Below, one piece after another: positions 1-64,000 of a stretch of 64,000 bases of DNA (within the stretch, counting starts at the first letter, position 1; each line of letters opens with the position of its first letter). Source of the stretch: an uncultured Clostridia bacterium (GTDB lineage Bacteria; Bacillota; Clostridia; Oscillospirales; Acutalibacteraceae); contig CALWIO010000008.1 in the NCBI GenBank assembly GCA_944380765.1, positions 1 to 64,000 on the forward strand. Direction: 5' to 3'. The notes below the pieces were generated by a model. That model saw only the letters and a list, made by a program, of their open reading frames with translations. It was not told the origin of the DNA and searched no databases. Made by a program: the position numbers and the translations under genes.

Positions 1-545
1 TATACGGGCGATAGGGTGTTGAAAAGTATTGTCATTTGTTGAAGATGTCGAAAACTCAAAAGTTGATTATACAAAATAAATATTTTGTATCAAAAAGGGG
101 ATTAAAAATTATACAAAATACGGGAAATACGGGCTTTTAGCTATCCGTAGCCCGCATAAAACCCGTATCGACCGCAAACCCTTTTTCTAAGATTGGCTTT
201 AACATTTTGTTGCGGCATATTTATTTTTTTATTTGCTTTTTTCGTTTCTTGAATTACACTAATATGAGTTACTAATGATTTGCATATTTTTATTTACTTA
301 ATGTTTACTTGGAAATTTGCTTTTACGCTATTCTGTTTACTGTTAAATACTTTTTTCATAATGCAATATGCTTTTTAATCAAACCTGCAAGTTTATAAGA
401 ACTATTCGGATAAGAATTTTGATTTTAATAAGCAATACCATAAATTTATAATTTCACTGTTATTGCTGATGATAAAACTCTGCGACTGTTTTTAACTGTA
501 AATTTTAGTCGCCTTTCTATTATTTATTAACCGCGCTTTTATTTG
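1..545. other. AT-rich non-coding stretch with short repeats
   Basis: No convincing gene is seen in the first ~590 bases on either strand. The first 170 bases hold short repeats: a perfect palindrome ATACAAAATA-AA-TATTTTGTAT at 69-90, a third copy of its half-site at 111-120, the 9-mer AAATACGGG twice in tandem at 116-133, ATACGGGC again at 2-9, and the inverse CCCGTAT at 162-168. From about 180 to 545 the sequence is very AT-rich and I see only homopolymer-like runs. This could be a regulatory or remnant region of whatever lies left of the window; no function is assigned. Confidence 0.6.
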
Positions 546-574
546 TTGATTTAGAATGGCAAATATAGTATAAT
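546..574 (+). promoter_or_regulatory. Sigma-A type promoter of the recombinase gene
   Basis: TTGATT (546-551), 17-bp spacer, TATAAT (569-574). Transcription would start near 581, which argues against the GTG at 589 as start codon and for the TTG at 619. Confidence 0.65.
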
Positions 575-618
575 ATTATTGTAAATTTGTGAAACAGTTT
601 CACGGAGATGAGAATTTT

Positions 619-1599
619 TTGAAAAGAATTGACTATACGGGACTTCCTCAGATACTGAAAGATTTTCTTGTTTATTTAGATGTTATAAAGGGAAAATCTA
701 CCTTAACGATTGAGGAATATTCTTCGGATTTAAGATTATTTTTTAAATTTCTGAAATTATACCGCGGGCTTGTCCCCTCTTCGAGCGACTTTGAAGAGAT
801 TGATATAAGCGATATTGACGAAGCGTTTATCAAGTCAATCACACTAAATGACGCTTACGCATTTTTATCGTACTGTAAGAACGAACGAGATAATCACGAA
901 GCCGCAAGGGCGCGCAAAGTGTCAAGCCTAAGAGCATATTTTAAATATCTTTCGCTGCAAAAGCAGATACTTGATGAAAACCCAATGCAGGTGCTTGATT
1001 CACCGAAGCTTAAAAAATCGCTTCCAAAGTACTTGACCTTAGAGGAAAGCCTTAAACTCTTACAGTCGGTTGACGGTAAGCACAAAGAGCGCGATTACTG
1101 TATTCTTGTTTTCTTTTTAAACTGCGGTCTGCGTCTTTCCGAGCTTGTCAGCCTTAATTACAACGATATACGCGATGACAGAACAATGCGCGTTACCGGT
1201 AAAGGCAACAAGGAAAGAACAATATACTTAAATGACGCCTGCATTGACGCATATAAAAAATATATGGCTGTCCGCCCCGTTGACGGTGTTGCCGGAAGCG
1301 ACAGGCACGCGCTTTTTTTAAGCGGCCGCAACAAAAGGATAAGTCCAAAAACAGTACAGCATATAGTTTACTCAAATATGGAAAAATGCGGACTTGAAGG
1401 ATATTCAGCCCATAAATTAAGACATACCGCGGCAACCTTAATGTATCAGCACGGGAATGTTGATGTGCTTGTTTTAAAGGATATTTTGGGTCACGAAAAC
1501 CTCGGCACCACCGAAATATACACTCATATTGTTGATGAGCAGTTGAAAAAGGCTTCGGAATCAAATCCGCTGTCGCATGTTAAAATGCCCGAGGACTGA
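619..1599 (+). CDS. XerC/XerD-type tyrosine recombinase
   Basis: Site-specific tyrosine recombinase of the Xer type, whose chromosomal members resolve replication dimers at dif. The N-terminal ~115 residues form the SAM-like core-binding domain. The C-terminal catalytic domain has the full set: Arg172 (NCGLRLSEL), Lys195 (TGKGNK), His266-x-x-Arg269 (HKLRH), His292 (LGHENL) and Tyr301 (EIYTHI), so it should be active. I prefer the TTG at 619 because GGAG lies 11 bases upstream. A GTG at 589 is in frame but sits about 8 bases from the predicted transcription start. It ends exactly where the convergent spoIIM-like gene ends. In Bacillus spoIIM and xerD (ripX) are also near each other, which favours a housekeeping role over an element integrase; XerC and XerD cannot be told apart here. 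Confidence 0.85.
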   Translation: MKRIDYTGLPQILKDFLVYLDVIKGKSTLTIEEYSSDLRLFFKFLKLYRGLVPSSSDFEEIDISDIDEAFIKSITLNDAYAFLSYCKNERDNHEAARARKVSSLRAYFKYLSLQKQILDENPMQVLDSPKLKKSLPKYLTLEESLKLLQSVDGKHKERDYCILVFFLNCGLRLSELVSLNYNDIRDDRTMRVTGKGNKERTIYLNDACIDAYKKYMAVRPVDGVAGSDRHALFLSGRNKRISPKTVQHIVYSNMEKCGLEGYSAHKLRHTAATLMYQHGNVDVLVLKDILGHENLGTTEIYTHIVDEQLKKASESNPLSHVKMPED

Positions 1600-2268
1600 T
1601 TACAGCGCGATTTTTCCCGCCAAAAAGCAAATAATCCCGGCGTTGACTGCGGCGCAAGCGCAGTTGATTACAGCTAAAAACAAATACCTTAAAAAATACA
1701 GCCTCGCGGATATATCGTCGGCTGTATTTTTATTTGTAACAAGTTTCAGAACATAGCCGCTCATATAAGCCGATTCATTCGCGGCAAATATAAGCGAAGC
1801 GGTTGTTATTACCGCATAGGGATATATAAACAGCAGGCAGAAAAGCACGCCTTTTAACTCAAACTCATTGTACATAAGTCCGCCTGTGTATCCGATTATA
1901 AGGCATTTCAGCGCGGGCGGAAAAAACACTAAGCTTTTACCGGCATAACTTGTACCTAAAAAGAACGAAAGAGCAAGAAAAAGAAAGTCGGTTTTTAATA
2001 AGAACACAAGCGCTGCGGCAAATCCGGAGTTTTGCATGGCGAAAACTTTTTCCGTTATAATTCCGTTTATATTGCTGTTTGAATAAAACCTGTAAATCAG
2101 GCTTCCGCAGGCAACTGCCGCAACGCAAATAATCAGCATAAATATTTTGTATTTTTCCTGAGTAAACCGGGAAAAATCATATTTTTTTCTTCTTTGAGCG
2201 CGCTCGGCTTTCAAAGGCTTTAAAGAAGCAGAATGCTTTTTTCTTTTTAATCTGATTACTTTTGTCAT
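1600..2268 (-). CDS. spoIIM: SpoIIM-like stage II sporulation membrane protein
   Basis: 222-aa integral membrane protein with a basic N-terminus (about residues 1-30, many Lys/Arg) followed by about five hydrophobic segments. Size, topology and the central stretch FFLGTSYAGKS...GYTGGLMYNEF fit the SpoIIM/DUF95 family. SpoIIM acts with SpoIID and SpoIIP in septal peptidoglycan remodelling during engulfment. The ATG at 2268 has AAGGATG just upstream. It is the last gene of the queA-tgt-yajC block and abuts a Xer-type gene tail to tail. Family assignment rests on general resemblance and context, so a generic DUF95 protein remains possible. Confidence 0.6.
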   Translation of the reverse strand: MTKVIRLKRKKHSASLKPLKAERAQRRKKYDFSRFTQEKYKIFMLIICVAAVACGSLIYRFYSNSNINGIITEKVFAMQNSGFAAALVFLLKTDFLFLALSFFLGTSYAGKSLVFFPPALKCLIIGYTGGLMYNEFELKGVLFCLLFIYPYAVITTASLIFAANESAYMSGYVLKLVTNKNTADDISARLYFLRYLFLAVINCACAAVNAGIICFLAGKIAL

Positions 2269-2286
2269 GGTATCATCCTTTTATAT

Positions 2287-2700
2287 TTATTTTCTTCTCT
2301 TCATATTTGCTCCGATTATTCCGCCCGCAACGGCAGAAGCAATTATTCCGGCAAAAAGTCCGAGCGTTGTGGCTTTAAGCTGGCCTTTTGAAAACACAAG
2401 CATTACCGAAAAGACAGTCATACAGTAAACAAGCGACACCGCAAGACCTGCCACAATCCCTTTAAGCCTTGTTTTACGGGCGGCGACCGTTCCGGATACA
2501 AGACCTCCGAGCACAACGGAAACAATAAAATATATGCCTGCATTTTCCGAAAGCTGCGCTGATTTTGATAAAATTACCGAAAAAACAAGCGTGCCGATTA
2601 CGCATACAGCGGTACCTATAACCGCCGATAAAAAAATCCATATTGCTTTTTGAGCCGGTATATTTAGTTCTTTTTTCTTTTTTACAGGCTTTTTTCGCAT
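2287..2700 (-). CDS. TIGR04086-type (YrzE-like) small membrane protein
   Basis: 137-aa protein with a Lys-rich N-terminus (MRKKPVKKKKEL) and four hydrophobic segments with Gly-rich turns (VVLGGLVSG, GIIASAVAGG), ending MKRRK. This is the pattern of the TIGR04086/YrzE family often found beside yajC in Clostridia; its function is unknown. An upstream in-frame extension to 2841 exists, but ATG 2700 is preceded by GAGGGGA and is the better start. That ribosome-binding site lies in the 3' arm of a terminator-like hairpin (2704-2742), so translation or transcription may be attenuated. It precedes spoIIM by 18 bases and is probably co-transcribed with it. Confidence 0.65.
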   Translation of the reverse strand: MRKKPVKKKKELNIPAQKAIWIFLSAVIGTAVCVIGTLVFSVILSKSAQLSENAGIYFIVSVVLGGLVSGTVAARKTRLKGIVAGLAVSLVYCMTVFSVMLVFSKGQLKATTLGLFAGIIASAVAGGIIGANMKRRK

Positions 2701-2742
2701 AAAAAATCCCCTCACATTCACTAAATGAATATGAGGGGATTT
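2701..2742 (-). terminator. Terminator-like hairpin that also holds the next gene's RBS
   Basis: Two 17-nt arms (2704-2720 and 2726-2742) pair with a single G-U/mismatch around a 5-nt loop. On the minus strand they are followed by a run of six T directly before the ATG at 2700. The distal arm contains GAGGGGA, the ribosome-binding site of the YrzE-like gene. It lies just downstream of yajC, so it can act as its intrinsic terminator. Confidence 0.7.
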
Positions 2743-2761
2743 GTGCTTATATGAATTATTA

Positions 2762-3187
2762 TCAGTCTTCTTTGGATTCGTCCTTATTTTTCTTGGACTT
2801 TTTGCCCTTGTTCTCCTGCATAGCGGCACGGGCGGCTTCACGCTCCGCCTGAAGCTTTTCGTTAGCGGTATGATTAGTGGCGATAGCGTATTTCATAAAC
2901 TTGATTTTTACACGGTCAGAGCCCGTTTCAATTACAACGGATTCATCTTTTACCGAAACTACTCTTCCGCAAATACCGCCGATTGTAGTAACCTCATCGC
3001 CGACCTGCGTACTGTCACGAAGTTCCTGCTCTTTCTTCTGCTGTTTTTTCTGCGGTCTGATTGTGAAGAAATACATAGCCGCAAAAAGCACAACCATAAG
3101 GATAATCATTGTTATCGCGCTGGAACCGCCTGCGCCCTCAGTCTGAGAAGCGGTACTTGTCATAGCAAGAGTGAAAAAAGTATTCAT
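2762..3187 (-). CDS. yajC: Preprotein translocase subunit YajC
   Basis: 141-aa single-pass membrane protein: a short N-terminal segment, one transmembrane helix (about residues 23-42, ending FFTIRPQKKQQKK), then the conserved soluble part with GDEVTTIGGICGRV and EVxIETGS-like beta strands. This is the standard YajC layout; YajC joins SecDF at the Sec translocon. The C-terminal tail is long, Lys/Glu-rich and low-complexity. It has its own promoter just upstream and lies downstream of tgt, the usual queA-tgt-yajC order. No secD or secF follows within the window. Confidence 0.93.
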   Translation of the reverse strand: MNTFFTLAMTSTASQTEGAGGSSAITMIILMVVLFAAMYFFTIRPQKKQQKKEQELRDSTQVGDEVTTIGGICGRVVSVKDESVVIETGSDRVKIKFMKYAIATNHTANEKLQAEREAARAAMQENKGKKSKKNKDESKED

Positions 3188-3221
3188 TTAAAATTTCCTC
3201 CAAATATATAATTACTGAATT

Positions 3222-3250
3222 ATTATACATAAACTGCGTCTATTTTGCAA
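3222..3250 (-). promoter_or_regulatory. Promoter in front of yajC
   Basis: On the minus strand TTGCAA (3250-3245), 17-bp spacer, TATAAT (3227-3222), placing the start of transcription about 30 bases before the yajC ATG. It lies in the tgt-yajC gap. Confidence 0.6.
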
Positions 3251-3259
3251 TAGATATTT

Positions 3260-4390
3260 TTATATTCGTTTGTCGAGCTTTTCACAGTACTCGTCATAAA
3301 AGCTGTCAAATGTATCGTCGTCAAGCGCTTTGCGTATTTTTTCAAGCAATGTATTGTAAAAATACAGGTTATGCATTACGCAAAGACGCATAGCCAAAAC
3401 TTCCTGAGCCTTGAACAGATGGCGTATATAGGCTCTTGAATGACGGCGGCAGGTCGGGCAGTCGCAGTGTTCGTCTATCGGCGACAAATCCTTTTCGTAC
3501 TTTTTATTGTTTATGTTAATTATACCGTTTTCGGTAAACAGGTGACCGTGCCTTGCGTTACGGCTGGGCATAACGCAGTCGAAAAGGTCAACTCCCCTTC
3601 TGACTCCCTCAATTATATTGCCGGGTGTTCCTACGCCCATTAAATAGCGTATTTTATTTTTAGGCATATACGGCTCCACTGCGGAAATTACCCGGTACAT
3701 AACCTCCTTCGGCTCGCCTACCGCAAGTCCGCCGATAGCGTAGCCGTCCAGGTCAAGCTTTGCAATTTCCTTCATGTGATTTACTCTGAGGTCATCAAAA
3801 GTACAGCCCTGATTTATGCCAAAAAGAAGCTGATTTTTATTGATTGTGTCCGGCAGAGAATTAAGCCTGTCCATCTCCTGTTTGCAGCGGTAAAGCCAGC
3901 GGGCTGTTCTTTCGCAGGATTTTTTCGCATAAGAATATTCAGCCGGATTTTCAACGCACTCATCAAAAGCCATGGCGATAGTTGAGCCCAAATTAGATTG
4001 AATACGCATGCTTTCCTCAGGCCCCATAAAAATCTTTCTGCCGTCGATATGGGAAGAAAAATATACTCCCTCTTCGCGTATTTTTCTTAAAGAAGCGAGC
4101 GAAAACACCTGAAAGCCCCCGCTGTCGGTCAAAATCGGGCCGTCCCAACCCGTAAACTTATGCAGACCGCCCAGTTCCTTAATAAGAGTATCCGTAGGTC
4201 GAAGGTGAAGATGATATGTGTTGCAAAGCTGAACCTGGCACTTAATATCCTTTAAATCAAACGCGGATACGCCGCCCTTAATCGCTCCCTGAGTGGCGAC
4301 ATTCATAAATCCGGGAGTCTGCACCGTCCCGTGAACAGTAACGAACTCGCCTCTTCTTGCAGCGCCGTGTTCCTTGATTATTTTAAACAT
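3260..4390 (-). CDS. tgt: tRNA-guanine transglycosylase
   Basis: 376 aa, the normal length for bacterial Tgt, which exchanges G34 of GUN-anticodon tRNAs for preQ1. Seen: the substrate-pocket motif TDSGGFQVFSL near residue 90, GINQGCTFDDLR and GGLAVGE in the middle, the region FDCVMPSRNARHG carrying the nucleophilic Asp, and a C-terminal zinc site C-x-C-x2-C...H (HCDCPTCRRHSRAY). All key residues are present. Start ATG 4390 has GGAGACAGG upstream. It follows queA by 11 bases in the same operon. No preQ1 synthesis genes are in the window. Confidence 0.96.
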   Translation of the reverse strand: MFKIIKEHGAARRGEFVTVHGTVQTPGFMNVATQGAIKGGVSAFDLKDIKCQVQLCNTYHLHLRPTDTLIKELGGLHKFTGWDGPILTDSGGFQVFSLASLRKIREEGVYFSSHIDGRKIFMGPEESMRIQSNLGSTIAMAFDECVENPAEYSYAKKSCERTARWLYRCKQEMDRLNSLPDTINKNQLLFGINQGCTFDDLRVNHMKEIAKLDLDGYAIGGLAVGEPKEVMYRVISAVEPYMPKNKIRYLMGVGTPGNIIEGVRRGVDLFDCVMPSRNARHGHLFTENGIININNKKYEKDLSPIDEHCDCPTCRRHSRAYIRHLFKAQEVLAMRLCVMHNLYFYNTLLEKIRKALDDDTFDSFYDEYCEKLDKRI

Positions 4391-4401
4391 AAGCCTGTCT
4401 C

Positions 4402-5430
4402 CTAATAAATAAACATACAGTCGCCGAAACTGAAAAATCTGTATTTTTCATCTACGGCCGTTTTATAAGCTTTTAAAATTTCCTCCCTGTTGTAAAAAGC
4501 GGAAACAAGCATTATCAGCGTGCTCTCCGGCAGGTGGAAATTTGTAAGCAGCGCGTCAACGCACTTAAACTCATATCCCGGATAAATAAAAATGCTTGTC
4601 CAGTCATCATACTCTCTGACTTCACCGAGCTTTGTCATAACGCTTTCAAGAGTACGGCAGCAGGTTGTGCCGACCGCAACAACCCTTTTACCAGCCTTTT
4701 TGGTTTCATTGATAATATCCGCCGTTTCCTTTGGAATTGAATAATGCTCCGAGTGCATTTTATGGTCCTCAATATTTTCGGCTTTTACCGGTCTGAATGT
4801 GCCTATGCCCACATGCAGGGTAACATAGGCTATTTTTACGCCTTTATTCTGTATTTTCCTTAAAATCTCATCGGTAAAATGAAGTCCGGCGGTAGGCGCA
4901 GCCGCAGAGCCCAGCTCTTTGGAATACACGGTCTGATATCGTTCTTTATCCTTTAATTCCTCGGTAATATAATGAGGCAGCGGCATTTCTCCGATTTTAT
5001 CAAGAACTTCGTAAATGTTTGAAGCGTCATAAGAGAATTTAGCTATACGGTTGCCGTTTTCAAGAACTTCCTCAATAACGGCTGTCATTATGCCGCCGCC
5101 GAATGAAAAGCTCGCGCCCTCTTTTGCCCTTTTGCCGGGTCCGGTTATGGTTTCCCAGCGGTCGCCTCCGAGATTGTTAAGAAGCAGAAACTCAACCACG
5201 GCGCCCGTACCGGCTTTTGTCCCGTAAATTCTCGCAGGCAAAACGCGGGTATTGTTAAGAACAAGACAGTCGCCCTCGTTCAGAAAATCAACGAAATCAT
5301 AAAAATGACGATGCAGAATTTCTCCGCTGTTTCTTGAAATTACCATCATTCTTGAACTGTCGCGCGGCTCCGCCGGGGACTGCGCAATCAGTTCTTTTGG
5401 TAAATCATAATAAAAATCAGATTTTTTCAT
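4402..5430 (-). CDS. queA: S-adenosylmethionine:tRNA ribosyltransferase-isomerase
   Basis: 342 aa. QueA transfers and isomerises the ribosyl part of AdoMet onto preQ1-tRNA, giving epoxyqueuosine. Typical features: N-terminal [23 protein letters not shown], central TAGLHFT, the VGIGTFRPV stretch and the C-terminal [16 protein letters not shown]. The start is ATG 5430, with CGGAG seven bases upstream; a TTG two codons earlier is in frame but has no better site. It is the first gene of the queA-tgt operon, divergent from the lysine operon. Confidence 0.96.
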
Positions 5431-5469
5431 ACGCAAACTCCGTTAGGTTGATAAAATTTGCAAAAATGT

Positions 5470-5498
5470 TTGACACAAAGCATATATAATGGTATTAT
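5470..5498 (+). promoter_or_regulatory. Promoter of the lysine operon
   Basis: TTGACA (5470-5475), 17-bp spacer, TATTAT (5493-5498). Transcription would begin around 5505, at the 5' edge of the lysine riboswitch. Confidence 0.75.
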
Positions 5499-5502
5499 AG
5501 TA

Positions 5503-5736
5503 AGGCGATTGAGGTGCGTTAAACATCAGTAGCGTTTTTGAGGTCAGCAAGGGCCGGCGACAAAGCGTGAAAGGGTTTACCGCCGAAGAAAAGCCGTGCT
5601 TGCAAACCGCTTTTCTGGGTGCATTATTAACAGTAATGCAACTGTCATCATTTTGATGGAGTGCTTTCGTATTCTGACACAGTCATAATACCCTTGCTTA
5701 TTTCAGTAATGATGACATAATCATTACTGATTTTTT
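5503..5736 (+). ncRNA. Lysine riboswitch (L-box) with intrinsic terminator
   Basis: The leader shows the conserved L-box blocks in order: GAGGTGCG (about 5511), AGTAG, GAGGTCAGCAAGGG, the GAAAGGG segment, CGCCGAAG, then a CTGGGTGCATT block and the ACTGTC strand. A terminator follows: TCAGTAATGA (5703-5712) pairs with TCATTACTGA (5721-5730) before six T. Lysine binding is expected to favour this terminator and shut off asd-dapA-dapB. Block order and the downstream lysine genes make the call firm; exact ends are approximate. Confidence 0.9.
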
Positions 5737-5777
5737 ATAACAAATGTTAGGATAACATTTTTTGGAGGTAATTTCAA

Positions 5778-6857
5778 GTGAAAAAGTATAATGTGGGCGT
5801 AATCGGTGCTACGGGTATGGTAGGTCAGCGTTTTATGACGCTTCTTGACAATCATCCGTGGTTTGATGTAAAAGTTCTTGCCGCAAGTCCCCGTTCGGCA
5901 GGGAAAAAATATATTGACGCCGTAGGCGCTAAATGGTGTATGGATACCGATATTCCCGAGCAGATGAAAGATATGATAGTTATGGACGCTGCCGCGGATA
6001 TTGAGAAAATCGCGTCACAGGTTGATTTTGTATTCTGCGCGGTTGATATGAAAAAGGATGAAATCAAAGCGCTTGAAGAAGCATACGCGAAAGCGGAATG
6101 TCCCGTTATATCCAACAACAGCGCGAACAGACACACGCCCGATGTTCCTATGATTATTCCCGAACTCAATCCCGAACACGCAAAAATAATTCCCGCTCAG
6201 AGAAAGAGACTCGGAACAAAACGCGGTTTTATAGCGGTTAAATCCAACTGCTCTCTTCAAAGCTATGTTCCCGCGCTTTATCCCCTCTCGCAATTCGGCA
6301 TAAAAGATGTTCTGGTATGCACTTATCAGGCAATCTCGGGAGCCGGAAAAACTTTCGCCACATGGCCTGAAATGATTGACAATGTTATTCCCTATATCGG
6401 CGGCGAAGAGGAAAAGAGCGAAAAAGAGCCTCTTAAAATCTGGGGCAAAATCGAGGGCGACCGGATTGTGCCCGCTCAGTCCCCCAACTTTACGGCTCAG
6501 TGCCTTCGCGTACCCGTTTCAAACGGTCACATGGGCGCGGTATTTGTAAGATTTGAGAATAAACCTTCAAAGGAAGAAATATTAAATATATGGAAGAACT
6601 TTTCCGGCCGCGCGCAGGAGCTTAACCTGCCGCACGCGCCGAAGCAGTTCCTCAATTACTTTGAAGAAGACAATATGCCTCAGACAAAGCTACAGCGCGA
6701 GCTTGAAGGCGGAATGGCAATTTCCATCGGCCGTCTTCGCGAGGACACACAATACGATTACAAATTCGTTTGCCTTTCGCACAATACCCTCAGAGGCGCA
6801 GCCGGAGGCGCTGTTTTAATGGCGGAGCTTCTCTGCGCGGAAGGATATATGGACTAA
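5778..6857 (+). CDS. asd: Aspartate-semialdehyde dehydrogenase
   Basis: 359 aa; reduces aspartyl phosphate to aspartate semialdehyde with NADPH, the branch point to lysine, threonine and methionine. N-terminal Rossmann motif GATGMVGQRF, active-site Cys in KSNCSLQSY, catalytic His in NGHMGAVFVRF, and C-terminal HNTLRGAAGGAVLMAELL. The spacing and SNCS motif place it in the archaeal/fungal-like branch of Asd rather than the E. coli type. It starts at GTG 5778 with GGAGGT 8-9 bases upstream. First gene of the riboswitch operon; dapA follows after 12 bases. Confidence 0.95.
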   Translation: MKKYNVGVIGATGMVGQRFMTLLDNHPWFDVKVLAASPRSAGKKYIDAVGAKWCMDTDIPEQMKDMIVMDAAADIEKIASQVDFVFCAVDMKKDEIKALEEAYAKAECPVISNNSANRHTPDVPMIIPELNPEHAKIIPAQRKRLGTKRGFIAVKSNCSLQSYVPALYPLSQFGIKDVLVCTYQAISGAGKTFATWPEMIDNVIPYIGGEEEKSEKEPLKIWGKIEGDRIVPAQSPNFTAQCLRVPVSNGHMGAVFVRFENKPSKEEILNIWKNFSGRAQELNLPHAPKQFLNYFEEDNMPQTKLQRELEGGMAISIGRLREDTQYDYKFVCLSHNTLRGAAGGAVLMAELLCAEGYMD

Positions 6858-6869
6858 GGAGAGATTCCA

Positions 6870-7757
6870 ATGAAAAACACAATTTTTACCGGAGCCGGCG
6901 TTGCAATCGTAACGCCCTTTAACGAGGACGGCAGCGTAAACTACCCCGCCCTTGAAAAGCTGCTTGAATTTCATATTGAAAACGGCACCGACTCAATCGT
7001 AATCTGCGGAACAACCGGCGAAAGCGCTACGCTTACCGTAAAAGAGCACTCAGAGGTAATTAAATTTACGGTTGATACCGTCAATCACAGAATACCGGTT
7101 ATTGCCGGAACCGGCAGTAACGAAACTGCATACGCCGTGGAGCTTTCAAATGACGCCGAAAAAGCGGGCGCCGACGCGCTACTGATTGTTACTCCCTATT
7201 ACAATAAAACTTCACAGCGCGGACTTGTAAAGCACTATAACTTTATTGCCGACAGAGTTTCAACTCCCATAATTATCTACAATGTTCCGAGCAGAACGGG
7301 CGTCAATGTTCTGCCCGAAACTTACGCTCAGCTTTGCGAACACAAAAATATTGTTGCGACTAAGGAAGCCAGCGGCAACATTTCCCAGATTGCTAAAACA
7401 GCAGCTCTTTGCGGAGATAAACTTGATATTTATTCCGGTAATGACGACCAGATTGTTCCCATAATGTCACTTGGCGGTAAAGGCGTTATCTCTGTGCTTT
7501 CAAATATCTGCCCGAAAATTGCGCATGACATTCCCGCTCTTTATTTGGAAGGCAAATGCAAGGAAAGCGCTCAGCTTCAACTTGACTACCTTGAACTGTG
7601 CAACGCTATGTTTATGGATGTAAATCCCATACCCGTAAAAGTTGCCATGAGAATGATGGGATTCGATGTAGGCCCCCTGCGTATGCCCCTCTGCGATATG
7701 GACGACGAGCATACCGATAAGCTCAGAAATGTACTTAAAAAATACAATCTTATTTAA
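6870..7757 (+). CDS. dapA: 4-hydroxy-tetrahydrodipicolinate synthase
   Basis: 295-aa TIM-barrel aldolase that condenses pyruvate with aspartate semialdehyde. The Schiff-base lysine is Lys165 (VATKEASGN); the triad partners are visible as Thr48-Thr49 (CGTTGES), Tyr111 (TPYYNK) and Tyr137 (IYNVPSRTG). Length is typical. It lies between asd and dapB under the lysine riboswitch. Confidence 0.96.
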   Translation: MKNTIFTGAGVAIVTPFNEDGSVNYPALEKLLEFHIENGTDSIVICGTTGESATLTVKEHSEVIKFTVDTVNHRIPVIAGTGSNETAYAVELSNDAEKAGADALLIVTPYYNKTSQRGLVKHYNFIADRVSTPIIIYNVPSRTGVNVLPETYAQLCEHKNIVATKEASGNISQIAKTAALCGDKLDIYSGNDDQIVPIMSLGGKGVISVLSNICPKIAHDIPALYLEGKCKESAQLQLDYLELCNAMFMDVNPIPVKVAMRMMGFDVGPLRMPLCDMDDEHTDKLRNVLKKYNLI

Positions 7758-7782
7758 CAGTCAGATTTAGGATGTGAAAAGA

Positions 7783-8544
7783 ATGACTAGGATAATTTTA
7801 AGCGGCTGTATGGGCAAAATGGGAAAAGCCATTGAAGCCTGTGTTGCTACAAGAAACGACTGTGAAATTGTAGCCGGAGTGGATTTAGCCGAGGGCGTTA
7901 AGGAATACCCGGTATATAAATCCTTTGATTTAATTGACAAATCGGCAAAAGCAGATGTAATTATCGACTTTTCCCATCCTTCGGTTCTCGCCTCGCTGCT
8001 TGATTATGCCGCAGCGACAAATACTCCGGCAGTTATAGCGACAACGGGACTGACAAAGGAACAAACCGAAAGCATCAAAAAATATTCCGAGAAAATCGCT
8101 CTGTTCTTCTCTGCAAATATGTCGCTCGGCGTCAGTCTTGTCTGCGCCCTTGCGAAAAAAGCCGCGAAAGTGCTTGGCAACGGTTTTGATATTGAGATTG
8201 TTGAAATGCACCACAATCAAAAAATTGACGCACCCAGCGGTACGGCTTTAATGATTGCCGACTCAATATCCGAAGTTCTTGACGAAAAACCCGTATATGA
8301 GTTCGACAGACACTCAAAAAGGCAAAAACGCACTAAAAACGAAATCGGTATTCACGCTGTACGGGGCGGCACCATTGTCGGCGAGCACGAGGTAATTTTT
8401 GCCGGTAATGACGAAGTAGTAAAAATTTCCCACTCCGCGTATTCAAAACAGCTTTTTGCGAACGGCTCGGTAAACGCCGCGCTTTTCCTTGTCGGAAAAG
8501 AACCAGGCTTTTACTCAATGCAGGATTTAGTCAATGAAATTTAA
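7783..8544 (+). CDS. dapB: 4-hydroxy-tetrahydrodipicolinate reductase
   Basis: 253 aa. Nucleotide-binding motif SGCMGKMGKAIE at the N-terminus, the family signature EMHHNQKIDAPSGTA with the catalytic His and Lys, and the C-terminal VRGGTIVGEHEV-FAG stretch. Start ATG 7783 is preferred because AGGAT lies about nine bases upstream; an in-frame GTG at 7774 overlaps that site. Third gene of the lysine operon. The remaining dap genes are not in the window. Confidence 0.95.
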   Translation: MTRIILSGCMGKMGKAIEACVATRNDCEIVAGVDLAEGVKEYPVYKSFDLIDKSAKADVIIDFSHPSVLASLLDYAAATNTPAVIATTGLTKEQTESIKKYSEKIALFFSANMSLGVSLVCALAKKAAKVLGNGFDIEIVEMHHNQKIDAPSGTALMIADSISEVLDEKPVYEFDRHSKRQKRTKNEIGIHAVRGGTIVGEHEVIFAGNDEVVKISHSAYSKQLFANGSVNAALFLVGKEPGFYSMQDLVNEI

Positions 8545-8556
8545 GGAGGTTAAACT

Positions 8557-9015
8557 ATGAAAACAGTTGACAACATTACGATTGCCGACGATGTGACATT
8601 GGTTTCTTTTGAGGACTCGCCGGCCGATATTAAAACGGTCGCGCAGATTTTCACAATGCTTGCCGAGGCGCGGATTGATGTGGATATGATTTCTCAGATT
8701 CCTCCTCACGGAAAAATACCTTTTCTCGCCTTTACCGTAAACGATGAGGATTTGGGAAAAATGTTCCAGATAGCTTCAAAGCTGCGCGAAATCAATCCCG
8801 AATTAAAACTTGCCATAAGCAGCGGAAACAGTAAAATTTCCGTTTACGGAGAGGGAATGAAAAACTGCCCTGGCGTTGCCGCCAAGGTATTTGCGGCTAT
8901 TGCGCAGACGCAGGCAGAAGTAAGAATGATTACAACAAGCGAAGTTGACATTTCCGTTCTCGTTTACAGTCATGACGCCGACTCGGTATATTCGGCAATA
9001 AAAGAAGTTTTTTAA
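8557..9015 (+). CDS. Stand-alone aspartokinase-type ACT-domain protein
   Basis: 152 aa, consisting of two ACT domains like the C-terminal regulatory half of aspartate kinase: domain 1 about residues 10-75 (VTLVSFEDSPADIKTVAQIF) and domain 2 about 80-150 (KISVYGEGMKNCPGVAAKVF, then IRMITTSEVDISVLV-like strand). No kinase domain is attached, and no frameshifted kinase lies upstream, since dapB ends only 12 bases before it. Bacillus LysC makes a similar free beta subunit from an internal start; here it is a separate gene. I infer an allosteric lysine or threonine sensor for a kinase encoded elsewhere; binding partner unknown. Confidence 0.8.
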   Translation: MKTVDNITIADDVTLVSFEDSPADIKTVAQIFTMLAEARIDVDMISQIPPHGKIPFLAFTVNDEDLGKMFQIASKLREINPELKLAISSGNSKISVYGEGMKNCPGVAAKVFAAIAQTQAEVRMITTSEVDISVLVYSHDADSVYSAIKEVF

Positions 9016-9025
9016 ATCAAGGTGA

Positions 9026-9061
9026 AAATAGCCCGCAGTTTTTACTGCGGGCTATTTTTTT
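9026..9061 (+). terminator. Intrinsic terminator of the lysine operon
   Basis: AAATAGCCCGCAGT (9026-9039) pairs with ACTGCGGGCTATTT (9044-9057), followed by a T run. It sits between the convergent lysine operon and tyrS and probably serves both, more strongly the plus strand. Confidence 0.88.
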
Positions 9062-9066
9062 GTATC

Positions 9067-10296
9067 TTATTTTAGTAATTTTGCCTTATAAAATACCTTT
9101 TTGCCTTTTTTGACTACAACATAGCCTTTGTCAAAGTCGGATACGGTCAAAGCCTTAAAAATGTCGGCAACCTTTTCATCGTCAACAGAAACACCGCCCT
9201 GCTCAATAAGTCTGCGGCACTCCCCTTTTGACTTGGCAATTCCGGCTTTAATCATAATATCGGAAACAAGGATTTTTCCCTCGTTAAAATCAGACTCCGA
9301 AAGCTCAACCTCCGGCATATTTTCAGAACTTCCCGCTCCCGAGAACAGCGCTTTTGCCGCGTCGGCGGCTTTCTGCGCCTCTTCTTCACCGTGAACGAGT
9401 TTAGTAAGCTCAAAGGCAAGTATTTCCTTAGCCGTGTTAAGCTGACTGCCCTCCCATGAGTCCATTTTCTCTATCTCTTCAAGAGGCAGGAAAGTAAGCA
9501 TACGAATACATTTAAGAACATCGGCGTCACCGACATTTCGCCAATACTGATAAAATTCAAAGGGAGAGGTTTTCTGCGGGTCAAGCCAGACTGCGTTACC
9601 GGCTGTTTTACCCATCTTTTTACCCTGCGAGTCTGTAAGCAGAGTAATTGTCATAGCGTGAGCGTCTTTTCCGAGCTTTTTACGGATAAGCTCCGTGCCG
9701 CCGAGCATATTGCTCCACTGGTCGTCACCGCCGAACTGCATGTTGCAGTTATAATGCTGGAAAAGATAGTAGAAGTCATAAGACTGCATAATCATATAGT
9801 TAAACTCGAAAAACGAGAGTCCTTTTTCCATTCTTTGCTTATAGCATTCGGCTCTGAGCATATTATTTACCGAAAAACAGGCTCCGACTTCTCTTAAAAG
9901 CTCAACATAATTAAGGTCAAGCAGCCAGTCGGCGTTATTCACCATAAGGGCTTTGCCGTCAGAAAAATCAATGAATTTTTCCATCTGGCGCTTAAAGCAC
10001 TCGGCGTTGTGGTCAATATCCTCGCGTGTGAGCATTTTGCGCATATCCGAACGGCCTGACGGGTCGCCGATCATGGTTGTGCCTCCGCCAATAAGCGCAA
10101 TGGGCTTATTCCCTGCCATTTGAAGGCGTTTCATTAAAGTAAGCGCCATAAAATGGCCTGCCGTAAGGCTGTCCGCCGTGCAGTCAAAGCCGATATAAAA
10201 TGTAGCTTTGCCGTTGTTTATCATTTCTCTGATTTCATCTTCGTTTGTCACCTGAGCGATAAGACCGCGGGCGACAAGTTCCTCATAAATCTGCAT
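9067..10296 (-). CDS. tyrS: Tyrosyl-tRNA synthetase
   Basis: 409-aa class I synthetase. The HIGH-like motif is in DSLTAGHFMALT (about residue 48), tyrosine-pocket residues lie in QSYDFYYLF and the GGDDQWSNM segment, and the KMSKS-like loop reads KMGKTAGNAVWLD. The last ~65 residues form an S4-type RNA-binding domain (KSKGECRRLIEQGGVSVDDEKV). Regulated by a tyrosine T-box directly upstream with its own promoter. Confidence 0.96.
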   Translation of the reverse strand: MQIYEELVARGLIAQVTNEDEIREMINNGKATFYIGFDCTADSLTAGHFMALTLMKRLQMAGNKPIALIGGGTTMIGDPSGRSDMRKMLTREDIDHNAECFKRQMEKFIDFSDGKALMVNNADWLLDLNYVELLREVGACFSVNNMLRAECYKQRMEKGLSFFEFNYMIMQSYDFYYLFQHYNCNMQFGGDDQWSNMLGGTELIRKKLGKDAHAMTITLLTDSQGKKMGKTAGNAVWLDPQKTSPFEFYQYWRNVGDADVLKCIRMLTFLPLEEIEKMDSWEGSQLNTAKEILAFELTKLVHGEEEAQKAADAAKALFSGAGSSENMPEVELSESDFNEGKILVSDIMIKAGIAKSKGECRRLIEQGGVSVDDEKVADIFKALTVSDFDKGYVVVKKGKKVFYKAKLLK

Positions 10297-10314
10297 TTTT
10301 TACTCCTCCATAAT

Positions 10315-10567
10315 AAAAAAGTCCTCCGCAAAAAGCAGAGGACGAATAAAATCCGTGATACCACCTCAGTTTACCGTTTCCTCACGAAAACGGCCTCAGC
10401 GAGTAACAAACATTACTCCGTACTGTAACGGGCACACCCGGCTTTTCCTACTAATTTTCAAAAAAGCAACTCCACGATGTATTTCACGGGATCCGCACAT
10501 ATTCTTTCACCAACCGAATACTCTCTGCAATGCGAACAATCCGCTACTTCTTCGTTTCATAGTCATT
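10315..10567 (-). ncRNA. T-box leader of tyrS (tyrosine specifier)
   Basis: On the minus strand the leader has stem I with the AGAGAG...GGTTGGTGAAAG block, a GAAATACATC specifier region in which the codon reads TAC (Tyr, 10481-10479), and then the T-box TGAGGTGGTATCACGG (10368-10353). Last comes a terminator whose arms are 10343-10335 and 10329-10321, followed by TTTTTT. Uncharged tRNA-Tyr should pair with the T-box and permit tyrS transcription. Confidence 0.92.
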
Positions 10568-10573
10568 AAGTAA

Positions 10574-10601
10574 ATTATACACAATCATAAAAATAAGTCA
10601 A
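10574..10601 (-). promoter_or_regulatory. Promoter of the T-box/tyrS unit
   Basis: Minus strand: TTGACT (10601-10596), 16-bp spacer, TATAAT (10579-10574). The -35 box overlaps the stop codon of the upstream recN gene. Confidence 0.7.
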
Positions 10602-12274
10602 GAATTTTTTTGCGCCGTTTCTATAAGTTCGGCGGCGGCGTCAATGGATTTAGAGCCCGGCTCCATTCCGCCCATTATACGGGCAAGCTCGTTAACACGG
10701 CCGTTCATATCCAAAAGCTCGACTTTTGTATAAGTTTTATCGGATATTTCGGATTTGGAAATCAAAAAATGGCTGTCGGCGTAAGCGGCAATCTGCGCTA
10801 AATGGGTAACGCACAAAACCTGACGGTTTTTTGACACCTCTTTTAGCTTAATTCCTATTTTCTGAGCCGCCCTGCCGCTAACTCCGGTATCGACTTCGTC
10901 AAAAATCAAAGTTTCAATATCGTCTTTTGCGGCTAAAACATTTTTAATCGCAAGCATAATTCTTGAAAGCTCTCCGCCGGAAGCGATTTTTGAAAGAGGC
11001 TTTGGCGCTTCGCCTTTGTTTGCCGAAATCAAAAAGTATATCTCGTCGCCGCCGGTAGCGTCATATTCTTTTTTATTGCAGACAACCTCAAAAGTAATTG
11101 AGGACATATCAAGAAACCGAAGTTCTTCGCTGACTGCTGAAATAAACTCGCGGCTATAGAGTCTGCGGTTTTCTGTAAGCTCAGCGCCCGCAGCCGCAAG
11201 CTCTGCCTTTGCCGCTTCAAGCTCTTTTTCGTATTTCAGCCGCAGCTCGTCTGAAAATGCAACGGCGTTCAGTTCGTTTTTCGCTCTTTCAAGAAATTCA
11301 AGAATTTCCTCTTCTGTCTTACCGTATTTTTTGCCGAGTCTGTAATAAGTGTCAAGCCTTTCCTCAACCGAGTCAAGCTCATTCGGGTCGGCGTCTATGC
11401 CGTACAAAAAGCTGTTAAGCTCAGAAGCGCAGTCGGCAACAGTATATGAAATATCGGTAAGACTGGACGCAAGCTCAGACAAGCTTTCGTCAAACTGCGC
11501 GGCTTTGTTTAAATTATCGGCTACAAATGAAATAAGCTGTGACGCTCCCTTAAAGCCGTCATCGCCGTTTATAGCCTCAACCGAGGAGCTGATAAGTTCG
11601 GTAAGGTTTTCAAGATTTGAAAGCACTCTGCGCCTGTTTTCAAGCTCAGCTATTTCGCCCGTTCTCACTTTGGCAGACTCAATCTCATTTATCTGATATT
11701 CCAGCAAATCGGTTTTACGCGCTTTTTCGCTCTCGTCAACGGTTACATCACGCAGCTTATTTTCGGCTTCCAGATATGCGTTATATGCCTTTGAATATTT
11801 TTCCCGTATAAGACCGTTCTCTGCAAAAGAGTCAATATAGGTATAATGGATTTCCTCATTTAAAAGATTATGATTATCAAGCTGACCGTGAACATTTATA
11901 AGGCTCTGTCCTATTTTTTTGAGCATTGAAACAGTAGCGGAAGAGCCGTTAATTCTGCAAATGTTTCTGCCGTCGGACAAGATTTTTCTTGTAATTAAAA
12001 GGGAGCGGTCGCTTTCTTTTTCAATCTGCAAGTCGTCAAGCACATATGAAACGCTGTCGGAAATATTCTGAAACAGAGCGCTGACCTCAGCGCTGTCGCT
12101 GTCAGTTCTTATAAGTTCACGGGAAGTTCTTTCACCGATTATTGCGTTAATAGCGTCAATAATAATTGATTTACCGGCTCCGGTTTCGCCTGTAAGCACA
12201 TTAAGACCGCCGTCAAAACTGATGGCAGCCTCTTTAATTATAGCAATATTATTGATTTTTAAATCGGACAGCAT
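10598..12274 (-). CDS. recN: DNA repair protein RecN
   Basis: 558-aa SMC-like ATPase of double-strand-break repair. Walker A GETGAGKS (residues ~29-36), a long central coiled-coil-rich part (about 150-370), then the ABC signature ASGGELSRIML and Walker B TLIFDEVDTGVSGRAA. Ends with the usual CVTHLAQIAAYAD D-loop/switch region. Start ATG 12274. It lies four bases after argR, the conserved Firmicute argR-recN order. Confidence 0.96.
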   Translation of the reverse strand: MLSDLKINNIAIIKEAAISFDGGLNVLTGETGAGKSIIIDAINAIIGERTSRELIRTDSDSAEVSALFQNISDSVSYVLDDLQIEKESDRSLLITRKILSDGRNICRINGSSATVSMLKKIGQSLINVHGQLDNHNLLNEEIHYTYIDSFAENGLIREKYSKAYNAYLEAENKLRDVTVDESEKARKTDLLEYQINEIESAKVRTGEIAELENRRRVLSNLENLTELISSSVEAINGDDGFKGASQLISFVADNLNKAAQFDESLSELASSLTDISYTVADCASELNSFLYGIDADPNELDSVEERLDTYYRLGKKYGKTEEEILEFLERAKNELNAVAFSDELRLKYEKELEAAKAELAAAGAELTENRRLYSREFISAVSEELRFLDMSSITFEVVCNKKEYDATGGDEIYFLISANKGEAPKPLSKIASGGELSRIMLAIKNVLAAKDDIETLIFDEVDTGVSGRAAQKIGIKLKEVSKNRQVLCVTHLAQIAAYADSHFLISKSEISDKTYTKVELLDMNGRVNELARIMGGMEPGSKSIDAAAELIETAQKNS

Positions 12275-12278
12275 AAAA

Positions 12279-12725
12279 TCAGCCTTTCAGCATTGATTGG
12301 ATAAACTCGGAAACCTTTTCGGCGGTTTCGCTTTCTTTGCACGCGGCAAAAATAGTATCGTCCCCGGCGACAGTACCGACAATACCGTTCAGATTCATAT
12401 TATCAAGCGCTATACAGGCGGCGTTTGCCGTACCCGAGTAACACTTGATAACTACAATATTCATCGCCGTGTCAACTTTCAGCGCAGAACGGGTGAATAT
12501 ATGCTTAAAATTATCGTCATTATCGCTTTTTTCACTTACGGCATATCTCGTTTCATTCTTGCCGTAATGCTCTTTAATCAGCTTTAACTCCTTTATGTCG
12601 CGGGAAATCGTTGCCTGCGTCACATTAAAGCCGTTTTTGGAAAGCATGGTTATTATTTCTTCCTGAGTTGAAACATTGTTTTCCTTAATGAAGTTTAAAA
12701 TAAGTTCATGGCGTTTCTTTTTCAC
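12279..12725 (-). CDS. argR: Arginine repressor ArgR
   Basis: 148 aa, normal length. N-terminal winged-helix DNA-binding domain (residues ~1-65, with the conserved TQATISRDIKEL recognition region) and C-terminal oligomerisation/arginine-binding domain with the GTVAGDDTIF motif that holds the conserved aspartates. GTG start at 12725 with GGAGAG upstream. ArgR controls arginine metabolism; it often sits beside recN in Firmicutes with no functional link. Confidence 0.96.
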   Translation of the reverse strand: MKKKRHELILNFIKENNVSTQEEIITMLSKNGFNVTQATISRDIKELKLIKEHYGKNETRYAVSEKSDNDDNFKHIFTRSALKVDTAMNIVVIKCYSGTANAACIALDNMNLNGIVGTVAGDDTIFAACKESETAEKVSEFIQSMLKG

Positions 12726-12727
12726 TT

Positions 12728-13585
12728 TTATGCTCTCCTTTGCGTCAGCTTGCTGTTGAGAATATCAAAAAACTCGTCAGATTTAATTCTGATAAACTCT
12801 GCGTAATAATCTGATTTTTTTATAATAATATCGCACTTTTCCGTAAGAGCGACTGCTTTTTCACCGTCGGTTGAAAGAGAAACCGCCTCGCCTTCAAGCG
12901 GCCGCGCCTCAATGGTAAGTTCCGATTTTTCATTGAACACCAACGAACGGTTAAGCGGTGAATGAGTGCAAATAGGCGTTAACATTATGCACTGTAAATT
13001 CGGGTCAATCACAGGGCCGCCTGCCGACCATGCGTAAGCGGTAGACCCGGTCGGCGTAGAAACAACCACGCCGTCCGCGCGGTAACTGTTAATCTTTCTT
13101 TTATCGCAGTACACATTCAAATCCAGCAGTTTAATTTCCGCCCCGCGCGCAACTACGGCGTCATTAAGGCAGTATCCGAGCCGCCTTTCGCCGTTTTTAT
13201 CTTTTATCAGGACTTCGAGCATCATTCGTCTGTCGGTCACATATTCGCCTGTAATCAGCTTTTCGAGCAGGTTAAGCTCATTTCCTTCAACGCCTGCCAA
13301 AAACGCCAGATTGCCGGCGTTAATGCAAAGCACGGGCTTTTTATAAATAGCCGCCTGCTTAGCGCAGTGAATAAAAGAGCCGTCTCCGCCTATGGCGATA
13401 ATCAAATCCGATTCTTTGTACAAATCGGAAGTAAACGCCAAGCCTTCGCGCTTTATGGGAAATCCGACTTTCATTTTTTCATCAAACACATAGTCAATGC
13501 CAAGCTTTATAAGCCGTTCAACGGTATTTTCAGTCACAGGCAAAGCCTTTTCCCTTGTAAAATTGGGAACAATTCCGATTTTCAT
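12728..13585 (-). CDS. nadK: NAD kinase
   Basis: 285 aa; phosphorylates NAD to NADP. Catalytic GGDGSFIHCAK motif at about residue 72, NAGNLAFLAG, and the conserved second block RADGVVVSTPTGSTAYAWSAGGP. Start ATG 13585 (GGGTGA upstream); an in-frame GTG at 13594 would overlap tlyA. Part of the tlyA-nadK-argR-recN run. Confidence 0.96.
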   Translation of the reverse strand: MKIGIVPNFTREKALPVTENTVERLIKLGIDYVFDEKMKVGFPIKREGLAFTSDLYKESDLIIAIGGDGSFIHCAKQAAIYKKPVLCINAGNLAFLAGVEGNELNLLEKLITGEYVTDRRMMLEVLIKDKNGERRLGYCLNDAVVARGAEIKLLDLNVYCDKRKINSYRADGVVVSTPTGSTAYAWSAGGPVIDPNLQCIMLTPICTHSPLNRSLVFNEKSELTIEARPLEGEAVSLSTDGEKAVALTEKCDIIIKKSDYYAEFIRIKSDEFFDILNSKLTQRRA

Positions 13586-13586
13586 T

Positions 13587-14402
13587 TTATTCACCCGCCA
13601 ACTCTATGTGAGATTGCTCAACTAAGCTTAATACAGTTTCTTCTGAAATCAAATTGCGGTTTTCACCGTTTTTTTTAAGATAAATCAAATATTCAATATT
13701 ACCCTGCGGCCCCTTTATAGGGGAAAAATCAAGACCGAGCACGGAAAACCCGCACTCATGGGCAAATTCGGCAATACCGAGCACCACATCGTTATGCACA
13801 TTTATATCTCTTACCACGCCTTTTTTACCGACATTTTCTTTGCCGGCTTCAAACTGAGGCTTAATAAGGGCCACGCACTCTCCGCCGTCTTTCAAAAAGC
13901 CGAATAGAACAGGCAGTATTTTTTTAAGAGAAATAAATGAAACATCTATGCTCGCGAAATCAATTTTTTCTTTAACGGTATCGTCTGTAAGATACCTGAA
14001 ATTAGTGCGTTCCAGATTTACAACCCGCTCGTCGGTTCTGAGTTTCCACGCAAGCTGACCGTAACCCACATCAATCGCGTAAACCCTGAGCGCTCCGCAT
14101 TGAAGCATACAGTCGGTAAATCCTCCGGTAGAAGCGCCTATATCCATGCAAACGGCGCCGTCAAGCTTTATGGGGAAGCGCTTCATTGCCTTTTCGAGTT
14201 TATATCCTCCCCTGCTTACAAAGGGCATTACTTTTCCCCTGAACTCAACTACATCGCTTTCTTTTACGCAGTAACCGGCTTTGGTTTCCTTCTGACCGTT
14301 TACATATATTTCGCCGGACATAATCAGAGCCGCGGCCTTAGTGCGGTTTTCGGCAAAGCCTTTTTCAACCGCCACATTGTCAAGTCTTCTTTTTTCAGCC
14401 AT
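13587..14402 (-). CDS. tlyA: TlyA-type rRNA 2'-O-methyltransferase
   Basis: 271 aa: N-terminal S4 RNA-binding domain (RLDNVAVEKGFAENRTKAAALI..., residues ~4-65) and an FtsJ-like Rossmann methyltransferase domain with DIGASTGGFTDCML (AdoMet site) and the IDVSFISLKKILP and ALIKPQFEAG motifs. TlyA family members 2'-O-methylate ribosomal RNA and were once annotated as hemolysins. It overlaps the end of dxs by eight bases, so translation is probably coupled. Confidence 0.93.
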   Translation of the reverse strand: MAEKRRLDNVAVEKGFAENRTKAAALIMSGEIYVNGQKETKAGYCVKESDVVEFRGKVMPFVSRGGYKLEKAMKRFPIKLDGAVCMDIGASTGGFTDCMLQCGALRVYAIDVGYGQLAWKLRTDERVVNLERTNFRYLTDDTVKEKIDFASIDVSFISLKKILPVLFGFLKDGGECVALIKPQFEAGKENVGKKGVVRDINVHNDVVLGIAEFAHECGFSVLGLDFSPIKGPQGNIEYLIYLKKNGENRNLISEETVLSLVEQSHIELAGE

Positions 14403-16257
14403 TCAAATTCTCCGAAACTTTTTTATATATACTTTCGCTGTCTAAGCCGTATTTTTTCATAAGCGACAAAACCGGCGCGTGCGCCGCAAACTCATCGTTT
14501 ACCGCAGTATGAGAAAAATTCCCTTTATAGCCGTTTTGCAAAAGCAAATCAGCAAAACTCTGACCGATTCCCGAGGATTTCTCCGCTTCCTCAAAAAAGA
14601 ATAATTCGCCGAAGTTTAAAGCTGATTCAACCGCCTTTGGGTTAATGGGTTTAATTTTATTTAAAACGAGCAGGGCGCACGGCTTGCCGTCAGCTTTCAA
14701 CTTAATCGCCGCACGAGCGGCATTTTGAGCAATTCTGCCGTAAGTTACTATAAGCGCGCTTCCGTCCTCAAAAAACAGGTCAAAATCATTTTCGGACGGT
14801 TTAAGTCCCGAGGGCAAAGCGCACTCCCCGCCGCGCGGATAGCGGATAGCGGTGAGGTTTTCAGCGTTTATGACGGCGTTTTCAAAATCAAAGCGCATAC
14901 GCTCATAAGTGTAAGGTGAATACACGGTAATTCCCGGTATGCTGTTTAAAAATCCCGTATCAAGTAGTCCTTGATGCGTTACGCCGTCCTCGCCTACAAA
15001 GCCTGCCCTGTCAACGGCAATAATCATCTTTTGCTTTTGAAGTGTGCCGTCATGCACAAGCTGGTCATAAGCCCGCTGCAAAAATGTAGAATAAAGCGCT
15101 ACAACCGGTATCATTCCGCCTTTAGCGAGTCCGCCGGCAAAGGTAACGGCATGTTCCTCGGCAATACCGACATCAAAAAATCTGTCGCTGAACTTTTCGG
15201 AAAATCCGCCGAGTCCCGTTCCGAGAGCCATTGCCGCGCTCACAGCGCAGATACGGCTGTCTTTCTCGGCAAATTCTGAGAGCATTTTTCCAAACTGCTC
15301 CGAAAAATCAGTGCCTTTTACCGGAACATTTCCGCTGTTCATATCAAATTTTGAAACTCCGTGATACAGGCTCGGGTTATTCTCGGCATAAGGATAGCCT
15401 TTGCCCTTTACCGTACTTATATGAAGCAAAACCGGTGAATCTATAAGCTTAGCGGTATTCAAAGCCTCACAAAGCTGTTCAATATTATGGCCGTCGATAG
15501 GACCCATATACCGAAAGCCAAGTTCCTCAAAGAATGTGCTTCTGTAAATTGAATTTTTAATTTTTGTTTTAATGTTAAAAACCGCGCGGGCCGTCTGCTC
15601 GCCGACAACCGGTATTTTTCTTATGACTTTTTCGGTGCGCGCTTTCATTTGAAAATACTCGGGTTTTGAACGGATTATAGCAAGATAGCGCGCCACAGAG
15701 CCCACATTCTGCGAAATTGACATTTCATTATCGTTTAAGATAACAATGAGCCTTGTGCCCGACCTTCCGGCGTTGTTTAAAGCCTCATAAGCCATGCCGC
15801 CCGTAAGAGCGCCGTCGCCGATAACCGCGACAGTATAATAAGGCTTTGAATTCAGCTTGTTGGCAACGGCTATACCGAGAGCCGAGGAAATAGATGTGCT
15901 CGAATGTCCGCTGTAAAAAATATCGTGCCCGCTCTCCGCCGGAGAAGAAAATCCGGAAATGCCGTCTTCTCTGCGCAGGGTGCTGAACTTTTCCGCTCTG
16001 CCGGTTAAAATTTTATGAGCGTAAACCTGATGACCTACATCCCAGATAATCTTATCATCAGGCGAGGAAAATGTTTTGTGCAGCGCGACAGACAGCTCCA
16101 CAACTCCGAGATTTGAGGAAAGATGTCCGCCGTTTTCCGAAACTGTACTGATAATAAGTTCCCTGATTTCAGCCGACAAAGCGTTCAAATCATTTATGCA
16201 GAGTTCTTTTAAGTCTTCGGGAGATTTAATTTTATTCAAGAAATTTGCCGATTTCAA
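14395..16257 (-). CDS. dxs: 1-deoxy-D-xylulose-5-phosphate synthase
   Basis: 620-aa thiamine-diphosphate enzyme, first step of the MEP isoprenoid pathway. Seen: IWDVGHQVYAHK, the ThDP motif GDGALTGGMAYEALNNAG, YHGVSKF, and in the second half VGIAEEHAVTFAGG with its glutamate and DRAGFVGEDGVTHQG. The start is probably TTG 16257, with GGAGAGG five bases upstream; another in-frame TTG at 16275 has a poorer site. It follows ispA closely, a common pairing. Confidence 0.95.
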   Translation of the reverse strand: MKSANFLNKIKSPEDLKELCINDLNALSAEIRELIISTVSENGGHLSSNLGVVELSVALHKTFSSPDDKIIWDVGHQVYAHKILTGRAEKFSTLRREDGISGFSSPAESGHDIFYSGHSSTSISSALGIAVANKLNSKPYYTVAVIGDGALTGGMAYEALNNAGRSGTRLIVILNDNEMSISQNVGSVARYLAIIRSKPEYFQMKARTEKVIRKIPVVGEQTARAVFNIKTKIKNSIYRSTFFEELGFRYMGPIDGHNIEQLCEALNTAKLIDSPVLLHISTVKGKGYPYAENNPSLYHGVSKFDMNSGNVPVKGTDFSEQFGKMLSEFAEKDSRICAVSAAMALGTGLGGFSEKFSDRFFDVGIAEEHAVTFAGGLAKGGMIPVVALYSTFLQRAYDQLVHDGTLQKQKMIIAVDRAGFVGEDGVTHQGLLDTGFLNSIPGITVYSPYTYERMRFDFENAVINAENLTAIRYPRGGECALPSGLKPSENDFDLFFEDGSALIVTYGRIAQNAARAAIKLKADGKPCALLVLNKIKPINPKAVESALNFGELFFFEEAEKSSGIGQSFADLLLQNGYKGNFSHTAVNDEFAAHAPVLSLMKKYGLDSESIYKKVSENLNG

Positions 16258-16271
16258 AAAATCCTCTCCAA

Positions 16272-17153
16272 TCAAAACTTTCTGTCCGCCATGGCAAACG
16301 CAAGTTCTTTAAGCGCTTCGGAATCGCCGTCAAAGCCGTTGAGCGCCTCAACAGCCTTATTAGTAAGCTTTACGGCGGCGTCTTTTGCGCCGTCAAGCCC
16401 AAGATATTTCAGCGCTGTGGATTTATCATTTTTATCGTCGCTTCCGACAGGCTTGCCCAAAAGCTCCTGATTTCCGGTTACATCAAGGATATCGTCAACT
16501 ATCTGAAAAGCCATGCCGAGATTATAAGCGTAGTCGCCGGCTGCTTGTATCATTTTTTCATTACAGCCGTCAAAAGCAAGGCAACCCAAAACAGCCGAGG
16601 CTTTTATAAGCGCGCAGGTTTTAAGGGAATACATACTGTATATCTCGTCAAGCGAGGGCGCGCCGCTCTCAAACGCGAGGTCAAGCACCTGTCCGCCTAC
16701 CATACCGTCAACACCGGCAAGTTCAGAAAGAAATCCGACAGCTTTGACCTTATTTTTATCACAGACATTTTGAGCGTTTGCGAGTACAGAAAAGGCTTCC
16801 GTAAGCAAAGCGTCACCCGCAAGCAAAGCGTTATCCTCACCGAACGCTATGTGGCACGAGGGTTTTCCCCTGCGCAAATCATCATTATCCATACAGGGCA
16901 GGTCGTCATGAATCAACGAGTAAGTATGAATCATCTCAACCGCGCACCCGAAATCAAGCGCGGCTTCACGGCTGCCGCCGCAGAGCTTTGAAAATTCAAG
17001 AGTAATAAAAGGTCTTATTCTTTTACCTGTGCCGCCGAGACTGTATTTCATGGCTTCGGTTACAACAGAGGAAGCTCTGCGCGACATAAGCGTGTCAAGA
17101 CGCGCCGAAACCTCAGAGGCGGCATTTTTTAAATACTGATTGAAATCAGTCAT
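16272..17153 (-). CDS. ispA: Polyprenyl (geranyl/farnesyl) diphosphate synthase
   Basis: 293 aa. First aspartate-rich motif DDLPCMDNDD (about residue 82) and second motif DDILD, with GKRIRPF at the N-terminus and KNDKSTALKYLG near the end, as in IspA-type short-chain prenyltransferases. Chain length cannot be read with certainty, but size and context fit farnesyl diphosphate. It overlaps xseB by eight bases. Confidence 0.94.
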   Translation of the reverse strand: MTDFNQYLKNAASEVSARLDTLMSRRASSVVTEAMKYSLGGTGKRIRPFITLEFSKLCGGSREAALDFGCAVEMIHTYSLIHDDLPCMDNDDLRRGKPSCHIAFGEDNALLAGDALLTEAFSVLANAQNVCDKNKVKAVGFLSELAGVDGMVGGQVLDLAFESGAPSLDEIYSMYSLKTCALIKASAVLGCLAFDGCNEKMIQAAGDYAYNLGMAFQIVDDILDVTGNQELLGKPVGSDDKNDKSTALKYLGLDGAKDAAVKLTNKAVEALNGFDGDSEALKELAFAMADRKF

Positions 17154-17340
17154 CGTTTTTTACCTCGTTTATATCAATAATCCTTTGTTTTGCCGATTCA
17201 AGCGTTTTTCTGCAATAGTCGAGAAGTTTTGCTCCTTCTTCATACAGCTTTAAAGATTCGTCAAGCGAAAGCGAACCGCCTTCAAGCTTTGCGACAATTT
17301 CTTCAAGTCTTTTTACTGCCTGTTCATATTTAAGTTCCAT
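17146..17340 (-). CDS. xseB: Exodeoxyribonuclease VII small subunit
   Basis: 64 aa with the family pattern YEQAVKRLEEIVAKLEGGSLSLDESLKLYEEG, two helices forming a coiled coil. It binds several copies per large subunit. Directly after xseA with no gap and overlapping ispA. Confidence 0.95.
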   Translation of the reverse strand: MELKYEQAVKRLEEIVAKLEGGSLSLDESLKLYEEGAKLLDYCRKTLESAKQRIIDINEVKNDD

Positions 17341-18543
17341 TTAAAACACCTCGGTTATTTTTGCTTTTGCTCCGCCCTGCGCCGTCATAATCTCAACCTC
17401 ATCGCCGGGCGAAAGCTCGCCGGAATTTTTAACTATCGAGCCGGACTTTTTGACAACAGAATATCCCCTTGACAGCACTTTTACGGGATTAAGGCTGTCA
17501 ACAGCCGAAGACAACGCCGCAAACTTTTTCTCCTTTTCGGCAACGCAGGCGGAAATCAAACCCGAAAGCTTTGTCTGTATGGCGTCAAGATAAATTTCCG
17601 CATTGTCGGTCAGCGTAACGGGATTATAAAAAGCAAGCGCTTTTTCAATTTCTTTAATCTCATTTTCACAGCCGGCTGTTTTTTGCAATAAGGAATTATA
17701 AAGTTCACTTTTAACGCTGTCCAAATAAAAAAGCTGTTCTCTTATATCGGGCACCGCCAGTTCAGCCGCCGCAGACGGCGTGGGCGCACGCAAATCGGCC
17801 GCGAAGTCGCAGATTGTGAAATCCGTTTCATGGCCTACGCCGGAAATAACCGGAATATGGGAATTATATATCTCCCTTGCGAGCAGTTCGCTGTTGAAGG
17901 GCCACAAATCCTCAATTGAGCCGCCGCCTCTTGCGATAATTATTACATCAGCGGCATTTAATTCATTCATTTTACGCAAAGCCGCCGCTACCTGCCCCGG
18001 CGCCGAATCGCCCTGTACCGTTACTTCCGCAAAAACAACGAAAGCTATCGGAAATCTTCTTTCCAGCACATTCAGCACATCCTGAACAGCGGCCCCTGTC
18101 GGCGAGGAAATCACGCCTACCGCTGATGGAAAACGGGGCAAGGCTTTTTTGTGTTCGGGCGCGAACAAGCCCTCGGCTTCAAGTTTCTGTTTTAACTGTT
18201 CGGCCGCGAGAGATAACGCGCCTATTCCGTCGGGCTGCATATCGTCGATATACAGCTGATACTGCCCGTCCCGTTCATAAATTGAAACTCTGCCCCTGAT
18301 TATCACGGACATACCGTTTTCCGGTCTGAATTTAAGCCGGGCTGCGCTTTTAGCGAACATAACCGCTTTTACGGCACAGGCGCTGTCTTTAATTGTCATA
18401 TACAAATGACCGCTTTTGTAGTGTTCGGTAAAATTGGATATCTCACCGCTTACAAAAACATTGGCAAGGTTTACATCCTGTTCCAAAATGGATTTTGTAT
18501 ATATATTAAGCTGTGAAACGGTCAGTACAAGTGGAGTTTGCAT
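17341..18543 (-). CDS. xseA: Exodeoxyribonuclease VII large subunit
   Basis: 400 aa: N-terminal OB fold (residues ~10-105, SGEISNFTEHYKSGHLYMTIKD), then the exonuclease VII catalytic domain with GVISSPTGAAVQDVLN, IIARGGGSIEDLWPFN, and GVGHETDFTICDFAADLRAPTPSAAAEL. Single-strand DNA exonuclease with XseB. C-terminal end carries a small RGYSVVKK-type strand motif. Confidence 0.96.
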   Translation of the reverse strand: MQTPLVLTVSQLNIYTKSILEQDVNLANVFVSGEISNFTEHYKSGHLYMTIKDSACAVKAVMFAKSAARLKFRPENGMSVIIRGRVSIYERDGQYQLYIDDMQPDGIGALSLAAEQLKQKLEAEGLFAPEHKKALPRFPSAVGVISSPTGAAVQDVLNVLERRFPIAFVVFAEVTVQGDSAPGQVAAALRKMNELNAADVIIIARGGGSIEDLWPFNSELLAREIYNSHIPVISGVGHETDFTICDFAADLRAPTPSAAAELAVPDIREQLFYLDSVKSELYNSLLQKTAGCENEIKEIEKALAFYNPVTLTDNAEIYLDAIQTKLSGLISACVAEKEKKFAALSSAVDSLNPVKVLSRGYSVVKKSGSIVKNSGELSPGDEVEIMTAQGGAKAKITEVF

Positions 18544-18544
18544 A

Positions 18545-19486
18545 TTACTTTCCTTTACTAACTATTGACGCAAGAACTGCTGTTCCGCAGGCGTTGTCGG
18601 CGGAAAATGCCGGTTCTGCAAAGTTGGCTTCAAAACTTTCAAGCAGAGTATCTCTAATAATCCGGTCGGACATAACCCCTCCCGAAAACACAAGGGGCAA
18701 ATCGCCGTATCTCTTTTTAAGTTCCGTAACCGTATCATAGATAACGGAATAAATACAGCTAAGGCAATAGGCGGCCGTATCTTCGGGAGATTCGCCGTTT
18801 TCAAGCATTTTCTTACACCGGTTTTCAACGCCCGAAAGGCTGAACCCCTTTTCGTTTCTGAAAATTTTAATATATTCAAGAGTTTTGACTTTTTCAGCGG
18901 CGATTTGTTCAAGCCGCGCGCCGCAGGGAAAAGAAAGACCGAGAAGCATTCCAACACGGTCAACAGCCTGTCCGGCTTTTAAATCAAGAGAGTCAAAAAT
19001 AACCTGAGTTTTAAAATAACCCTTTTCCGGCGTCACAAGCAGCGCCTGAGAAGTGCCGCCTGAAATATGAAAAGCTATAAAAGGCTCGTTTATAAGCGAA
19101 AGCTTATTGCAGGAATAAAGCGCTGCCGCAATATGCCCGTCCTGATGGGAAAACTCAAAAAGAGGGACGCCTGCCGCGGCAGAAGCGGCTCGGGCGGCGG
19201 AAACTCCCGCTAAAAAGCACGGCATATACGAGCCTTCTTGATTTGAGGGCTTTACCGAAACGCCTATGCCGGAAAGCTCCCCTGCCGAAACATGGCTCAT
19301 TACTTCTTCAATAATTTCGGGAAGCCTTACTGTATGATGAAAAACGGCGTCACTTTGCCTTATTCCCTTTTCGCCTTCCTTGACGGGAAGCAGCCTGCCC
19401 CTCATAACAACGCTGCCGTCGGTATTATTATACACAGCCGCAGAGGTTGTATAATTGCTTGTATCAATACCCAGAAACAGACTCAT
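18545..19486 (-). CDS. TsaD/Kae1-like M22-family paralogue
   Basis: 313-aa ASKHA-fold protein related to TsaD (tRNA threonylcarbamoyladenosine synthesis) but probably not TsaD itself: the N-terminus LGIDTSNYTTSAAVY is followed by RQSDAVFHHTVRLPEI instead of the TsaD HxxxGGVVPE segment. The two metal-ligand histidines are kept in FSHQDGHIAAAL, and the C-terminal Asp in SADNACGTAV. Clostridial genomes often have such a second copy in the nusB-xseA neighbourhood; its role is not known to me. Overlaps nusB by four bases. Confidence 0.7.
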   Translation of the reverse strand: MSLFLGIDTSNYTTSAAVYNNTDGSVVMRGRLLPVKEGEKGIRQSDAVFHHTVRLPEIIEEVMSHVSAGELSGIGVSVKPSNQEGSYMPCFLAGVSAARAASAAAGVPLFEFSHQDGHIAAALYSCNKLSLINEPFIAFHISGGTSQALLVTPEKGYFKTQVIFDSLDLKAGQAVDRVGMLLGLSFPCGARLEQIAAEKVKTLEYIKIFRNEKGFSLSGVENRCKKMLENGESPEDTAAYCLSCIYSVIYDTVTELKKRYGDLPLVFSGGVMSDRIIRDTLLESFEANFAEPAFSADNACGTAVLASIVSKGK

Positions 19487-19887
19487 TCCGCTTCATTCTC
19501 TCTGACATATTTTCCTAATACGCCGTTTATAAAAGCCGCGTCCTCCTGCGACGAGAATTTTTTTGCGATTTCAACCGCCTCGTTTATTGAAACGCTGACA
19601 GGCACCGAGGGCACATAAAGTATTTCGCAAAACGCAAGTCTTAACACAGCCAGCGTCACCTTAGGCAGTCTTTCAACAGGCCAGCCTACGCAGTACCTGT
19701 TAATAATACCGTCAATATTCTCGCGGTTGTCATAAGTCAGCTGCGCTATGGAAGAAGCGAAAACATTTTCCTCAATAAGTCTTGCCTCAACAGCGTTTTT
19801 TATAATCTCCTTAACGGTCATTTCATTATTGAATATTTTTTCAAATATTAGTGTAAAAGCAAGCTCTCTCTCTTCTTTTCGAGTCAT
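19483..19887 (-). CDS. nusB: Transcription antitermination factor NusB
   Basis: 134-aa all-helical protein; binds boxA RNA with NusE in rRNA antitermination. N-terminal TRKEERELAFTLIFEK and C-terminal VSINEAVEIAKKFSSQEDAAFINGVLG are characteristic. Start ATG 19887 with GGAGGT upstream; an in-frame TTG four codons earlier is inside that site. First gene of the nusB-to-recN run, with a good promoter at 19982-20010. Confidence 0.95.
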   Translation of the reverse strand: MTRKEERELAFTLIFEKIFNNEMTVKEIIKNAVEARLIEENVFASSIAQLTYDNRENIDGIINRYCVGWPVERLPKVTLAVLRLAFCEILYVPSVPVSVSINEAVEIAKKFSSQEDAAFINGVLGKYVRENEAE

Positions 19888-19901
19888 ATAAACCTCCAAA
19901 A

Positions 19902-19933
19902 TAAAACGCTCCCCGTCAGAAAAACAGGGAGCG
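19902..19933 (-). terminator. Terminator after the spoIIIA operon
   Basis: CGCTCCC (19933-19927) pairs with GGGAGCG (19913-19907) on the minus strand, followed by TTTTAT. It lies between spoIIIAH and nusB, but downstream of the nusB promoter, so some read-through into nusB is expected. Confidence 0.7.
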
Positions 19934-19981
19934 GACTAAATTTTCTGCGGTTCACAATGAATATACATAATATTTTTGTAT

Positions 19982-20010
19982 ATTGTATCACTTTTACCGC
20001 AAAAATTCAA
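19982..20010 (-). promoter_or_regulatory. Promoter of the nusB operon
   Basis: Minus strand: TTGAAT (20010-20005), 17-bp spacer, TACAAT (19987-19982). About 95 bases upstream of nusB, before the hairpin at 19907-19933. Confidence 0.6.
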
Positions 20011-20030
20011 TAGAAAAATGAATAAACAAG

Positions 20031-20570
20031 CTATGTATTCAGTTCAATAACCGTTATTGAATCGGCGCTTAAATCAGTTTTTGAAACAATTATATCCTTT
20101 ACCTTTAACGCGACCTCATCGTTTACTTTACCCTTCGGAAGCACCACTTCTACCGAATCGCTGTCAAGCGTTACCAAACATTCGCAGCCGGTCTGAGCCT
20201 TAATCAAGTTTTCAATGTCGGTTTCTTTTTTAACGGTTTCGGAAAATTCCAGCAATTTGGCTCTTGCCTCGGCTTTTGCCGTTTCGTCAGACGAACTGTC
20301 CGAAATAATGTTTTCAAGATGCTCCCTGCCCTCGTCGTGCGCTTTTGTTCTGTTGAGTTTTGCCGAGGAGAAATAGTCGTTTTCATCAGTTACATTGGTG
20401 CCGCCCACATACTGCGCTTCGCCGAGATTGCTCTCTTGGGTCACATCTGGTGAGTTATTTGTCTCGTTTTCGGAACGGGTATAATACCAGTTTACAAACA
20501 CCGCCATACCCAGCGCGCAGGTTAACGCGAACACAAGAAGCTGCTTTTTTCCTATTATTTTGCTTTTCAT
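20031..20570 (-). CDS. spoIIIAH: Stage III sporulation protein AH
   Basis: 179 aa: one N-terminal transmembrane helix (residues ~10-28), a Ser/Asp-rich linker, then a helical and YscJ/FliF-type ring-building domain ending in GKVNDEVALKVKDIIVSKTDLSADSITVIE. SpoIIIAH in the mother cell membrane binds forespore SpoIIQ to form the feeding-tube channel. Last gene of a complete spoIIIAA-AH operon. Confidence 0.92.
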   Translation of the reverse strand: MKSKIIGKKQLLVFALTCALGMAVFVNWYYTRSENETNNSPDVTQESNLGEAQYVGGTNVTDENDYFSSAKLNRTKAHDEGREHLENIISDSSSDETAKAEARAKLLEFSETVKKETDIENLIKAQTGCECLVTLDSDSVEVVLPKGKVNDEVALKVKDIIVSKTDLSADSITVIELNT

Positions 20571-21124
20571 TCTTCTACCTCCGAAGTTGTTAGTTTAGAT
20601 ACTGAAATTCTTGACGAGCTTATATTCAGGACCGCGCCTACGGCTGAATATATTTGTTCCTGAACTTTTGTGTTTCCTCCTCCTTCGCAGACAACGGCTA
20701 CGCCTTTGATTTTTGGCTCTATGGTCTTAATTAAAAGTCCGCCGTCGCTGTTATTACAATCTATGATTACAAATTCGTTTTGATTACTCGTGTCATTGGA
20801 ATCAGCGGTGTTTTTGCTGCTGCCGTTTGTATTCTGGGCATAAATATATTCGGTTGTTTCTGAAAGAGTAATCATTACCTTTGTTTTTCCCGCCCCGTCT
20901 ATTGACGAAACAATTTCCTCTATGCGAGATTCAAGCTCCTGGCAATACTCGCTGTCATCAATTCCGGCGGCGTCTGTTTCTTTTTCGGATTTACCGGTTG
21001 AAAAACTCACTTCGGATAGAAAAATTACAAAAATCAGAATAAATCCGCACAAAAGGGCAAGCGCGACTTTTTTATTTTTTGAAAACCATTCGCGGTATTT
21101 GCTCAGACTGTCAAAAATTTTCAA
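20567..21124 (-). CDS. spoIIIAG: Stage III sporulation protein AG
   Basis: 185 aa with one transmembrane segment (residues ~18-36) and a ring-forming domain (ELESRIEEIVSSIDGAGKTKVMITL, later GVAVVCEGG and the VGAVLNISSSRISVSKL region). SpoIIIAG assembles the large ring of the mother cell-forespore channel. Starts at TTG 21124, overlapping the spoIIIAF stop, with GAGGTGA seven bases upstream; overlaps spoIIIAH by four bases. Confidence 0.92.
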   Translation of the reverse strand: MKIFDSLSKYREWFSKNKKVALALLCGFILIFVIFLSEVSFSTGKSEKETDAAGIDDSEYCQELESRIEEIVSSIDGAGKTKVMITLSETTEYIYAQNTNGSSKNTADSNDTSNQNEFVIIDCNNSDGGLLIKTIEPKIKGVAVVCEGGGNTKVQEQIYSAVGAVLNISSSRISVSKLTTSEVEE

Positions 21125-21567
21125 GCTATATTCACCTCAAAGCCAAGCCTTTTTAAAATTTCGCTTTTAATTTTTTCCTTTTCGGAAGTGCCGTTTGTGT
21201 TTACGGATATATCAATACTTTCAACAACCATATACCCGTCAGCGTCAACGCTTGATTTTATATCAATGCTTCTTAATGAAGTCCCAAGCTCGGTACAGAT
21301 ATTTTTAATAGATTCTTCTATAATTTTTTTATAGCTGTCAGAAATGGCTTCCTCATACTCAAAAGTATAATTTTCAAAGCCCTGTGACTGAAATTCTGAA
21401 TTTTTTATGTAGTTTTGCAGAGGGATAACCGTGTAAAACAAAATAAAAACCGACAAAAACACATTAACGGACTTTTTTAAGGTGGAATCCGACAGCAGAA
21501 TTTTAAACACCGCCGCCGCAAGCATAGCACCGCACACGGAAATTATCCAGGCTTTTGCATAATCCAT
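21121..21567 (-). CDS. spoIIIAF: Stage III sporulation protein AF
   Basis: 148 aa with two N-terminal transmembrane helices (about 6-25 and 33-50) and a soluble C-terminal ring-building-like domain ending in a GTSEKEKIKSEILKRLGFEV motif. Position between AE and AG confirms the assignment. Confidence 0.9.
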   Translation of the reverse strand: MDYAKAWIISVCGAMLAAAVFKILLSDSTLKKSVNVFLSVFILFYTVIPLQNYIKNSEFQSQGFENYTFEYEEAISDSYKKIIEESIKNICTELGTSLRSIDIKSSVDADGYMVVESIDISVNTNGTSEKEKIKSEILKRLGFEVNIA

Positions 21568-21568
21568 A

Positions 21569-22669
21569 TTACTTACCTATAACAATAATTACTCCTGTTG
21601 AGACGGTCAGGACAAAAGTAATGAAAAATACTACGGTATTTAAAAGTGATATAACCGAACTAAGTCCGTCAATTATATCGCTGATATATTTTAAATTGAA
21701 CATTGACGAAGCTATTGAACATATACCGAGTGCAAAATACCAGATAAGCAATTCAAGCATAACAGGAAAATTAAGCACAGCTATTACCGTTATCACAAAT
21801 ATTCCGAGCGTATTTTTCATAAGGGAAAAACTGCCTATTACTGATGAAACGGCTTCCCCTACTCCCGCTCCGACAACCGGCACAAACGCTCCCGAAATAA
21901 ATCTGATTCCTTTAAGCGCCAGGCTGTCCGAGGAACTTGCCAGCACGCTCTGCGCGGTCAAAAGTCCCGAATACACAGTTGAGAATAATGCGAGCAGGGT
22001 AACCAAAAGTCTTCTGACTGTTTTTAATATGCGGCTTCTGAAATCCTCAAAGGAAAAAGAAGAGAGAATGTTAAAGGACAATAGGCAGCTTATCATCGGC
22101 ACAAACAGTCTGTCGGCAAAATTCATAATTAAATCCGACATAAAAAGCGTAAATGAGTTATATGTAACCGCCATAGAGGGATTTTTTGAAGCGATTATAA
22201 TAGCCGTCATTACCGGCAAATAGGAATTCACGAAAACAGCGGACATTTTTACGCTTGCCGCGGCGTCAGTCAAAATCCTGCTGACGGGTACTATCACAGC
22301 CGTCATTACCGTAAGCGAACAGATAAAATATATTATTTCTGCTGTTTTATCCGAATCTTTTAAAAATGAAACGGCTATTGAAGTAATTATAATTACCGCG
22401 AAAACGAGGACGATACTGCCGGCAATTTCCGAAAGTATTCCTGCCGCGTTTTTAAAAATAAACTTAATTACTCTTGTCGGCGTAAGGGAAAACAGCTCCT
22501 CAAAGGAAGCGGCGTCAACTCCGAGTTCACCGAGATATTCCTTTGCGGTTTCATCGGTCATATCCCATATTTCCCGGGCGTAGGAGTTTTCCGTTTCAGC
22601 CGCGAAAGCCGGCACACCAAAAACCGATATTAAAAGCAGAGTGAAAACACAAGCAAAAAATTTTTTCAT
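21569..22669 (-). CDS. spoIIIAE: Stage III sporulation protein AE
   Basis: 366-aa polytopic membrane protein with a cleavable-looking N-terminal signal (FFACVFTLLLISVFGVPAFAA) and about seven hydrophobic segments. It is the largest membrane part of the SpoIIIA complex and is typical in length. Conserved patches such as KGIRFISGAFVPVVGAGVGEA are visible. One base after spoIIIAD. Confidence 0.93.
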   Translation of the reverse strand: MKKFFACVFTLLLISVFGVPAFAAETENSYAREIWDMTDETAKEYLGELGVDAASFEELFSLTPTRVIKFIFKNAAGILSEIAGSIVLVFAVIIITSIAVSFLKDSDKTAEIIYFICSLTVMTAVIVPVSRILTDAAASVKMSAVFVNSYLPVMTAIIIASKNPSMAVTYNSFTLFMSDLIMNFADRLFVPMISCLLSFNILSSFSFEDFRSRILKTVRRLLVTLLALFSTVYSGLLTAQSVLASSSDSLALKGIRFISGAFVPVVGAGVGEAVSSVIGSFSLMKNTLGIFVITVIAVLNFPVMLELLIWYFALGICSIASSMFNLKYISDIIDGLSSVISLLNTVVFFITFVLTVSTGVIIVIGK

Positions 22670-22670
22670 A

Positions 22671-23060
22671 TCATTCCATAATTTTTAAGCAAAAGGCAAC
22701 AAGTCCGCTTATCATTGGCAATGTAAAGGAAAGGATTATAAGTTTTGCGGATACCGAAACAACTCCGGCAAGGGAGTTTTCGCCGCTGTCTTTGAGAGTG
22801 TCGCATACAAAGTCCGAGAGCAGAGCTATTCCCACAGCCTTTAACAGAAGCGAAATATGGCTTGAATCGATATTGAACACCGAAATTACCGCTAAAAGCT
22901 CAGAAACATAATCAGAAATGCCCTCGGCGGCAATCATAATGATAATACCTACGGCGCAAACCCGCAGGAAAAACACATATTCGGGTCTGTATGATTTTAA
23001 TATTAAGGAAAATGTTATGTATATAGCGGCAACTGCCGCAGTTTTAAGTAATACCGTCAT
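22671..23060 (-). CDS. spoIIIAD: Stage III sporulation protein AD
   Basis: 129 aa, about four transmembrane segments, resembling SpoIIIAD (KSYRPEYVFFLRVCAVGIIIMI, LLKAVGIALLSDFVCDTLKDSGENSLA). Overlaps spoIIIAC by four bases. Confidence 0.92.
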   Translation of the reverse strand: MTVLLKTAAVAAIYITFSLILKSYRPEYVFFLRVCAVGIIIMIAAEGISDYVSELLAVISVFNIDSSHISLLLKAVGIALLSDFVCDTLKDSGENSLAGVVSVSAKLIILSFTLPMISGLVAFCLKIME

Positions 23061-23251
23061 AGTCCGAACATTGATTTTATCTCGCCGAAAAGCGAGGAAA
23101 CCTGCGGAATAATCATAGCTATTATTACTATTATTCCCGTAACCACCGTAAGAGTAGCAAACTCCTCTCTGCCGGCTTTTGAAAGCATTTGATTAAGCAC
23201 GGCGACAATAAGGCCGATTCCCGCTATTTTAAAAAGAAAAACTATGTCCAT
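23057..23251 (-). CDS. spoIIIAC: Stage III sporulation protein AC
   Basis: 64-aa protein with two transmembrane helices (IVFLFKIAGIGLIVAVLNQ and ATLTVVTGIIVIIAMI-type segments). Start ATG 23251 with AAAGGTG upstream; a TTG six codons earlier is in frame but is part of that site. Small membrane subunit of the SpoIIIA complex. Confidence 0.92.
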   Translation of the reverse strand: MDIVFLFKIAGIGLIVAVLNQMLSKAGREEFATLTVVTGIIVIIAMIIPQVSSLFGEIKSMFGL

Positions 23252-23261
23252 TTTTTCACCT

Positions 23262-23771
23262 TTAAGCAATTATTACCGAAATTCCCGCGGCAATTCCGAA
23301 AATTAAAACAACCGCGGTTTTTACCCTGTTTTTCTCGTTTGCTTCAAGCTTGCCGAGCTTTGTTTTAAAAAATTCACGGTAAATTCGGCAATTCGCAATC
23401 TGACCGTTTATATCGGATTTTCCGAGCATTGAAAAAAATCCTTTCAGAAATTCCAAATCCTCATTATCAAAGGATAATGTTATACTTTTATCGCTCAGCG
23501 CTTCTGAATAGGCGTCCTCAAAGCTGCTGTCAAAAAGCGTTTTTTCATATATCGGCCTTATAAATTTCAGCAAACTGAAATTACCCGATTCGCAGAGACA
23601 TTTTAATATCTCACATGTGGAAAGCGATTTGTAGCCGAGCAAAATCTCAATATTTTCCATCATTACCACGCACTGCCTTACCGCGTCGGTGTGATTTTTA
23701 ATTCGCTTTACCGCAAGCGTACAAGCCGCCGCTCCTGACGCCATAAACAGCGCCGTTATCAGTATTTTCAT
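23262..23771 (-). CDS. spoIIIAB: Stage III sporulation protein AB
   Basis: 169 aa with an N-terminal and a C-terminal membrane helix (residues ~3-20 and ~150-168) flanking a helical domain; related to GspF-type platform proteins. Its first 74 bases overlap the 3' end of spoIIIAA in another frame, longer than the usual four-base overlaps of this operon. Confidence 0.9.
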   Translation of the reverse strand: MKILITALFMASGAAACTLAVKRIKNHTDAVRQCVVMMENIEILLGYKSLSTCEILKCLCESGNFSLLKFIRPIYEKTLFDSSFEDAYSEALSDKSITLSFDNEDLEFLKGFFSMLGKSDINGQIANCRIYREFFKTKLGKLEANEKNRVKTAVVLIFGIAAGISVIIA

Positions 23772-24717
23772 AACGCAGGGATTCCGCCTTTACAATTTCT
23801 TTAATTTCTCCCGGTCTGCTGCTTCCGCTTAAAAAAGCAATATTTTTAAATCCGCCTTCACTGATAAGTGACATGACGGCGGTTTTGTTTTTAAGCTCTT
23901 CGGGCGACTGCGCGTGAACGCTTAGTATAAACCTGACTCCGCTGTTTAATCCGTACAGGATTTTTTGAGTCTGGGAAGCGCTTCCGATTTCATCACAGAT
24001 GATTATTTCGGGCGACAGCGTTCTGACAGCTATTGAAATCCCCTTATCTTTCGGGAATCCGTAAATAATATCGGTGTTCGGGCCGAGAATATCAGCTCGT
24101 GCATTCTGTGAAAAAAGCTCTTTTCGCTCGTCAACCACACACACTTTATAATACCGTCCGGTTCTGCCGGAAGAGAACTGGCGCGCTATATCTTTAAGAA
24201 GCGTAGTTTTACCCGAAGATGGCGCGCCGGCAATCAGCAAATTCTGCGGACCGTCTGAAAAAACCGAGTTAAACAGGCTGTCGGCTGCTCCGTTGATATT
24301 TCTGTTGATTCTTATATTAAGTCCGGTAATATCCTTTACGGTTTTAACCTCACAGCCGTCATAGACCGCCGTTCCGCACACGCCGACCCTCGCGCCATTC
24401 TTTAAAGTCACATATCCGTTGAGCAAATCTTCAAAATGACTGTGCATAGAGTAGCCGCACATTTTATTGAGCGTATCATAAATTTCGTTCTCTCCCGCCT
24501 TTACACAGTTATCCGAATATATAAGAGAAAGCCGTGAATTGGCTGTTAAAAAGCTGCTGCCCTTTGATGTGACAATAACAACTGGTCTGCCCGCGCGCAA
24601 GCGTATTTCCTGCACTTCGCTTTTAACCGTTTCATTCATAGCTGCCAGCACCGACCGTATTCTCAGCGAGATGTGGGAAATAATAAAATCAAAATTTTCA
24701 CTGAATACTTTGTCCAT
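23698..24717 (-). CDS. spoIIIAA: Stage III sporulation protein AA (secretion-type ATPase)
   Basis: 339-aa RecA-fold ATPase of the mother-cell SpoIIIA machine. N-terminal VQEIRLRAGRPVVI motif, Walker A AGAPSSGKTTLLKD, Walker B PEIIICDEIGS, and RFILSVHAQSPEEL. Start ATG 24717 (GAGGTGA upstream) gives the normal length; an open extension to 24948 lacks homology-like sequence and crosses the intergenic promoter region. First gene of the operon, divergent from the YfhO-like gene. Confidence 0.94.
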   Translation of the reverse strand: MDKVFSENFDFIISHISLRIRSVLAAMNETVKSEVQEIRLRAGRPVVIVTSKGSSFLTANSRLSLIYSDNCVKAGENEIYDTLNKMCGYSMHSHFEDLLNGYVTLKNGARVGVCGTAVYDGCEVKTVKDITGLNIRINRNINGAADSLFNSVFSDGPQNLLIAGAPSSGKTTLLKDIARQFSSGRTGRYYKVCVVDERKELFSQNARADILGPNTDIIYGFPKDKGISIAVRTLSPEIIICDEIGSASQTQKILYGLNSGVRFILSVHAQSPEELKNKTAVMSLISEGGFKNIAFLSGSSRPGEIKEIVKAESLRYENTDNGAVYGVRSGGLYACGKAN

Positions 24718-24772
24718 TCGCTCACCTCGATAATATTTATGATTACTTGTCCCCCGATAGTACAAAACTTTC

Positions 24773-24801
24773 TTGAAAAGATTTTGGCTGTGTGGTATAA
24801 T
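24773..24801 (+). promoter_or_regulatory. Promoter of the YfhO-like gene
   Basis: TTGAAA (24773-24778), 17-bp spacer, TATAAT (24796-24801); the ATG follows at 24830 after GGAAG. Confidence 0.75.
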
Positions 24802-24829
24802 TTTTTCATCAATCTGAAAGGAAGAAAAT

Positions 24830-27607
24830 ATGAAAGCAATATTTAAAAAACTGTCAGATAATAAATCTGTGCTTGCCGCAGGTGGGCTTTCGCTTTTTAT
24901 TATTTTACTTGTATATTTTTGCTTTGAAATTATCCCCTTCGGCGACAAAACCGTATACAGAATGGACTTGTACCACCAGTACGGGCCGCTTTTTTCAGAG
25001 CTTTATGACCGGCTGACAAGCGGAGGGTCACTCCTTTATTCCTGGAACACGGGACTCGGAAGCTCATTTTTAGGCAACTTTTTCAATTATCTTTCAAGCC
25101 CTTTTTCTTTCTTCATTCTGTTGTTCGGGCATGACAATACATTTGAGGCGATTGCCGCCATGATTGCCGCAAAGGCAGTTATGAGCGCTATGTCCATGAC
25201 ATATTTCCTAAAAAAAAGCCGCGGCTCAAATAATTATTCCGCCGCCGCTTTCGGTATTCTGTATTCCTTCTGCGGATATTTTATCGCCTATTACTGGAAT
25301 GTAATGTGGATTGATTCCCTTTACATTCTGCCGTTTATAGCGCTCGGAATTGAAAATATTATCAACAAAGGCAAGTCAAAAACCTTTATCTTCTCCCTGG
25401 CGCTCGCAATAATAACAAATTACTATATAGGATATATGCTCTGCATTTTTTCATGCATATATTTCGTCTATTACTACATTTGCGCCCTTCCCGAAATAAA
25501 AAAGAAAAAGCTTTATACCGACTGCAAGGGATTTAAAAATAAAATTAAAAACTCCTTTTTCTTAAAAAGCGGAATAAAATTCGCTTTTTCCGGCATAATT
25601 GCCGTTTTAGCGCTTACGGCAATGCTGCTGCCACTCGCCAATATTCTGCGCACATCTTCGGCTACAACAGGTTCAGCCCCAACGGAGCTTAAATTTTATT
25701 TTAATATTTTTGACTTTGTCGCGAATCACCTTGCAAGCCTTGAACCGACAATCAGAAGCAGCGGCGAAGATGTTTTGCCTAATATTTACTGCGGAATTCT
25801 CACCGTTTTGCTGATACCTCTTTATTTCTTTTCAAAAAGAATTAACTATGCGGAAAAAATAGCGTCAGCGGTACTGCTCGCGTTTATGTATTTCAGCTTT
25901 TCGCTGAATTATCTGAATTTTATATGGCACGGTTTTCATTTTCCGAACGACCTGCCGTACCGCCAATCGTTTATGTATTCGTTTATGCTCATACTCCTTG
26001 CGTACAAGGCGTTTAAGAATATTCACGAATTCAACAGAAATCAGCTAATATCAATAGGAACGGCGGTTATAGCGTTTATAGTAATAGCGCAGAAAACCGG
26101 CTCAAAAAATGTTACTGACACAACCGTTTATATATCTGTTGCTCTTGTTTTCGCATATATAATTCTGCTCGCGCTCATTATTTCCAAAAAAGCTCAGGCA
26201 GCGGCACTTTCAATAGTGCTTCTCTGCACAACGGCTTCCGAGATGATTTTAGCAAGTACGGAGCACTATGTGGCAAATCAGACAAAAGCCGCATACACAA
26301 CCGATTATGACGATTTTAAAGAGCTTCAAAAAGTCATAGACGACGGTGACGACGACCTGTTTTACAGAACCGAACTCTCATATTTAAGAGCGAGAATGGA
26401 CCCGAGCTGGTACAACTATGACGGAGTTTCAATATTCTCCTCAATGGCATACGAAAAGGTTGCGAATCTTCAAAAATACATCGGCCTTTACGGAAACAAA
26501 ATAAACAGCTTCACATACAATCCGCAGACGCCCGTTTATAACTCCATGTTTTCGCTTAAATACATTTATGACCGTTCCTCTAAAATAGGCCCCGGCGATT
26601 ATTACAGCTTTAAAGCCTCATCAGGCGTTTATTCCGTATATGAAAACGACTATTATTTGTCGCTCGCCTACCCTGTTTCCGAAAATATTTTAAACTGGGA
26701 CGCCTCGGTTTACACCGACCCCGTAACAGCGCAGGAAGAACTTTTCTCCACAGCGACCGGCGTTGAGGGTGTGTTTGAAAGGATATACGATTACGAGGTT
26801 ATATGCGGAAATGTGCTTTCGGTAACTGACGAAGCCAAATATGCCGAAACTTTACAGCTTTCAAAAATTTCAGACGATTTTTCCGCCTCAGCAACCGTTG
26901 AGATTAACACGCTGGAAAACAAAAATTATTATGTTTATATTTATTCACGGAGTCTTGACACGGTGACCGTATATTCTCCGGAAATATCGACTACAATGAC
27001 CGTTTCCGACGGATATATACTCGATTTAGGCTACCACAGCGCAGGCGAAACCATTTCAATCGAGCTGCCGTTAAAATCCGATGTAGATACGGCAAATGTT
27101 GATTTTACATTATTCACCGTAAACAAAGACAAGTTTCTTGAAGGATACAATTCCCTTGCCGAAGGTCAGCTCAACATTACAAGATTTGAGGACACATTGG
27201 TTGAGGGAACATACACGGCAGATGAAAACGAAATATTGTTCATTTCAATACCCTATGACAACGGCTGGACTGTTTATGTTGACGGGAAAAAAGTGAGCGA
27301 AGAAAACATTGTGAAAATTTCCGACGCGCTAATCGGCATTAAATCAACAGAGGGCGAACACGAAATCGTATTTTCATACTCACCCGCTTTCCTTAAAGGC
27401 TCTATCATTTTCTCCGCGGTATTTATCATAGTTCTGCTTATAATCTATGTTTTAGTAAAACGCCGCTGGTTTATTTTTAAAAAGATTAAGCCGTCACTAT
27501 GGGAAAGATGCAAAAAAACGCTGAGGGAAGCCGAAAAATCGGCAAGCACTCCGCCTGATGACGATGATATTATAATTGAGTTTGATGACGGTGAAAACAA
27601 CGAATAA
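24830..27607 (+). CDS. YfhO-family polytopic membrane protein
   Basis: 925 aa. About a dozen transmembrane helices fill the first ~470 residues. They begin with the conserved FGDKTVYRMDLYHQYGPLF loop and the YSWNTGLGSSFLGNFFNYLSSP stretch, typical of YfhO/GT-C-like proteins. A large extracytoplasmic part (~475-850), one more helix (~860-880) and a very acidic tail (PPDDDDIIIEFDDGE) follow. Bacillus YfhO is linked to glycosylation of lipoteichoic acid, with a GT-C fold proposed; a role in cell-envelope glycosylation is inferred here. It is monocistronic, with its own promoter and terminator. Confidence 0.85.
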   Translation: MKAIFKKLSDNKSVLAAGGLSLFIILLVYFCFEIIPFGDKTVYRMDLYHQYGPLFSELYDRLTSGGSLLYSWNTGLGSSFLGNFFNYLSSPFSFFILLFGHDNTFEAIAAMIAAKAVMSAMSMTYFLKKSRGSNNYSAAAFGILYSFCGYFIAYYWNVMWIDSLYILPFIALGIENIINKGKSKTFIFSLALAIITNYYIGYMLCIFSCIYFVYYYICALPEIKKKKLYTDCKGFKNKIKNSFFLKSGIKFAFSGIIAVLALTAMLLPLANILRTSSATTGSAPTELKFYFNIFDFVANHLASLEPTIRSSGEDVLPNIYCGILTVLLIPLYFFSKRINYAEKIASAVLLAFMYFSFSLNYLNFIWHGFHFPNDLPYRQSFMYSFMLILLAYKAFKNIHEFNRNQLISIGTAVIAFIVIAQKTGSKNVTDTTVYISVALVFAYIILLALIISKKAQAAALSIVLLCTTASEMILASTEHYVANQTKAAYTTDYDDFKELQKVIDDGDDDLFYRTELSYLRARMDPSWYNYDGVSIFSSMAYEKVANLQKYIGLYGNKINSFTYNPQTPVYNSMFSLKYIYDRSSKIGPGDYYSFKASSGVYSVYENDYYLSLAYPVSENILNWDASVYTDPVTAQEELFSTATGVEGVFERIYDYEVICGNVLSVTDEAKYAETLQLSKISDDFSASATVEINTLENKNYYVYIYSRSLDTVTVYSPEISTTMTVSDGYILDLGYHSAGETISIELPLKSDVDTANVDFTLFTVNKDKFLEGYNSLAEGQLNITRFEDTLVEGTYTADENEILFISIPYDNGWTVYVDGKKVSEENIVKISDALIGIKSTEGEHEIVFSYSPAFLKGSIIFSAVFIIVLLIIYVLVKRRWFIFKKIKPSLWERCKKTLREAEKSASTPPDDDDIIIEFDDGENNE

Positions 27608-27613
27608 AACATT

Positions 27614-27647
27614 AAAAGCCTTCGCTTAATTCAGCGAAGGCTTTTTT
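27614..27647 (+). terminator. Bidirectional terminator between YfhO-like gene and uvrA
   Basis: AAAGCCTTCGCT (27615-27626) pairs with AGCGAAGGCTTT (27633-27644), with T runs on the plus strand and AAAA on the other side, so it can serve both convergent genes. Confidence 0.88.
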
Positions 27648-27659
27648 ATGAGATTAGAT

Positions 27660-30479
27660 TTACAGCAGTTTTTTCAAATACTGCCCTGTATATGATTTTT
27701 TAAACTGAGCTACCTTTTCGGGAGTGCCGCAGACAAGCACTTTTCCTCCGTTGTCGCCGCCCTCCGGCCCTAAGTCAACAATATAGTCGGCGGTTTTTAT
27801 TACATCAAGGTTATGCTCAATTACAATTACCGTGTTTCCGGTATCAACTATGCGCTGAAGCACCTCAATGAGTTTATGAACATCGGCTGTGTGCAGTCCG
27901 GTTGTAGGCTCGTCAAGAATATAAACGGTTTTGCCTGTCGGCCGCTTTGAAAGCTCGGAAGCGAGCTTTACTCGCTGAGCCTCACCGCCCGAAAGCGTTG
28001 TGGCAGACTGACCGAGTTTGACATATCCGAGTCCCACATCAAAAAGAGTTTGCAGCTTTCGCTTAATCTTAGGAATATTCGAGAAAAAGTCAAGCGCCTC
28101 TTCCACCGTCATTTCAAGGACATCATAAATGTTTTTGCCCTTGTATCTCACTTCGAGCGTCTCGCGGTTATATCTCGCGCCCTTGCACACCTCGCAGGGC
28201 ACATATACATCGGCAAGAAAATGCATTTCAATTTTCACAATACCGTCGCCCTGACACGCCTCGCACCTGCCGCCCTTAACATTAAAGGAAAAGCGGCTTG
28301 AAGTATAACCACGCATTTTTGCTTCCTGAGTTGCGGCAAACAGCTCCCGTATATCCGTAAACACACCGGTGTAGGTAGCCGGATTTGAACGCGGTGTTCG
28401 ACCTATCGGCGACTGGTCAATATCTATAACCTTATCAAGATTTTCAAGTCCGGTCATTTCCTTAAATTTACCGGTTGGCTTTTTGGCATGGTTTAGCTCA
28501 TTGGCAAGGTTTTTATAAAGAATTTCGTTAATAAGCGAAGACTTGCCCGAGCCGGAAACTCCCGTTACGCAAATAAAACAGCCGAGCGGAAAGTCCACAT
28601 CAATATTTTTTAGGTTGTTTTCCGCGGCGCCCCTGACCGATAAAAACTTTCCGTTTCCGCATCTTCGTTTTTCGGGAACGGGGATTTTTCTTTTGCCCGA
28701 AAGATACATTCCGGTCACAGACTTTTCGCAGGCTTCAATTTCTGCGGCAGTACCGGCGCACACAACCTCGCCTCCGTGTATTCCGGCTCCGGGTCCTATA
28801 TCAACTATATAGTCCGCCGCGCGCATAGTGTCCTCGTCATGCTCAACTACAATAAGAGTATTTCCGAGGTCGCGCAGACTTTTAAGCGTTCCGAGCAGTT
28901 TATCGTTATCACGCTGATGAAGCCCTATGCTCGGCTCGTCAAGAATATACACAACGCCCATAAGTGAAGAGCCTATTTGAGTTGCAAGGCGTATTCTCTG
29001 GCTTTCTCCGCCCGACAAAGTGCCTGACGAGCGGGAAAGGGTTAAGTATTCAAGCCCCACGCTCTGCAAAAATGAGAGACGGCTGAGAATTTCTTTTATA
29101 ATAGCCTTGGAAATAAATTTTTCCTTATCGGTCAGATTAAGATTTTTAATAAAATCAATCGCAGCGGTTATTGACAAATCGCAGAATTCGCTGATGTTCT
29201 TGCCTCCGACCGTTACGGACAAAATCTCCGGCTTTAACCTTGTACCCCCGCAGTCGGGGCAGCGGCTCGCGGTCATCACCTGCTCAATTTCCCATCTTGC
29301 CCAGTCGCTGGTAGTTTCCTTATATCTGCGTTCAAGATTGTTTACAATACCCTCAAAAGACGAATTGTACGAACCGGAGCCGAACAGCGTTGAGCGCGAC
29401 ATTTTAAGCTGTTTCTGCGTACCGTATAGCAAAGCGTTAAGCCCGTCGGGAGAAATATCCTTAATGGGAGTATTAAGCGTAAACCCATATTCTTTTCCGA
29501 GGGCGTTATAATACATAGCCGCTATTGAGCCGCGCTCAGCCTTGCTCCAACCGCTGGCGCATATAGCTCCGTCTGCAATAGACAAATTTTTATTTGGAAT
29601 TACCAAATCTGGATTTACCTTTAAAAAAGTGCCGAGTCCCGTACATGTGGGACAGGCTCCGTACGGATTGTTAAACGAGAACATTCTCGGAGAAAGCTCG
29701 TCAATACTTATTCCGTGCTCCGGGCAGGCGTAATTAAGGGAATACAAATACTCCCTTTCGCCTATCACATCAATTATCACATTTCCGCCCGAAAGCGTAG
29801 TCGCGGTTTCTATTGAGTCGGCAAGCCTGCTCTGAATTGAGTCTTTTACCACAAGCCTGTCAACCACTATTTCAATATTGTGCTTCTGCGTTTTCTTAAG
29901 CTTTATCTCATCTGAAAGCTCTGTAATCATTCCGTCAATTCTCGCTCTGACAAATCCAGCTTTAAGCGCCGAGGCAATTTCCTTCGCGTGCTCACCCTTT
30001 TTTCCTCTGACAACGGGAGAAAGTATCTGGAATTTTTTGCCGGGTTCAAGTTCAAGCACAGCGTCAACAATCTGGTCAACTGTCTGCTGTTTAATCTCCC
30101 TTCCGCAGACAGGACAATGGGGAATACCTATTCTCGCGTACAAAAGCCTCAGATAATCGTATATTTCCGTTACGGTGCCGACCGTTGAACGGGGATTTTT
30201 TGATGTGGTTTTCTGGTCGATTGATATGGCGGGTGAAAGGCCTTCTATTGACTCCACATTCGGTTTTTCCATTTGTCCGAGAAACATTCTCGCATACGAT
30301 GAGAGTGACTCAATATATCTTCTCTGCCCCTCGGCGTAAATCGTATCAAAGGCGAGAGATGACTTACCCGAGCCGGAAAGTCCCGTAAAAACAACAAGTT
30401 TGTCACGGGGTATTTCCAGGTCGATATTTTTAAGATTATTTTCCTTTGCGCCTTTAATTATAATTTTATCGTGTTCCAT
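27660..30479 (-). CDS. uvrA: Excinuclease ABC subunit A
   Basis: 939 aa, normal length. Two ABC ATPase modules: Walker [15 protein letters not shown] (residue ~33) and [14 protein letters not shown] (~640), signatures [12 protein letters not shown] and [12 protein letters not shown], Walker [12 protein letters not shown] and [11 protein letters not shown]. Zinc-binding cysteine pairs are present ([21 protein letters not shown]...CEVCKG). Damage recognition in nucleotide excision repair, with UvrB. Eight bases after uvrB. Confidence 0.97.
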
Positions 30480-30487
30480 ACTCAGTT

Positions 30488-32434
30488 CTATTTCTCCGAT
30501 TTCAGTTTTTCAATCCTGTCACGCAGATAAGCGGCGTGTTCAAATTCAAGTATTTTAGCCGCGGCTTTCATTTCCTCTGTCAGGCGCGCAATCAGCTTAT
30601 CTTTTTCGCTGCGGGACATTTTCTTCCTGCCGCCCTTATCCTTGCTTGAAATTTCAAGCACCTCGCGCACACCTTTTTTGATAGTTTCCGGAACAATATT
30701 ATGCTCCTTGTTATACGCAATCTGCTTTTCGCGGCGCCGGTAAGTTTCGGTAATGGCTTTTTCCATTGAATCGGTAACCGTATCGGCATACATAATTACC
30801 TGACCGTCAGCGTTTCTCGCCGCGCGGCCTATTGTCTGTACCAACGAAGTTTCTGAGCGCAAAAAGCCCTCTTTATCGGCGTCAAGAATTGCTATGAGCG
30901 AAACTTCGGGAATATCGAGTCCTTCTCGTAGCAGGTTAATGCCGACGAGCACATCAAATTCGCCGAGTCTTAAATCTCTTATCAGCTCCATACGTTCAAT
31001 GGTGTCGATATCATAGTGCATATAGCGCACCTTAATGCCGTGTCCCGAAAGAAATTCCGTTAGATTTTCAGCCATTTTTTTAGTAAGAGTTGTAACGAGA
31101 ACTCTCTCCTTGCGCTCAATTCTTACATTTATCTCGCTTATAAGGTCGTCTATCTGACCCTCGGTACTTCTGACAGTTATCTCCGGGTCAAGAAGTCCGG
31201 TAGGTCTTATAACCTGCTCCGCAACGCAGACGCTCTTTTCCTTTTCAAAAGGTCCGGGAGTCGCGCTGACAAAAATTTTCTGACCGGTTTTTTTGTAGAA
31301 CTCATCAAAGGTAAGAGGGCGGTTGTCATAAGCCGAGGGAAGCCTGAATCCGAAGTTGATAAGGCTTTCCTTTCGTGAACGGTCGCCGCCGTACATTCCC
31401 CTGACCTGCGGCAGAGTAACATGCGATTCGTCCACAAACAGAAGATAATCGTCCGGGAAGTAGTCAAGCAATGTAAATGGAGGCTCGCCGGGTTTTCTGC
31501 CTGACATAACCGCGGAATAATTTTCAATTCCCTTACAGAAACCTGTTTCGCGCAGCATTTCCATATCGTATTCCGTTCTTTGGCGGATACGCTGAGCCTC
31601 AATAAGTTTTCCCGCCTTTTCAAACTCTGCCACCTGGTTTTCCATTTCAGCGTTTATTTTTTCAAGCGCCTTTTCCATTTTTTCGGGAGATACAACATAG
31701 TGCGAAGCCGGATACACCGCCACATGCGATAAAACATTTTTTACGGTACCGGTAAGAGCGTTAATTTCGCTGATACGGTCAACCTCGTCTCCGAAAAATT
31801 CAACTCTTATAGCAGTATCGTTGGAATAGACGGGAAAAATTTCAACAATATCCCCGCGGACTCTGAATTTGTTTCTTATAAAATTTATATCGTTTCTCTC
31901 ATACTGAATTGACACGAGCTTTTCTATAAGCTCGTCACGGCTTTTCTGCATACCGGGTCTTAGTGAAATAACCATATTTTTATAGTCAATCGGGTCGCCG
32001 AGAGAGTAAATACATGAAACGCTCGCAACAATTATAACATCACGGCGTTCTGACAAAGCCGAAGTCGCCGAGTGACGCAGCTTGTCAATCTCATCGTTTA
32101 TAGCGGAATCCTTTTCAATATAAGTATCCGTAGTGGCAATATACGCCTCCGGCTGATAATAGTCATAATAGGACACAAAATATTCCACGGCGTTTTCGGG
32201 GAAAAACTCCTTAAATTCCGAACAAAGCTGTCCTGCGAGCGTTTTATTGTGTGCCAGAACAAGCGTCGGCCGGTTAAGCTGAGCAATAATATTAGCCATA
32301 GTAAATGTCTTGCCGGAACCGGTAACGCCCAGCAGCGTCTGTTCTTTATATCCTTTGTTTACTCCGTCAACAAGCTTCTCGATAGCCTGCGGCTGGTCGC
32401 CGGTCGGTTTATAGTCGCTTACCAATTTAAACAT
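30488..32434 (-). CDS. uvrB: Excinuclease ABC subunit B
   Basis: 648 aa. Walker [11 protein letters not shown] (residue ~40), the beta-hairpin segment [21 protein letters not shown], helicase motifs (DESH box [19 protein letters not shown]), and a C-terminal UvrC-binding UVR domain ([22 protein letters not shown]). First gene of uvrBA, under a promoter carrying an SOS-box-like site. Confidence 0.97.
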
Positions 32435-32445
32435 ATAGAAACCTC

Positions 32446-32457
32446 GTACATTTGTTC
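32446..32457 (-). promoter_or_regulatory. LexA (SOS) box of uvrBA
   Basis: Minus strand GAAC-AAAT-GTAC, one mismatch from the Gram-positive LexA box GAAC-N4-GTTC, lying at the predicted transcription start between the -10 box and the uvrB ribosome-binding site. Confidence 0.6.
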
Positions 32458-32463
32458 GCTTTA

Positions 32464-32492
32464 ATTATACAACAAAGACAGTATAAAATCAA
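32464..32492 (-). promoter_or_regulatory. Promoter of uvrBA
   Basis: Minus strand TTGATT (32492-32487), 17-bp spacer, TATAAT (32469-32464). Confidence 0.7.
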
Positions 32493-32520
32493 CATTATTC
32501 TTGCCCGGTTTTCATAAAAT
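32493..32520 (+). promoter_or_regulatory. Possible sigma-E promoter of spmAB
   Basis: CATTATT (32493-32499), 13-bp spacer, CATAAAAT (32513-32520), close to the sigma-E -10 pattern CATACANT but with a poor -35. spmA is sigma-E-controlled in Bacillus, which is why I list it. Confidence 0.3.
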
Positions 32521-32535
32521 TTAGCGGTGATTTTT

Positions 32536-33117
32536 ATGATGAATTATATTTGGAGCTTCATAATTATTTTTTCGCTTATTGCGGCAATATATTTCGGTAA
32601 AACGGAAGAGCTCTCCTCGGCAATTATATCCAGCGGCAGCACAGCTGTCAACCTTTGTTTCGGACTTCTCGGCACATTCTGTCTTTGGAACGGAATTATG
32701 AATATAGCGGAAAAATCAGGTCTGACGGCATTGATTGCAAAAGCAATGTCTCCGCTTTTGACAAGGCTGTTCAAAGGCTTAAAAAAAGACGACGACGCGC
32801 TTATGCCCATAAGCCTTAATATATCCTCGAATCTGCTCGGTCTTTCAAACGCCGCTACTCCTCTTGGAATTGAAGCTATGAAGCGGTTGGCGGAAAAAAA
32901 CGAAGGAAGAAGCACACCATCTGCCGATATGATTCTTTTTGTTGTTATGAACAGCGCGGCTCTCAGGATTATTCCTACTACCGTTGCCGCCATAAGACAA
33001 AATCACGGCTCGGAAAACGCCCTTGAAATTATCGCGCCTTCGATTATTACTTCGCTGTGCGCTTTGTCAGTCGGAATTTTATTGGCAAAAATATTTGAAA
33101 GGGTTTTGATGAGATGA
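32536..33117 (+). CDS. spmA: Spore maturation protein A
   Basis: 193-aa membrane protein of the nucleoside-recognition/Gate type: FGLLGTFCLWNGIMNIAEKSG, NISSNLLGLSNAATPLGIEAM, and VMNSAALRIIPTTVAAIR. With SpmB it is needed for dehydration of the spore core. Start ATG 32536 follows GGTGA; an in-frame GTG at 32527 lies inside that site. Confidence 0.93.
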   Translation: MMNYIWSFIIIFSLIAAIYFGKTEELSSAIISSGSTAVNLCFGLLGTFCLWNGIMNIAEKSGLTALIAKAMSPLLTRLFKGLKKDDDALMPISLNISSNLLGLSNAATPLGIEAMKRLAEKNEGRSTPSADMILFVVMNSAALRIIPTTVAAIRQNHGSENALEIIAPSIITSLCALSVGILLAKIFERVLMR

Positions 33118-33638
33118 TTGCCGTATCAAACTATTTTATTCCTGTTTTTATTTGTATAGTTATTTTACACGGTATTTTTAAAAAAATTGATGTATTTTCC
33201 GCGTTTACCGACGGCGCAAAAAAAGGCTTTGATATTTTTCTTTCCATACTCCCCTCGCTTTCGGCGCTTTTTCTGGCAGTTGAAATGTTCAAAGCCTCCG
33301 GAGCGGTAAATATTGTAACCGATATTTTATCTCCCGCTGCGGACTTTTTAAAAATCCCTAAAGAATTGCTTCCTCTTTGCATTTTATCGCCCGTATCCGG
33401 CGGCGGCTCGCTGAGTGTTTACGAAAGCGTTATTTCACAATACGGTCCCGATTCGTACATAGGGCGCGTTGCCTCTGTTATGATGGGTTCTACCGAAACG
33501 ACATTTTATGCCATTGCGGTATATTTCGGCTCGGTGGGCATAAAAAAAATACGGCACACAGCAATTTGCTCGCTGTGCGCCGATTTTACAAGTTTTATAT
33601 TGTCGGGCGTGTTTGTGCGGTTATTTTTCAATCAATGA
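33114..33638 (+). CDS. spmB: Spore maturation protein B
   Basis: 174-aa membrane protein paralogous to SpmA, with GAKKGFDIFLSILPSLSALFLAVEMFKASGA and SPVSGGGSLSVYESVI, GSTETTFYAIAVYFGSVG. Overlaps spmA by four bases (ATGA). Its last 18 bases overlap the end of convergent gpmI. Confidence 0.93.
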   Translation: MIAVSNYFIPVFICIVILHGIFKKIDVFSAFTDGAKKGFDIFLSILPSLSALFLAVEMFKASGAVNIVTDILSPAADFLKIPKELLPLCILSPVSGGGSLSVYESVISQYGPDSYIGRVASVMMGSTETTFYAIAVYFGSVGIKKIRHTAICSLCADFTSFILSGVFVRLFFNQ

Positions 33639-35156
33639 AACGCCGGTCATTTCCTTAGGCTTGTCAAGTCCCATAATGTCAAGCATTGTGGGTGAAAGAT
33701 CGCACAGCCTGCCGCCGCTCTGCTTTAATTTGCAGTCTTTGCCGACTACTGCAAGCGGAACGGGATTTGTGGTATGTGCTGTGAACGGCGAACCGTCGTC
33801 CTCATACATTTTATCCGCATTTCCGTGGTCGGCGGTAATCAAAATTACACCGTCCATCTTCATAACAGCGTCAGTCAGACGCCCTACGCACTCGTCAACG
33901 GCTTCGACAGCCTTTACAGCCGCGTCAAAAATTCCGGTATGGCCTACCATATCACAGTTGGCGTAATTCAGAATAACTACATCGTACTTTCCGCTTAAAA
34001 TCTGCTCGCACGCCGCGTCGCAAACCTCATAAGCGCTCATCTCCGGCTTTAAGTCAAAGGTTGAAATCTTGGGAGAGTCAATAAGTATCCTGTCCTCGCC
34101 GGGATAGGTCTTTTCCTCGCCGCCGTTAAAGAAGAATGTAACATGAGCGTATTTTTGAGTTTCGGCAATACGAAGCTGAGTCTTATTGAGCTTTGAAAGA
34201 TATTCGCCCATTGTGTTTGTAAGAGCTTCCGGCTTAAAAGCAATATCGACATTGGGCATTTCAGCGTCATACTGAGTCATGCAGACATAATAAAGCGGGA
34301 AGAACTCTTTTCTCTCAAATCCGGTGAAGTCCGGGTCAACAAAAGTTCTTGTTATCTCACGCGCACGGTCGGGACGGAAATTGAAGAAAATAACCGAATC
34401 GCCGGAAGCTATGGGGGCGCCACCCTTTACTACGGTAGGCATAACAAACTCATCGGTAAGGTGCTTGCCGTCGCCGTCTATGGTTTCATAGGACTTTTTA
34501 ACGGCAGTCAAAGCGTCATCAGCCTCAATGCCTTCACGGTTTACCATAGCGTTATAAGCCATTCCCACTCTGTCCCACATATTGTCGCGGTCCATAGCGT
34601 AAAATCTGCCCATTACTGTGGCGATTTTACCGGCGCCGATTTCATTCATTTTGTTTTCGAGTTCTTCAATATATTCTACTCCCGAAGTCGGTGGAACATC
34701 TCTGCCGTCAAGCAGACAATGAACATAAACCTTATCAAGTCCGTTTTTCTTAGCAAGCTCAATCAAAGCGTAAAGGTGCGTGTTGTGACTGTGAACGCCG
34801 CCGTCGGAGAGAAGTCCGATAAGATGGAGCGCAGAATTGTTCTTCTTACAATTTTCAACAGCTTTTATAAAAGCGTCATTTGTAAAGAAATCCCCGTCCT
34901 GAATGGACTTTGTAATTCTTGTCAGTTCCTGATACACAACCCGGCCTGCGCCGATATTTGTGTGTCCCACCTCGGAGTTGCCCATCTGACCGTCGGGCAG
35001 ACCTACATCCATGCCCGAAGCTCCGATATATGTCATAGGGTTATTGTTAAAAATTTCATCAAGGCGCGGAGTCTTAGCCGCGCGGATAGCGTTGCCGTAA
35101 TCGGAGGGATTATATCCGAATCCGTCCATTATACATAATACTACGGGTTTTTTCAT
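33621..35156 (-). CDS. gpmI: 2,3-bisphosphoglycerate-independent phosphoglycerate mutase
   Basis: 511-aa alkaline-phosphatase-fold enzyme, two Mn ions. Metal/nucleophile motif MDGFGYNP at the N-terminus, DGQMGNSEVGHTNIGAGR with the phospho-accepting serine (NSEVGH), DGRDVPP, FFNFRPDRARE, and the C-terminal metal motifs NYANCDMVGHTG and ITADHGNADKM. Third gene of pgk-tpiA-gpmI. It has no visible terminator before the convergent spmB. Confidence 0.97.
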   Translation of the reverse strand: MKKPVVLCIMDGFGYNPSDYGNAIRAAKTPRLDEIFNNNPMTYIGASGMDVGLPDGQMGNSEVGHTNIGAGRVVYQELTRITKSIQDGDFFTNDAFIKAVENCKKNNSALHLIGLLSDGGVHSHNTHLYALIELAKKNGLDKVYVHCLLDGRDVPPTSGVEYIEELENKMNEIGAGKIATVMGRFYAMDRDNMWDRVGMAYNAMVNREGIEADDALTAVKKSYETIDGDGKHLTDEFVMPTVVKGGAPIASGDSVIFFNFRPDRAREITRTFVDPDFTGFERKEFFPLYYVCMTQYDAEMPNVDIAFKPEALTNTMGEYLSKLNKTQLRIAETQKYAHVTFFFNGGEEKTYPGEDRILIDSPKISTFDLKPEMSAYEVCDAACEQILSGKYDVVILNYANCDMVGHTGIFDAAVKAVEAVDECVGRLTDAVMKMDGVILITADHGNADKMYEDDGSPFTAHTTNPVPLAVVGKDCKLKQSGGRLCDLSPTMLDIMGLDKPKEMTGVSLIEK

Positions 35157-35174
35157 ATTTTCACCTTAAAAAAA

Positions 35175-35942
35175 TTATTTGGAAGCTGCCGCAACAATTT
35201 TTGAGAAGTCCTCGGCTTTGAGAGAAGCGCCGCCGATAAGGCCGCCGTCAACATTTACCTTTGCCAAAAGCTCGTCGGCGTTGCCTGCGTTCATTGAACC
35301 GCCGTACTGAACGGTTACGGTCTCCGCAACATCTGCTCCGTAAGCCTCGGCAATAGCCGCGCGGACAAAACCGTTGCCCTCGTCTGCCTGGTCGGCAGTA
35401 GCTGTAACGCCCGTACCGATTGCCCATACGGGTTCATAGGCGATTATAACATTTTTAAGCTGCTCTTTTGTTACATTGGTAAGAGCCATTTTAGTCTGGA
35501 ACTTCAAAAGTGTTTCGGTATAGCCGAGTTCTCTCTGTTCAAGCGTTTCGCCTACGCAGATAATTGCTTTGAGTCCCGCGTTGAGAGCGGCAAGAGAACG
35601 AAGGTTGACTGTCTGGTCAGTCTCGCCGAAATAGGTTCTTCTTTCGCTGTGGCCGATTACCACATATTCTACGCCGGCTTCTTTAAGCATATCGGCAGAA
35701 ACTTCGCCGGTATATGCGCCTGAGGCTTTAAAATGCACATTTTCAGCGCCTATTTTAATGTTTGAGCCCTCTGCGGCTTGGACTGCCGCGGGAATGTCAA
35801 TAAAGGGAACGCAGAGAACAACATCGCAGTCGGCATTTGCTACGAGAGGTTTCATTTCCTCAATAAGCGCCTTAGCCTGCGAGGGGGTTTTATTCATTTT
35901 CCAGTTTCCGGCGATAACCGCCTTACGAACTTCTTTTTTCAT
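35175..35942 (-). CDS. tpiA: Triosephosphate isomerase
   Basis: 255-aa TIM barrel. Lys in GNWKMNKT, catalytic His in VIGHSERR, catalytic Glu in [11 protein letters not shown], and phosphate loop GLIGGASL. Separated from pgk by a short gap with a strong hairpin (35970-35992) lacking a T run. Confidence 0.97.
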
Positions 35943-35969
35943 GATATTTACTCCTTATACCGTAAATTT

Positions 35970-35992
35970 GGGAGGACCGGTAAAGTCCTCCC
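35970..35992 (-). other. Stem-loop between pgk and tpiA
   Basis: GGGAGGAC (35970-35977) pairs with GTCCTCCC (35985-35992), 7-nt loop, with no T tract on either side. Likely an mRNA stability or processing element rather than a terminator. Confidence 0.55.
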
Positions 35993-36001
35993 AGAAAATA
36001 A

Positions 36002-37195
36002 TTATTTCTCGTCAAGAGCCGCAATTCCGGGAAGCTCTTTACCCTCAAGATATTCAAGAGAAGCGCCGCCGCCTGTTGAAATATGCGACATTTTATCGGC
36101 AAAGCCGAGTTTCTGAATTGCCGCGGCAGAATCGCCGCCGCCGATGATTGAAATTGCGCCGCTGTTCGCGATAGCGGTTGCAACCGCAACTGTACCGGAA
36201 GCAAAGTTTTCCCACTCGGAAACGCCCATAGGTCCGTTCCAGATAACTGTTCCGGCGTCTTTAACCGCGTCAGCGAAAATCTCCTGAGTCTTGGGGCCTA
36301 TGTCAAGTCCCATCCAGCCGTCGGGGATTTCATCGGAATTAACAACCATAGCCTCGGTGTCGGGTTTATACTCCTTACCTATCTTATTATCAACGGGAAT
36401 AAGGAATTTTACGCCCTTATCCTTAGCTTTCTGCATCATTTCAAGAGCAAGGTCAATCTTATCGGCTTCAAGAAGCGAGTCGCCGATATTGTGGCCGAGG
36501 GCTTTCATAAAGGTATATGCCATACCGCCGCCGATAATAAGCGTATCGCACTTGTCGATAAGGTTAGTTATTACGCCGATTTTATCGGAAACCTTAGCGC
36601 CTCCGAGAATAGCAACAAGAGGTCTCTTCGGATTTTCAAGAGCTCCGCCGATAAACTGGATTTCTTTCTGGATAAGATAGCCGCAGGCAGAGGGCAGATA
36701 ATCGGCAACGCCTGTTGTTGAGGAGTGAGCTCTGTGAGCTGAACCGAATGCGTCGTTTACATAAAGGTCAGCAAGAGCTGCAAACTTCTTTGAAAGCTCG
36801 GGGTCATTCTTTGTTTCGCCGGGCTCAAAGCGCACATTTTCAAGGAGAAGAACCTCGCCGTCTTTAAGCTCGGAAGCAAGCTTCTGAGCGCTCTCGCCGA
36901 CAACATCGTCAGCCATTTTAACTTCTTTGCCCAAAAGCTCGGAAAGTCTTTTTGCAACGGGTTTCATTGAGAACTCGGGATTAACCTCGCCCTTCGGTCT
37001 GCCGAGATGAGAGCAAAGAATAACCTTTGCGTTATTGTCTATAAGATATTTAATGGTCGGTAAAGATGCAACGATTCTCTTATCGCTGGTAATTACACCG
37101 TTCTCCATTTTAACATTGAAATCACAGCGAACAAGAACCTTTTTGCCGCTTACCTGAAGGTCTTCAACAGTTTTTTTGCTTAATGCACTGCTCAT
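36002..37195 (-). CDS. pgk: Phosphoglycerate kinase
   Basis: 397 aa. N-terminal substrate site [11 protein letters not shown] and [29 protein letters not shown], and the nucleotide site [11 protein letters not shown] with [19 protein letters not shown]. All standard motifs present. First gene of the glycolytic operon. Confidence 0.97.
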
Positions 37196-37235
37196 TTGAA
37201 AAACATCCTTTCATATATAAATTTACCGTAATATA

Positions 37236-37264
37236 TTTTATACTACTGTTTTAATTTTTTCAAG
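37236..37264 (-). promoter_or_regulatory. Promoter of pgk-tpiA-gpmI
   Basis: Minus strand TTGAAA (37264-37259), 17-bp spacer, TAAAAT (37241-37236). Confidence 0.6.
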
Positions 37265-37302
37265 AGTAAAGGCGATATTTGTGAAAAAATTATCATTTTA
37301 AA

Positions 37303-38304
37303 CTAATATAGGCTTAAAATCGCATTTGATTTGTCTATTATCATCTTTTTTAGCTCGCGTGGGGCTCTTACCTTTATACCGTCTCCGTACTGCATAATCC
37401 ATGACACAAGCCCCTCGTTGACCGAAACATTGACCTTGGATATAAAGCTGTTATCATCGTATGGGCGCATATAGCATTTATCGCCGAATTTGTCGGTAAA
37501 TGTTTCAATAAGCTCGTTTCTGCAAATCATTTCAACCGGCTTTATATCACCCGAAAACATAGACAGGTGCTTATTAACATAATCGGCGGTATCGAATGAC
37601 ACAGAATACGGAGAAACCTCGCTGAAACTGCGCGCGCGGGTACCGGTAACGGTTACGGACTTCATACGGTCAATTCTCAGATTCATTAAATTGTCGTATT
37701 TTGTGTGATTGCCGACAAGATAATAATGGTCGTCCGCCCATATCAGCGCGTACGGGTTAACAGTCATTACCTTTTCATCGAAAACCGCCTGACTGCCGTC
37801 AACAATTTTACGCCTTACATAAACAATCTCGACCTGTTTTTTTGAATTTATGGCCGTGTTGAGAGTGTCAATATTATAAAAAATATTTTCGTTGGAGCAT
37901 TTGTTGCGGTTGTCGATATATATCTGCTTTGAAAGCCTTAAAAACTGATATTCGCTGGCAAACCCGGAAAACTTCTTCAAAAGCTGCTTGGTTTTTTTAG
38001 GGGATATAAAATCCGCCGCCTGCACCGCGTCCATAAGCAGGCGAAGCTCCGGAATTTCAAACTCGCCGGTCGCCATAAAATAACCTCTCGGCGATTTTGA
38101 CTTTACAATGTCATAACCGTAATCAATAAGCGCGTCAACAGTATCATATACGCTCTTGCGCTCGCAGCTTATGCCGTAGTCGTCATTGAGATATTTTATT
38201 ATATCCGCGGCTGACAGCACATGCTCCTCATCGGATTTTTTTGTTAGTATGTCGATAATATAAAGCAATTTAAGTTTTTGCTTTGAGCCTGTTTCTCTGT
38301 TCAT
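37303..38304 (-). CDS. WYL-domain transcriptional regulator
   Basis: 333 aa: N-terminal winged helix-turn-helix (residues ~10-75, LSAADIIKYLNDDYGISCERKSVYDTVD), a middle helical part, then a WYL domain (~140-230: VNPYALIWADDHYYLVGNH, NLRIDRMKSV) and a C-terminal WCX-like extension. Such proteins are one-component regulators that may sense nucleotides or other ligands. It overlaps the preceding GH2 gene by four bases (ATGA), so it is translated with it and may control it. Confidence 0.85.
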   Translation of the reverse strand: MNRETGSKQKLKLLYIIDILTKKSDEEHVLSAADIIKYLNDDYGISCERKSVYDTVDALIDYGYDIVKSKSPRGYFMATGEFEIPELRLLMDAVQAADFISPKKTKQLLKKFSGFASEYQFLRLSKQIYIDNRNKCSNENIFYNIDTLNTAINSKKQVEIVYVRRKIVDGSQAVFDEKVMTVNPYALIWADDHYYLVGNHTKYDNLMNLRIDRMKSVTVTGTRARSFSEVSPYSVSFDTADYVNKHLSMFSGDIKPVEMICRNELIETFTDKFGDKCYMRPYDDNSFISKVNVSVNEGLVSWIMQYGDGIKVRAPRELKKMIIDKSNAILSLY

Positions 38305-40055
38305 TTTACAAAATCCAGCTTCTTATTGATATCAATAAGAACTTCCTCGTCTATTTTAATATGCTCACGGTCGTATGTAAGTATTCCGTTGACTTCGTTT
38401 TCAACATCGCTTACCTGCGTGTAAACCGTAACGCTGAGCCCTTTGTCGATAAGCGGAATTATCTGCTTTTCAAACAGCTTTTTATATGCCGCAGTCAAGG
38501 TGTCCTTATGCTTATACATCATATAACCAAAGCTTTTGCGCTCGTCCCAAGTATGGTCGCTGACAATGCGGCTGTAACCTCCGAACTCGGTAAGCGCGAA
38601 TATTCGGCTGTCGGTTTTAGGCATTCTTACGGGAAGCACGTATTTGTGCATACTGTTAAAGTCCCCCGCGCCGTGGTCATACCAGCCGCTCGCGTGGTCA
38701 ACAAGCCTTGTTTTATCAAAGTTTTTAATGCTTTCGGCAATTTTAACCGAATCAAACTGACCCCAGCCCTCGTTAAAAGGCACCCAGCAGCAGATGGAAG
38801 TATGATTGTAAAGCTGATTAAGCATATCGTTAAGCTCGCGTTTATAATCGTCACGCCATTTTTTCTCGCCGCGCTTAAAGGTTTTATAGTTGCCGTCATT
38901 CACTTTTATATGCAGAAGCGGCAGAACGCCGGCGACAAGAGTTCCTATATACTCCCCTCCGCTTACCATATCCTGCCATACGAGCATACCGAGGCGGTCA
39001 CAGTGATAATACCAGCGGTCAAGCTCAACTTTAATGTGTTTTCGGAGCATATTAAAGCCGAGTCTTTTCATAGTCTGAATATCATAAATCATAGCCTCGT
39101 CACAGGGCGGCGTCATTCCGCCGTCGGACCAGTAGCCCTGGTCGAGCAGTCCTTTTTGGAAATATGGCTCGTTATTGAGGAAAAATCTCGGCACTCCGTA
39201 CTTATCCTTATCAATGGAAAATTTGCGCATACCGGCATAGCTTTTAACCTTGTCAACAACGGCCTTGTCCTTGATAAGCTCGATTTTAAGGGTGTATAAA
39301 AAAGGATTTTCCGGACTCCAAAGTTTAAGATTTTCAATTTTAAGGCTTCCCTCGGTTGACTCAAAGGTCTGAGAAAAATCTTTTTCACCGTCATACGCGG
39401 TTACGCGCAGAGAGCACCCCTCACCGTCTGTAAAGGCTTTAATTTTAAGGCTGCCGGTATCAATGTCGGGCGTTAATTTCAGCTTTGTAATATAGCTTTC
39501 GCCTACCGCTTCAAGCCACACGCTCTGCCATATTCCGGAAGTTGCCGTGTACCAGAAGCCGTGAGTATTCAGCACCTGCTTTCCGCGCTGCTGCCAGCCC
39601 TTGTCAGTTGGGTCATAAACGCAGACCACAAGCTCATTTTCACCGTCTTGCAGAAGATTGGTGATGTCAAAGGAAAAAGAACAGTATCCGCCCGAATGCG
39701 TGCCGGCAAGGGAGCTGTTAATAAAGACCTTGCACTGCCAGTCAACCGCGCCGAAATTTATAACAACGCGTTCGCCCTGCATTTGCTCAGGCAGACGGAA
39801 GCGTTTTCTGTACCATAAGCGCTGATTTGAAGAAAGAGGCTTCTCAACGCCGGAAAGCATTGACTCAATCGCGAACGGCACGGTAATATTGCCGTCATAC
39901 TCCTGCGCCCACTCGCATGAAGGCGGTTTTACGGCATATTCGTATTCGCCGTTTAGCGACATCCAGTTTTCTCTCTCAAGCTGAGGACGCGGATATTCCG
40001 GCAGCGGACAGGATTTGTCAACTTTATCAGTCCATCTGGTTTTTAAAAATCCCAT
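38301..40055 (-). CDS. Glycoside hydrolase family 2 protein
   Basis: 584 aa: sugar-binding jelly-roll domain (~residues 25-185), Ig-like sandwich (~188-285) and TIM barrel (~288-580). Acid/base Glu429 (PFNEGWGQ) and nucleophile Glu490 (ALTEFGGYS) are present, so it should be active. No signal peptide, so cytoplasmic. GH2 includes beta-galactosidases, glucuronidases and mannosidases; substrate cannot be read from the sequence. Start ATG 40055 with GGGAGGT upstream. Operon with the WYL regulator. Confidence 0.88.
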   Translation of the reverse strand: MGFLKTRWTDKVDKSCPLPEYPRPQLERENWMSLNGEYEYAVKPPSCEWAQEYDGNITVPFAIESMLSGVEKPLSSNQRLWYRKRFRLPEQMQGERVVINFGAVDWQCKVFINSSLAGTHSGGYCSFSFDITNLLQDGENELVVCVYDPTDKGWQQRGKQVLNTHGFWYTATSGIWQSVWLEAVGESYITKLKLTPDIDTGSLKIKAFTDGEGCSLRVTAYDGEKDFSQTFESTEGSLKIENLKLWSPENPFLYTLKIELIKDKAVVDKVKSYAGMRKFSIDKDKYGVPRFFLNNEPYFQKGLLDQGYWSDGGMTPPCDEAMIYDIQTMKRLGFNMLRKHIKVELDRWYYHCDRLGMLVWQDMVSGGEYIGTLVAGVLPLLHIKVNDGNYKTFKRGEKKWRDDYKRELNDMLNQLYNHTSICCWVPFNEGWGQFDSVKIAESIKNFDKTRLVDHASGWYDHGAGDFNSMHKYVLPVRMPKTDSRIFALTEFGGYSRIVSDHTWDERKSFGYMMYKHKDTLTAAYKKLFEKQIIPLIDKGLSVTVYTQVSDVENEVNGILTYDREHIKIDEEVLIDINKKLDFVK

Positions 40056-40111
40056 TTCAATACCTCCCTTTATTACAGATTTATTTTATAACACAATTAA
40101 AAATTTGTCTA

Positions 40112-40140
40112 TTGAAAACGCTTATTTTTTTTGCTATAAT
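40112..40140 (+). promoter_or_regulatory. Promoter of tRNA-Leu
   Basis: TTGAAA (40112-40117), 17-bp spacer, TATAAT (40135-40140), 14 bases before the mature tRNA 5' end. Confidence 0.75.
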
Positions 40141-40153
40141 GCAAAATGTATCT

Positions 40154-40238
40154 GCGGGTATGGTGGAATTGGCAGACACGCAAGATTTAGGATCTTGTGC
40201 CGAGAGGTGTACAGGTTCGACCCCTGCTACCCGCACCA
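40154..40238 (+). tRNA. tRNA-Leu (anticodon UAG)
   Basis: 85 nt with long variable arm. Acceptor GCGGGTA pairs with TACCCGC, discriminator A, encoded CCA (40236-40238). The anticodon stem CAAGA/TCTTG encloses loop TTTAGGA, giving UAG (Leu, CUN codons). T loop GGTTCGACCCC is normal. Confidence 0.96.
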
Positions 40239-40260
40239 GCGGTTTTTCCGCTTATACAAA

Positions 40261-40292
40261 AAAGAGCCGTAAAAATACGGCTCTTTTATTTT
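40261..40292 (+). terminator. Terminator after tRNA-Leu
   Basis: AAAGAGCCGTA (40261-40271) pairs with TACGGCTCTTT (40276-40286), followed by TATTTTT. The gtrA-like gene ends inside it on the other strand and may share it. Confidence 0.85.
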
Positions 40293-40726
40293 TGCTTTTT
40301 TTTGAAAATAATAAGCTTTGAAAAAACATAATTCAAAACTATGATTAAAACAGAAACAACCGCTTTTGCCCAAAAGCCCTCTATGCCGAACAGGGGCATA
40401 TCGAGTCCCGCTTTATAAAGAATTTCAGGTAAAAAAACTTCAAACAGGCCGGTGACTCCGCGCGCGGCAAAGAAAGAAAAGCCCTCTTTTAATATAACCT
40501 TAACCGAAAAATCCCTGCTCTCAAAAACAAAGTATTTATTTACTATAAAGGCGAAAAGCACCGCCGTTACCCACGCCGCGGCGTTTGAAATGAGCATCTG
40601 AGCCGACACGGCGGGCACAGCGCCCGGCATTAGCTTCATAAGCAGCGAATACACCGCCCAGTTAACGGCAGTTGTTGCGGCTCCAAAAACAATATATAGT
40701 ATAAGCTCACGGTATTTTTTAAGCAT
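40286..40726 (-). CDS. GtrA-family membrane protein
   Basis: 146 aa with four hydrophobic segments and the GtrA pattern YIVFGAATTAVNWAVYSLL at the N-terminus and AAWVTAVLFAFIVNKYFVFESRD in the middle. GtrA-like proteins are proposed to move lipid-linked sugars across the membrane. ATG 40726 is chosen over a TTG two codons upstream; the ribosome-binding site is weak. It stands alone between two tRNA genes. Confidence 0.85.
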   Translation of the reverse strand: MLKKYRELILYIVFGAATTAVNWAVYSLLMKLMPGAVPAVSAQMLISNAAAWVTAVLFAFIVNKYFVFESRDFSVKVILKEGFSFFAARGVTGLFEVFLPEILYKAGLDMPLFGIEGFWAKAVVSVLIIVLNYVFSKLIIFKKKQK

Positions 40727-40807
40727 TTTCAAACTCAGAACACCGCCCCAAAAAAATTATCCATATAACAAATAAAACGGCAGTATATATAACCGCCGTT
40801 TATTTGT

Positions 40808-40900
40808 TGGCGGAGAGCAAGGGATTCGAACCCTCGAAGCCGTTTTAGCAGCTTACACGATTTCCAATCGTGCTCCTTCGACCAGCTCGGACAACTCTCC
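40808..40900 (-). tRNA. tRNA-Ser (anticodon GGA)
   Basis: 93 nt with long variable arm. Acceptor GGAGAGT pairs with GCTCTCC (G-T at the inner pair), discriminator G, encoded CCA (40810-40808). The anticodon stem CACGA/TCGTG encloses TTGGAAA, giving GGA (Ser, UCC/UCU). T arm GGGTTCGAATCCC is normal. Confidence 0.95.
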
Positions 40901-40915
40901 GTGTGACAATATGAT

Positions 40916-40944
40916 ATTATAAATGATACTTTAAATAAAATCAA
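40916..40944 (-). promoter_or_regulatory. Promoter of tRNA-Ser
   Basis: Minus strand TTGATT (40944-40939), 17-bp spacer, TATAAT (40921-40916), 15 bases before the tRNA. Confidence 0.7.
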
Positions 40945-40964
40945 GTACTTTTTTTGAATATGTA

Positions 40965-40995
40965 AAACATAGCGGCACCGCCGGGCGGTACCGCT
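40965..40995 (-). terminator. Terminator after cotJC
   Basis: On the minus strand AGCGGTACC (40995-40987) pairs with GGTGCCGCT (40979-40971) with one wobble, extended by GC-rich inner bases, followed by ATGTTTT. Six bases past the cotJC stop codon. Confidence 0.7.
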
Positions 40996-41000
40996 GTATT

Positions 41001-41450
41001 TTACTTCATTTTTTTGTTGCAGACCGATTTAAGACAATGCTTGTCAAAACTCGGGTTAAAGGCGTAGAAATTCTTGCTGTCGAGTTTATCGGTAGCAAGC
41101 TGCAAGCCCTCGCCGAACCTCTGATAATGCACGATTTCTCTTTCTCTCAAAAACTTGATAGGCTCTCTTACATCGGGGTCGTCAACAAGACGGAGAATGT
41201 TGTCATAGGTTGTTCTCGCCTTCTGTTCCGCCGCCAAATCCTCATGCAGGTCGGTTATAACATCACCCTTTGACTGCAAGTATGCCGCCGTGAAGGGAGA
41301 GCCGCTTGCTGCGACAGGATAAACTCCCGTTGTGTGGTCAACGAAATAGGTGTCAAAGCCGTTTCTCTTGATTTCATCAATCGAAAGATTTCTTGTAAGC
41401 TGATAAACTATCGCGCCTATCATTTCAAGATGGCCCAGTTCTTCCGTACC
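41001..41450 (-). CDS. cotJC: CotJC, C-terminal part (separated by the element)
   Basis: Residues 62-210 of a manganese-catalase-like spore coat protein CotJC. The open frame reads GTEELGHLEMIGAIVYQLT... and ends at 41001 with a normal stop. It contains the ligand-type motifs EELGHLE, DLHEDLAAEQKARTTYD and REREIVHYQRF. It has no start codon or ribosome-binding site of its own: an in-frame TAA stands at 41465-41463, inside the element. Alone it would make at best a fragment from the internal ATG at 41423. Joined to 45138-45322 at the shared core it gives a 210-aa CotJC with no frameshift, so it is intact rather than decayed. Confidence 0.9.
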   Translation of the reverse strand, partial: GTEELGHLEMIGAIVYQLTRNLSIDEIKRNGFDTYFVDHTTGVYPVAASGSPFTAAYLQSKGDVITDLHEDLAAEQKARTTYDNILRLVDDPDVREPIKFLREREIVHYQRFGEGLQLATDKLDSKNFYAFNPSFDKHCLKSVCNKKMK

Positions 41451-41453
41451 TAC
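41442..41453. repeat. Left attachment core of the cotJC element
   Basis: TTCCGTACCTAC; shares TTC-Y-GTACCTA with 45131-45142. The likely crossover dinucleotide is CC at 41449-41450, inside the glycine codon of GTEE. Just inside the element, ACGCC-N7-TGTCCGC (41456-41474) forms one arm of the recombined circle site. Confidence 0.75.
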
Positions 41454-41488
41454 ATACGCCGCTTAAATGTCCGCCGGCTGTAAAGCAT

Positions 41489-43207
41489 TTAAGCCTGCTG
41501 CCTGAATTGAAGGCTGTACAGCTCTTTATACAGACCGTTATTTTTTATAAGCTGTTCATGGCGTCCCTGCTCAACAACCCTGCCGTCGGCAATTACCGCA
41601 ATTTCATCGGCGTTTTTAATTGTTGAAAGCCTGTGCGCTACAACAATAGTTGTTCTGCCCTTGCAAAGCTCGTCAAGCGCCTGCTGAATTAAAATTTCCG
41701 TTGTATTGTCAAGCGCCGAAGTAGCTTCGTCAAGTATAAGAACAGGCGGATTTTTCAAGAACACCCTGGCAATACTCAGCCTTTGCTTTTGTCCTCCCGA
41801 AAGGCGCACTCCCCTTTCGCCTATAACCGTATCGTACCCGTCAGGCATCTGCATTATGGCTTCATGAATGTTGGCTCTTTTTGCCGCCTCTATTACATCC
41901 TCGTCGGAAGCGTCAAGTCTGCCGTAAAGAATATTTTCTTTAACGCTCGCGTTAAAAAGATAAACATCCTGCTGAACAATGCCTATGTTTCTGCGCAGGG
42001 ATTTCATTGTTATTGTGTGAATATCCTTTCCGTCAATCAGTATGCGGCCCTCCTCCACATTGTAAAAACGGGGAATCAGGTGGCAAATGGTTGTTTTTCC
42101 GCCTCCGCTGGGACCGACAAGGGCAAAAGTTTTGCCCTTTTCTATTTTAAGCGATATGTTTCTGAGCACATCTTTTTCCTTGCCGTAGCCGTAAGTGACA
42201 TTCTGAAACTCAATATCGCCTTTTACATTTTCAATATCGACCGCCGAGTCATAATCCTTTTCCGGTTCCTGGTTCATAATTTCAATAAACCTTTCAAAGC
42301 CGGTTACGCCGTTCTGATACTGCTCGGTAAACTCAATCAGAGTTCTTACGGGAGCGATAAAAATGTTTACCGACACAATAAACGCCGTATAATCACCGAA
42401 GCTGATTTTTCCGGAATACAGGAAAAGTCCTCCCGCCAACAACACCACAACATTGAAAATATCGGTAATAAAAGTTGTAGAGGAATGGAACTGACCCATG
42501 GCCTTATATGCGGCTTTGCGGCAATTTACAAATTCCTTGTTTCCTACTTCAAACTTTTCTTTTTCGTTTTCCGAGTTGGTAAAAGCTTTTGTAACTCTTA
42601 TACCCGAAATACTGCTTTCAAGGGCGGCGTTTATTACGGCTATGGCTTCTCTGCTTTTCTTGAATGCGGTTTTCATCTTTTTGCGCAGAGCGGCCGATAT
42701 AATCAGCAGCGACGGTACGCAAAGGAAAATTATAAGCGTAAGGAAAAGATTTACAGAGGAAAGATAAACAAACGCCGTTATTATTGTCAAAACGGAAATG
42801 ATTATATTTTCAGGCCCGTGGTGCGCAAGTTCGCTCACTTCAAACAGGTCGTTTGTCATTCTTGACATTATCTTGCCCGTCTCGTGATCGTCATAGAACT
42901 TATACGGCAAGGTCTGCAAATGCTCAAACATATCACGGCGCATCTGCGCCTGCATTTTTACGCCCATAACATGTCCCTGATACTGAATGAAAAAATTAAG
43001 TCCCATTCTTATAAGATACAGACCTACCAAAACCGCGGCAAAGACTATAATCAGCCTGTATTCTCTATCTGGAATAAGCTCATTGAGCATTTTTCTTGTT
43101 ATCACAGGGTAAAAAATACCGATTACCGAAACAAGAAACGAAGCGCACATATCAAGCGAAAAAATCAGCCTGTGCGGCTTATAGTATGAAACAAAGCGTT
43201 TAAACAT
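41489..43207 (-). CDS. ABC exporter (fused permease-ATPase)
   Basis: 572-aa half-transporter: six-helix membrane domain (about residues 10-310, SYYKPHRLIFSLDM at the start) and ATPase domain with Walker A VGPSGGGKTT, signature RLSGGQKQRLS, Walker B VLILDEATSALD and the H-loop VAHRLST. It resembles MsbA/LmrA-type lipid or drug exporters; as a homodimer it would be complete. Start ATG 43207 has GGAG upstream. It lies inside the cotJC element, divergent from the recombinase operon, and is its only apparent cargo. Substrate unknown. Confidence 0.9.
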   Translation of the reverse strand: MFKRFVSYYKPHRLIFSLDMCASFLVSVIGIFYPVITRKMLNELIPDREYRLIIVFAAVLVGLYLIRMGLNFFIQYQGHVMGVKMQAQMRRDMFEHLQTLPYKFYDDHETGKIMSRMTNDLFEVSELAHHGPENIIISVLTIITAFVYLSSVNLFLTLIIFLCVPSLLIISAALRKKMKTAFKKSREAIAVINAALESSISGIRVTKAFTNSENEKEKFEVGNKEFVNCRKAAYKAMGQFHSSTTFITDIFNVVVLLAGGLFLYSGKISFGDYTAFIVSVNIFIAPVRTLIEFTEQYQNGVTGFERFIEIMNQEPEKDYDSAVDIENVKGDIEFQNVTYGYGKEKDVLRNISLKIEKGKTFALVGPSGGGKTTICHLIPRFYNVEEGRILIDGKDIHTITMKSLRRNIGIVQQDVYLFNASVKENILYGRLDASDEDVIEAAKRANIHEAIMQMPDGYDTVIGERGVRLSGGQKQRLSIARVFLKNPPVLILDEATSALDNTTEILIQQALDELCKGRTTIVVAHRLSTIKNADEIAVIADGRVVEQGRHEQLIKNNGLYKELYSLQFRQQA

Positions 43208-43355
43208 AATATTTCTCCAAAAATTCAATTTCATATTATTATAGCAAAACACAGTCTGTTTTTAAAGAGTGATATTGATATTTTTTACAGTTTCCGAATA
43301 TTAAATTTGTTATAACGGCATACACGGCTTTCATAAATTTTACCGAGGTGATTTT
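43208..43355. promoter_or_regulatory. Divergent promoter region inside the element
   Basis: For the ABC exporter the minus strand has a TATAAT -10 box about 30-35 bases before the start codon, with only a weak TTTAAA at the -35 position. For the recombinase operon the plus strand has GAATATT (43296-43302), 16-bp spacer and CATACA (43319-43324). This matches the sigma-E -35/-10 words, with a spacer slightly longer than usual. GAGGTG (43345-43350) is the ribosome-binding site of the 68-aa ORF. Confidence 0.5.
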
Positions 43356-43562
43356 ATGAAAACCGAAAAACTTTGTTTTAAAGAAAAACACAACACCTTT
43401 ACTAAGAGCGAAAAAGAAGAAAAATTTATGTATTTAGCCGTTTTGAACGCACTTTTTGAAATGAAGCTGATAAACTCTACTGAATACGAAATCTGCTGCC
43501 GAACATTAAAAATCGGCGGCGAAATTTTATTTGCAGGTGACTTAAACGAATATGGAGAATGA
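43356..43562 (+). CDS. Small protein before the serine recombinase; candidate directionality factor
   Basis: 68 aa, not recognised with confidence. Lys/Glu-rich first 24 residues, then a predicted helix pair with LAVLNALFEMKLINSTEYEICCRTL, which recalls SHOCT-like short helical motifs, and an acidic end (GDLNEYGE). It overlaps the recombinase start by 11 bases, so both are co-expressed. Small proteins linked to serine recombinases often act as recombination directionality factors, for example in the C. difficile skin element. That role is inferred from position only. Confidence 0.6.
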   Translation: MKTEKLCFKEKHNTFTKSEKEEKFMYLAVLNALFEMKLINSTEYEICCRTLKIGGEILFAGDLNEYGE

Positions 43563-45108
43563 TTTTAACAAATTGAAGGCTGCCGCATACTGCCGCGTTT
43601 CGACCGACAAGTCAGACCAGGCTAACTCGCTTAAAAGTCAGCGTGAATTTTTTTATAAGTACATAAGCGATAATCCCCGGCTTACCCTGTACGGCATATA
43701 TTCCGACGAGGGCGTTTCGGGTACCAGCACTAAAAAAAGAACAGCTTTTAACAAGATGCTGCAAGACGCGAAAGACAAAAAATTTGATTTGATTATCACT
43801 AAGGAAATCAGCCGCTTTGCGAGGAATACGGTTGACAGTATAACTTACACAAGAGAACTGAAAAAAATAGGCGTTGGCGTTATATTTCTTAATGACGGAA
43901 TAAACACTCTTGAAAATGACGCGGAGCTTCGCCTCGCGATAATGGCAACAATAGCTCAGGAAGAAAGCAGAAGGACAAGCGAAAGAGTTAAATGGGGACA
44001 AAAAAGGCAGATGGAAAACGGGGTTGTGTTCGGGAGAGATTTGTTCGGATACCAAGTGCAAAACGGCAAAATAACAATAAATGAAAGTGAAGCCGAAACC
44101 GTCAGGCTGATTTTTCACAAATTTTTAAACGAGGGAAAAGGCTCGCACACAATCGCCGCCGAACTTAAAAGCGAAGGCGCCGAAACCTCTGCGAGAATGA
44201 AGGAGTGGACTTATTCGGCGGTATTGAGAATTTTAAAAAACGAAAAGTACTGCGGAGATTTAATACAGCAAAAGACCTATACGCCCGACTATCTGACTCA
44301 CGCAAAAAAGCGTAACTGCGGCGAGGTTGAAAAAATTGTTATACGAAATCACCATGAAGCGATAGTTTCAAGAGAAACATTCTGCGCGGCTCAGAAAGAG
44401 TTTAAGAAGCGCCGGGCGTATCAAAAAAACGAGGACAGCGTGCGAAACAGGTATTCTCTATCGGGAAAAATATTTTGCGAAAACTGCGAAAAAGCTTTTT
44501 TAAGACGGCAAAAGACACTGAAAAGCGGCAAAAAAAGCGTTAAATGGATTTGCCCTGAGAAAATCGGTCAGGCAGAAAAGACTTGCCCTTGCCGTAGCTT
44601 ATGCCGTGCCGGCAGTATAAGCGACAGTGACCTTAAAGAAGCTGTAATGAAGGCGCAAAAAAGATTTTTAAACGCTCAGGAAAACGCTGCTGAAAAGCTG
44701 TTTGAAGCAATCAGCAAAGCTGTTGAAAAAAACGGAAGCTCATTAAATGACGAAAAGCTTGCAAAACTGGAAAAAGAATGTGATAAAACACAGCAAAAAA
44801 TGAGCAGACTGCTCGACATTTATCTTGACGGACAAATAGATTACGATGAATTTTATATCAAAAAAACGGAGTTATTATCAAAAAAACGGGAAATTTTAAA
44901 AAAAATCGACAAAAAAACAATATTTTTTTCAAATTACCGTAACCAAATCGGTTTTATTTACGATTTATATAATAGAGGGGGTAAAATAATTAAAGGTGAA
45001 GAATGGAATGAGATATATTACAAAAAAATGGTAAAAAAAATTATTGTCGACGGTAATGATTTAAAAATTTATTTAGGAGCAGGACTTTATGAAACAGCTT
45101 TTAAATAG
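43552..45108 (+). CDS. Large serine recombinase (SpoIVCA-like)
   Basis: 518 aa. N-terminal resolvase domain with AAYCRVSTDK (catalytic Ser17), SDEGVSGTSTKKR, ITKEISRFARN and ATIAQEESRRTSERVKWG. This is followed by the recombinase domain (~residues 155-285), a zinc ribbon (Cys309, Cys312, Cys334 and the CPC/C cluster near 345-351) and a coiled coil (~360-460) typical of large serine integrases. It ends 29 bases before the cotJC attachment core, as is usual for integrases that act on their own site. Start ATG 43552 overlaps the 68-aa ORF. Predicted to integrate and excise the element in cotJC. Confidence 0.93.
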   Translation: MENDFNKLKAAAYCRVSTDKSDQANSLKSQREFFYKYISDNPRLTLYGIYSDEGVSGTSTKKRTAFNKMLQDAKDKKFDLIITKEISRFARNTVDSITYTRELKKIGVGVIFLNDGINTLENDAELRLAIMATIAQEESRRTSERVKWGQKRQMENGVVFGRDLFGYQVQNGKITINESEAETVRLIFHKFLNEGKGSHTIAAELKSEGAETSARMKEWTYSAVLRILKNEKYCGDLIQQKTYTPDYLTHAKKRNCGEVEKIVIRNHHEAIVSRETFCAAQKEFKKRRAYQKNEDSVRNRYSLSGKIFCENCEKAFLRRQKTLKSGKKSVKWICPEKIGQAEKTCPCRSLCRAGSISDSDLKEAVMKAQKRFLNAQENAAEKLFEAISKAVEKNGSSLNDEKLAKLEKECDKTQQKMSRLLDIYLDGQIDYDEFYIKKTELLSKKREILKKIDKKTIFFSNYRNQIGFIYDLYNRGGKIIKGEEWNEIYYKKMVKKIIVDGNDLKIYLGAGLYETAFK

Positions 45109-45121
45109 TTTTCGCGGACAA

Positions 45122-45322
45122 TTATGGGCGTTCTGTACCTATATCGGTAAGCAATCCTTTAAGCTCGGCAAAAGGCATTGAAAACCTCTGCGAAAGATAA
45201 CGAAGCGAAGCTCCGAGCTCGCCGTCGGGTCCTCCGTACTGACTGATAATTATCTGCGCGTATTTAGGATTAGGATTTTTTATTTTTACAGGAAACTGTA
45301 ATTTTTTCTCGTATTGAAACAT
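45122..45322 (-). CDS. cotJC: CotJC, N-terminal part (interrupted)
   Basis: First 64 codons of CotJC: MFQYEKKLQFPVKIKN..., QYGGPDGELGASLRYLSQR and LLTDIGTE, then two element-derived codons (Arg-Pro) and a stop. B. subtilis CotJC continues LLTDIGTEE-x-AHLEM at this point, exactly the sequence found at 41423-41450. In the unexcised state only a 66-aa peptide lacking most metal ligands would be made. ATG overlaps the cotJB stop (ATGA), so it is translated within cotJABC. Confidence 0.92.
   Translation of the reverse strand: MFQYEKKLQFPVKIKNPNPKYAQIIISQYGGPDGELGASLRYLSQRFSMPFAELKGLLTDIGTERP
45131..45142. repeat. Right attachment core of the cotJC element
   Basis: TTCTGTACCTAT; shares TTC-Y-GTACCTA with 41442-41453. 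The CC at 45138-45139 is the proposed crossover. The adjoining element DNA (45113-45130) reads GCGGACA-N6-GGCGT, the inverse of the left inner arm. Confidence 0.75.
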
Positions 45323-45570
45323 CAGCAGTCACACTCCTTGTATTCCCACGGCCACGGGTCTTTAAGCCATCCCGCGGCACTGTCTTCACCGATAGTAAGC
45401 GGTCCGCACATCTCTTCATACTGGGCTTTAAGCTCAGCAGCCCTCTGCGAATACTTCTTATACATCTCTGCCGCTTTCTTATCGCACTTATGCGTATCAA
45501 GATAAAGATGAAGCTCCCAGGCGGCAAACTGAACGCCCGAAAGTTCTCTTAAAAGTTTGCATTTATCCAC
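45322..45570 (-). CDS. cotJB: Spore coat protein CotJB
   Basis: 82 aa with LLRELSGVQFAAWELHLYLDTHKCDKKA, CGPLT and C-terminal WLKDPWPWEYKECDC, the CotJB pattern. Start GTG 45570 has GGAGG eight bases upstream; the longer in-frame TTG start at 45600 places that site inside the gene. Overlaps the end of cotJA by eight bases. Made in the mother cell in other spore formers, where CotJ proteins form an inner coat layer. Confidence 0.9.
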   Translation of the reverse strand: MDKCKLLRELSGVQFAAWELHLYLDTHKCDKKAAEMYKKYSQRAAELKAQYEEMCGPLTIGEDSAAGWLKDPWPWEYKECDC

Positions 45571-45751
45571 AGCATTTACCTCCGTATAATTTTTTGTCAA
45601 GTTCGGGGAAAAGCGTGCCGTTGCAGAAACCTTCCGCGTATTTATAGGTTATGAGTTCCGTTTGAAAAGGGACATACGCCATTGCCGCAACCGGGTCGCA
45701 GGGCAATTCAGGCATATTTTCGCAAACGCACTCGCAAAATTTCTCTTCCAT
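45563..45751 (-). CDS. cotJA: Spore coat associated protein CotJA
   Basis: 62 aa, Cys-rich, with the family core MAYVPFQTELITYKYAEGFCNGTLFPELDKKLYGG. Start ATG 45751 preceded by AGGAG. First gene of cotJABC. No clear sigma-E promoter could be picked in the 117 bases upstream, which also carry the divergent promoter of the next operon. Confidence 0.88.
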   Translation of the reverse strand: MEEKFCECVCENMPELPCDPVAAMAYVPFQTELITYKYAEGFCNGTLFPELDKKLYGGKCCG

Positions 45752-45826
45752 TGCAAATCTCCTTTGTTTTTATTGAGCTTTCACTCAACACATATTATTC
45801 AAGGCGGTCACGCTTTGCTAATAGTG

Positions 45827-45855
45827 TTGAAAAAAATATAAAAAAATGTTAGAAT
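45827..45855 (+). promoter_or_regulatory. Promoter of the membrane protein/deo operon
   Basis: TTGAAA (45827-45832), 17-bp spacer, TAGAAT (45850-45855); leader of only about seven bases before ATG 45869, though AGGTG at 45857-45861 is close. Confidence 0.55.
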
Positions 45856-45868
45856 GTAGGTGCAAAGA

Positions 45869-46474
45869 ATGGACAAAATCAAAGAATTCTGTGAAAAGCA
45901 TTTCGGAAAATGCGAGTCGGCAAAGAGGCTAAGCGTATATCTTATTGTAATATGCGTTTTGCTCGTCGTTGTAATCGCTCAGCTCTGCGTGTTAAGCGTC
46001 TATTTAAAGAAAATAGTGACTAACACTGGAAACGGCGATGACAAATCCGGCAGTTCCTCAATCAGCGCGGTGTTGGAGTCGGAAAGGACGCTCGAAGATG
46101 TTCTTCCGATTTTTGAGGAAACCGCCGCCAACGAGAGTGATTCTCAGGATAACGGTATTGAGAACAATACCGTTGTTTCTACCGAAAGCGGAACCGCAAA
46201 GGCTGAAAATGAAACGGAGAAAAGCACTCAGTCTTCCGGCAAAAATCCGCAGAAAGTTCCGGAAAGTACGGGAAAATCCGAAACCGTAACGCAAAACCCG
46301 TCTGCGAAAACTACTTATGTAATCAACAAAAGCAGCAAAAAAATTCACCATTACGATTGCAGCTTTGTTGACAGAATGAGCGAGGAAAACAGGCTCACCG
46401 TCAAGCTGACGGACGATGAGCTTAACGAATATTTAAACAACGGCTACGAAATGTGTAAGTCCTGCGGAGGTTAA
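45869..46474 (+). CDS. Membrane-anchored protein with C-terminal Cys/His motif
   Basis: 201 aa, not assigned to a named family. Short basic N-terminus, one transmembrane helix (~residues 20-45), a long Ser/Thr/Glu-rich extracytoplasmic linker (~50-150). The C-terminal ~50-residue module reads YVINKSSKKIHHYDC...NGYEMCKSCGG, a Cys/His arrangement like the small Ada-type metal-binding domains found at the ends of secreted nucleases and competence-type proteins. The following deoC starts one base after its stop, so it is co-transcribed with nucleoside salvage. An outside nucleic-acid or metal-binding role is a guess. Confidence 0.7.
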   Translation: MDKIKEFCEKHFGKCESAKRLSVYLIVICVLLVVVIAQLCVLSVYLKKIVTNTGNGDDKSGSSSISAVLESERTLEDVLPIFEETAANESDSQDNGIENNTVVSTESGTAKAENETEKSTQSSGKNPQKVPESTGKSETVTQNPSAKTTYVINKSSKKIHHYDCSFVDRMSEENRLTVKLTDDELNEYLNNGYEMCKSCGG

Positions 46475-46475
46475 A

Positions 46476-47144
46476 ATGGAAACAAGCTATATTCTCTCAA
46501 AAGTTGACCACACGCTTTTATCGGTCAACGCCGGCGAAAGCGACATTAAAAAAATATGCGACGAAGCTGTTAAGTACAAAACCGCGTCTGTGTGTATTCC
46601 CCCTTGCTATGTGCAAAAAGCAAAGGAATATTTAAATGACAAAGTTAAAGTCTGCACGGTTATCGGCTTTCCGAACGGCAATTCAACCACTGCGGCTAAA
46701 TGCTTTGAGGCTGCCGAAGCCGTTGAAAACGGCGCCGATGAAATTGATATGGTCATCAACATAGGAAAATTAAAAGACAGGGAATACAGCTATATTTCTG
46801 ACGAGATAAACCGAGTAAAAAAAGCCTGTTCGGGCAGAATTTTAAAGGTAATAATCGAAATATGCCTGCTGACGGAAGAGGAAAAAATAAAGATGTGCGA
46901 AATTGTTTCTTGTTCTGACGCCGACTATATTAAAACCTCAACAGGATTTTCCACAGGCGGAGCGACAAAAGAAGATATTAAACTTTTTAAAAAACATATA
47001 AAAAACGGCAAAAAAATAAAAGCCGCCGGCGGTATTTCAACTCTTAAAGACGCCGAGGATTTTATAGAGCTGGGCGCTGACCGTTTAGGGACAAGCAGGA
47101 TTGTAAAATTGGTTTCTCAGATTGAGAGCGGGAACGAATTATGA
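46476..47144 (+). CDS. deoC: Deoxyribose-phosphate aldolase
   Basis: 222-aa class I aldolase; splits 2-deoxyribose 5-phosphate to glyceraldehyde 3-phosphate and acetaldehyde. Schiff-base Lys in DYIKTSTGFSTGGAT, second Lys in KIKAAGGIST, and VCTVIGFPNG, DEIDMVINIG. Overlaps deoB by four bases. Confidence 0.95.
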   Translation: METSYILSKVDHTLLSVNAGESDIKKICDEAVKYKTASVCIPPCYVQKAKEYLNDKVKVCTVIGFPNGNSTTAAKCFEAAEAVENGADEIDMVINIGKLKDREYSYISDEINRVKKACSGRILKVIIEICLLTEEEKIKMCEIVSCSDADYIKTSTGFSTGGATKEDIKLFKKHIKNGKKIKAAGGISTLKDAEDFIELGADRLGTSRIVKLVSQIESGNEL

Positions 47145-48265
47145 AATACAAAAGAGTCTTTTTAACCGTTCTTGACAGTTTCGGAATAGGCAACGCCCCT
47201 GACGCGGAACTTTTCGGCGACCTGAACGCCGACACCTTGAAAGCCGTTTTTTCCTCTCCCCTTTTTAGGGCTGAATGTCTTAAAAAGCTCGGGCTGTTTA
47301 ATATTTCTACGATTGATTTCGGAGAAAATGAGGAACAGCCCTTGGCGCAATACGGGGCGTTAACCGAAATTTCGGCAGGAAAAGACACCACAACCGGTCA
47401 TTTTGAAATTGCCGGCTTGATTTCAACAGTACCCATGCCCACCTTTCCTCACGGTTTTCCCGGGGAAATTATAAGCGCGTTTGAGCAAAAAATCGGCAGA
47501 AAAGTTTTGTGTAACAAGCCTTATTCCGGCACCAAAGTAATTGCGGATTACGGAAAAGAACATTTAAAAACAGGTTATCCCATTGTATATACCTCAGCCG
47601 ACAGCGTGTTTCAAATCGCCGCTCACACCGATATTATACCGCTCGGCGAGCTTTATGATTACTGCAAAGCGGCAAGGGAACTGTTAACCGGAAAATATGC
47701 CGTTTCAAGGGTTATTGCCCGTCCTTTTACGGGGGAGTATCCTTTCACAAGAACTGCCGACAGGCGAGATTTTTCCGTTGAGCCTTTCGGCGACACAATG
47801 CTTGACAAACTGAAAAGAGCCGGATTTGATGTAATTTCCATTGGAAAAATCGGTGATATTTTCGCGCACCGAGGATTTACCCAAGAATTCCCGACACACT
47901 CAAACGATGAGGGTATGAGCGGGCTTTTCCGTATGCTCGGTAAAGAGTTCACTGGACTTTGCTTTGCGAATCTGGTTGATTTTGATATGAAATACGGTCA
48001 CAGAAGGGATATTGACGGCTATGCCGCCGCCATTTCCCGTTTTGACGAATTTCTTAAAGACTTTATTAAAAATATGAATAACAATGACCTTTTGATAATA
48101 ACCGCCGACCACGGCTGCGACCCTTCTTTTAAAGGTACAGACCACACGCGCGAGCAGGTTCCGCTTATAATTTATTCTCCGGAAATCAATTCACAGAATC
48201 TCGGCGTTATTGAAGGCTACGATTACATATCCCGTTATGTGCTTGATAACTTTAATTTGAGGTGA
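47141..48265 (+). CDS. deoB: Phosphopentomutase
   Basis: 374 aa, alkaline-phosphatase-like metalloenzyme converting (deoxy)ribose 1-phosphate to 5-phosphate. LDSFGIGNAPDA metal site, GKDTTTGHFEIAG (phospho-accepting Thr), YTSADSVFQIAAH, and C-terminal ITADHGCDPSFKGTDHTREQVP. Supplies substrate to DeoC. Confidence 0.95.
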   Translation: MKYKRVFLTVLDSFGIGNAPDAELFGDLNADTLKAVFSSPLFRAECLKKLGLFNISTIDFGENEEQPLAQYGALTEISAGKDTTTGHFEIAGLISTVPMPTFPHGFPGEIISAFEQKIGRKVLCNKPYSGTKVIADYGKEHLKTGYPIVYTSADSVFQIAAHTDIIPLGELYDYCKAARELLTGKYAVSRVIARPFTGEYPFTRTADRRDFSVEPFGDTMLDKLKRAGFDVISIGKIGDIFAHRGFTQEFPTHSNDEGMSGLFRMLGKEFTGLCFANLVDFDMKYGHRRDIDGYAAAISRFDEFLKDFIKNMNNNDLLIITADHGCDPSFKGTDHTREQVPLIIYSPEINSQNLGVIEGYDYISRYVLDNFNLR

Positions 48266-48270
48266 TTCGC

Positions 48271-48678
48271 GTGACAAAAAAACAGCTTTTCGCGGCTGCG
48301 GCAGAAGCGTTAAAAAACTCCTACGCCCCCTACTCCGGCTATAATGTCGGAGCCGCTCTTCTTTGCTCGGACGGAACGGTTTATACGGGCGTAAATGTTG
48401 AAAACGCCTCTTTCCCTGCTGGCTGCTGCGCTGAGAGAACCGCTGTTTTCTCGGCCGTCGCGGACGGTCACAGGGATTTTACCGCAATAGCTATCGCCGC
48501 GGGTAAAGGCGGAGTTGCAGGCGACAGCGCTTTTCCCTGCGGAATATGCAGGCAGGTTCTTTCCGAATTCTGCGATTCCGATTTTAAAATATACACAGGC
48601 AAAAGCATAGATGAAATCAGCGAATTTACATTGGGCGAGCTGCTCCCCTATTCCTTCGGGAGCGCCAATTTAAGGTGA
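48271..48678 (+). CDS. cdd: Cytidine deaminase
   Basis: 135 aa. Catalytic zinc site CCAERTA (Cys, Glu) and PCGICRQVL (two Cys), substrate motif NVENASFPAG. GTG 48271 is preferred because GAGGTGA (48258-48264) lies just before it; a GTG at 48262 overlaps the site. Converts (deoxy)cytidine to (deoxy)uridine for the phosphorylase encoded next. Confidence 0.94.
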   Translation: MTKKQLFAAAAEALKNSYAPYSGYNVGAALLCSDGTVYTGVNVENASFPAGCCAERTAVFSAVADGHRDFTAIAIAAGKGGVAGDSAFPCGICRQVLSEFCDSDFKIYTGKSIDEISEFTLGELLPYSFGSANLR

Positions 48679-48682
48679 TATT

Positions 48683-49984
48683 ATGCGAATCTATGACATA
48701 ATTGAAAAAAAGCGGGACGGAAATAAGCTCTCGAAAGAAGAAATCAGCTTCTTTGTAAACGGATTTACCCGCGGCGAAATATCAAAAGAACAGGCGTCAG
48801 CTCTTTTGATGGCTGTGTTCATAAGAGGAATGGACGAAGAAGAAACCGTTATGCTTACCGAAAGCATGGCTCGTTCGGGCGATTTGCTTGATTTATCCGC
48901 TTTCGGCAATATGACAGCAGACAAGCATTCTACCGGCGGCGTGGGCGACAAAACCTCGCTTATAGTCGCGCCTGTATGCGCTTCGCTCGGAATTAAAATG
49001 GCGAAAATGAGCGGCCGCGGACTCGGACACACCGGCGGCACCGTTGACAAGCTGGAAAGCATACCCGGATACCGTGTTGACTTGACGGTAAGCGAGTTCT
49101 TAAAGCAGGTTGAAAACATCGGAATTGCCCTTATAGGGCAGACGGGCAATCTTGCTCCGGCGGACAAAAAAATATACGCTCTGCGAGATGTAACGGCGAC
49201 TGTTGACAACATTTCGCTTATCGCTTCAAGTATTATGAGCAAGAAAATCGCGGCAGGAGCGAAAAACATCGTGCTGGATGTAAAATGCGGAAGCGGAGCT
49301 TTTATGAAAACGCCTGAGGACGCTGAAAAGCTTGCCCGCCTTATGGTAAAAATCGGAAAAAGCTGCGGCCGCAGCACAGCCGCGCTTATAACCAATATGG
49401 ATATACCGCTCGGCAGCTATATAGGCAACTCGCTTGAAATTAAAGAAGCCGTTGAAATTCTTAAAAACGGCGGCGACAAAACTCTGCGTACGCTTTGCGT
49501 TGAGCTTTCGGCGGCAATTATCAGCCTTGTTTTCGGAAAATCCCACGAAGAAGCCGTAAACGACGCCGAAAAGGCGCTGAATACAGGAATTGCCTTTGAT
49601 AAATTCAAGGAGCTTGTCAGCGCTCAGGGCGGAGATATTTCAGTAATTGACAATCCCGAGCTTCTTCCGGTCGGGCAATATCAAAAGGATATTTTCGCTA
49701 AGGAGAGCGGCTATATAGTTTCGCAGGATTCAAGAAAAATCGGTGAAGCCTCGGTAATACTCGGAGCGGGCAGGGAAAAATATGGCGACCCAATCGACTG
49801 TTCCGCGGGAATAATGCTTCTGAAAAAGACCGGCGACCGAGTGAGCGCAGGCAAAAAAACAGCTACACTTTATACGAGCGACAAAAACCGGCTTGAAGCG
49901 GCGGCGGAAATGTTTAACGAAGCGTTTAAAATTTCAAAAACCGCTCCCGAAACCAAGCCTCTGATTTTCGAGAAAATAGTGTAA
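48683..49984 (+). CDS. pdp: Pyrimidine-nucleoside phosphorylase
   Basis: 433-aa homolog of thymidine phosphorylase. Phosphate-binding KHSTGGVGDKTSLIVAP, GRGLGHTGGTVDKLE, and VDNISLIASSIMSKK; C-terminal domain with GAGREKYGD-IDCSAGI. Releases the base and (deoxy)ribose 1-phosphate for DeoB. Last gene of the operon. Confidence 0.94.
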   Translation: MRIYDIIEKKRDGNKLSKEEISFFVNGFTRGEISKEQASALLMAVFIRGMDEEETVMLTESMARSGDLLDLSAFGNMTADKHSTGGVGDKTSLIVAPVCASLGIKMAKMSGRGLGHTGGTVDKLESIPGYRVDLTVSEFLKQVENIGIALIGQTGNLAPADKKIYALRDVTATVDNISLIASSIMSKKIAAGAKNIVLDVKCGSGAFMKTPEDAEKLARLMVKIGKSCGRSTAALITNMDIPLGSYIGNSLEIKEAVEILKNGGDKTLRTLCVELSAAIISLVFGKSHEEAVNDAEKALNTGIAFDKFKELVSAQGGDISVIDNPELLPVGQYQKDIFAKESGYIVSQDSRKIGEASVILGAGREKYGDPIDCSAGIMLLKKTGDRVSAGKKTATLYTSDKNRLEAAAEMFNEAFKISKTAPETKPLIFEKIV

Positions 49985-49993
49985 AAGATAAAT

Positions 49994-50024
49994 AAAGGCG
50001 CGTTATGAAAACGCGCCTTTTCGT
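49994..50024. terminator. Bidirectional terminator between pdp and bioY
   Basis: AAAGGCGCGTT (49994-50004) pairs with AACGCGCCTTT (50010-50020), with T-rich sequence on both strands beyond the stem. Confidence 0.85.
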
Positions 50025-50572
50025 TATATTTTTGACATTAGGGGTTTTAATTTATACGCCGTAAGCACCGCGGCGACCGCTGAAATAATTTCCTTCGGAA
50101 TAAACGGCAGAAGCAGCGTTTCAATAAACCACAACGCTGAATTGTCGCCGCCGTTATACACATTTGCAATCAGCGCGAAATAAGGTATTCCCACGGTATA
50201 GATAATTACTATACCCAGAACGGAAACCAAAGCCATTACGGAGATACCGCCTTTTGGGATTTTGCTCATCACAACGCTCATTACATAAGCCGCAGTCATA
50301 AATCCTAAAACAAATCCGAAAGAGGGAATAAAAACATATCCGGGACCTCCCCCGCCGGTAAAAACGGGCAGTCCTACAAGCCCGAGAACAATATATACAA
50401 AGAACGATAAAAACGCCGCGCGCGGCTTCAAAAGAAGCCCGGTAAGCAGTACGAAAAAGACCTGCATTGTAATGGGAAGATTCGGTATCGGAATTTTAAT
50501 GTAAGCTCCAACGCATATAAGTGCGGAAAAGAGTCCCGCCACGGCAATTTCTTTTATTTTTATATGTTTCAT
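50024..50572 (-). CDS. bioY: Biotin transporter BioY
   Basis: 182-aa S component of an ECF transporter, six predicted helices. Family stretches [61 protein letters not shown]. No ECF A/T components nearby. Overlaps birA by four bases; controlled by BirA in many Firmicutes. Confidence 0.95.
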   Translation of the reverse strand: [182 protein letters not shown]

Positions 50573-51540
50573 TTTATCCTCACGCTCACATCGCCCGACG
50601 ACAGTTTAATAATTTCCCCGTTTTCTGTTTTAACATTAAGGCGGCACTCCTCGTCAATATACAAAGCTTTTGCGGCTTCTGTTTTACCGCCGGAAATTAT
50701 GTTGATATCCTTACCGTCAAGATAAGACATTGAGCGGTAACTGTCTGTAAAAGTTTTGTCATTACCGCGGTACATGTCAAGAAACCGGTTTATAACCGAA
50801 CCTACAATTTTGCTTTTTATCTCGGCGTCGGCTTCGTTCTCCGGGAAAAGAGAGGCGGCTGTATCCTTTATCTCATCGGGGAATCCGCCCGGAGGTGTGA
50901 AAATGTTGATTCCTGTGCCTATTATCGCATAATCAAGTCCGCCGTTTTCAAGGCTTACCGAGCCCTCCGTCAGAATTCCGCAGACTTTTTTGCCGTCAAC
51001 ATAAACATCGTTTACCCATTTAATTTTAACATCACCTATAACAAATTCCTTTATTGCCCGAGCGGCCGCGACCGCCGCCATTACGGTTAAGTGCAACGCT
51101 TTTTCCGCGGAGCATTCCGGTCTTAACAGCAATGAAAAATATATTCCGGTACCCGCGGGAGATAAAAAAGATTTGCCGAGCCTGCCTTTGCCGTTTGTCT
51201 GACATTCAGCGACTACAAGCGTTCCTTCAGGCGCTTTGTTTTCCGCCGATTTTTTTAAATAATTATTAGTAGAGTCAACTTCATCAAGGACAATAACGCT
51301 GAGGTCTTCTTTAATATATTTAGATATACTCTGTGGTGAAACAATACTGTTTTTTTCTGAAAGAATGTATCCTTTGTTTGTAACCGCGTCAATGGCATAG
51401 CCTTCATTTTTTAACGCTTGTACAGCTTTCCACACGGCGTTTCTTGTAACAAAGAGCTGTTTTGCCATAACGCCGCCGGAAACATAGCTTCCTTTGTTGT
51501 TTTCGAGTATTTCCAAAACCTGATTTTTTAGATTCATCAT
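50569..51540 (-). CDS. birA: Bifunctional biotin ligase/biotin operon repressor
   Basis: 323 aa: N-terminal winged helix (residues ~1-60, VSGGVMAKQLFVTRNAVWKAVQALKNEGY), central ligase domain with the biotinyl-AMP loop GKGRLGKSF and KWVNDVYVDGKKVCGIL, and a C-terminal SH3-like cap. The start is one of two adjacent ATGs (51540 or 51537) after GGTGA. Expected to biotinylate carboxylases and repress its own operon through the operator at 51575-51605. Confidence 0.94.
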   Translation of the reverse strand: MMNLKNQVLEILENNKGSYVSGGVMAKQLFVTRNAVWKAVQALKNEGYAIDAVTNKGYILSEKNSIVSPQSISKYIKEDLSVIVLDEVDSTNNYLKKSAENKAPEGTLVVAECQTNGKGRLGKSFLSPAGTGIYFSLLLRPECSAEKALHLTVMAAVAAARAIKEFVIGDVKIKWVNDVYVDGKKVCGILTEGSVSLENGGLDYAIIGTGINIFTPPGGFPDEIKDTAASLFPENEADAEIKSKIVGSVINRFLDMYRGNDKTFTDSYRSMSYLDGKDINIISGGKTEAAKALYIDEECRLNVKTENGEIIKLSSGDVSVRIK

Positions 51541-51553
51541 AATCACCGATTTT

Positions 51554-51581
51554 ATTATACTGAATTGAATTTAATTGTCAA
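51554..51581 (-). promoter_or_regulatory. Promoter of birA-bioY
   Basis: Minus strand TTGACA (51581-51576), 16-bp spacer, TATAAT (51559-51554). Confidence 0.75.
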
Positions 51582-51605
51582 CCTATTTTGAAAATAAGGT
51601 GACAA
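51575..51605 (-). promoter_or_regulatory. BirA operator
   Basis: TTGTCAAC (51575-51582), 15 bases, GGTGACAA (51598-51605): an inverted repeat matching the Gram-positive BirA box TTGTNAAC-N14-16-GTTNACAA with one mismatch. It covers the -35 box of birA, so binding would block transcription. Confidence 0.7.
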
Positions 51606-51606
51606 T

Positions 51607-51637
51607 AAAGGCGGGCCGAAAAAAGCCCGCCTTTATT
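51607..51637 (-). terminator. Terminator after glgP
   Basis: AAAGGCGGGC (51607-51616) pairs with GCCCGCCTTT (51625-51634), 8-nt loop. It lies between the glgP stop (51694) and the birA operator; the T tract is short on the minus strand. Confidence 0.7.
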
Positions 51638-51693
51638 TTTGCGTTTAATATTGGTGATTGATTTCAGTGATTGAACATTTTATGATTTAAACT

Positions 51694-54045
51694 CTATTTA
51701 ATATGCCAGATGTCCTCAGCGTATTCCTTTATTGTTCTGTCAGATGAGAATTTGCCCGCGCTGCACATATTAAGCCAGCATTTGCGGTAGAAGCTGTGCT
51801 TGTCCCTGAAAGCCGCGTTGACTTCTTTTTTCCCTTTAAGGTAATCCTCAAAATCAAGCAGCAGGCAGTAGCAGTCAGGACTGTGCCATGACGCGCCTTT
51901 AAGCAGGGAATCGTAAAGCTCTTTGAAAATTCCCGTACCGCCGTCGTCAAGCGTGCCGTCAACCATAGCGTCAAGCGTTCGTTTTACCCTCTTATCGGAC
52001 TTATAAATCTTTTCCGGTGAGTAACTGTCCTTTATTTTCTCAATCTCCTCGACTCTCGCTCCGAAAATAAAGTTGTTCTCCTCGCCCGCTTCCTCAACGA
52101 TTTCAATATTGGCTCCGTCATAAGTTCCGAGAGTAACGGCGCCGTTGAGCATCAGCTTCATATTTCCCGTTCCGCTCGCCTCTGTGCCCGCTGTGGAAAT
52201 CTGTTCGCTGACATCAGCGGCGGCAACCAGCTTTTCGGCATAGGAAACATTATAGTTCTTTACAAAAACAACTTTTAAATATTTTGAAACTTCGCTGTCG
52301 GCGTCAATAAGCCGGGCAACCTCGTTTATAAGCTTGATTATGCCCTTCGCCCTTTTATAGCCGGGCGCCGACTTGGCTCCGAAAATAAAAGTAGTGGGGA
52401 CAAAGTTTTTTAAACTCCCCTCTTTAATCTCAAAATAAAGTTCCAGAATCGCGAGGGCGTTAAGCAGCTGCCGCTTATACTCGTGAAGTCTTTTTATCTG
52501 AATATCAAAAATTGTTGCGCTGTCGGTTTTAACGCCGTCATGCAGCGCGATATACCCGGAAAGCTCGCGTTTCTTTTTCTCTTTTATCTCAATAAAGCGC
52601 TCAATAACCTCGTCATTATCGGCATATTTTTTAAGATTTTCGAGCAGGAACAAATCGGTAACCCATTTATCCGAACCTGAAAGCTCGGTTATGAGTTCGG
52701 ACAGCTCCCTGTTGCACAGCAAAAGCCATCTGCGCTGAGTTATTCCGTTGGTTTTGTTTCTGAATTTTTCAGGATAAACCGAGTACCAGTCTTTCAGAAC
52801 ATCTTTTTTCAGTATATCAGTATGAATCTGCGCCACTCCGTTCACATAACGCGAACAGAATACCGCGAGATACGCCATGTGCACGCGCCTGTCCTGAATA
52901 ATCATCATTTCAGCCGCTTTTTCCTTATCTACACCCGCGTTTTTAAGTTCGGCTCGCAGTCTTTTGTCAATTTCCTTTATAATTCCGAGCACCTGCGGCA
53001 CAGTATCCCGTACAATTTTTACATCCCATTTTTCGAGCGCTTCCTGCATAATGGTATGATTGGTATAATTAAACACATTACGCGCGGTATTAAAAGCAAA
53101 ATCAAAGTCCAGCTTTTCATTTACAATCAAAAGCCTTATTAACTCCGGAATCGCAATAACCGGGTGCGTATCATTAAGCTGAACGGTAACATAATCAGCG
53201 AATTTTGTGAAGTCCGAGCCGTGCACACGCTTGTAATTCCTGATAATATCCTGAAGCGAGGCGCTTGAAAAGAAATACTGCTGTTTAAGCCTTAGCTTTT
53301 TGCCCTCGGCAGTATCGTCATTGGGGTAAAGCACTCTTGAAATATCCTCCGCCCTGTTTTTGAGCGCAACGGATTTATCGTACTTCTGGCTGTTGAACAA
53401 ATCAAAATCAAAGGGAACAACCGGCTCGCTCTGCCAAAGGCGCAGAGTTAAAATACCGCTGTTTTTATAGCCGACAACGGGCATATCGTAAGGCACGGCG
53501 TTTACCGACATATCCTTAAATTCCACCGTTACCGTATCACGCTCGCACCTTAAAGACCAGGGGTCGCCCTGCCTTGTCCAGTCGTCAGCCGTTTCAGTCT
53601 GAAAGCCGTTGACTATATCCTGCTTGAAAAGCCCGAATTTATAGCGTATTCCGTAGCCGTCAAGGGGCAGATTCATAGTCGCCGCGCTGTCTAAAAAGCA
53701 AGCGGCAAGCCTGCCGAGTCCGCCGTTGCCGAGAGCGCTGTCCTCAACCTCTTCAAGCTGTTTCAGAGAAACCTTGTATCCGCGCAGCTCATTTTCGACC
53801 TCGTCATATATCCCTGCCGAAACAAGGTTGTTGAATATTGCTCTGCCAACCAGAAACTCCGCGGAAAAATAATACGCTGTACGCTCCTTTATTCTCTTTT
53901 CACGGCATTTAATCCAGCGGTCGGATATATCTTCCATAAAAGCAGATGACAGCACATCGTGCAGCTCGCCGCTGTTAAGCGCGCAAAGCTCACGCTGATA
54001 TTTGCTTTTGGCAAGAAGCGCCGCGTTTTTTACTATATCCGTCAT
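51694..54045 (-). CDS. glgP: Glycogen/maltodextrin phosphorylase
   Basis: 783-aa PLP enzyme. C-terminal half has the cofactor region STAGTEASGTGNMKLMLNGA with the PLP lysine, and KRLHEYKRQLLN; N-terminal AFTNHT-like stretch is seen as NVFNYTNHTIMQEALEKW. Length is normal. Releases glucose 1-phosphate from imported maltodextrins or storage glycogen; overlaps malQ by four bases and is last in the maltodextrin operon. Confidence 0.94.
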   Translation of the reverse strand: MTDIVKNAALLAKSKYQRELCALNSGELHDVLSSAFMEDISDRWIKCREKRIKERTAYYFSAEFLVGRAIFNNLVSAGIYDEVENELRGYKVSLKQLEEVEDSALGNGGLGRLAACFLDSAATMNLPLDGYGIRYKFGLFKQDIVNGFQTETADDWTRQGDPWSLRCERDTVTVEFKDMSVNAVPYDMPVVGYKNSGILTLRLWQSEPVVPFDFDLFNSQKYDKSVALKNRAEDISRVLYPNDDTAEGKKLRLKQQYFFSSASLQDIIRNYKRVHGSDFTKFADYVTVQLNDTHPVIAIPELIRLLIVNEKLDFDFAFNTARNVFNYTNHTIMQEALEKWDVKIVRDTVPQVLGIIKEIDKRLRAELKNAGVDKEKAAEMMIIQDRRVHMAYLAVFCSRYVNGVAQIHTDILKKDVLKDWYSVYPEKFRNKTNGITQRRWLLLCNRELSELITELSGSDKWVTDLFLLENLKKYADNDEVIERFIEIKEKKKRELSGYIALHDGVKTDSATIFDIQIKRLHEYKRQLLNALAILELYFEIKEGSLKNFVPTTFIFGAKSAPGYKRAKGIIKLINEVARLIDADSEVSKYLKVVFVKNYNVSYAEKLVAAADVSEQISTAGTEASGTGNMKLMLNGAVTLGTYDGANIEIVEEAGEENNFIFGARVEEIEKIKDSYSPEKIYKSDKRVKRTLDAMVDGTLDDGGTGIFKELYDSLLKGASWHSPDCYCLLLDFEDYLKGKKEVNAAFRDKHSFYRKCWLNMCSAGKFSSDRTIKEYAEDIWHIK

Positions 54046-55538
54046 TTTACTTTACCTCTCTTTTCGGGCAGTCTTTTATAAAGCGCGGTATAATACCTTG
54101 TTTTTTCGGCAAGCTCGTCGTCGAAGCTGCCCTCTTTCGCTCTCCACTGCCAGTTATCACGCACGGTTGAGGGAAAATTCATTCTCGCTTCGCTGCCGAG
54201 TCCGAGCAAATCCTGCATAGTTACAATCGCGGTATCGGAAGCGCTGGACCACACCGATTTCATCATTCCCCAATTATACCCTTCACGGCGGGTAAGGCGC
54301 AGATACTCCTTTGCCCTTTTCGCGGTTTTTCGGGGCGCATTTTTAATATACCCGATAGCCGTGTCATTATCATGCGTGCCCACATAAGCCACCGAATTTT
54401 TTGTAAAATGATGAAGCGTATAATCGCAGTCGCCGTCGCTGTCACAGGCGAACTGCAATACTTTCATACCCGGATAACGGCTCTGCCTGAGCATTTTCTT
54501 AACTCCCGGCGTTAAAAATCCCAAATCCTCGGCGATAAGATTCTTTTTTCCGCAGTCTTTTTCGATTTCCCTGAAAAACTCTATGCCGGGGCCTTTTTCC
54601 CAAGTACCTTTTTTTGCGTTCGGGGCGCCGTAAGGAATAGAATAATAAGACTCAAAGCCCCTGAAATGGTCGATTCTTACAATATCGCAAACACGGCAAA
54701 TATGGTTTATACGCTTTTTCCACCACGCATAACCGTCGTTTTTCATATACTCCCATTCATACAGCGGGTTGCCCCAAAGCTGACCGTCTTTTGTAAAGGC
54801 GTCGGGCGGACAGCCTGCCACAAAGCTCGGTTTTTTGTTTTCATCAAGCTGAAAATTCGCGGGATTTGCCCAGACATCCGCGCTGTCAAGAGCGACATAA
54901 ATAGGTATATCGCCGATAATTTTTATACCGAGATAATTGACATATTCCTTTAAAGAATACCACTGACCGTAAAAAAGATACTGTACGGCTTTCCAAAATA
55001 AAATTTCATCTTTAAGCCTTATTGAAGCCGCTGAGAGCGCTTTTTCGGAACGCTGTTTTATATCGTCTTCCCACTCGGTCCACGGCTTGCCGCCGCGTTC
55101 GTTTTTAAGCGCCATATAAAGGGCGTAATCGTCAAGCCAAAAGGAATTTTCCCGGGAAAATTCCGAGTATCCGCCGTCGTCAAAGTTAAACCTGTCAACA
55201 GCCTTTTTCAGCACTTTGAAACGGTTTGCGTACTGCCTGTCAAAATCAACTTTTTCTTCGTCTTTGCCCCAGTTAAAAGAGGAATAATCGCTTCTTTTTA
55301 AAAGTCCGCTCTCACAAAGCAAGTCAAAATCAATAAAATACGGATTGCCCGCAAAGGTAGAAAAGGACTGATAAGGCGAATCGCCGTATCCGGTAGGGCA
55401 AAGAGGAAGAATCTGCCAGTAGCTCTGACCCGCCCGCTCTAAAAAATCGGCAAACTCATAAGCGCTTTTGCCGAGCGTGCCTATTCCGGTTTTTCCGGGA
55501 AGCGAGGAAATGTGCATTAAAACTCCGCTTGCTCTCAT
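54042..55538 (-). CDS. malQ: 4-alpha-glucanotransferase (amylomaltase)
   Basis: 498-aa GH77 enzyme. N-terminal GVLMHISSLPGKTGIGTLG and YWQILPLCPTGYGDSPYQSFS, catalytic nucleophile in IVRIDHFRGFESYY, acid/base region LIAEDLGFLTPGV, and FVGTHDNDT-like YVGTHDNDTAIGY. Disproportionates maltodextrins to chains usable by GlgP. Confidence 0.96.
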   Translation of the reverse strand: MRASGVLMHISSLPGKTGIGTLGKSAYEFADFLERAGQSYWQILPLCPTGYGDSPYQSFSTFAGNPYFIDFDLLCESGLLKRSDYSSFNWGKDEEKVDFDRQYANRFKVLKKAVDRFNFDDGGYSEFSRENSFWLDDYALYMALKNERGGKPWTEWEDDIKQRSEKALSAASIRLKDEILFWKAVQYLFYGQWYSLKEYVNYLGIKIIGDIPIYVALDSADVWANPANFQLDENKKPSFVAGCPPDAFTKDGQLWGNPLYEWEYMKNDGYAWWKKRINHICRVCDIVRIDHFRGFESYYSIPYGAPNAKKGTWEKGPGIEFFREIEKDCGKKNLIAEDLGFLTPGVKKMLRQSRYPGMKVLQFACDSDGDCDYTLHHFTKNSVAYVGTHDNDTAIGYIKNAPRKTAKRAKEYLRLTRREGYNWGMMKSVWSSASDTAIVTMQDLLGLGSEARMNFPSTVRDNWQWRAKEGSFDDELAEKTRYYTALYKRLPEKRGKVK

Positions 55539-55596
55539 ACTATCACTTACCCCATAAAAAATTACATTCTAAATATATTATCTTTGCCGGAAATTG

Positions 55597-56703
55597 TCAA
55601 TCGCATATAAGTTTTTCGCTGACCTTGTCGAAAATATGAATTTTATCTGTATCCACGGCAAGGCGCATATACGAGCCGCTTTTTACGCTTTCGCCTGCCG
55701 GAATCTTTGCCACGATTTTTTTGTCGGCCGCGGTTGCGTACAGATAGTACTCCGCGCCGGTCATCTCAGCTATTTCAACATACAATTCTATTGCGTTCTC
55801 CCCGTTTTTTCCGAGAAAGTACCGTTCAGCGTGAATATCGTCCGGTCTTATGCCCATTACAACCTCTTTATCGGTATAAAGTGACAGGCTGCCGTACATT
55901 CTTTTCGGCAGAAGATAGTCGAACCTGTCAAACACCGCGTGAAAGCCGTCGTTTTTTCTTCTTATAACACAGTCGATAAAGTTTATGGGCGGAGTTCCTA
56001 TAAAACCTGCCACGAACATATTCTGAGGGTGATTATAAAGCATTTGCGGAGTGTCCTGCTGCATTATTACGCCGTCTTTCATCACTACAATTCTGTCGCC
56101 CATAGTCATAGCCTCGGTCTGGTCATGGGTAACATATACAAAAGTTGTTTGAAGCTCTTTGTGAAGCAATGAAATGCGGCTTCTCATTTCTGTTCTGAGC
56201 TTTGCGTCAAGATTTGACAAAGGCTCGTCAAGCAGAAACACCGCGGGCTCGCGCACCATTGCCCTGCCCAGAGCCACACGCTGACGCTGTCCGCCCGAAA
56301 GCGCCCGGGGCTTGCGGTGCAGATAACTTTCAATATCAAGCATTTCAGCCGCGGCTTTTACCTTTTTGTCTATTTCTTTTTTGGGCACTCTGCGGTTTTT
56401 AAGCCCGAACGCCATATTTTTATAAACGCTCATGTGCGGATAAAGAGCGTAACTCTGAAACACCATAGCAATGTCCCTGTCTTTGGGTGAAACTCCGTTT
56501 ACAAGCCTGTCGCCTATATACAGCTCTCCCTCGGTTATATCTTCAAGTCCGGCAATCATACGAAGAGTTGTCGATTTGCCGCAGCCTGAGGGCCCTACGA
56601 GTATGACAAACTCCTTATCGTGAATTTCCAGATTTAGGTTTTCAATCACCGTTGTGTTATCCTCATAGGTCTTTTTTATATTTTTCATTGTTATTGAAGC
56701 CAA
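55597..56703 (-). CDS. ATPase of a carbohydrate ABC importer (MsmK/UgpC/MalK type)
   Basis: 368 aa. Walker [15 protein letters not shown], signature [15 protein letters not shown], Walker [18 protein letters not shown]-loop [10 protein letters not shown], and a C-terminal TOBE/regulatory domain (~residues 240-365). Starts at TTG 56703: the resulting [16 protein letters not shown] matches the family N-terminus and has GGTGG upstream. Such ATPases can serve several sugar importers. Confidence 0.92.
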
Positions 56704-56714
56704 AGAACCACCGC

Positions 56715-57557
56715 CTAACCTTTTACCGCGCCGTCAATTACGCCTTTTATTATATATTTTTGGCATATCAGGTAGAAAATAATTATCGGAATTATTGCAA
56801 GCACCAGCATAGCCATAAAGCCGCCCCAGTCAATAGAGCCGTAGGCGCCCTGCATTGTTATCTGAATAGCTACCGACAGAGTTTTGTCGGTTGTGCCGAG
56901 CAGAAGATACGGAAGCAGAAAATCATTCCATATCCACATGGCGTTGAGTATGGCAACCGTTATGGCGGTCGGCTTTAAAATGGGAAACACAACCGCAAAA
57001 AAGGCTTTTACGGGTCCGCAGCCGTCAATCATTGCTGCTTCCTCGATTTCGCGCGGCATACTCTTTATAAATCCGCTGAACATAAAAACAGAAAGTCCCG
57101 CGCCGAAGCCGAGATATACCGGTATTATGCCCAGAACGCTGTTGAGCCCGAGTTTTATGCAAACAGCGGTCATTGTGAACATCACCATTTGAAACGGCAC
57201 TATCATACTGAAAAGAAAAAGGTAATAAACCGCCTTATTAAACCGGCTCTTTACCCTTACTATATACCAAGCCGCCATTGAGGTAAAAATAACTATTGCC
57301 GCCACCGAACCCACTGTTATAACAAGAGTACGAAGAAAAGCCTCAAAAATCCCCGCGGATTTTATTCCGTTGATATAATTTTCAAGACCTACAAAGGTTT
57401 CGGAGTCGGGAAAGCGAAAAGGAGTTCCCACAATATTGAATTTCGATTTAAAGGAGTTCATTACAACAAGATATATGGGAAACAGAAAAATGAACGAAAG
57501 CAGAAGCAACAGCGAAAACCAAAAGGCGTTTTTCACACCGCTTGTTTTATTTTTCAT
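56715..57557 (-). CDS. Sugar ABC transporter permease, MalG type
   Basis: 280 aa, six predicted helices, with the ATPase-coupling EAA loop [25 protein letters not shown] and C-terminal [12 protein letters not shown]. Pairs with the upstream MalF-type permease, whose stop it overlaps (ATGA). Confidence 0.92.
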
Positions 57558-58399
57558 GCCTCCACCTCTTTTCTTGCTGTAATTTTAAGCTGAGTAAAGG
57601 CAATAGCGGCTACAATCAGGAAAAACACAACCGCCTTTGCCTGACCTACTCCCTGCCAGCCTGCTCTGCCGTAAAATGTATTGAATATATCAAGCGCCAG
57701 CATAGCGGTTTCCCGTCCCGGCGCGCCGCCGGTCAAAGCAAGGTTCTGATCAAACAGCTTAAAGGAATTAGTAAGCGTTAAAAACAGGCAAATTGTAACC
57801 GAGGGCATAACCATAGGTATGGTGATATTTTTTAAAACCGAAAGCGAAGAAGCGCCGTCAATCCTCGCGGCTTCGTTTAGTTCTTCCGGAATATTCTGTA
57901 TTCCGGCGATATATATTACCATCATATAACCGATTAACTGCCAGTTCATAAGAAAGACCAGTCCCCAGAATCCGTAATCGGCGCTGTAAGTAATATCCAG
58001 TCCTAATATTCCCAAAAAAGCGTTTATGAGCAAATTCCATATATAGCCGAGCACTATTCCGCCTATAAGATTAGGCATAAAGAACACCGTTCTGAAAAAC
58101 GCTCTGCCCTTTATGGCTTTTGTTAGAAGCAGCGCAAGGCAAAAAGCGAAAAAATTGACGGTTATAACCGAAACAACCGTGAATTTGACCGTGAACCAGA
58201 GGGCGTTTATAAAATTTTCGTCCTGCGTAAAAGCCTTGATGTAATTGTCAATGCCTGTCCATTCGGCGTTTTCAACTGTTGTAAATTTTGTAAACGACAG
58301 ATATATTCCCATTAAAAAAGGTATCAAAAATACCGTTACAAAAGACAAAAGAGTCGGCAGCAAAAATACGGGAAAGTATTTTTTTATATTTTTTTCCAT
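57554..58399 (-). CDS. Sugar ABC transporter permease, MalF type
   Basis: 281 aa, six predicted helices, EAA loop EELNEAARIDGASSLSVLKNITIPMVMP. Start ATG 58399 (MEKNIKKYFPVFLL); the open frame upstream runs into a GC-rich hairpin and is unlikely to be coding. Ribosome-binding site AGGGG is modest. Confidence 0.92.
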   Translation of the reverse strand: MEKNIKKYFPVFLLPTLLSFVTVFLIPFLMGIYLSFTKFTTVENAEWTGIDNYIKAFTQDENFINALWFTVKFTVVSVITVNFFAFCLALLLTKAIKGRAFFRTVFFMPNLIGGIVLGYIWNLLINAFLGILGLDITYSADYGFWGLVFLMNWQLIGYMMVIYIAGIQNIPEELNEAARIDGASSLSVLKNITIPMVMPSVTICLFLTLTNSFKLFDQNLALTGGAPGRETAMLALDIFNTFYGRAGWQGVGQAKAVVFFLIVAAIAFTQLKITARKEVEA

Positions 58400-58422
58400 A
58401 AAACCAGCCCCTGCGGCATACT

Positions 58423-58444
58423 CGCCCCGCAAAAGAGCGGGGCG
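58423..58444 (-). other. Stem-loop between binding protein and permease genes
   Basis: CGCCCCGC (58423-58430) pairs perfectly with GCGGGGCG (58437-58444), six-base loop, no T tract. It lies between the solute-binding-protein gene and the first permease gene, where such hairpins typically protect the upstream mRNA and lower downstream expression. Confidence 0.7.
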
Positions 58445-58457
58445 ACTGTAATTTCAA

Positions 58458-59810
58458 TTATGAGTTTTCGCTTTTCCAGCGTTCAACAAACAGCTTTTTA
58501 ACCTCGTCCCAGCTTTTTGTTCCCTGGGCGTACTGCAAGAGAGCCGCTCCGAAATCGCTCTTAAAGGTCTGACCGGGGAAAACGGTGAAGTACCACGGAA
58601 TGTTAGTCACATCGCCGTTGTTCATCCATTTTACTACCTCCAAAGCCAGCGGGTCCTCAGGGCGCTCGTCCTCTGAGAAAGTATCAAAGGGCGCAATCAT
58701 TTCAAGCTGATTTATTACATAATCCTTGCCGGTTTCGCTTGAAAACAGCCAGTACATAAAATCAGCCGCCGCCTGCTGTTCTTCTTGTGAAGCTTTTGAA
58801 TTTATAGCGAAGAAATTTTCGGTGCCTATACAAAGTCCTTGCTTTTCCTCTCCGTCAATTCCCATATATATGGGCAGATATTTAATATTTTCCGCTTTTA
58901 CCTTGTTGCCGCTTACAGCTTTTATCTGCGCCCACGCCCAGTTGCCGTTCTGCACCATAGCGCATTTTTCAAGCGCAAATTCCGCCATGGACTCGTCAAC
59001 AATTTTTGAGCCGAGAGTTTTCTTATCGGTTGTAGAGTTGTTTATATAAAGGTCAAAAATGCTTTTAAAGTTTTCGGCGTACTTAAAAGCGACTGTTTTT
59101 GTCTCGTCACTCGTAAGGTCGATGTTGTTATCCTTAAACTCATAATAAACTGGTATATTGGCGAGATGCGTCTGCCAGCGCCAGTCCTCGCCGGTTTTAA
59201 GGGAAGTTACAGCGAACACGCCTTCAATACCGAGTTTTTCGGCGTTTTTCTGCATGTCCTCAACAACCGCTTTCAAAGCCGCAAAGCTCTTAATTTCATC
59301 CATTGATTTGTATTCAGTTGCTTTCTCCGGCAAAGCAAAATACTTGTCGGTAACAGCACTGTTATAAATAATTCCGTACCCTTCTACAACATAGGGTATG
59401 CCGTAAACTTTTCCGTTATTTGTTACGGCAAGGGACTTGTCCGTTAAATGCTCATAAAGCTTTGTGCCGGATAAATCGGCGCAGTAGTCTTTCCAGTTTG
59501 CGTAACCTTTCGGGCCGTTTATCTGAAAAAGCACCGGCGCCTCCTTTGTGCCCATTTTAGCCGCGAGAGTCTGCTCATAGTTACCGCTTGCCGCTGTTTC
59601 AACAATCAGCTTTACGCCTGTTTCCTTTTCATAAGCCGCGGCGATTTTATCGTAAATCTGCGCTACTTCCGGCTTGAAATTTAAAAATCTCACCGTAACC
59701 TGTCCGTCGGAATTATCTCCGGTCGCGCTGTTGCCGCTGTTATTTGAGCAAGCCGTAAAGCATACCGTGATAAGACAAAGCGCGGTAAATAATGAAATTA
59801 TTCTTTTCAT
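58458..59810 (-). CDS. Sugar ABC transporter solute-binding lipoprotein
   Basis: 450 aa. Signal peptide with lipobox (LITVCFTAC, lipidated Cys about residue 21), then a family 1 binding-protein fold: NFKPEVAQIYDKIAAAYEKETGVKL near the N-terminus and the hinge-rich FFAINSKASQEEQQAAADFMYWLFSSE later. Start ATG 59810 with AGGAGG. With MalQ and GlgP downstream, maltodextrins are the likely ligand. First gene of the importer operon. Confidence 0.9.
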   Translation of the reverse strand: MKRIISLFTALCLITVCFTACSNNSGNSATGDNSDGQVTVRFLNFKPEVAQIYDKIAAAYEKETGVKLIVETAASGNYEQTLAAKMGTKEAPVLFQINGPKGYANWKDYCADLSGTKLYEHLTDKSLAVTNNGKVYGIPYVVEGYGIIYNSAVTDKYFALPEKATEYKSMDEIKSFAALKAVVEDMQKNAEKLGIEGVFAVTSLKTGEDWRWQTHLANIPVYYEFKDNNIDLTSDETKTVAFKYAENFKSIFDLYINNSTTDKKTLGSKIVDESMAEFALEKCAMVQNGNWAWAQIKAVSGNKVKAENIKYLPIYMGIDGEEKQGLCIGTENFFAINSKASQEEQQAAADFMYWLFSSETGKDYVINQLEMIAPFDTFSEDERPEDPLALEVVKWMNNGDVTNIPWYFTVFPGQTFKSDFGAALLQYAQGTKSWDEVKKLFVERWKSENS

Positions 59811-59832
59811 TTTGAACCTCCTGTTTTTCGTC

Positions 59833-59851
59833 TTATTGCACAAAGCAATAA
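59833..59851. promoter_or_regulatory. Palindrome upstream of the binding-protein gene
   Basis: TTATTGC-ACAAA-GCAATAA, a 7-bp perfect inverted repeat in the 5' region of the sugar operon; could be an operator of a sugar-responsive repressor or a leader hairpin. No strong -35/-10 pair was found nearby. Confidence 0.4.
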
Positions 59852-59973
59852 CTTTTTATCTATTTTTAACAAATATGCGCTGAAAAATTCAACGAAATTA
59901 GAATCAAAAAATATTGTATTTTAAAGGTTATTAAAGTATAATTACTTATATAATGATGACAGAGGGCAAAAGA

Positions 59974-60552
59974 ATGAGGATTTTGGAAGAAAGAATTTTA
60001 AAGGACGGTAAGGTTTTTTCCGGTAATGTTCTGAAAGTTGACAGCTTTTTAAATCATCAGATTGATGTAAAGCTCCTTGCGGAAATAGGAAAAGAACTGA
60101 AAAAGCTATATAATGACTGTGCTATCACAAAAGTGCTTACTATCGAGGCTTCGGGTATAGGTGTAGGCTGTATGGTGGCGCAGTTTTTTGATTGTCCCCT
60201 TATTTTCGCCAAAAAATCAAAGACAATAAATATTAAGGGCGATGTTTACACAAGCCAGGTTGAGTCTTTTACTCATCAGTGCACTTACGATATTATTGTT
60301 TCCAAAGACTTTTTAAAAAATACCGACACAGTGCTTATAGTTGATGATTTCCTCGCGAAAGGCAACGCCCTTAACGGTCTTATTGACATTGTCCGTCAGG
60401 CGGGAGCGAAACTTGCCGGCTGCGGAATAGCCATTGAAAAAGGCTATCAGGGCGGAGGCGACAAGCTGAGAAATCAGGGTATTCGCGTTGAGTCAATGGC
60501 AATTATTGAAAAAATGGACGACAAAACCGGAGAAATTGTTTTCCGTCGGTAA
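59974..60552 (+). CDS. xpt: Xanthine phosphoribosyltransferase
   Basis: 192 aa. PRPP-binding motif VLIVDDFLAKGNALNGLI, N-terminal LKVDSFLNHQIDVKL and TIEASGIG, typical of Xpt. ATG 59974 is the start: two earlier in-frame ATGs (59953, 59956) overlap the TATAAT at 59949-59954 and would not be transcribed. The leader is about 13 bases, so no purine riboswitch is present. Converts xanthine to XMP. Confidence 0.93.
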   Translation: MRILEERILKDGKVFSGNVLKVDSFLNHQIDVKLLAEIGKELKKLYNDCAITKVLTIEASGIGVGCMVAQFFDCPLIFAKKSKTINIKGDVYTSQVESFTHQCTYDIIVSKDFLKNTDTVLIVDDFLAKGNALNGLIDIVRQAGAKLAGCGIAIEKGYQGGGDKLRNQGIRVESMAIIEKMDDKTGEIVFRR

Positions 60553-60605
60553 TTTAAGTAAATAGCAGCATTCGCTGTTAAATAAAAAACAAAGGAGAAA
60601 AAAAC

Positions 60606-61859
60606 ATGAAAAACTTTAAGAAAATTCTTGCAGTTGTCATGGCTATCGCTTTGATTGCAACAGTTTTCGCTGCCTGCGGTGAAAAAGAGCCCAATGCTGA
60701 GACTCCCGAAGGCAAGATGAAAGTCGGCTTCATTTTCCTGCATGACGAAAACTCAACCTATGACAAAAACTTCATCGACGCTGCGGTTGCCGCCTGCGAA
60801 GAACTCGGAGTTGAGTATGTAGGCAAGACCAACATTCCCGAAAACGCCGACTGCTATGAGGCTGCCGCAGACCTTGCTGACAGCGGATGCAGCATCGTAT
60901 TCGCCGATTCATTCGGTCACGAACAGTTTGTTATGCAGGCTGCCGAGGAATTCCCGAATGTTCAGTTCTGCCACGCAACAGGCACAATGGCTCACACAGC
61001 CGGACTTGCGAACTTCCACAACGCTTTCGCCTCCATCTATGAAGGCCGTTATCTTGCAGGCGTTGCCGCCGGTATGAAGCTCAACGAAATGATTGAGGCC
61101 GGTGAGTTCACGGCTGACGAAGCAAAAATCGGTTATGTAGGCGCTTTCACATATGCCGAAGTTATTTCCGGTTACACCTCTTTCTTCCTCGGCGCTCGCT
61201 CGGTTTGCCCGACCGCTACAATGGAAGTTCAGTTCACAGGTTCATGGTATGATGAAACAGGCGAAAAAGAAGCAGCTACAACTCTTATCAACCGCGGCTG
61301 CAAACTCATAAGCCAGCATGCTGACTCAATGGGCGCTCCCACTGCCTGCGAGTCCGCCGGCGTTCCCAATGTTTCCTACAACGGAAGCACTGTCGCAACC
61401 TGCCCCAACACCTTCATCATCTCTTCAAAGATTGACTGGACACCCTATTTTAAATACATGATTAACTGCGTAAAAGAAGGCAAGGCTATTGACGCTGACT
61501 GGACCGGAACAATCGCTACCGGCTCTGTTGTAGTCACAGAAGTTAACGAGCAGGCCGCCGCTGAGGGCACTCAGGCTAAGCTTGACGAAGTTAAGAAGGG
61601 CCTTGAAGACGGCACTATCAAAGTATTTGACACAAGCACATTCACCGTTTCCAACATCACCGACACCATCAACACCGGCGCGGTTGTTGACGCGGACAAG
61701 CACCTTACAAGCTATAAGGCTGATGTAAATACAGACGCGGCTTATGAGAAGGACACCGAGGTTGTTGAGAACGGCCAGTTCATGGAGTCAAAATATCGTT
61801 CCGCACCTTATTTCGACCTCAGAATTGACGGAATTACAACTCTTAACGAGAAGTTCTGA
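60606..61859 (+). CDS. BMP-family nucleoside-binding lipoprotein
   Basis: 417 aa. Signal peptide with lipobox TVFAAC (Cys about 23), then a basic-membrane-protein/PnrA-type fold: VGFIFLHDENSTYDKNFIDAA, NFHNAFASIYEGRYLAGVAAGM, KIGYVGAFTYAEV. Such proteins bind purine nucleosides for an ABC importer, encoded directly downstream. Strong AGGAG at -11. Confidence 0.9.
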   Translation: MKNFKKILAVVMAIALIATVFAACGEKEPNAETPEGKMKVGFIFLHDENSTYDKNFIDAAVAACEELGVEYVGKTNIPENADCYEAAADLADSGCSIVFADSFGHEQFVMQAAEEFPNVQFCHATGTMAHTAGLANFHNAFASIYEGRYLAGVAAGMKLNEMIEAGEFTADEAKIGYVGAFTYAEVISGYTSFFLGARSVCPTATMEVQFTGSWYDETGEKEAATTLINRGCKLISQHADSMGAPTACESAGVPNVSYNGSTVATCPNTFIISSKIDWTPYFKYMINCVKEGKAIDADWTGTIATGSVVVTEVNEQAAAEGTQAKLDEVKKGLEDGTIKVFDTSTFTVSNITDTINTGAVVDADKHLTSYKADVNTDAAYEKDTEVVENGQFMESKYRSAPYFDLRIDGITTLNEKF

Positions 61860-61875
61860 TTATTTTAACACTTTA

Positions 61876-61905
61876 CTCAAGCGGGGTATTTATGCCCCGC
61901 TTGAG
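61876..61905 (+). other. GC-rich stem-loop after the binding-protein gene
   Basis: CTCAAGCGGGG (61876-61886) pairs perfectly with CCCCGCTTGAG (61895-61905); the following GACTTTCTTATT is a poor T tract. Probably a partial terminator or mRNA stabiliser giving excess binding protein over transporter. Confidence 0.7.
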
Positions 61906-61917
61906 GACTTTCTTATT

Positions 61918-61968
61918 CAGCGTTTAAAAATGTTGATTATCGTCAGATAATTATATTTTTAAGCGTTG
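61918..61968. other. Second inverted repeat in the same gap
   Basis: Outer arms CAGCGTTTAAAAAT (61918-61931) and ATTTTTAAGCGTTG (61955-61968) pair at 12 of 14 positions; inside, ATTATC (61936-61941) pairs with GATAAT (61946-61951). Function unknown; could be an RNA structure or an operator region. Confidence 0.5.
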
Positions 61969-62016
61969 AATTGTGCTTTTTACGGCTCAGTTTTAATTTA
62001 GCGAGAGGAGAAAACA

Positions 62017-63555
62017 ATGACCAATAATACCGCTATTGAGTTAAGGAACTTAACAAAGACCTTCGGTAAAGTTGTTGCCAACAAGAACATAAGCCTGTCT
62101 GTTAACAAGGGCGAAATTCTTTCTGTTTTAGGTGAAAACGGAAGCGGCAAGACCACATTGATGAATATGATTGCCGGAATTTATTTTCCCGATGAAGGGC
62201 AGATATTTGTTGACGGAAAAGAGGTTTCCATAACCTCGCCCAAGCACGCTTACGACCTTAAAATAGGTATGATTCATCAGCACTTTAAGCTTGTAGACAT
62301 ATTTAACGCCGTTGAAAATATTGTTCTGGGAATTGATGAGGGCAGCTATAATCTTAAAGCCGCTACCGCGAAAATCAAGGAAACCTGCGACAAGTACGGC
62401 TTTGAGATTGACTTTTCAAAAAAGATATACGAAATGTCCGTTTCCGAAAAGCAGACGGTGGAAATTGTTAAGGTTTTATACCGTGGCGCGGACATTCTTA
62501 TTCTTGACGAGCCCACCGCCGTTCTGACTCCTCAGGAAATTGACAAGCTGTTCAATGTTCTGCGCAAAATGCGTGATGACGGCAAAGCTATTATTATAAT
62601 TACGCATAAGCTCTATGAAGTGCTTGAAATTTCCGACAGAATCGCCGTGCTCCGAAAGGGAGAATACATAGGCACTGTAAACACCGCCGACGCGAACGAG
62701 TCAATGCTCACCGAAATGATGGTGGGCGAAAAAATCTCGCTCAACATTCAAAGAAGCGAGCCGGTCAACCCGACCGAAAGACTCACGGTAAAAAATGTCA
62801 ATTGCTACAACCGCGACGGCGCCAAAATACTTGACAATATTTCATTTTCGGCGTACAGCGGAGAAATTCTCGGTATAGCGGGTATTTCGGGAAGCGGTCA
62901 GCGCGAGCTGCTCGAAGCAATCGCCGGACTTCAGAAAATACATGACGGCGACATTGTTTACAACAACCCCAAAACCGGAAAGAGCGACAATCTGCGCGAC
63001 AAAACCCCTATGCAGATAAGGGAACTGGGCGTAAGACTTTCGTTTGTTCCTGAGGACAGGCTCGGTATGGGACTTGTCGGAAATATGGACATTACCGACA
63101 ATATGATGCTCAGAAGCTACCGGAAAGGTCACTCAATGTTCTTAAAGAGAAAAGAGCCCAAAGACCTTGCCGAGAAAATCATAAAAGATTTGCAGGTTGT
63201 TACTCCCGACACGAAAACTCCCGTGAGACGCCTTTCGGGCGGCAATGTTCAGAAGGTTCTTGTCGGGCGTGAGATAGCCTCCTCGCCTACCGTTTTAATG
63301 GCGGCTTATCCCGTACGAGGTCTTGACATAAACTCCTCTTACACCATTTACAATCTGCTGAACGGTCAGAAAGAAAAAGGCGTTGCGGTTATCTTTGTCG
63401 GTGAGGACCTTGATGTTTTAATTGAGCTCTGCGACAGAATTCTGGTAATCAGCGGCGGCAAAGTAACGGGCATACTCGACGGCAGAACCGCTAAAAAAGA
63501 AGAAATCGGTCTTTTGATGACAAAGAAAACAAACGGTGACGGAGGTGAGCGGTAA
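62017..63555 (+). CDS. Nucleoside ABC importer ATPase (two ABC domains)
   Basis: 512 aa with two nucleotide-binding domains as in RbsA/MglA/NupO. Domain 1 has Walker A GENGSGKTTLM, the signature-like MSVSEKQTVEIVK and Walker B ILILDEPTAVLTPQE. Domain 2 has degenerate Walker A GISGSGQRELLE, signature RLSGGNVQKVLVGRE and MAAYPVRGLDINS in place of the usual DEPTRGLD. The second site is therefore probably inactive in hydrolysis, common in this family. Its stop overlaps the ATG of the permease. Confidence 0.92.
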   Translation: MTNNTAIELRNLTKTFGKVVANKNISLSVNKGEILSVLGENGSGKTTLMNMIAGIYFPDEGQIFVDGKEVSITSPKHAYDLKIGMIHQHFKLVDIFNAVENIVLGIDEGSYNLKAATAKIKETCDKYGFEIDFSKKIYEMSVSEKQTVEIVKVLYRGADILILDEPTAVLTPQEIDKLFNVLRKMRDDGKAIIIITHKLYEVLEISDRIAVLRKGEYIGTVNTADANESMLTEMMVGEKISLNIQRSEPVNPTERLTVKNVNCYNRDGAKILDNISFSAYSGEILGIAGISGSGQRELLEAIAGLQKIHDGDIVYNNPKTGKSDNLRDKTPMQIRELGVRLSFVPEDRLGMGLVGNMDITDNMMLRSYRKGHSMFLKRKEPKDLAEKIIKDLQVVTPDTKTPVRRLSGGNVQKVLVGREIASSPTVLMAAYPVRGLDINSSYTIYNLLNGQKEKGVAVIFVGEDLDVLIELCDRILVISGGKVTGILDGRTAKKEEIGLLMTKKTNGDGGER

Positions 63556-64000
63556 TGGCTTCAAAAATCGTCAAAAATCACACGCCCTTATTCCACATAG
63601 CCAAAAGAGACGAGCTTCCCTTTTACAAGTCTCTTTTGATACGGATAGGCTCAATAGTCGCTGCGCTCATTGTATGCGCAATAGTAATTATAGCCTTTAC
63701 CGGCGAAAATCCCCTGAGCATTTACGCTACCATAGTCGAGGGCGCTGTCGGCACAAAGAGAAGAACATGGGGACTGTTTCAGAATGTGGCAATGCTTTTA
63801 TGCGTTTCGCTTGCCGTAACGCCTGCATTTAAGATGAAGTTCTGGAACATCGGCGCCGAAGGTCAGGTGCTCATGGGCGGTCTTGCCACAATATATGTAA
63901 TGATGTTCTACGGCGAGACTTTACAGCCTGCCGTGCTTTACCCCGTTATGGTTATCGCGAGTATTTTAGCGGGAGCTATATGGGGGCTGATTCCCGCTGT
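63555..64000 (+). CDS. Nucleoside ABC importer permease (partial, runs off the window)
   Basis: First 148 codons, open to the window end. ATG 63555 overlaps the upstream stop (TAATG), with GGAGGTGAG before it. N-terminal cytoplasmic stretch, a helix (SIVAALIVCAIVIIAFTG), the PLSIYATIVEGAVG segment and the family hallmark FKMKFWNIGAEGQVLMGG of BmpD/YufP-type permeases. The second permease is presumably beyond the window. Confidence 0.92.
   Translation, partial: MASKIVKNHTPLFHIAKRDELPFYKSLLIRIGSIVAALIVCAIVIIAFTGENPLSIYATIVEGAVGTKRRTWGLFQNVAMLLCVSLAVTPAFKMKFWNIGAEGQVLMGGLATIYVMMFYGETLQPAVLYPVMVIASILAGAIWGLIPA

What the first reader, a model, noticed from the sequence alone, without database searches (positions are those of the whole stretch)
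41442..45142. A skin-like intervening element splits the spore coat gene cotJC and excision would rebuild it in frame
Seen: CotJC codons 1-64 at 45322-45131 and codons from the same GTE onward at 41450-41001, separated by 3,689 bp encoding a large serine recombinase, a 68-aa ORF and an ABC exporter. Both junctions share TTC-Y-GTACCTA; recombination at CC gives LLTDIGTE-ELGHLEM, the expected CotJC sequence, with no frameshift. Neither half has decayed. Known: skin in sigK and the prophage in spsM are removed by serine recombinases in the mother cell. Inference: this is an equivalent developmentally excised element in cotJC, small and carrying only an exporter. I know of no described cotJC example but cannot search.
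Basis: partly seen in the sequence, partly recalled or inferred. Interest (0 to 1): 0.95.

Follow-up and report, generated by a model that had tools for sequence, protein, structure and literature searches.

The report
Spore-coat gene split by excisable elements
In this genome, and in many related gut Clostridia, the spore-coat gene cotJC is cut into two, three or even four pieces by inserted DNA elements at three fixed codons; the elements carry their own recombinases, which would likely remove them while the spore is being made and so rebuild the gene.

Summary
CotJC codons 1-62 and 62-210 flank a 3,689-bp element, and the two halves are the only Mn-catalase matches in a 99.8% complete genome. 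The element holds an intact large serine recombinase (LSR), a 68-aa ORF overlapping it and an MsbA-like exporter. It is not a one-off: 75 of 80 closest public LSR relatives lie against a cotJC half cut at this codon. In the host's order, 102 of 255 genomes with a match lack a one-piece copy; in 97 of the 100 re-listed, pieces end at one of three codons. LSRs of sites A and C each form one clade; 44 of 45 site-B LSRs fall in one. Single genes hold up to three elements in order. Near-identical elements sit in hosts whose cotJC has diverged, so they move horizontally. The 68-aa ORF belongs to an unnamed family found ahead of 89 of 102 site-B LSRs, with a sigma-E-type promoter motif in 26 of 42. 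I infer a directionality factor made in the mother cell that triggers excision during sporulation. Excision itself is untested. Ten paper searches found no cotJC case.

The parts
45138..45322 (-). cotJC 5' part, codons 1-62
   Evidence: Mn_catalase profile 1-65; only matches in the genome are this and the 3' part
41001..41449 (-). cotJC 3' part, from codon 62 to the stop
   Evidence: Mn_catalase profile 63-197; no stop inside
45135..45141 (.). core of the attachment site at the 5' part (GTACCTA; crossover inferred at CC 45138-45139)
41446..41452 (.). core of the attachment site at the 3' part (GTACCTA; CC 41449-41450)
41450..45138 (.). intervening element, 3,689 bp
43552..45108 (+). large serine recombinase, 518 aa
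   Evidence: Resolvase, Recombinase and Zn_ribbon_recom domains; 75 of 80 closest public relatives abut cotJC
43356..43562 (+). 68-aa ORF, candidate recombination directionality factor (inferred); overlaps the recombinase start by 11 bp
   Evidence: family found ahead of 89 of 102 site-B recombinases; no Pfam or PHROG match for this protein
43296..43324 (+). sigma-E-type promoter motif GAATATT-N16-CATACA (predicted)
41489..43252 (-). MsbA-like ABC exporter (cargo)
   Evidence: ABC_membrane and ABC_tran; TIGR02203 505.7 bits, under its cut-off of 602
45322..45600 (-). cotJB
   Evidence: CotJB domain
45563..45751 (-). cotJA
   Evidence: CotJA domain

Best explanation
The 3,689-bp segment at 41450-45138 is a site-specifically inserted element that splits cotJC inside codon 62 and carries a large serine recombinase that is predicted to cut the element out in the sporulating mother cell, likely with the adjoining 68-aa protein as its directionality factor, and so would rebuild cotJC. 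Shown: one cotJC gene in two parts, an exact shared core, an intact recombinase reading frame, and a recombinase lineage that sits at this same codon in many hosts. Also shown: near-identical elements in hosts whose own cotJC has diverged, and a sigma-E-type motif ahead of the small ORF in most non-redundant members of the family. Inferred: in vegetative cells the recombinase without the small protein integrates the circle into cotJC; when sigma-E switches on in the mother cell, the small protein is made and flips the recombinase to excision. The mother cell dies at the end of sporulation, so the germ line keeps the element while the coat still receives whole CotJC. The element would thus use cotJC as a landing site that costs little. 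Two other recombinase lineages are inferred to do the same near codons 31 (site A) and 139 (site C).
For: No other cotJC in the genome. 75 of 80 closest public recombinase relatives abut a cotJC half cut at this codon. In the order, 97 of 100 re-listed genomes without a one-piece copy have piece ends at three codons only, and 38 of 41 neighbouring piece pairs on one contig are collinear with 3.1-52.5 kb between them. 36 of 37 fetched splits rejoin cleanly. Recombinases sort by site: A 16 of 16 and C 9 of 9 in one clade each, B 44 of 45. The small-ORF family precedes 89 of 102 site-B recombinases, 4 of 5 related ones, 0 of 18 site-A, 0 of 9 site-C and 6 of 93 others (its 12 seeds are among the 89). 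ATA-N16-18-CATA: 26 of 42 non-redundant upstreams against a shuffled mean of 1.68 (maximum 6 of 200 shuffles); controls 1 of 16, 0 of 9 and 0 of 62. Host has spoIVA, spoIIID and a sigma-E-like factor. In C. difficile the skin directionality factor CD1234 is a 72-aa protein under sigma-E and SpoIIID (PMC5025042, passages).
Against: No excised junction or circle was seen; none was searchable. 16 of 42 upstreams lack the motif. In the own genome the motif rule is met ahead of spoIIID but not within about 200 nt of spoIVA, two sigma-factor genes or cotJA. SpoIIID sites are not clearly enriched. Low dN/dS of the halves does not prove use after insertion, because the elements are recent arrivals in many hosts. 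No such small ORF was found for site A, and only a hint for site C. Pieces in G132 (675 kb apart) and G192 (opposite strands) are not collinear, G219 site B would rejoin one residue short, and a few pieces carry stops (G060; G245).
Confidence: 0.78

Rival explanations
1. An ordinary integrative element uses a conserved stretch of a dispensable coat gene as its attachment site. It excises at times unrelated to sporulation, for its own transfer, and cotJC is simply off in carriers.
For: Elements are horizontally mobile, some lie in viral collections (5 of 35 IMG/VR loci show a cotJC piece at the junction), and cotJC is absent altogether from 42 of 297 genomes of the order.
Against: The sigma-E-type motif ahead of the partner ORF at site B, absent from 62 of 62 other recombinase upstreams. 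Three separate recombinase lineages settled in one mother-cell gene. The window's element has no phage or conjugation gene among the ORFs seen.
Confidence: 0.17
2. A dead insertion: the recombinase no longer works and cotJC has been lost in this strain.
For: The nearest recombinase in the tree set is only 52% identical, so this copy has no close sister to vouch for it. Some split pieces elsewhere do carry stops (G060; G245).
Against: Open reading frames throughout, three complete recombinase domains, exact cores, no stops in either half.
Confidence: 0.04
3. An assembly artefact or chimera.
For: The source is a 31-contig draft.
Against: The same arrangement recurs in 75 of 80 public loci and in single-contig genomes: G225 has 5' and 3' parts split at site B, G179 at site A.
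Confidence: 0.01

Closest known systems
skin element in sigK of Clostridioides difficile (recombinase CD1231, directionality factor CD1234; PMC5025042, passages)
   Same: Serine recombinase inside a mother-cell gene; small partner protein (72 aa there, 68 aa here) with a sigma-E-type promoter.
   Different: Target gene; here the small ORF and the recombinase overlap as one likely operon, whereas CD1231 has its own sigma-A promoter. Regulation and excision shown there, only predicted here.
SP-beta in spsM, vfbin in spoVFB, vrin in spoVR (PMC4191935, passages), gin in gerE (PMC5595907, passages), yin in yabG (PMC10747680, passages)
   Same: Intervening elements in sporulation genes; gin shows that such elements need not be phage-like.
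   Different: Each was described at one position in its gene. cotJC has three positions, stacked insertions, and in this window a minimal 3.7-kb element.
nif-gene interruption elements of heterocyst-forming cyanobacteria (PMC4874684, passages)
   Same: Several position-specific element variants in one gene (four in nifD, six in nifH), with recombinases clustering by variant.
   Different: Cyanobacteria and nitrogen fixation. In the papers seen I met no sporulation gene with this pattern.

Membership tests
skin-like sporulation gene-intervening element | insertion inside the coding sequence of a sporulation gene | tested here: met
   cotJC split inside codon 62, next to cotJA and cotJB
skin-like sporulation gene-intervening element | flanking direct repeats as recombination core | tested here: met
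   GTACCTA at both ends; GG shared in 17 of 19 site-B pairs
skin-like sporulation gene-intervening element | encodes a site-specific recombinase | tested here: met
   three serine-recombinase domains
skin-like sporulation gene-intervening element | encodes a recombination directionality factor | tested here: inconclusive
   linked small-protein family; function not tested
skin-like sporulation gene-intervening element | mother-cell expression of recombinase or directionality factor | tested here: inconclusive
   sigma-E-type motif in 26 of 42; expression not tested
skin-like sporulation gene-intervening element | excision and circle during sporulation | not testable with these tools
   no reads or cells
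skin-like sporulation gene-intervening element | host sporulates | tested here: inconclusive
   spoIVA 717 bits over its cut-off; spoIIID 105.7 bits, under its cut-off of 111.5; sigma-E-like 321 bits, under its cut-off of 348.6
prophage or conjugative element | phage structural or conjugation genes | tested here: not met
   the window's element encodes only exporter, small ORF and recombinase at domain level
CotJC (manganese-catalase family) | Mn_catalase domain next to cotJA and cotJB | tested here: met

The most novel reading that the evidence does not exclude
cotJC is the gene-in-pieces of spore formers. Three independent lineages of mobile elements have each specialised on one codon of it and stack in the same gene, so that a spore-coat enzyme is assembled from up to four DNA exons by three separate recombinases in the doomed mother cell. 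An unnamed small-protein family under a sigma-E promoter times the cut at site B. About 40% of the cotJC-bearing genomes sampled in one order of gut bacteria would depend on it.
Probability: 0.65. Interest if true: 0.92.

Novelty: new variant of a known kind. Interest (0 to 1): 0.83.

Why it matters
Developmental DNA excision in spore formers has been a handful of cases (in the passages seen: sigK, spsM, gerE, spoVFB, spoVR and yabG). cotJC would turn it into a population-scale system: three sites, many hosts, stacked insertions and horizontally moving elements. Why such elements settle in mother-cell genes could then be tested by comparison, and public records not marked as metagenome assemblies carry it (L061, L074, L083, L086, L110; titles). 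It also supplies codon-specific large serine recombinases with natural attachment sites and a linked candidate directionality factor. Practically, annotation pipelines and sporulation predictors that look for whole cotJC will miss it in roughly 40% of the matching genomes sampled here (102 of 255).

Tried and rejected
dN/dS of the halves as proof of continued function: computed (few pairs computable, e.g. 3 of 15 split-split pairs for the 5' half), then set aside, because recombinases 98-99% identical sit in hosts whose cotJC is near saturation at silent sites, so most of the signal predates insertion. In-frame rejoining as evidence of function: rejected as automatic for precise insertion. SpoIIID binding sites: the B. 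subtilis consensus (recalled) and the C. difficile one were not clearly enriched; a word chosen after the fact, RNACAAKC, is (14 of 42 against 2.5), which I do not claim. Upstream small ORFs by simple proximity were found at only 25 of 99 usable site-B loci; the profile search replaced it. A solved-structure search with the small-ORF profile gave two weak, unrelated hits. The AlphaFold model is a helix hairpin (mean pLDDT 71.2); I did not search folds with so short a model. A conserved small ORF for site A was not found, and for site C only a hint. The first junction script mis-chose some cores and was replaced. An 89-bp gap in G144, counted as a pair, is not an insertion. A first site assignment by script was too strict and was replaced.

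Full report
OBSERVATION. The cotJABC operon lies on the minus strand at 41001-45751. cotJC is split inside codon 62 by 3,689 bp. Both ends share GTACCTA (45135-45141 and 41446-41452). Joining at the shared CC gives LLTDIG-TEELGHLEM, as in intact copies of the genus. A whole-genome search with Mn_catalase finds only these two halves. The element encodes a 518-aa large serine recombinase (LSR) with three near-complete domains, a 68-aa ORF that overlaps its start by 11 bp, and an MsbA-like ABC exporter. Its G+C is 40.1% against 43.7% for the window.

A DEDICATED RECOMBINASE LINEAGE. Of the 80 closest LSR relatives kept from public genomes (285 were found, 80 kept), 75 lie within 800 bp of a cotJC half whose edge is at this codon: 74 next to the 5' half and 1 next to the 3' half. 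Five do not (L087, L092, L098, L103, L108). Record titles name Lachnospiraceae, Ruminococcaceae, Oscillospiraceae and unclassified Clostridia, some not marked as metagenome assemblies. In IMG/VR, 5 of 35 related loci carry a cotJC piece at the junction. Within 59 relatives, LSRs of this close kind are next to cotJC in 7 of the 30 loci fetched, the window's own included.

THREE SITES IN ONE GENE. In the genus, 34 of 39 genomes have a match, with both whole and split genes. In the order, 255 of 297 genomes have a match. By my reading of that table, 102 have no match better than 1e-45, which is about where one-piece genes end. I re-listed 100 of the 102; the other two are G000 and G007, both split at the window's site. 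In 97 of 100 the pieces end at one of three places: site A near codon 31 (QYGG|PDGE), site B at codon 62 (TDIG|TEEL, the window) and site C near codon 139 (LAAE|QKAR). The sorting was automatic, after dropping short matches to ferritin-like paralogues: B 34, C 28, A 17, B+C 10, A+B 6, A+C 1, A+B+C 1, none 3. Many pieces lie on different contigs, so contig ends may account for some missing partners. On single contigs there are 41 neighbouring piece pairs. 39 are collinear on one strand; one of these (G144, 89 bp) is not an insertion, and the other 38 gaps measure 3.1-52.5 kb. Two pairs are not collinear (G132, G192). Several genes carry more than one element in order on one contig: G071, G066, G185 and G299 have B and C, G325 has A and B, and G219 has A, B and C, so its gene is in four pieces. 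A class-level search (238 of 392 genomes with a match) lists further genomes with weak best matches outside the order, which I did not sort.

JUNCTIONS. I fetched both ends of 36 splits and added the window's: 19 at B, 10 at C and 8 at A. Five further same-contig pairs were not fetched. 36 of 37 rejoin cleanly in frame. G219 site B would be one residue short, and its element has a second recombinase at the far end. The dinucleotide common to both junctions is GG in 17 of 19 site-B pairs (not G325 or G219), GG in 8 of 8 site-A pairs and GA in 10 of 10 site-C pairs. In-frame rejoining is expected of any precise insertion and says nothing by itself about use.

RECOMBINASE TREE. In a quick maximum-likelihood tree of 135 LSRs, thinned of near copies, the 16 site-A rows form one clade and the 9 site-C rows one clade (both 100). 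44 of 45 site-B rows form one supported set (98) with 2 of the related rows lacking cotJC at the junction (L092, L108) and 4 IMG/VR rows (L149, L150, L152, L153). The site-B outlier is G325, which also has a different core. Long branches were flagged, and the tree is not a dated history.

THE SMALL PARTNER. A profile from 12 of the small ORFs finds the family just upstream of 89 of 102 site-B LSRs (98 distinct proteins; the seeds are among the 89) and 4 of 5 related ones, but 0 of 18 site-A, 0 of 9 site-C and 6 of 93 other LSRs. 110 of 116 hits lie at an LSR start on the same strand. The window's protein has no Pfam or PHROG match (the other members tested gave stray Pfam hits only). There are 682 database relatives at E <= 0.001, and among the 120 listed none has a functional name. 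A model of the window's protein is a two-helix hairpin (mean pLDDT 71.2). Its place and size resemble CD1234, the 72-aa directionality factor of skin in C. difficile, which is under sigma-E and SpoIIID (PMC5025042, passages). That it is the directionality factor here is inference.

PROMOTER. A word count upstream of the small ORFs brought up ribosome-binding words and CATA words. I then tested the sigma-E spacing rule ATA-N16-18-CATA, which is recalled knowledge and was chosen after I had seen the window's sequence. It is in 26 of 42 non-redundant upstreams (window included) against a shuffled mean of 1.68 (maximum 6 of 200), mostly 24-35 nt before the start codon. It is in 1 of 16 site-A, 0 of 9 site-C and 0 of 62 other LSR upstreams. 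The window has GAATATT-N16-CATACA at 43296-43324. In the own genome the rule is met ahead of spoIIID but not ahead of spoIVA, two sigma-factor genes or cotJA, in about 200 nt each. The host encodes SpoIVA, SpoIIID and a sigma-E-like factor, the last two slightly under their curated cut-offs.

MOBILITY. For 9 pairs that I chose for near-identical recombinases, identity is 96-99% over about 1.2 kb of element next to the junction, 67-84% in the adjoining cotJC half, and 62-77% further out in the host for the 8 pairs with enough sequence. The elements therefore move between hosts and re-enter the same codon. For that reason the low dN/dS of the halves (0.037 and 0.050 between split genes, where computable) cannot show selection after insertion. 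Small elements carry ordinary cargo: a pyrimidine-nucleoside phosphorylase, a GH25/LysM protein, a polysaccharide deacetylase, a methyladenine glycosylase and, in the window, an exporter.

MECHANISM. Shown: exact insertion, intact recombinase frame and cores, a lineage fixed on this codon, horizontal spread, a linked small-protein family and a sigma-E-type motif. Inferred: integration in vegetative cells by recombinase alone; small protein made in the mother cell; excision, whole cotJC, coat protein; and the germ line keeps the element because the mother cell dies.

LITERATURE. Searches (the ten allowed; open-licence PubMed Central only) showed no cotJC intervening element in their listings. 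I saw passages, not whole texts, of PMC5595907, PMC4191935, PMC10747680, PMC11222575, PMC5025042 and PMC4874684. Subscription papers and preprints were not searched, so a prior report cannot be excluded.

Noticed in passing
L276 (G033:C2:305500-318000) and L284/L285 (G029:C10:1500-34000): Two genomes of the genus have a whole cotJC plus a second 3' part cut exactly at site B and preceded by the same element-end sequence, with a giant surface protein beside it and no serine recombinase in the fetched stretches. The 3' copies are 99.7% (G033) and 84% (G029) identical to the whole gene; this may be an element that lost its recombinase in a host that regained a whole gene.
   Followed up: partly
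L257/L258 (G219:C1:205000-275500): The 49-kb site-B element has a recombinase at each end and its junctions are not clean; it may be composite.
   Followed up: partly
G132:C1 and G192:C3: Pieces of cotJC on one contig but not collinear: 675 kb apart in G132, on opposite strands in G192. Rearrangement or relic.
   Followed up: no
L263:2477-2647 and similar site-C loci: A short ORF ahead of a site-C recombinase has relatives in 5 other site-C loci; a possible directionality factor for site C.
   Followed up: no
L086 and L110 (records Roseburia sp. 1XD42-69 and Bacterium D16-51): Both carry site-A and site-B splits in one cotJC; useful for bench work if the strains can be obtained.
   Followed up: no
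L146, L147, L149 (IMG/VR): Viral-collection contigs end about 90 bp after a related recombinase, as if trimmed at the attachment site.
   Followed up: no
G060:C44:6911-7294 and G245:C59:88-345: cotJC pieces with in-frame stops: possible decay after insertion, in a 68% complete genome (G060) and at a contig end (G245).
   Followed up: no
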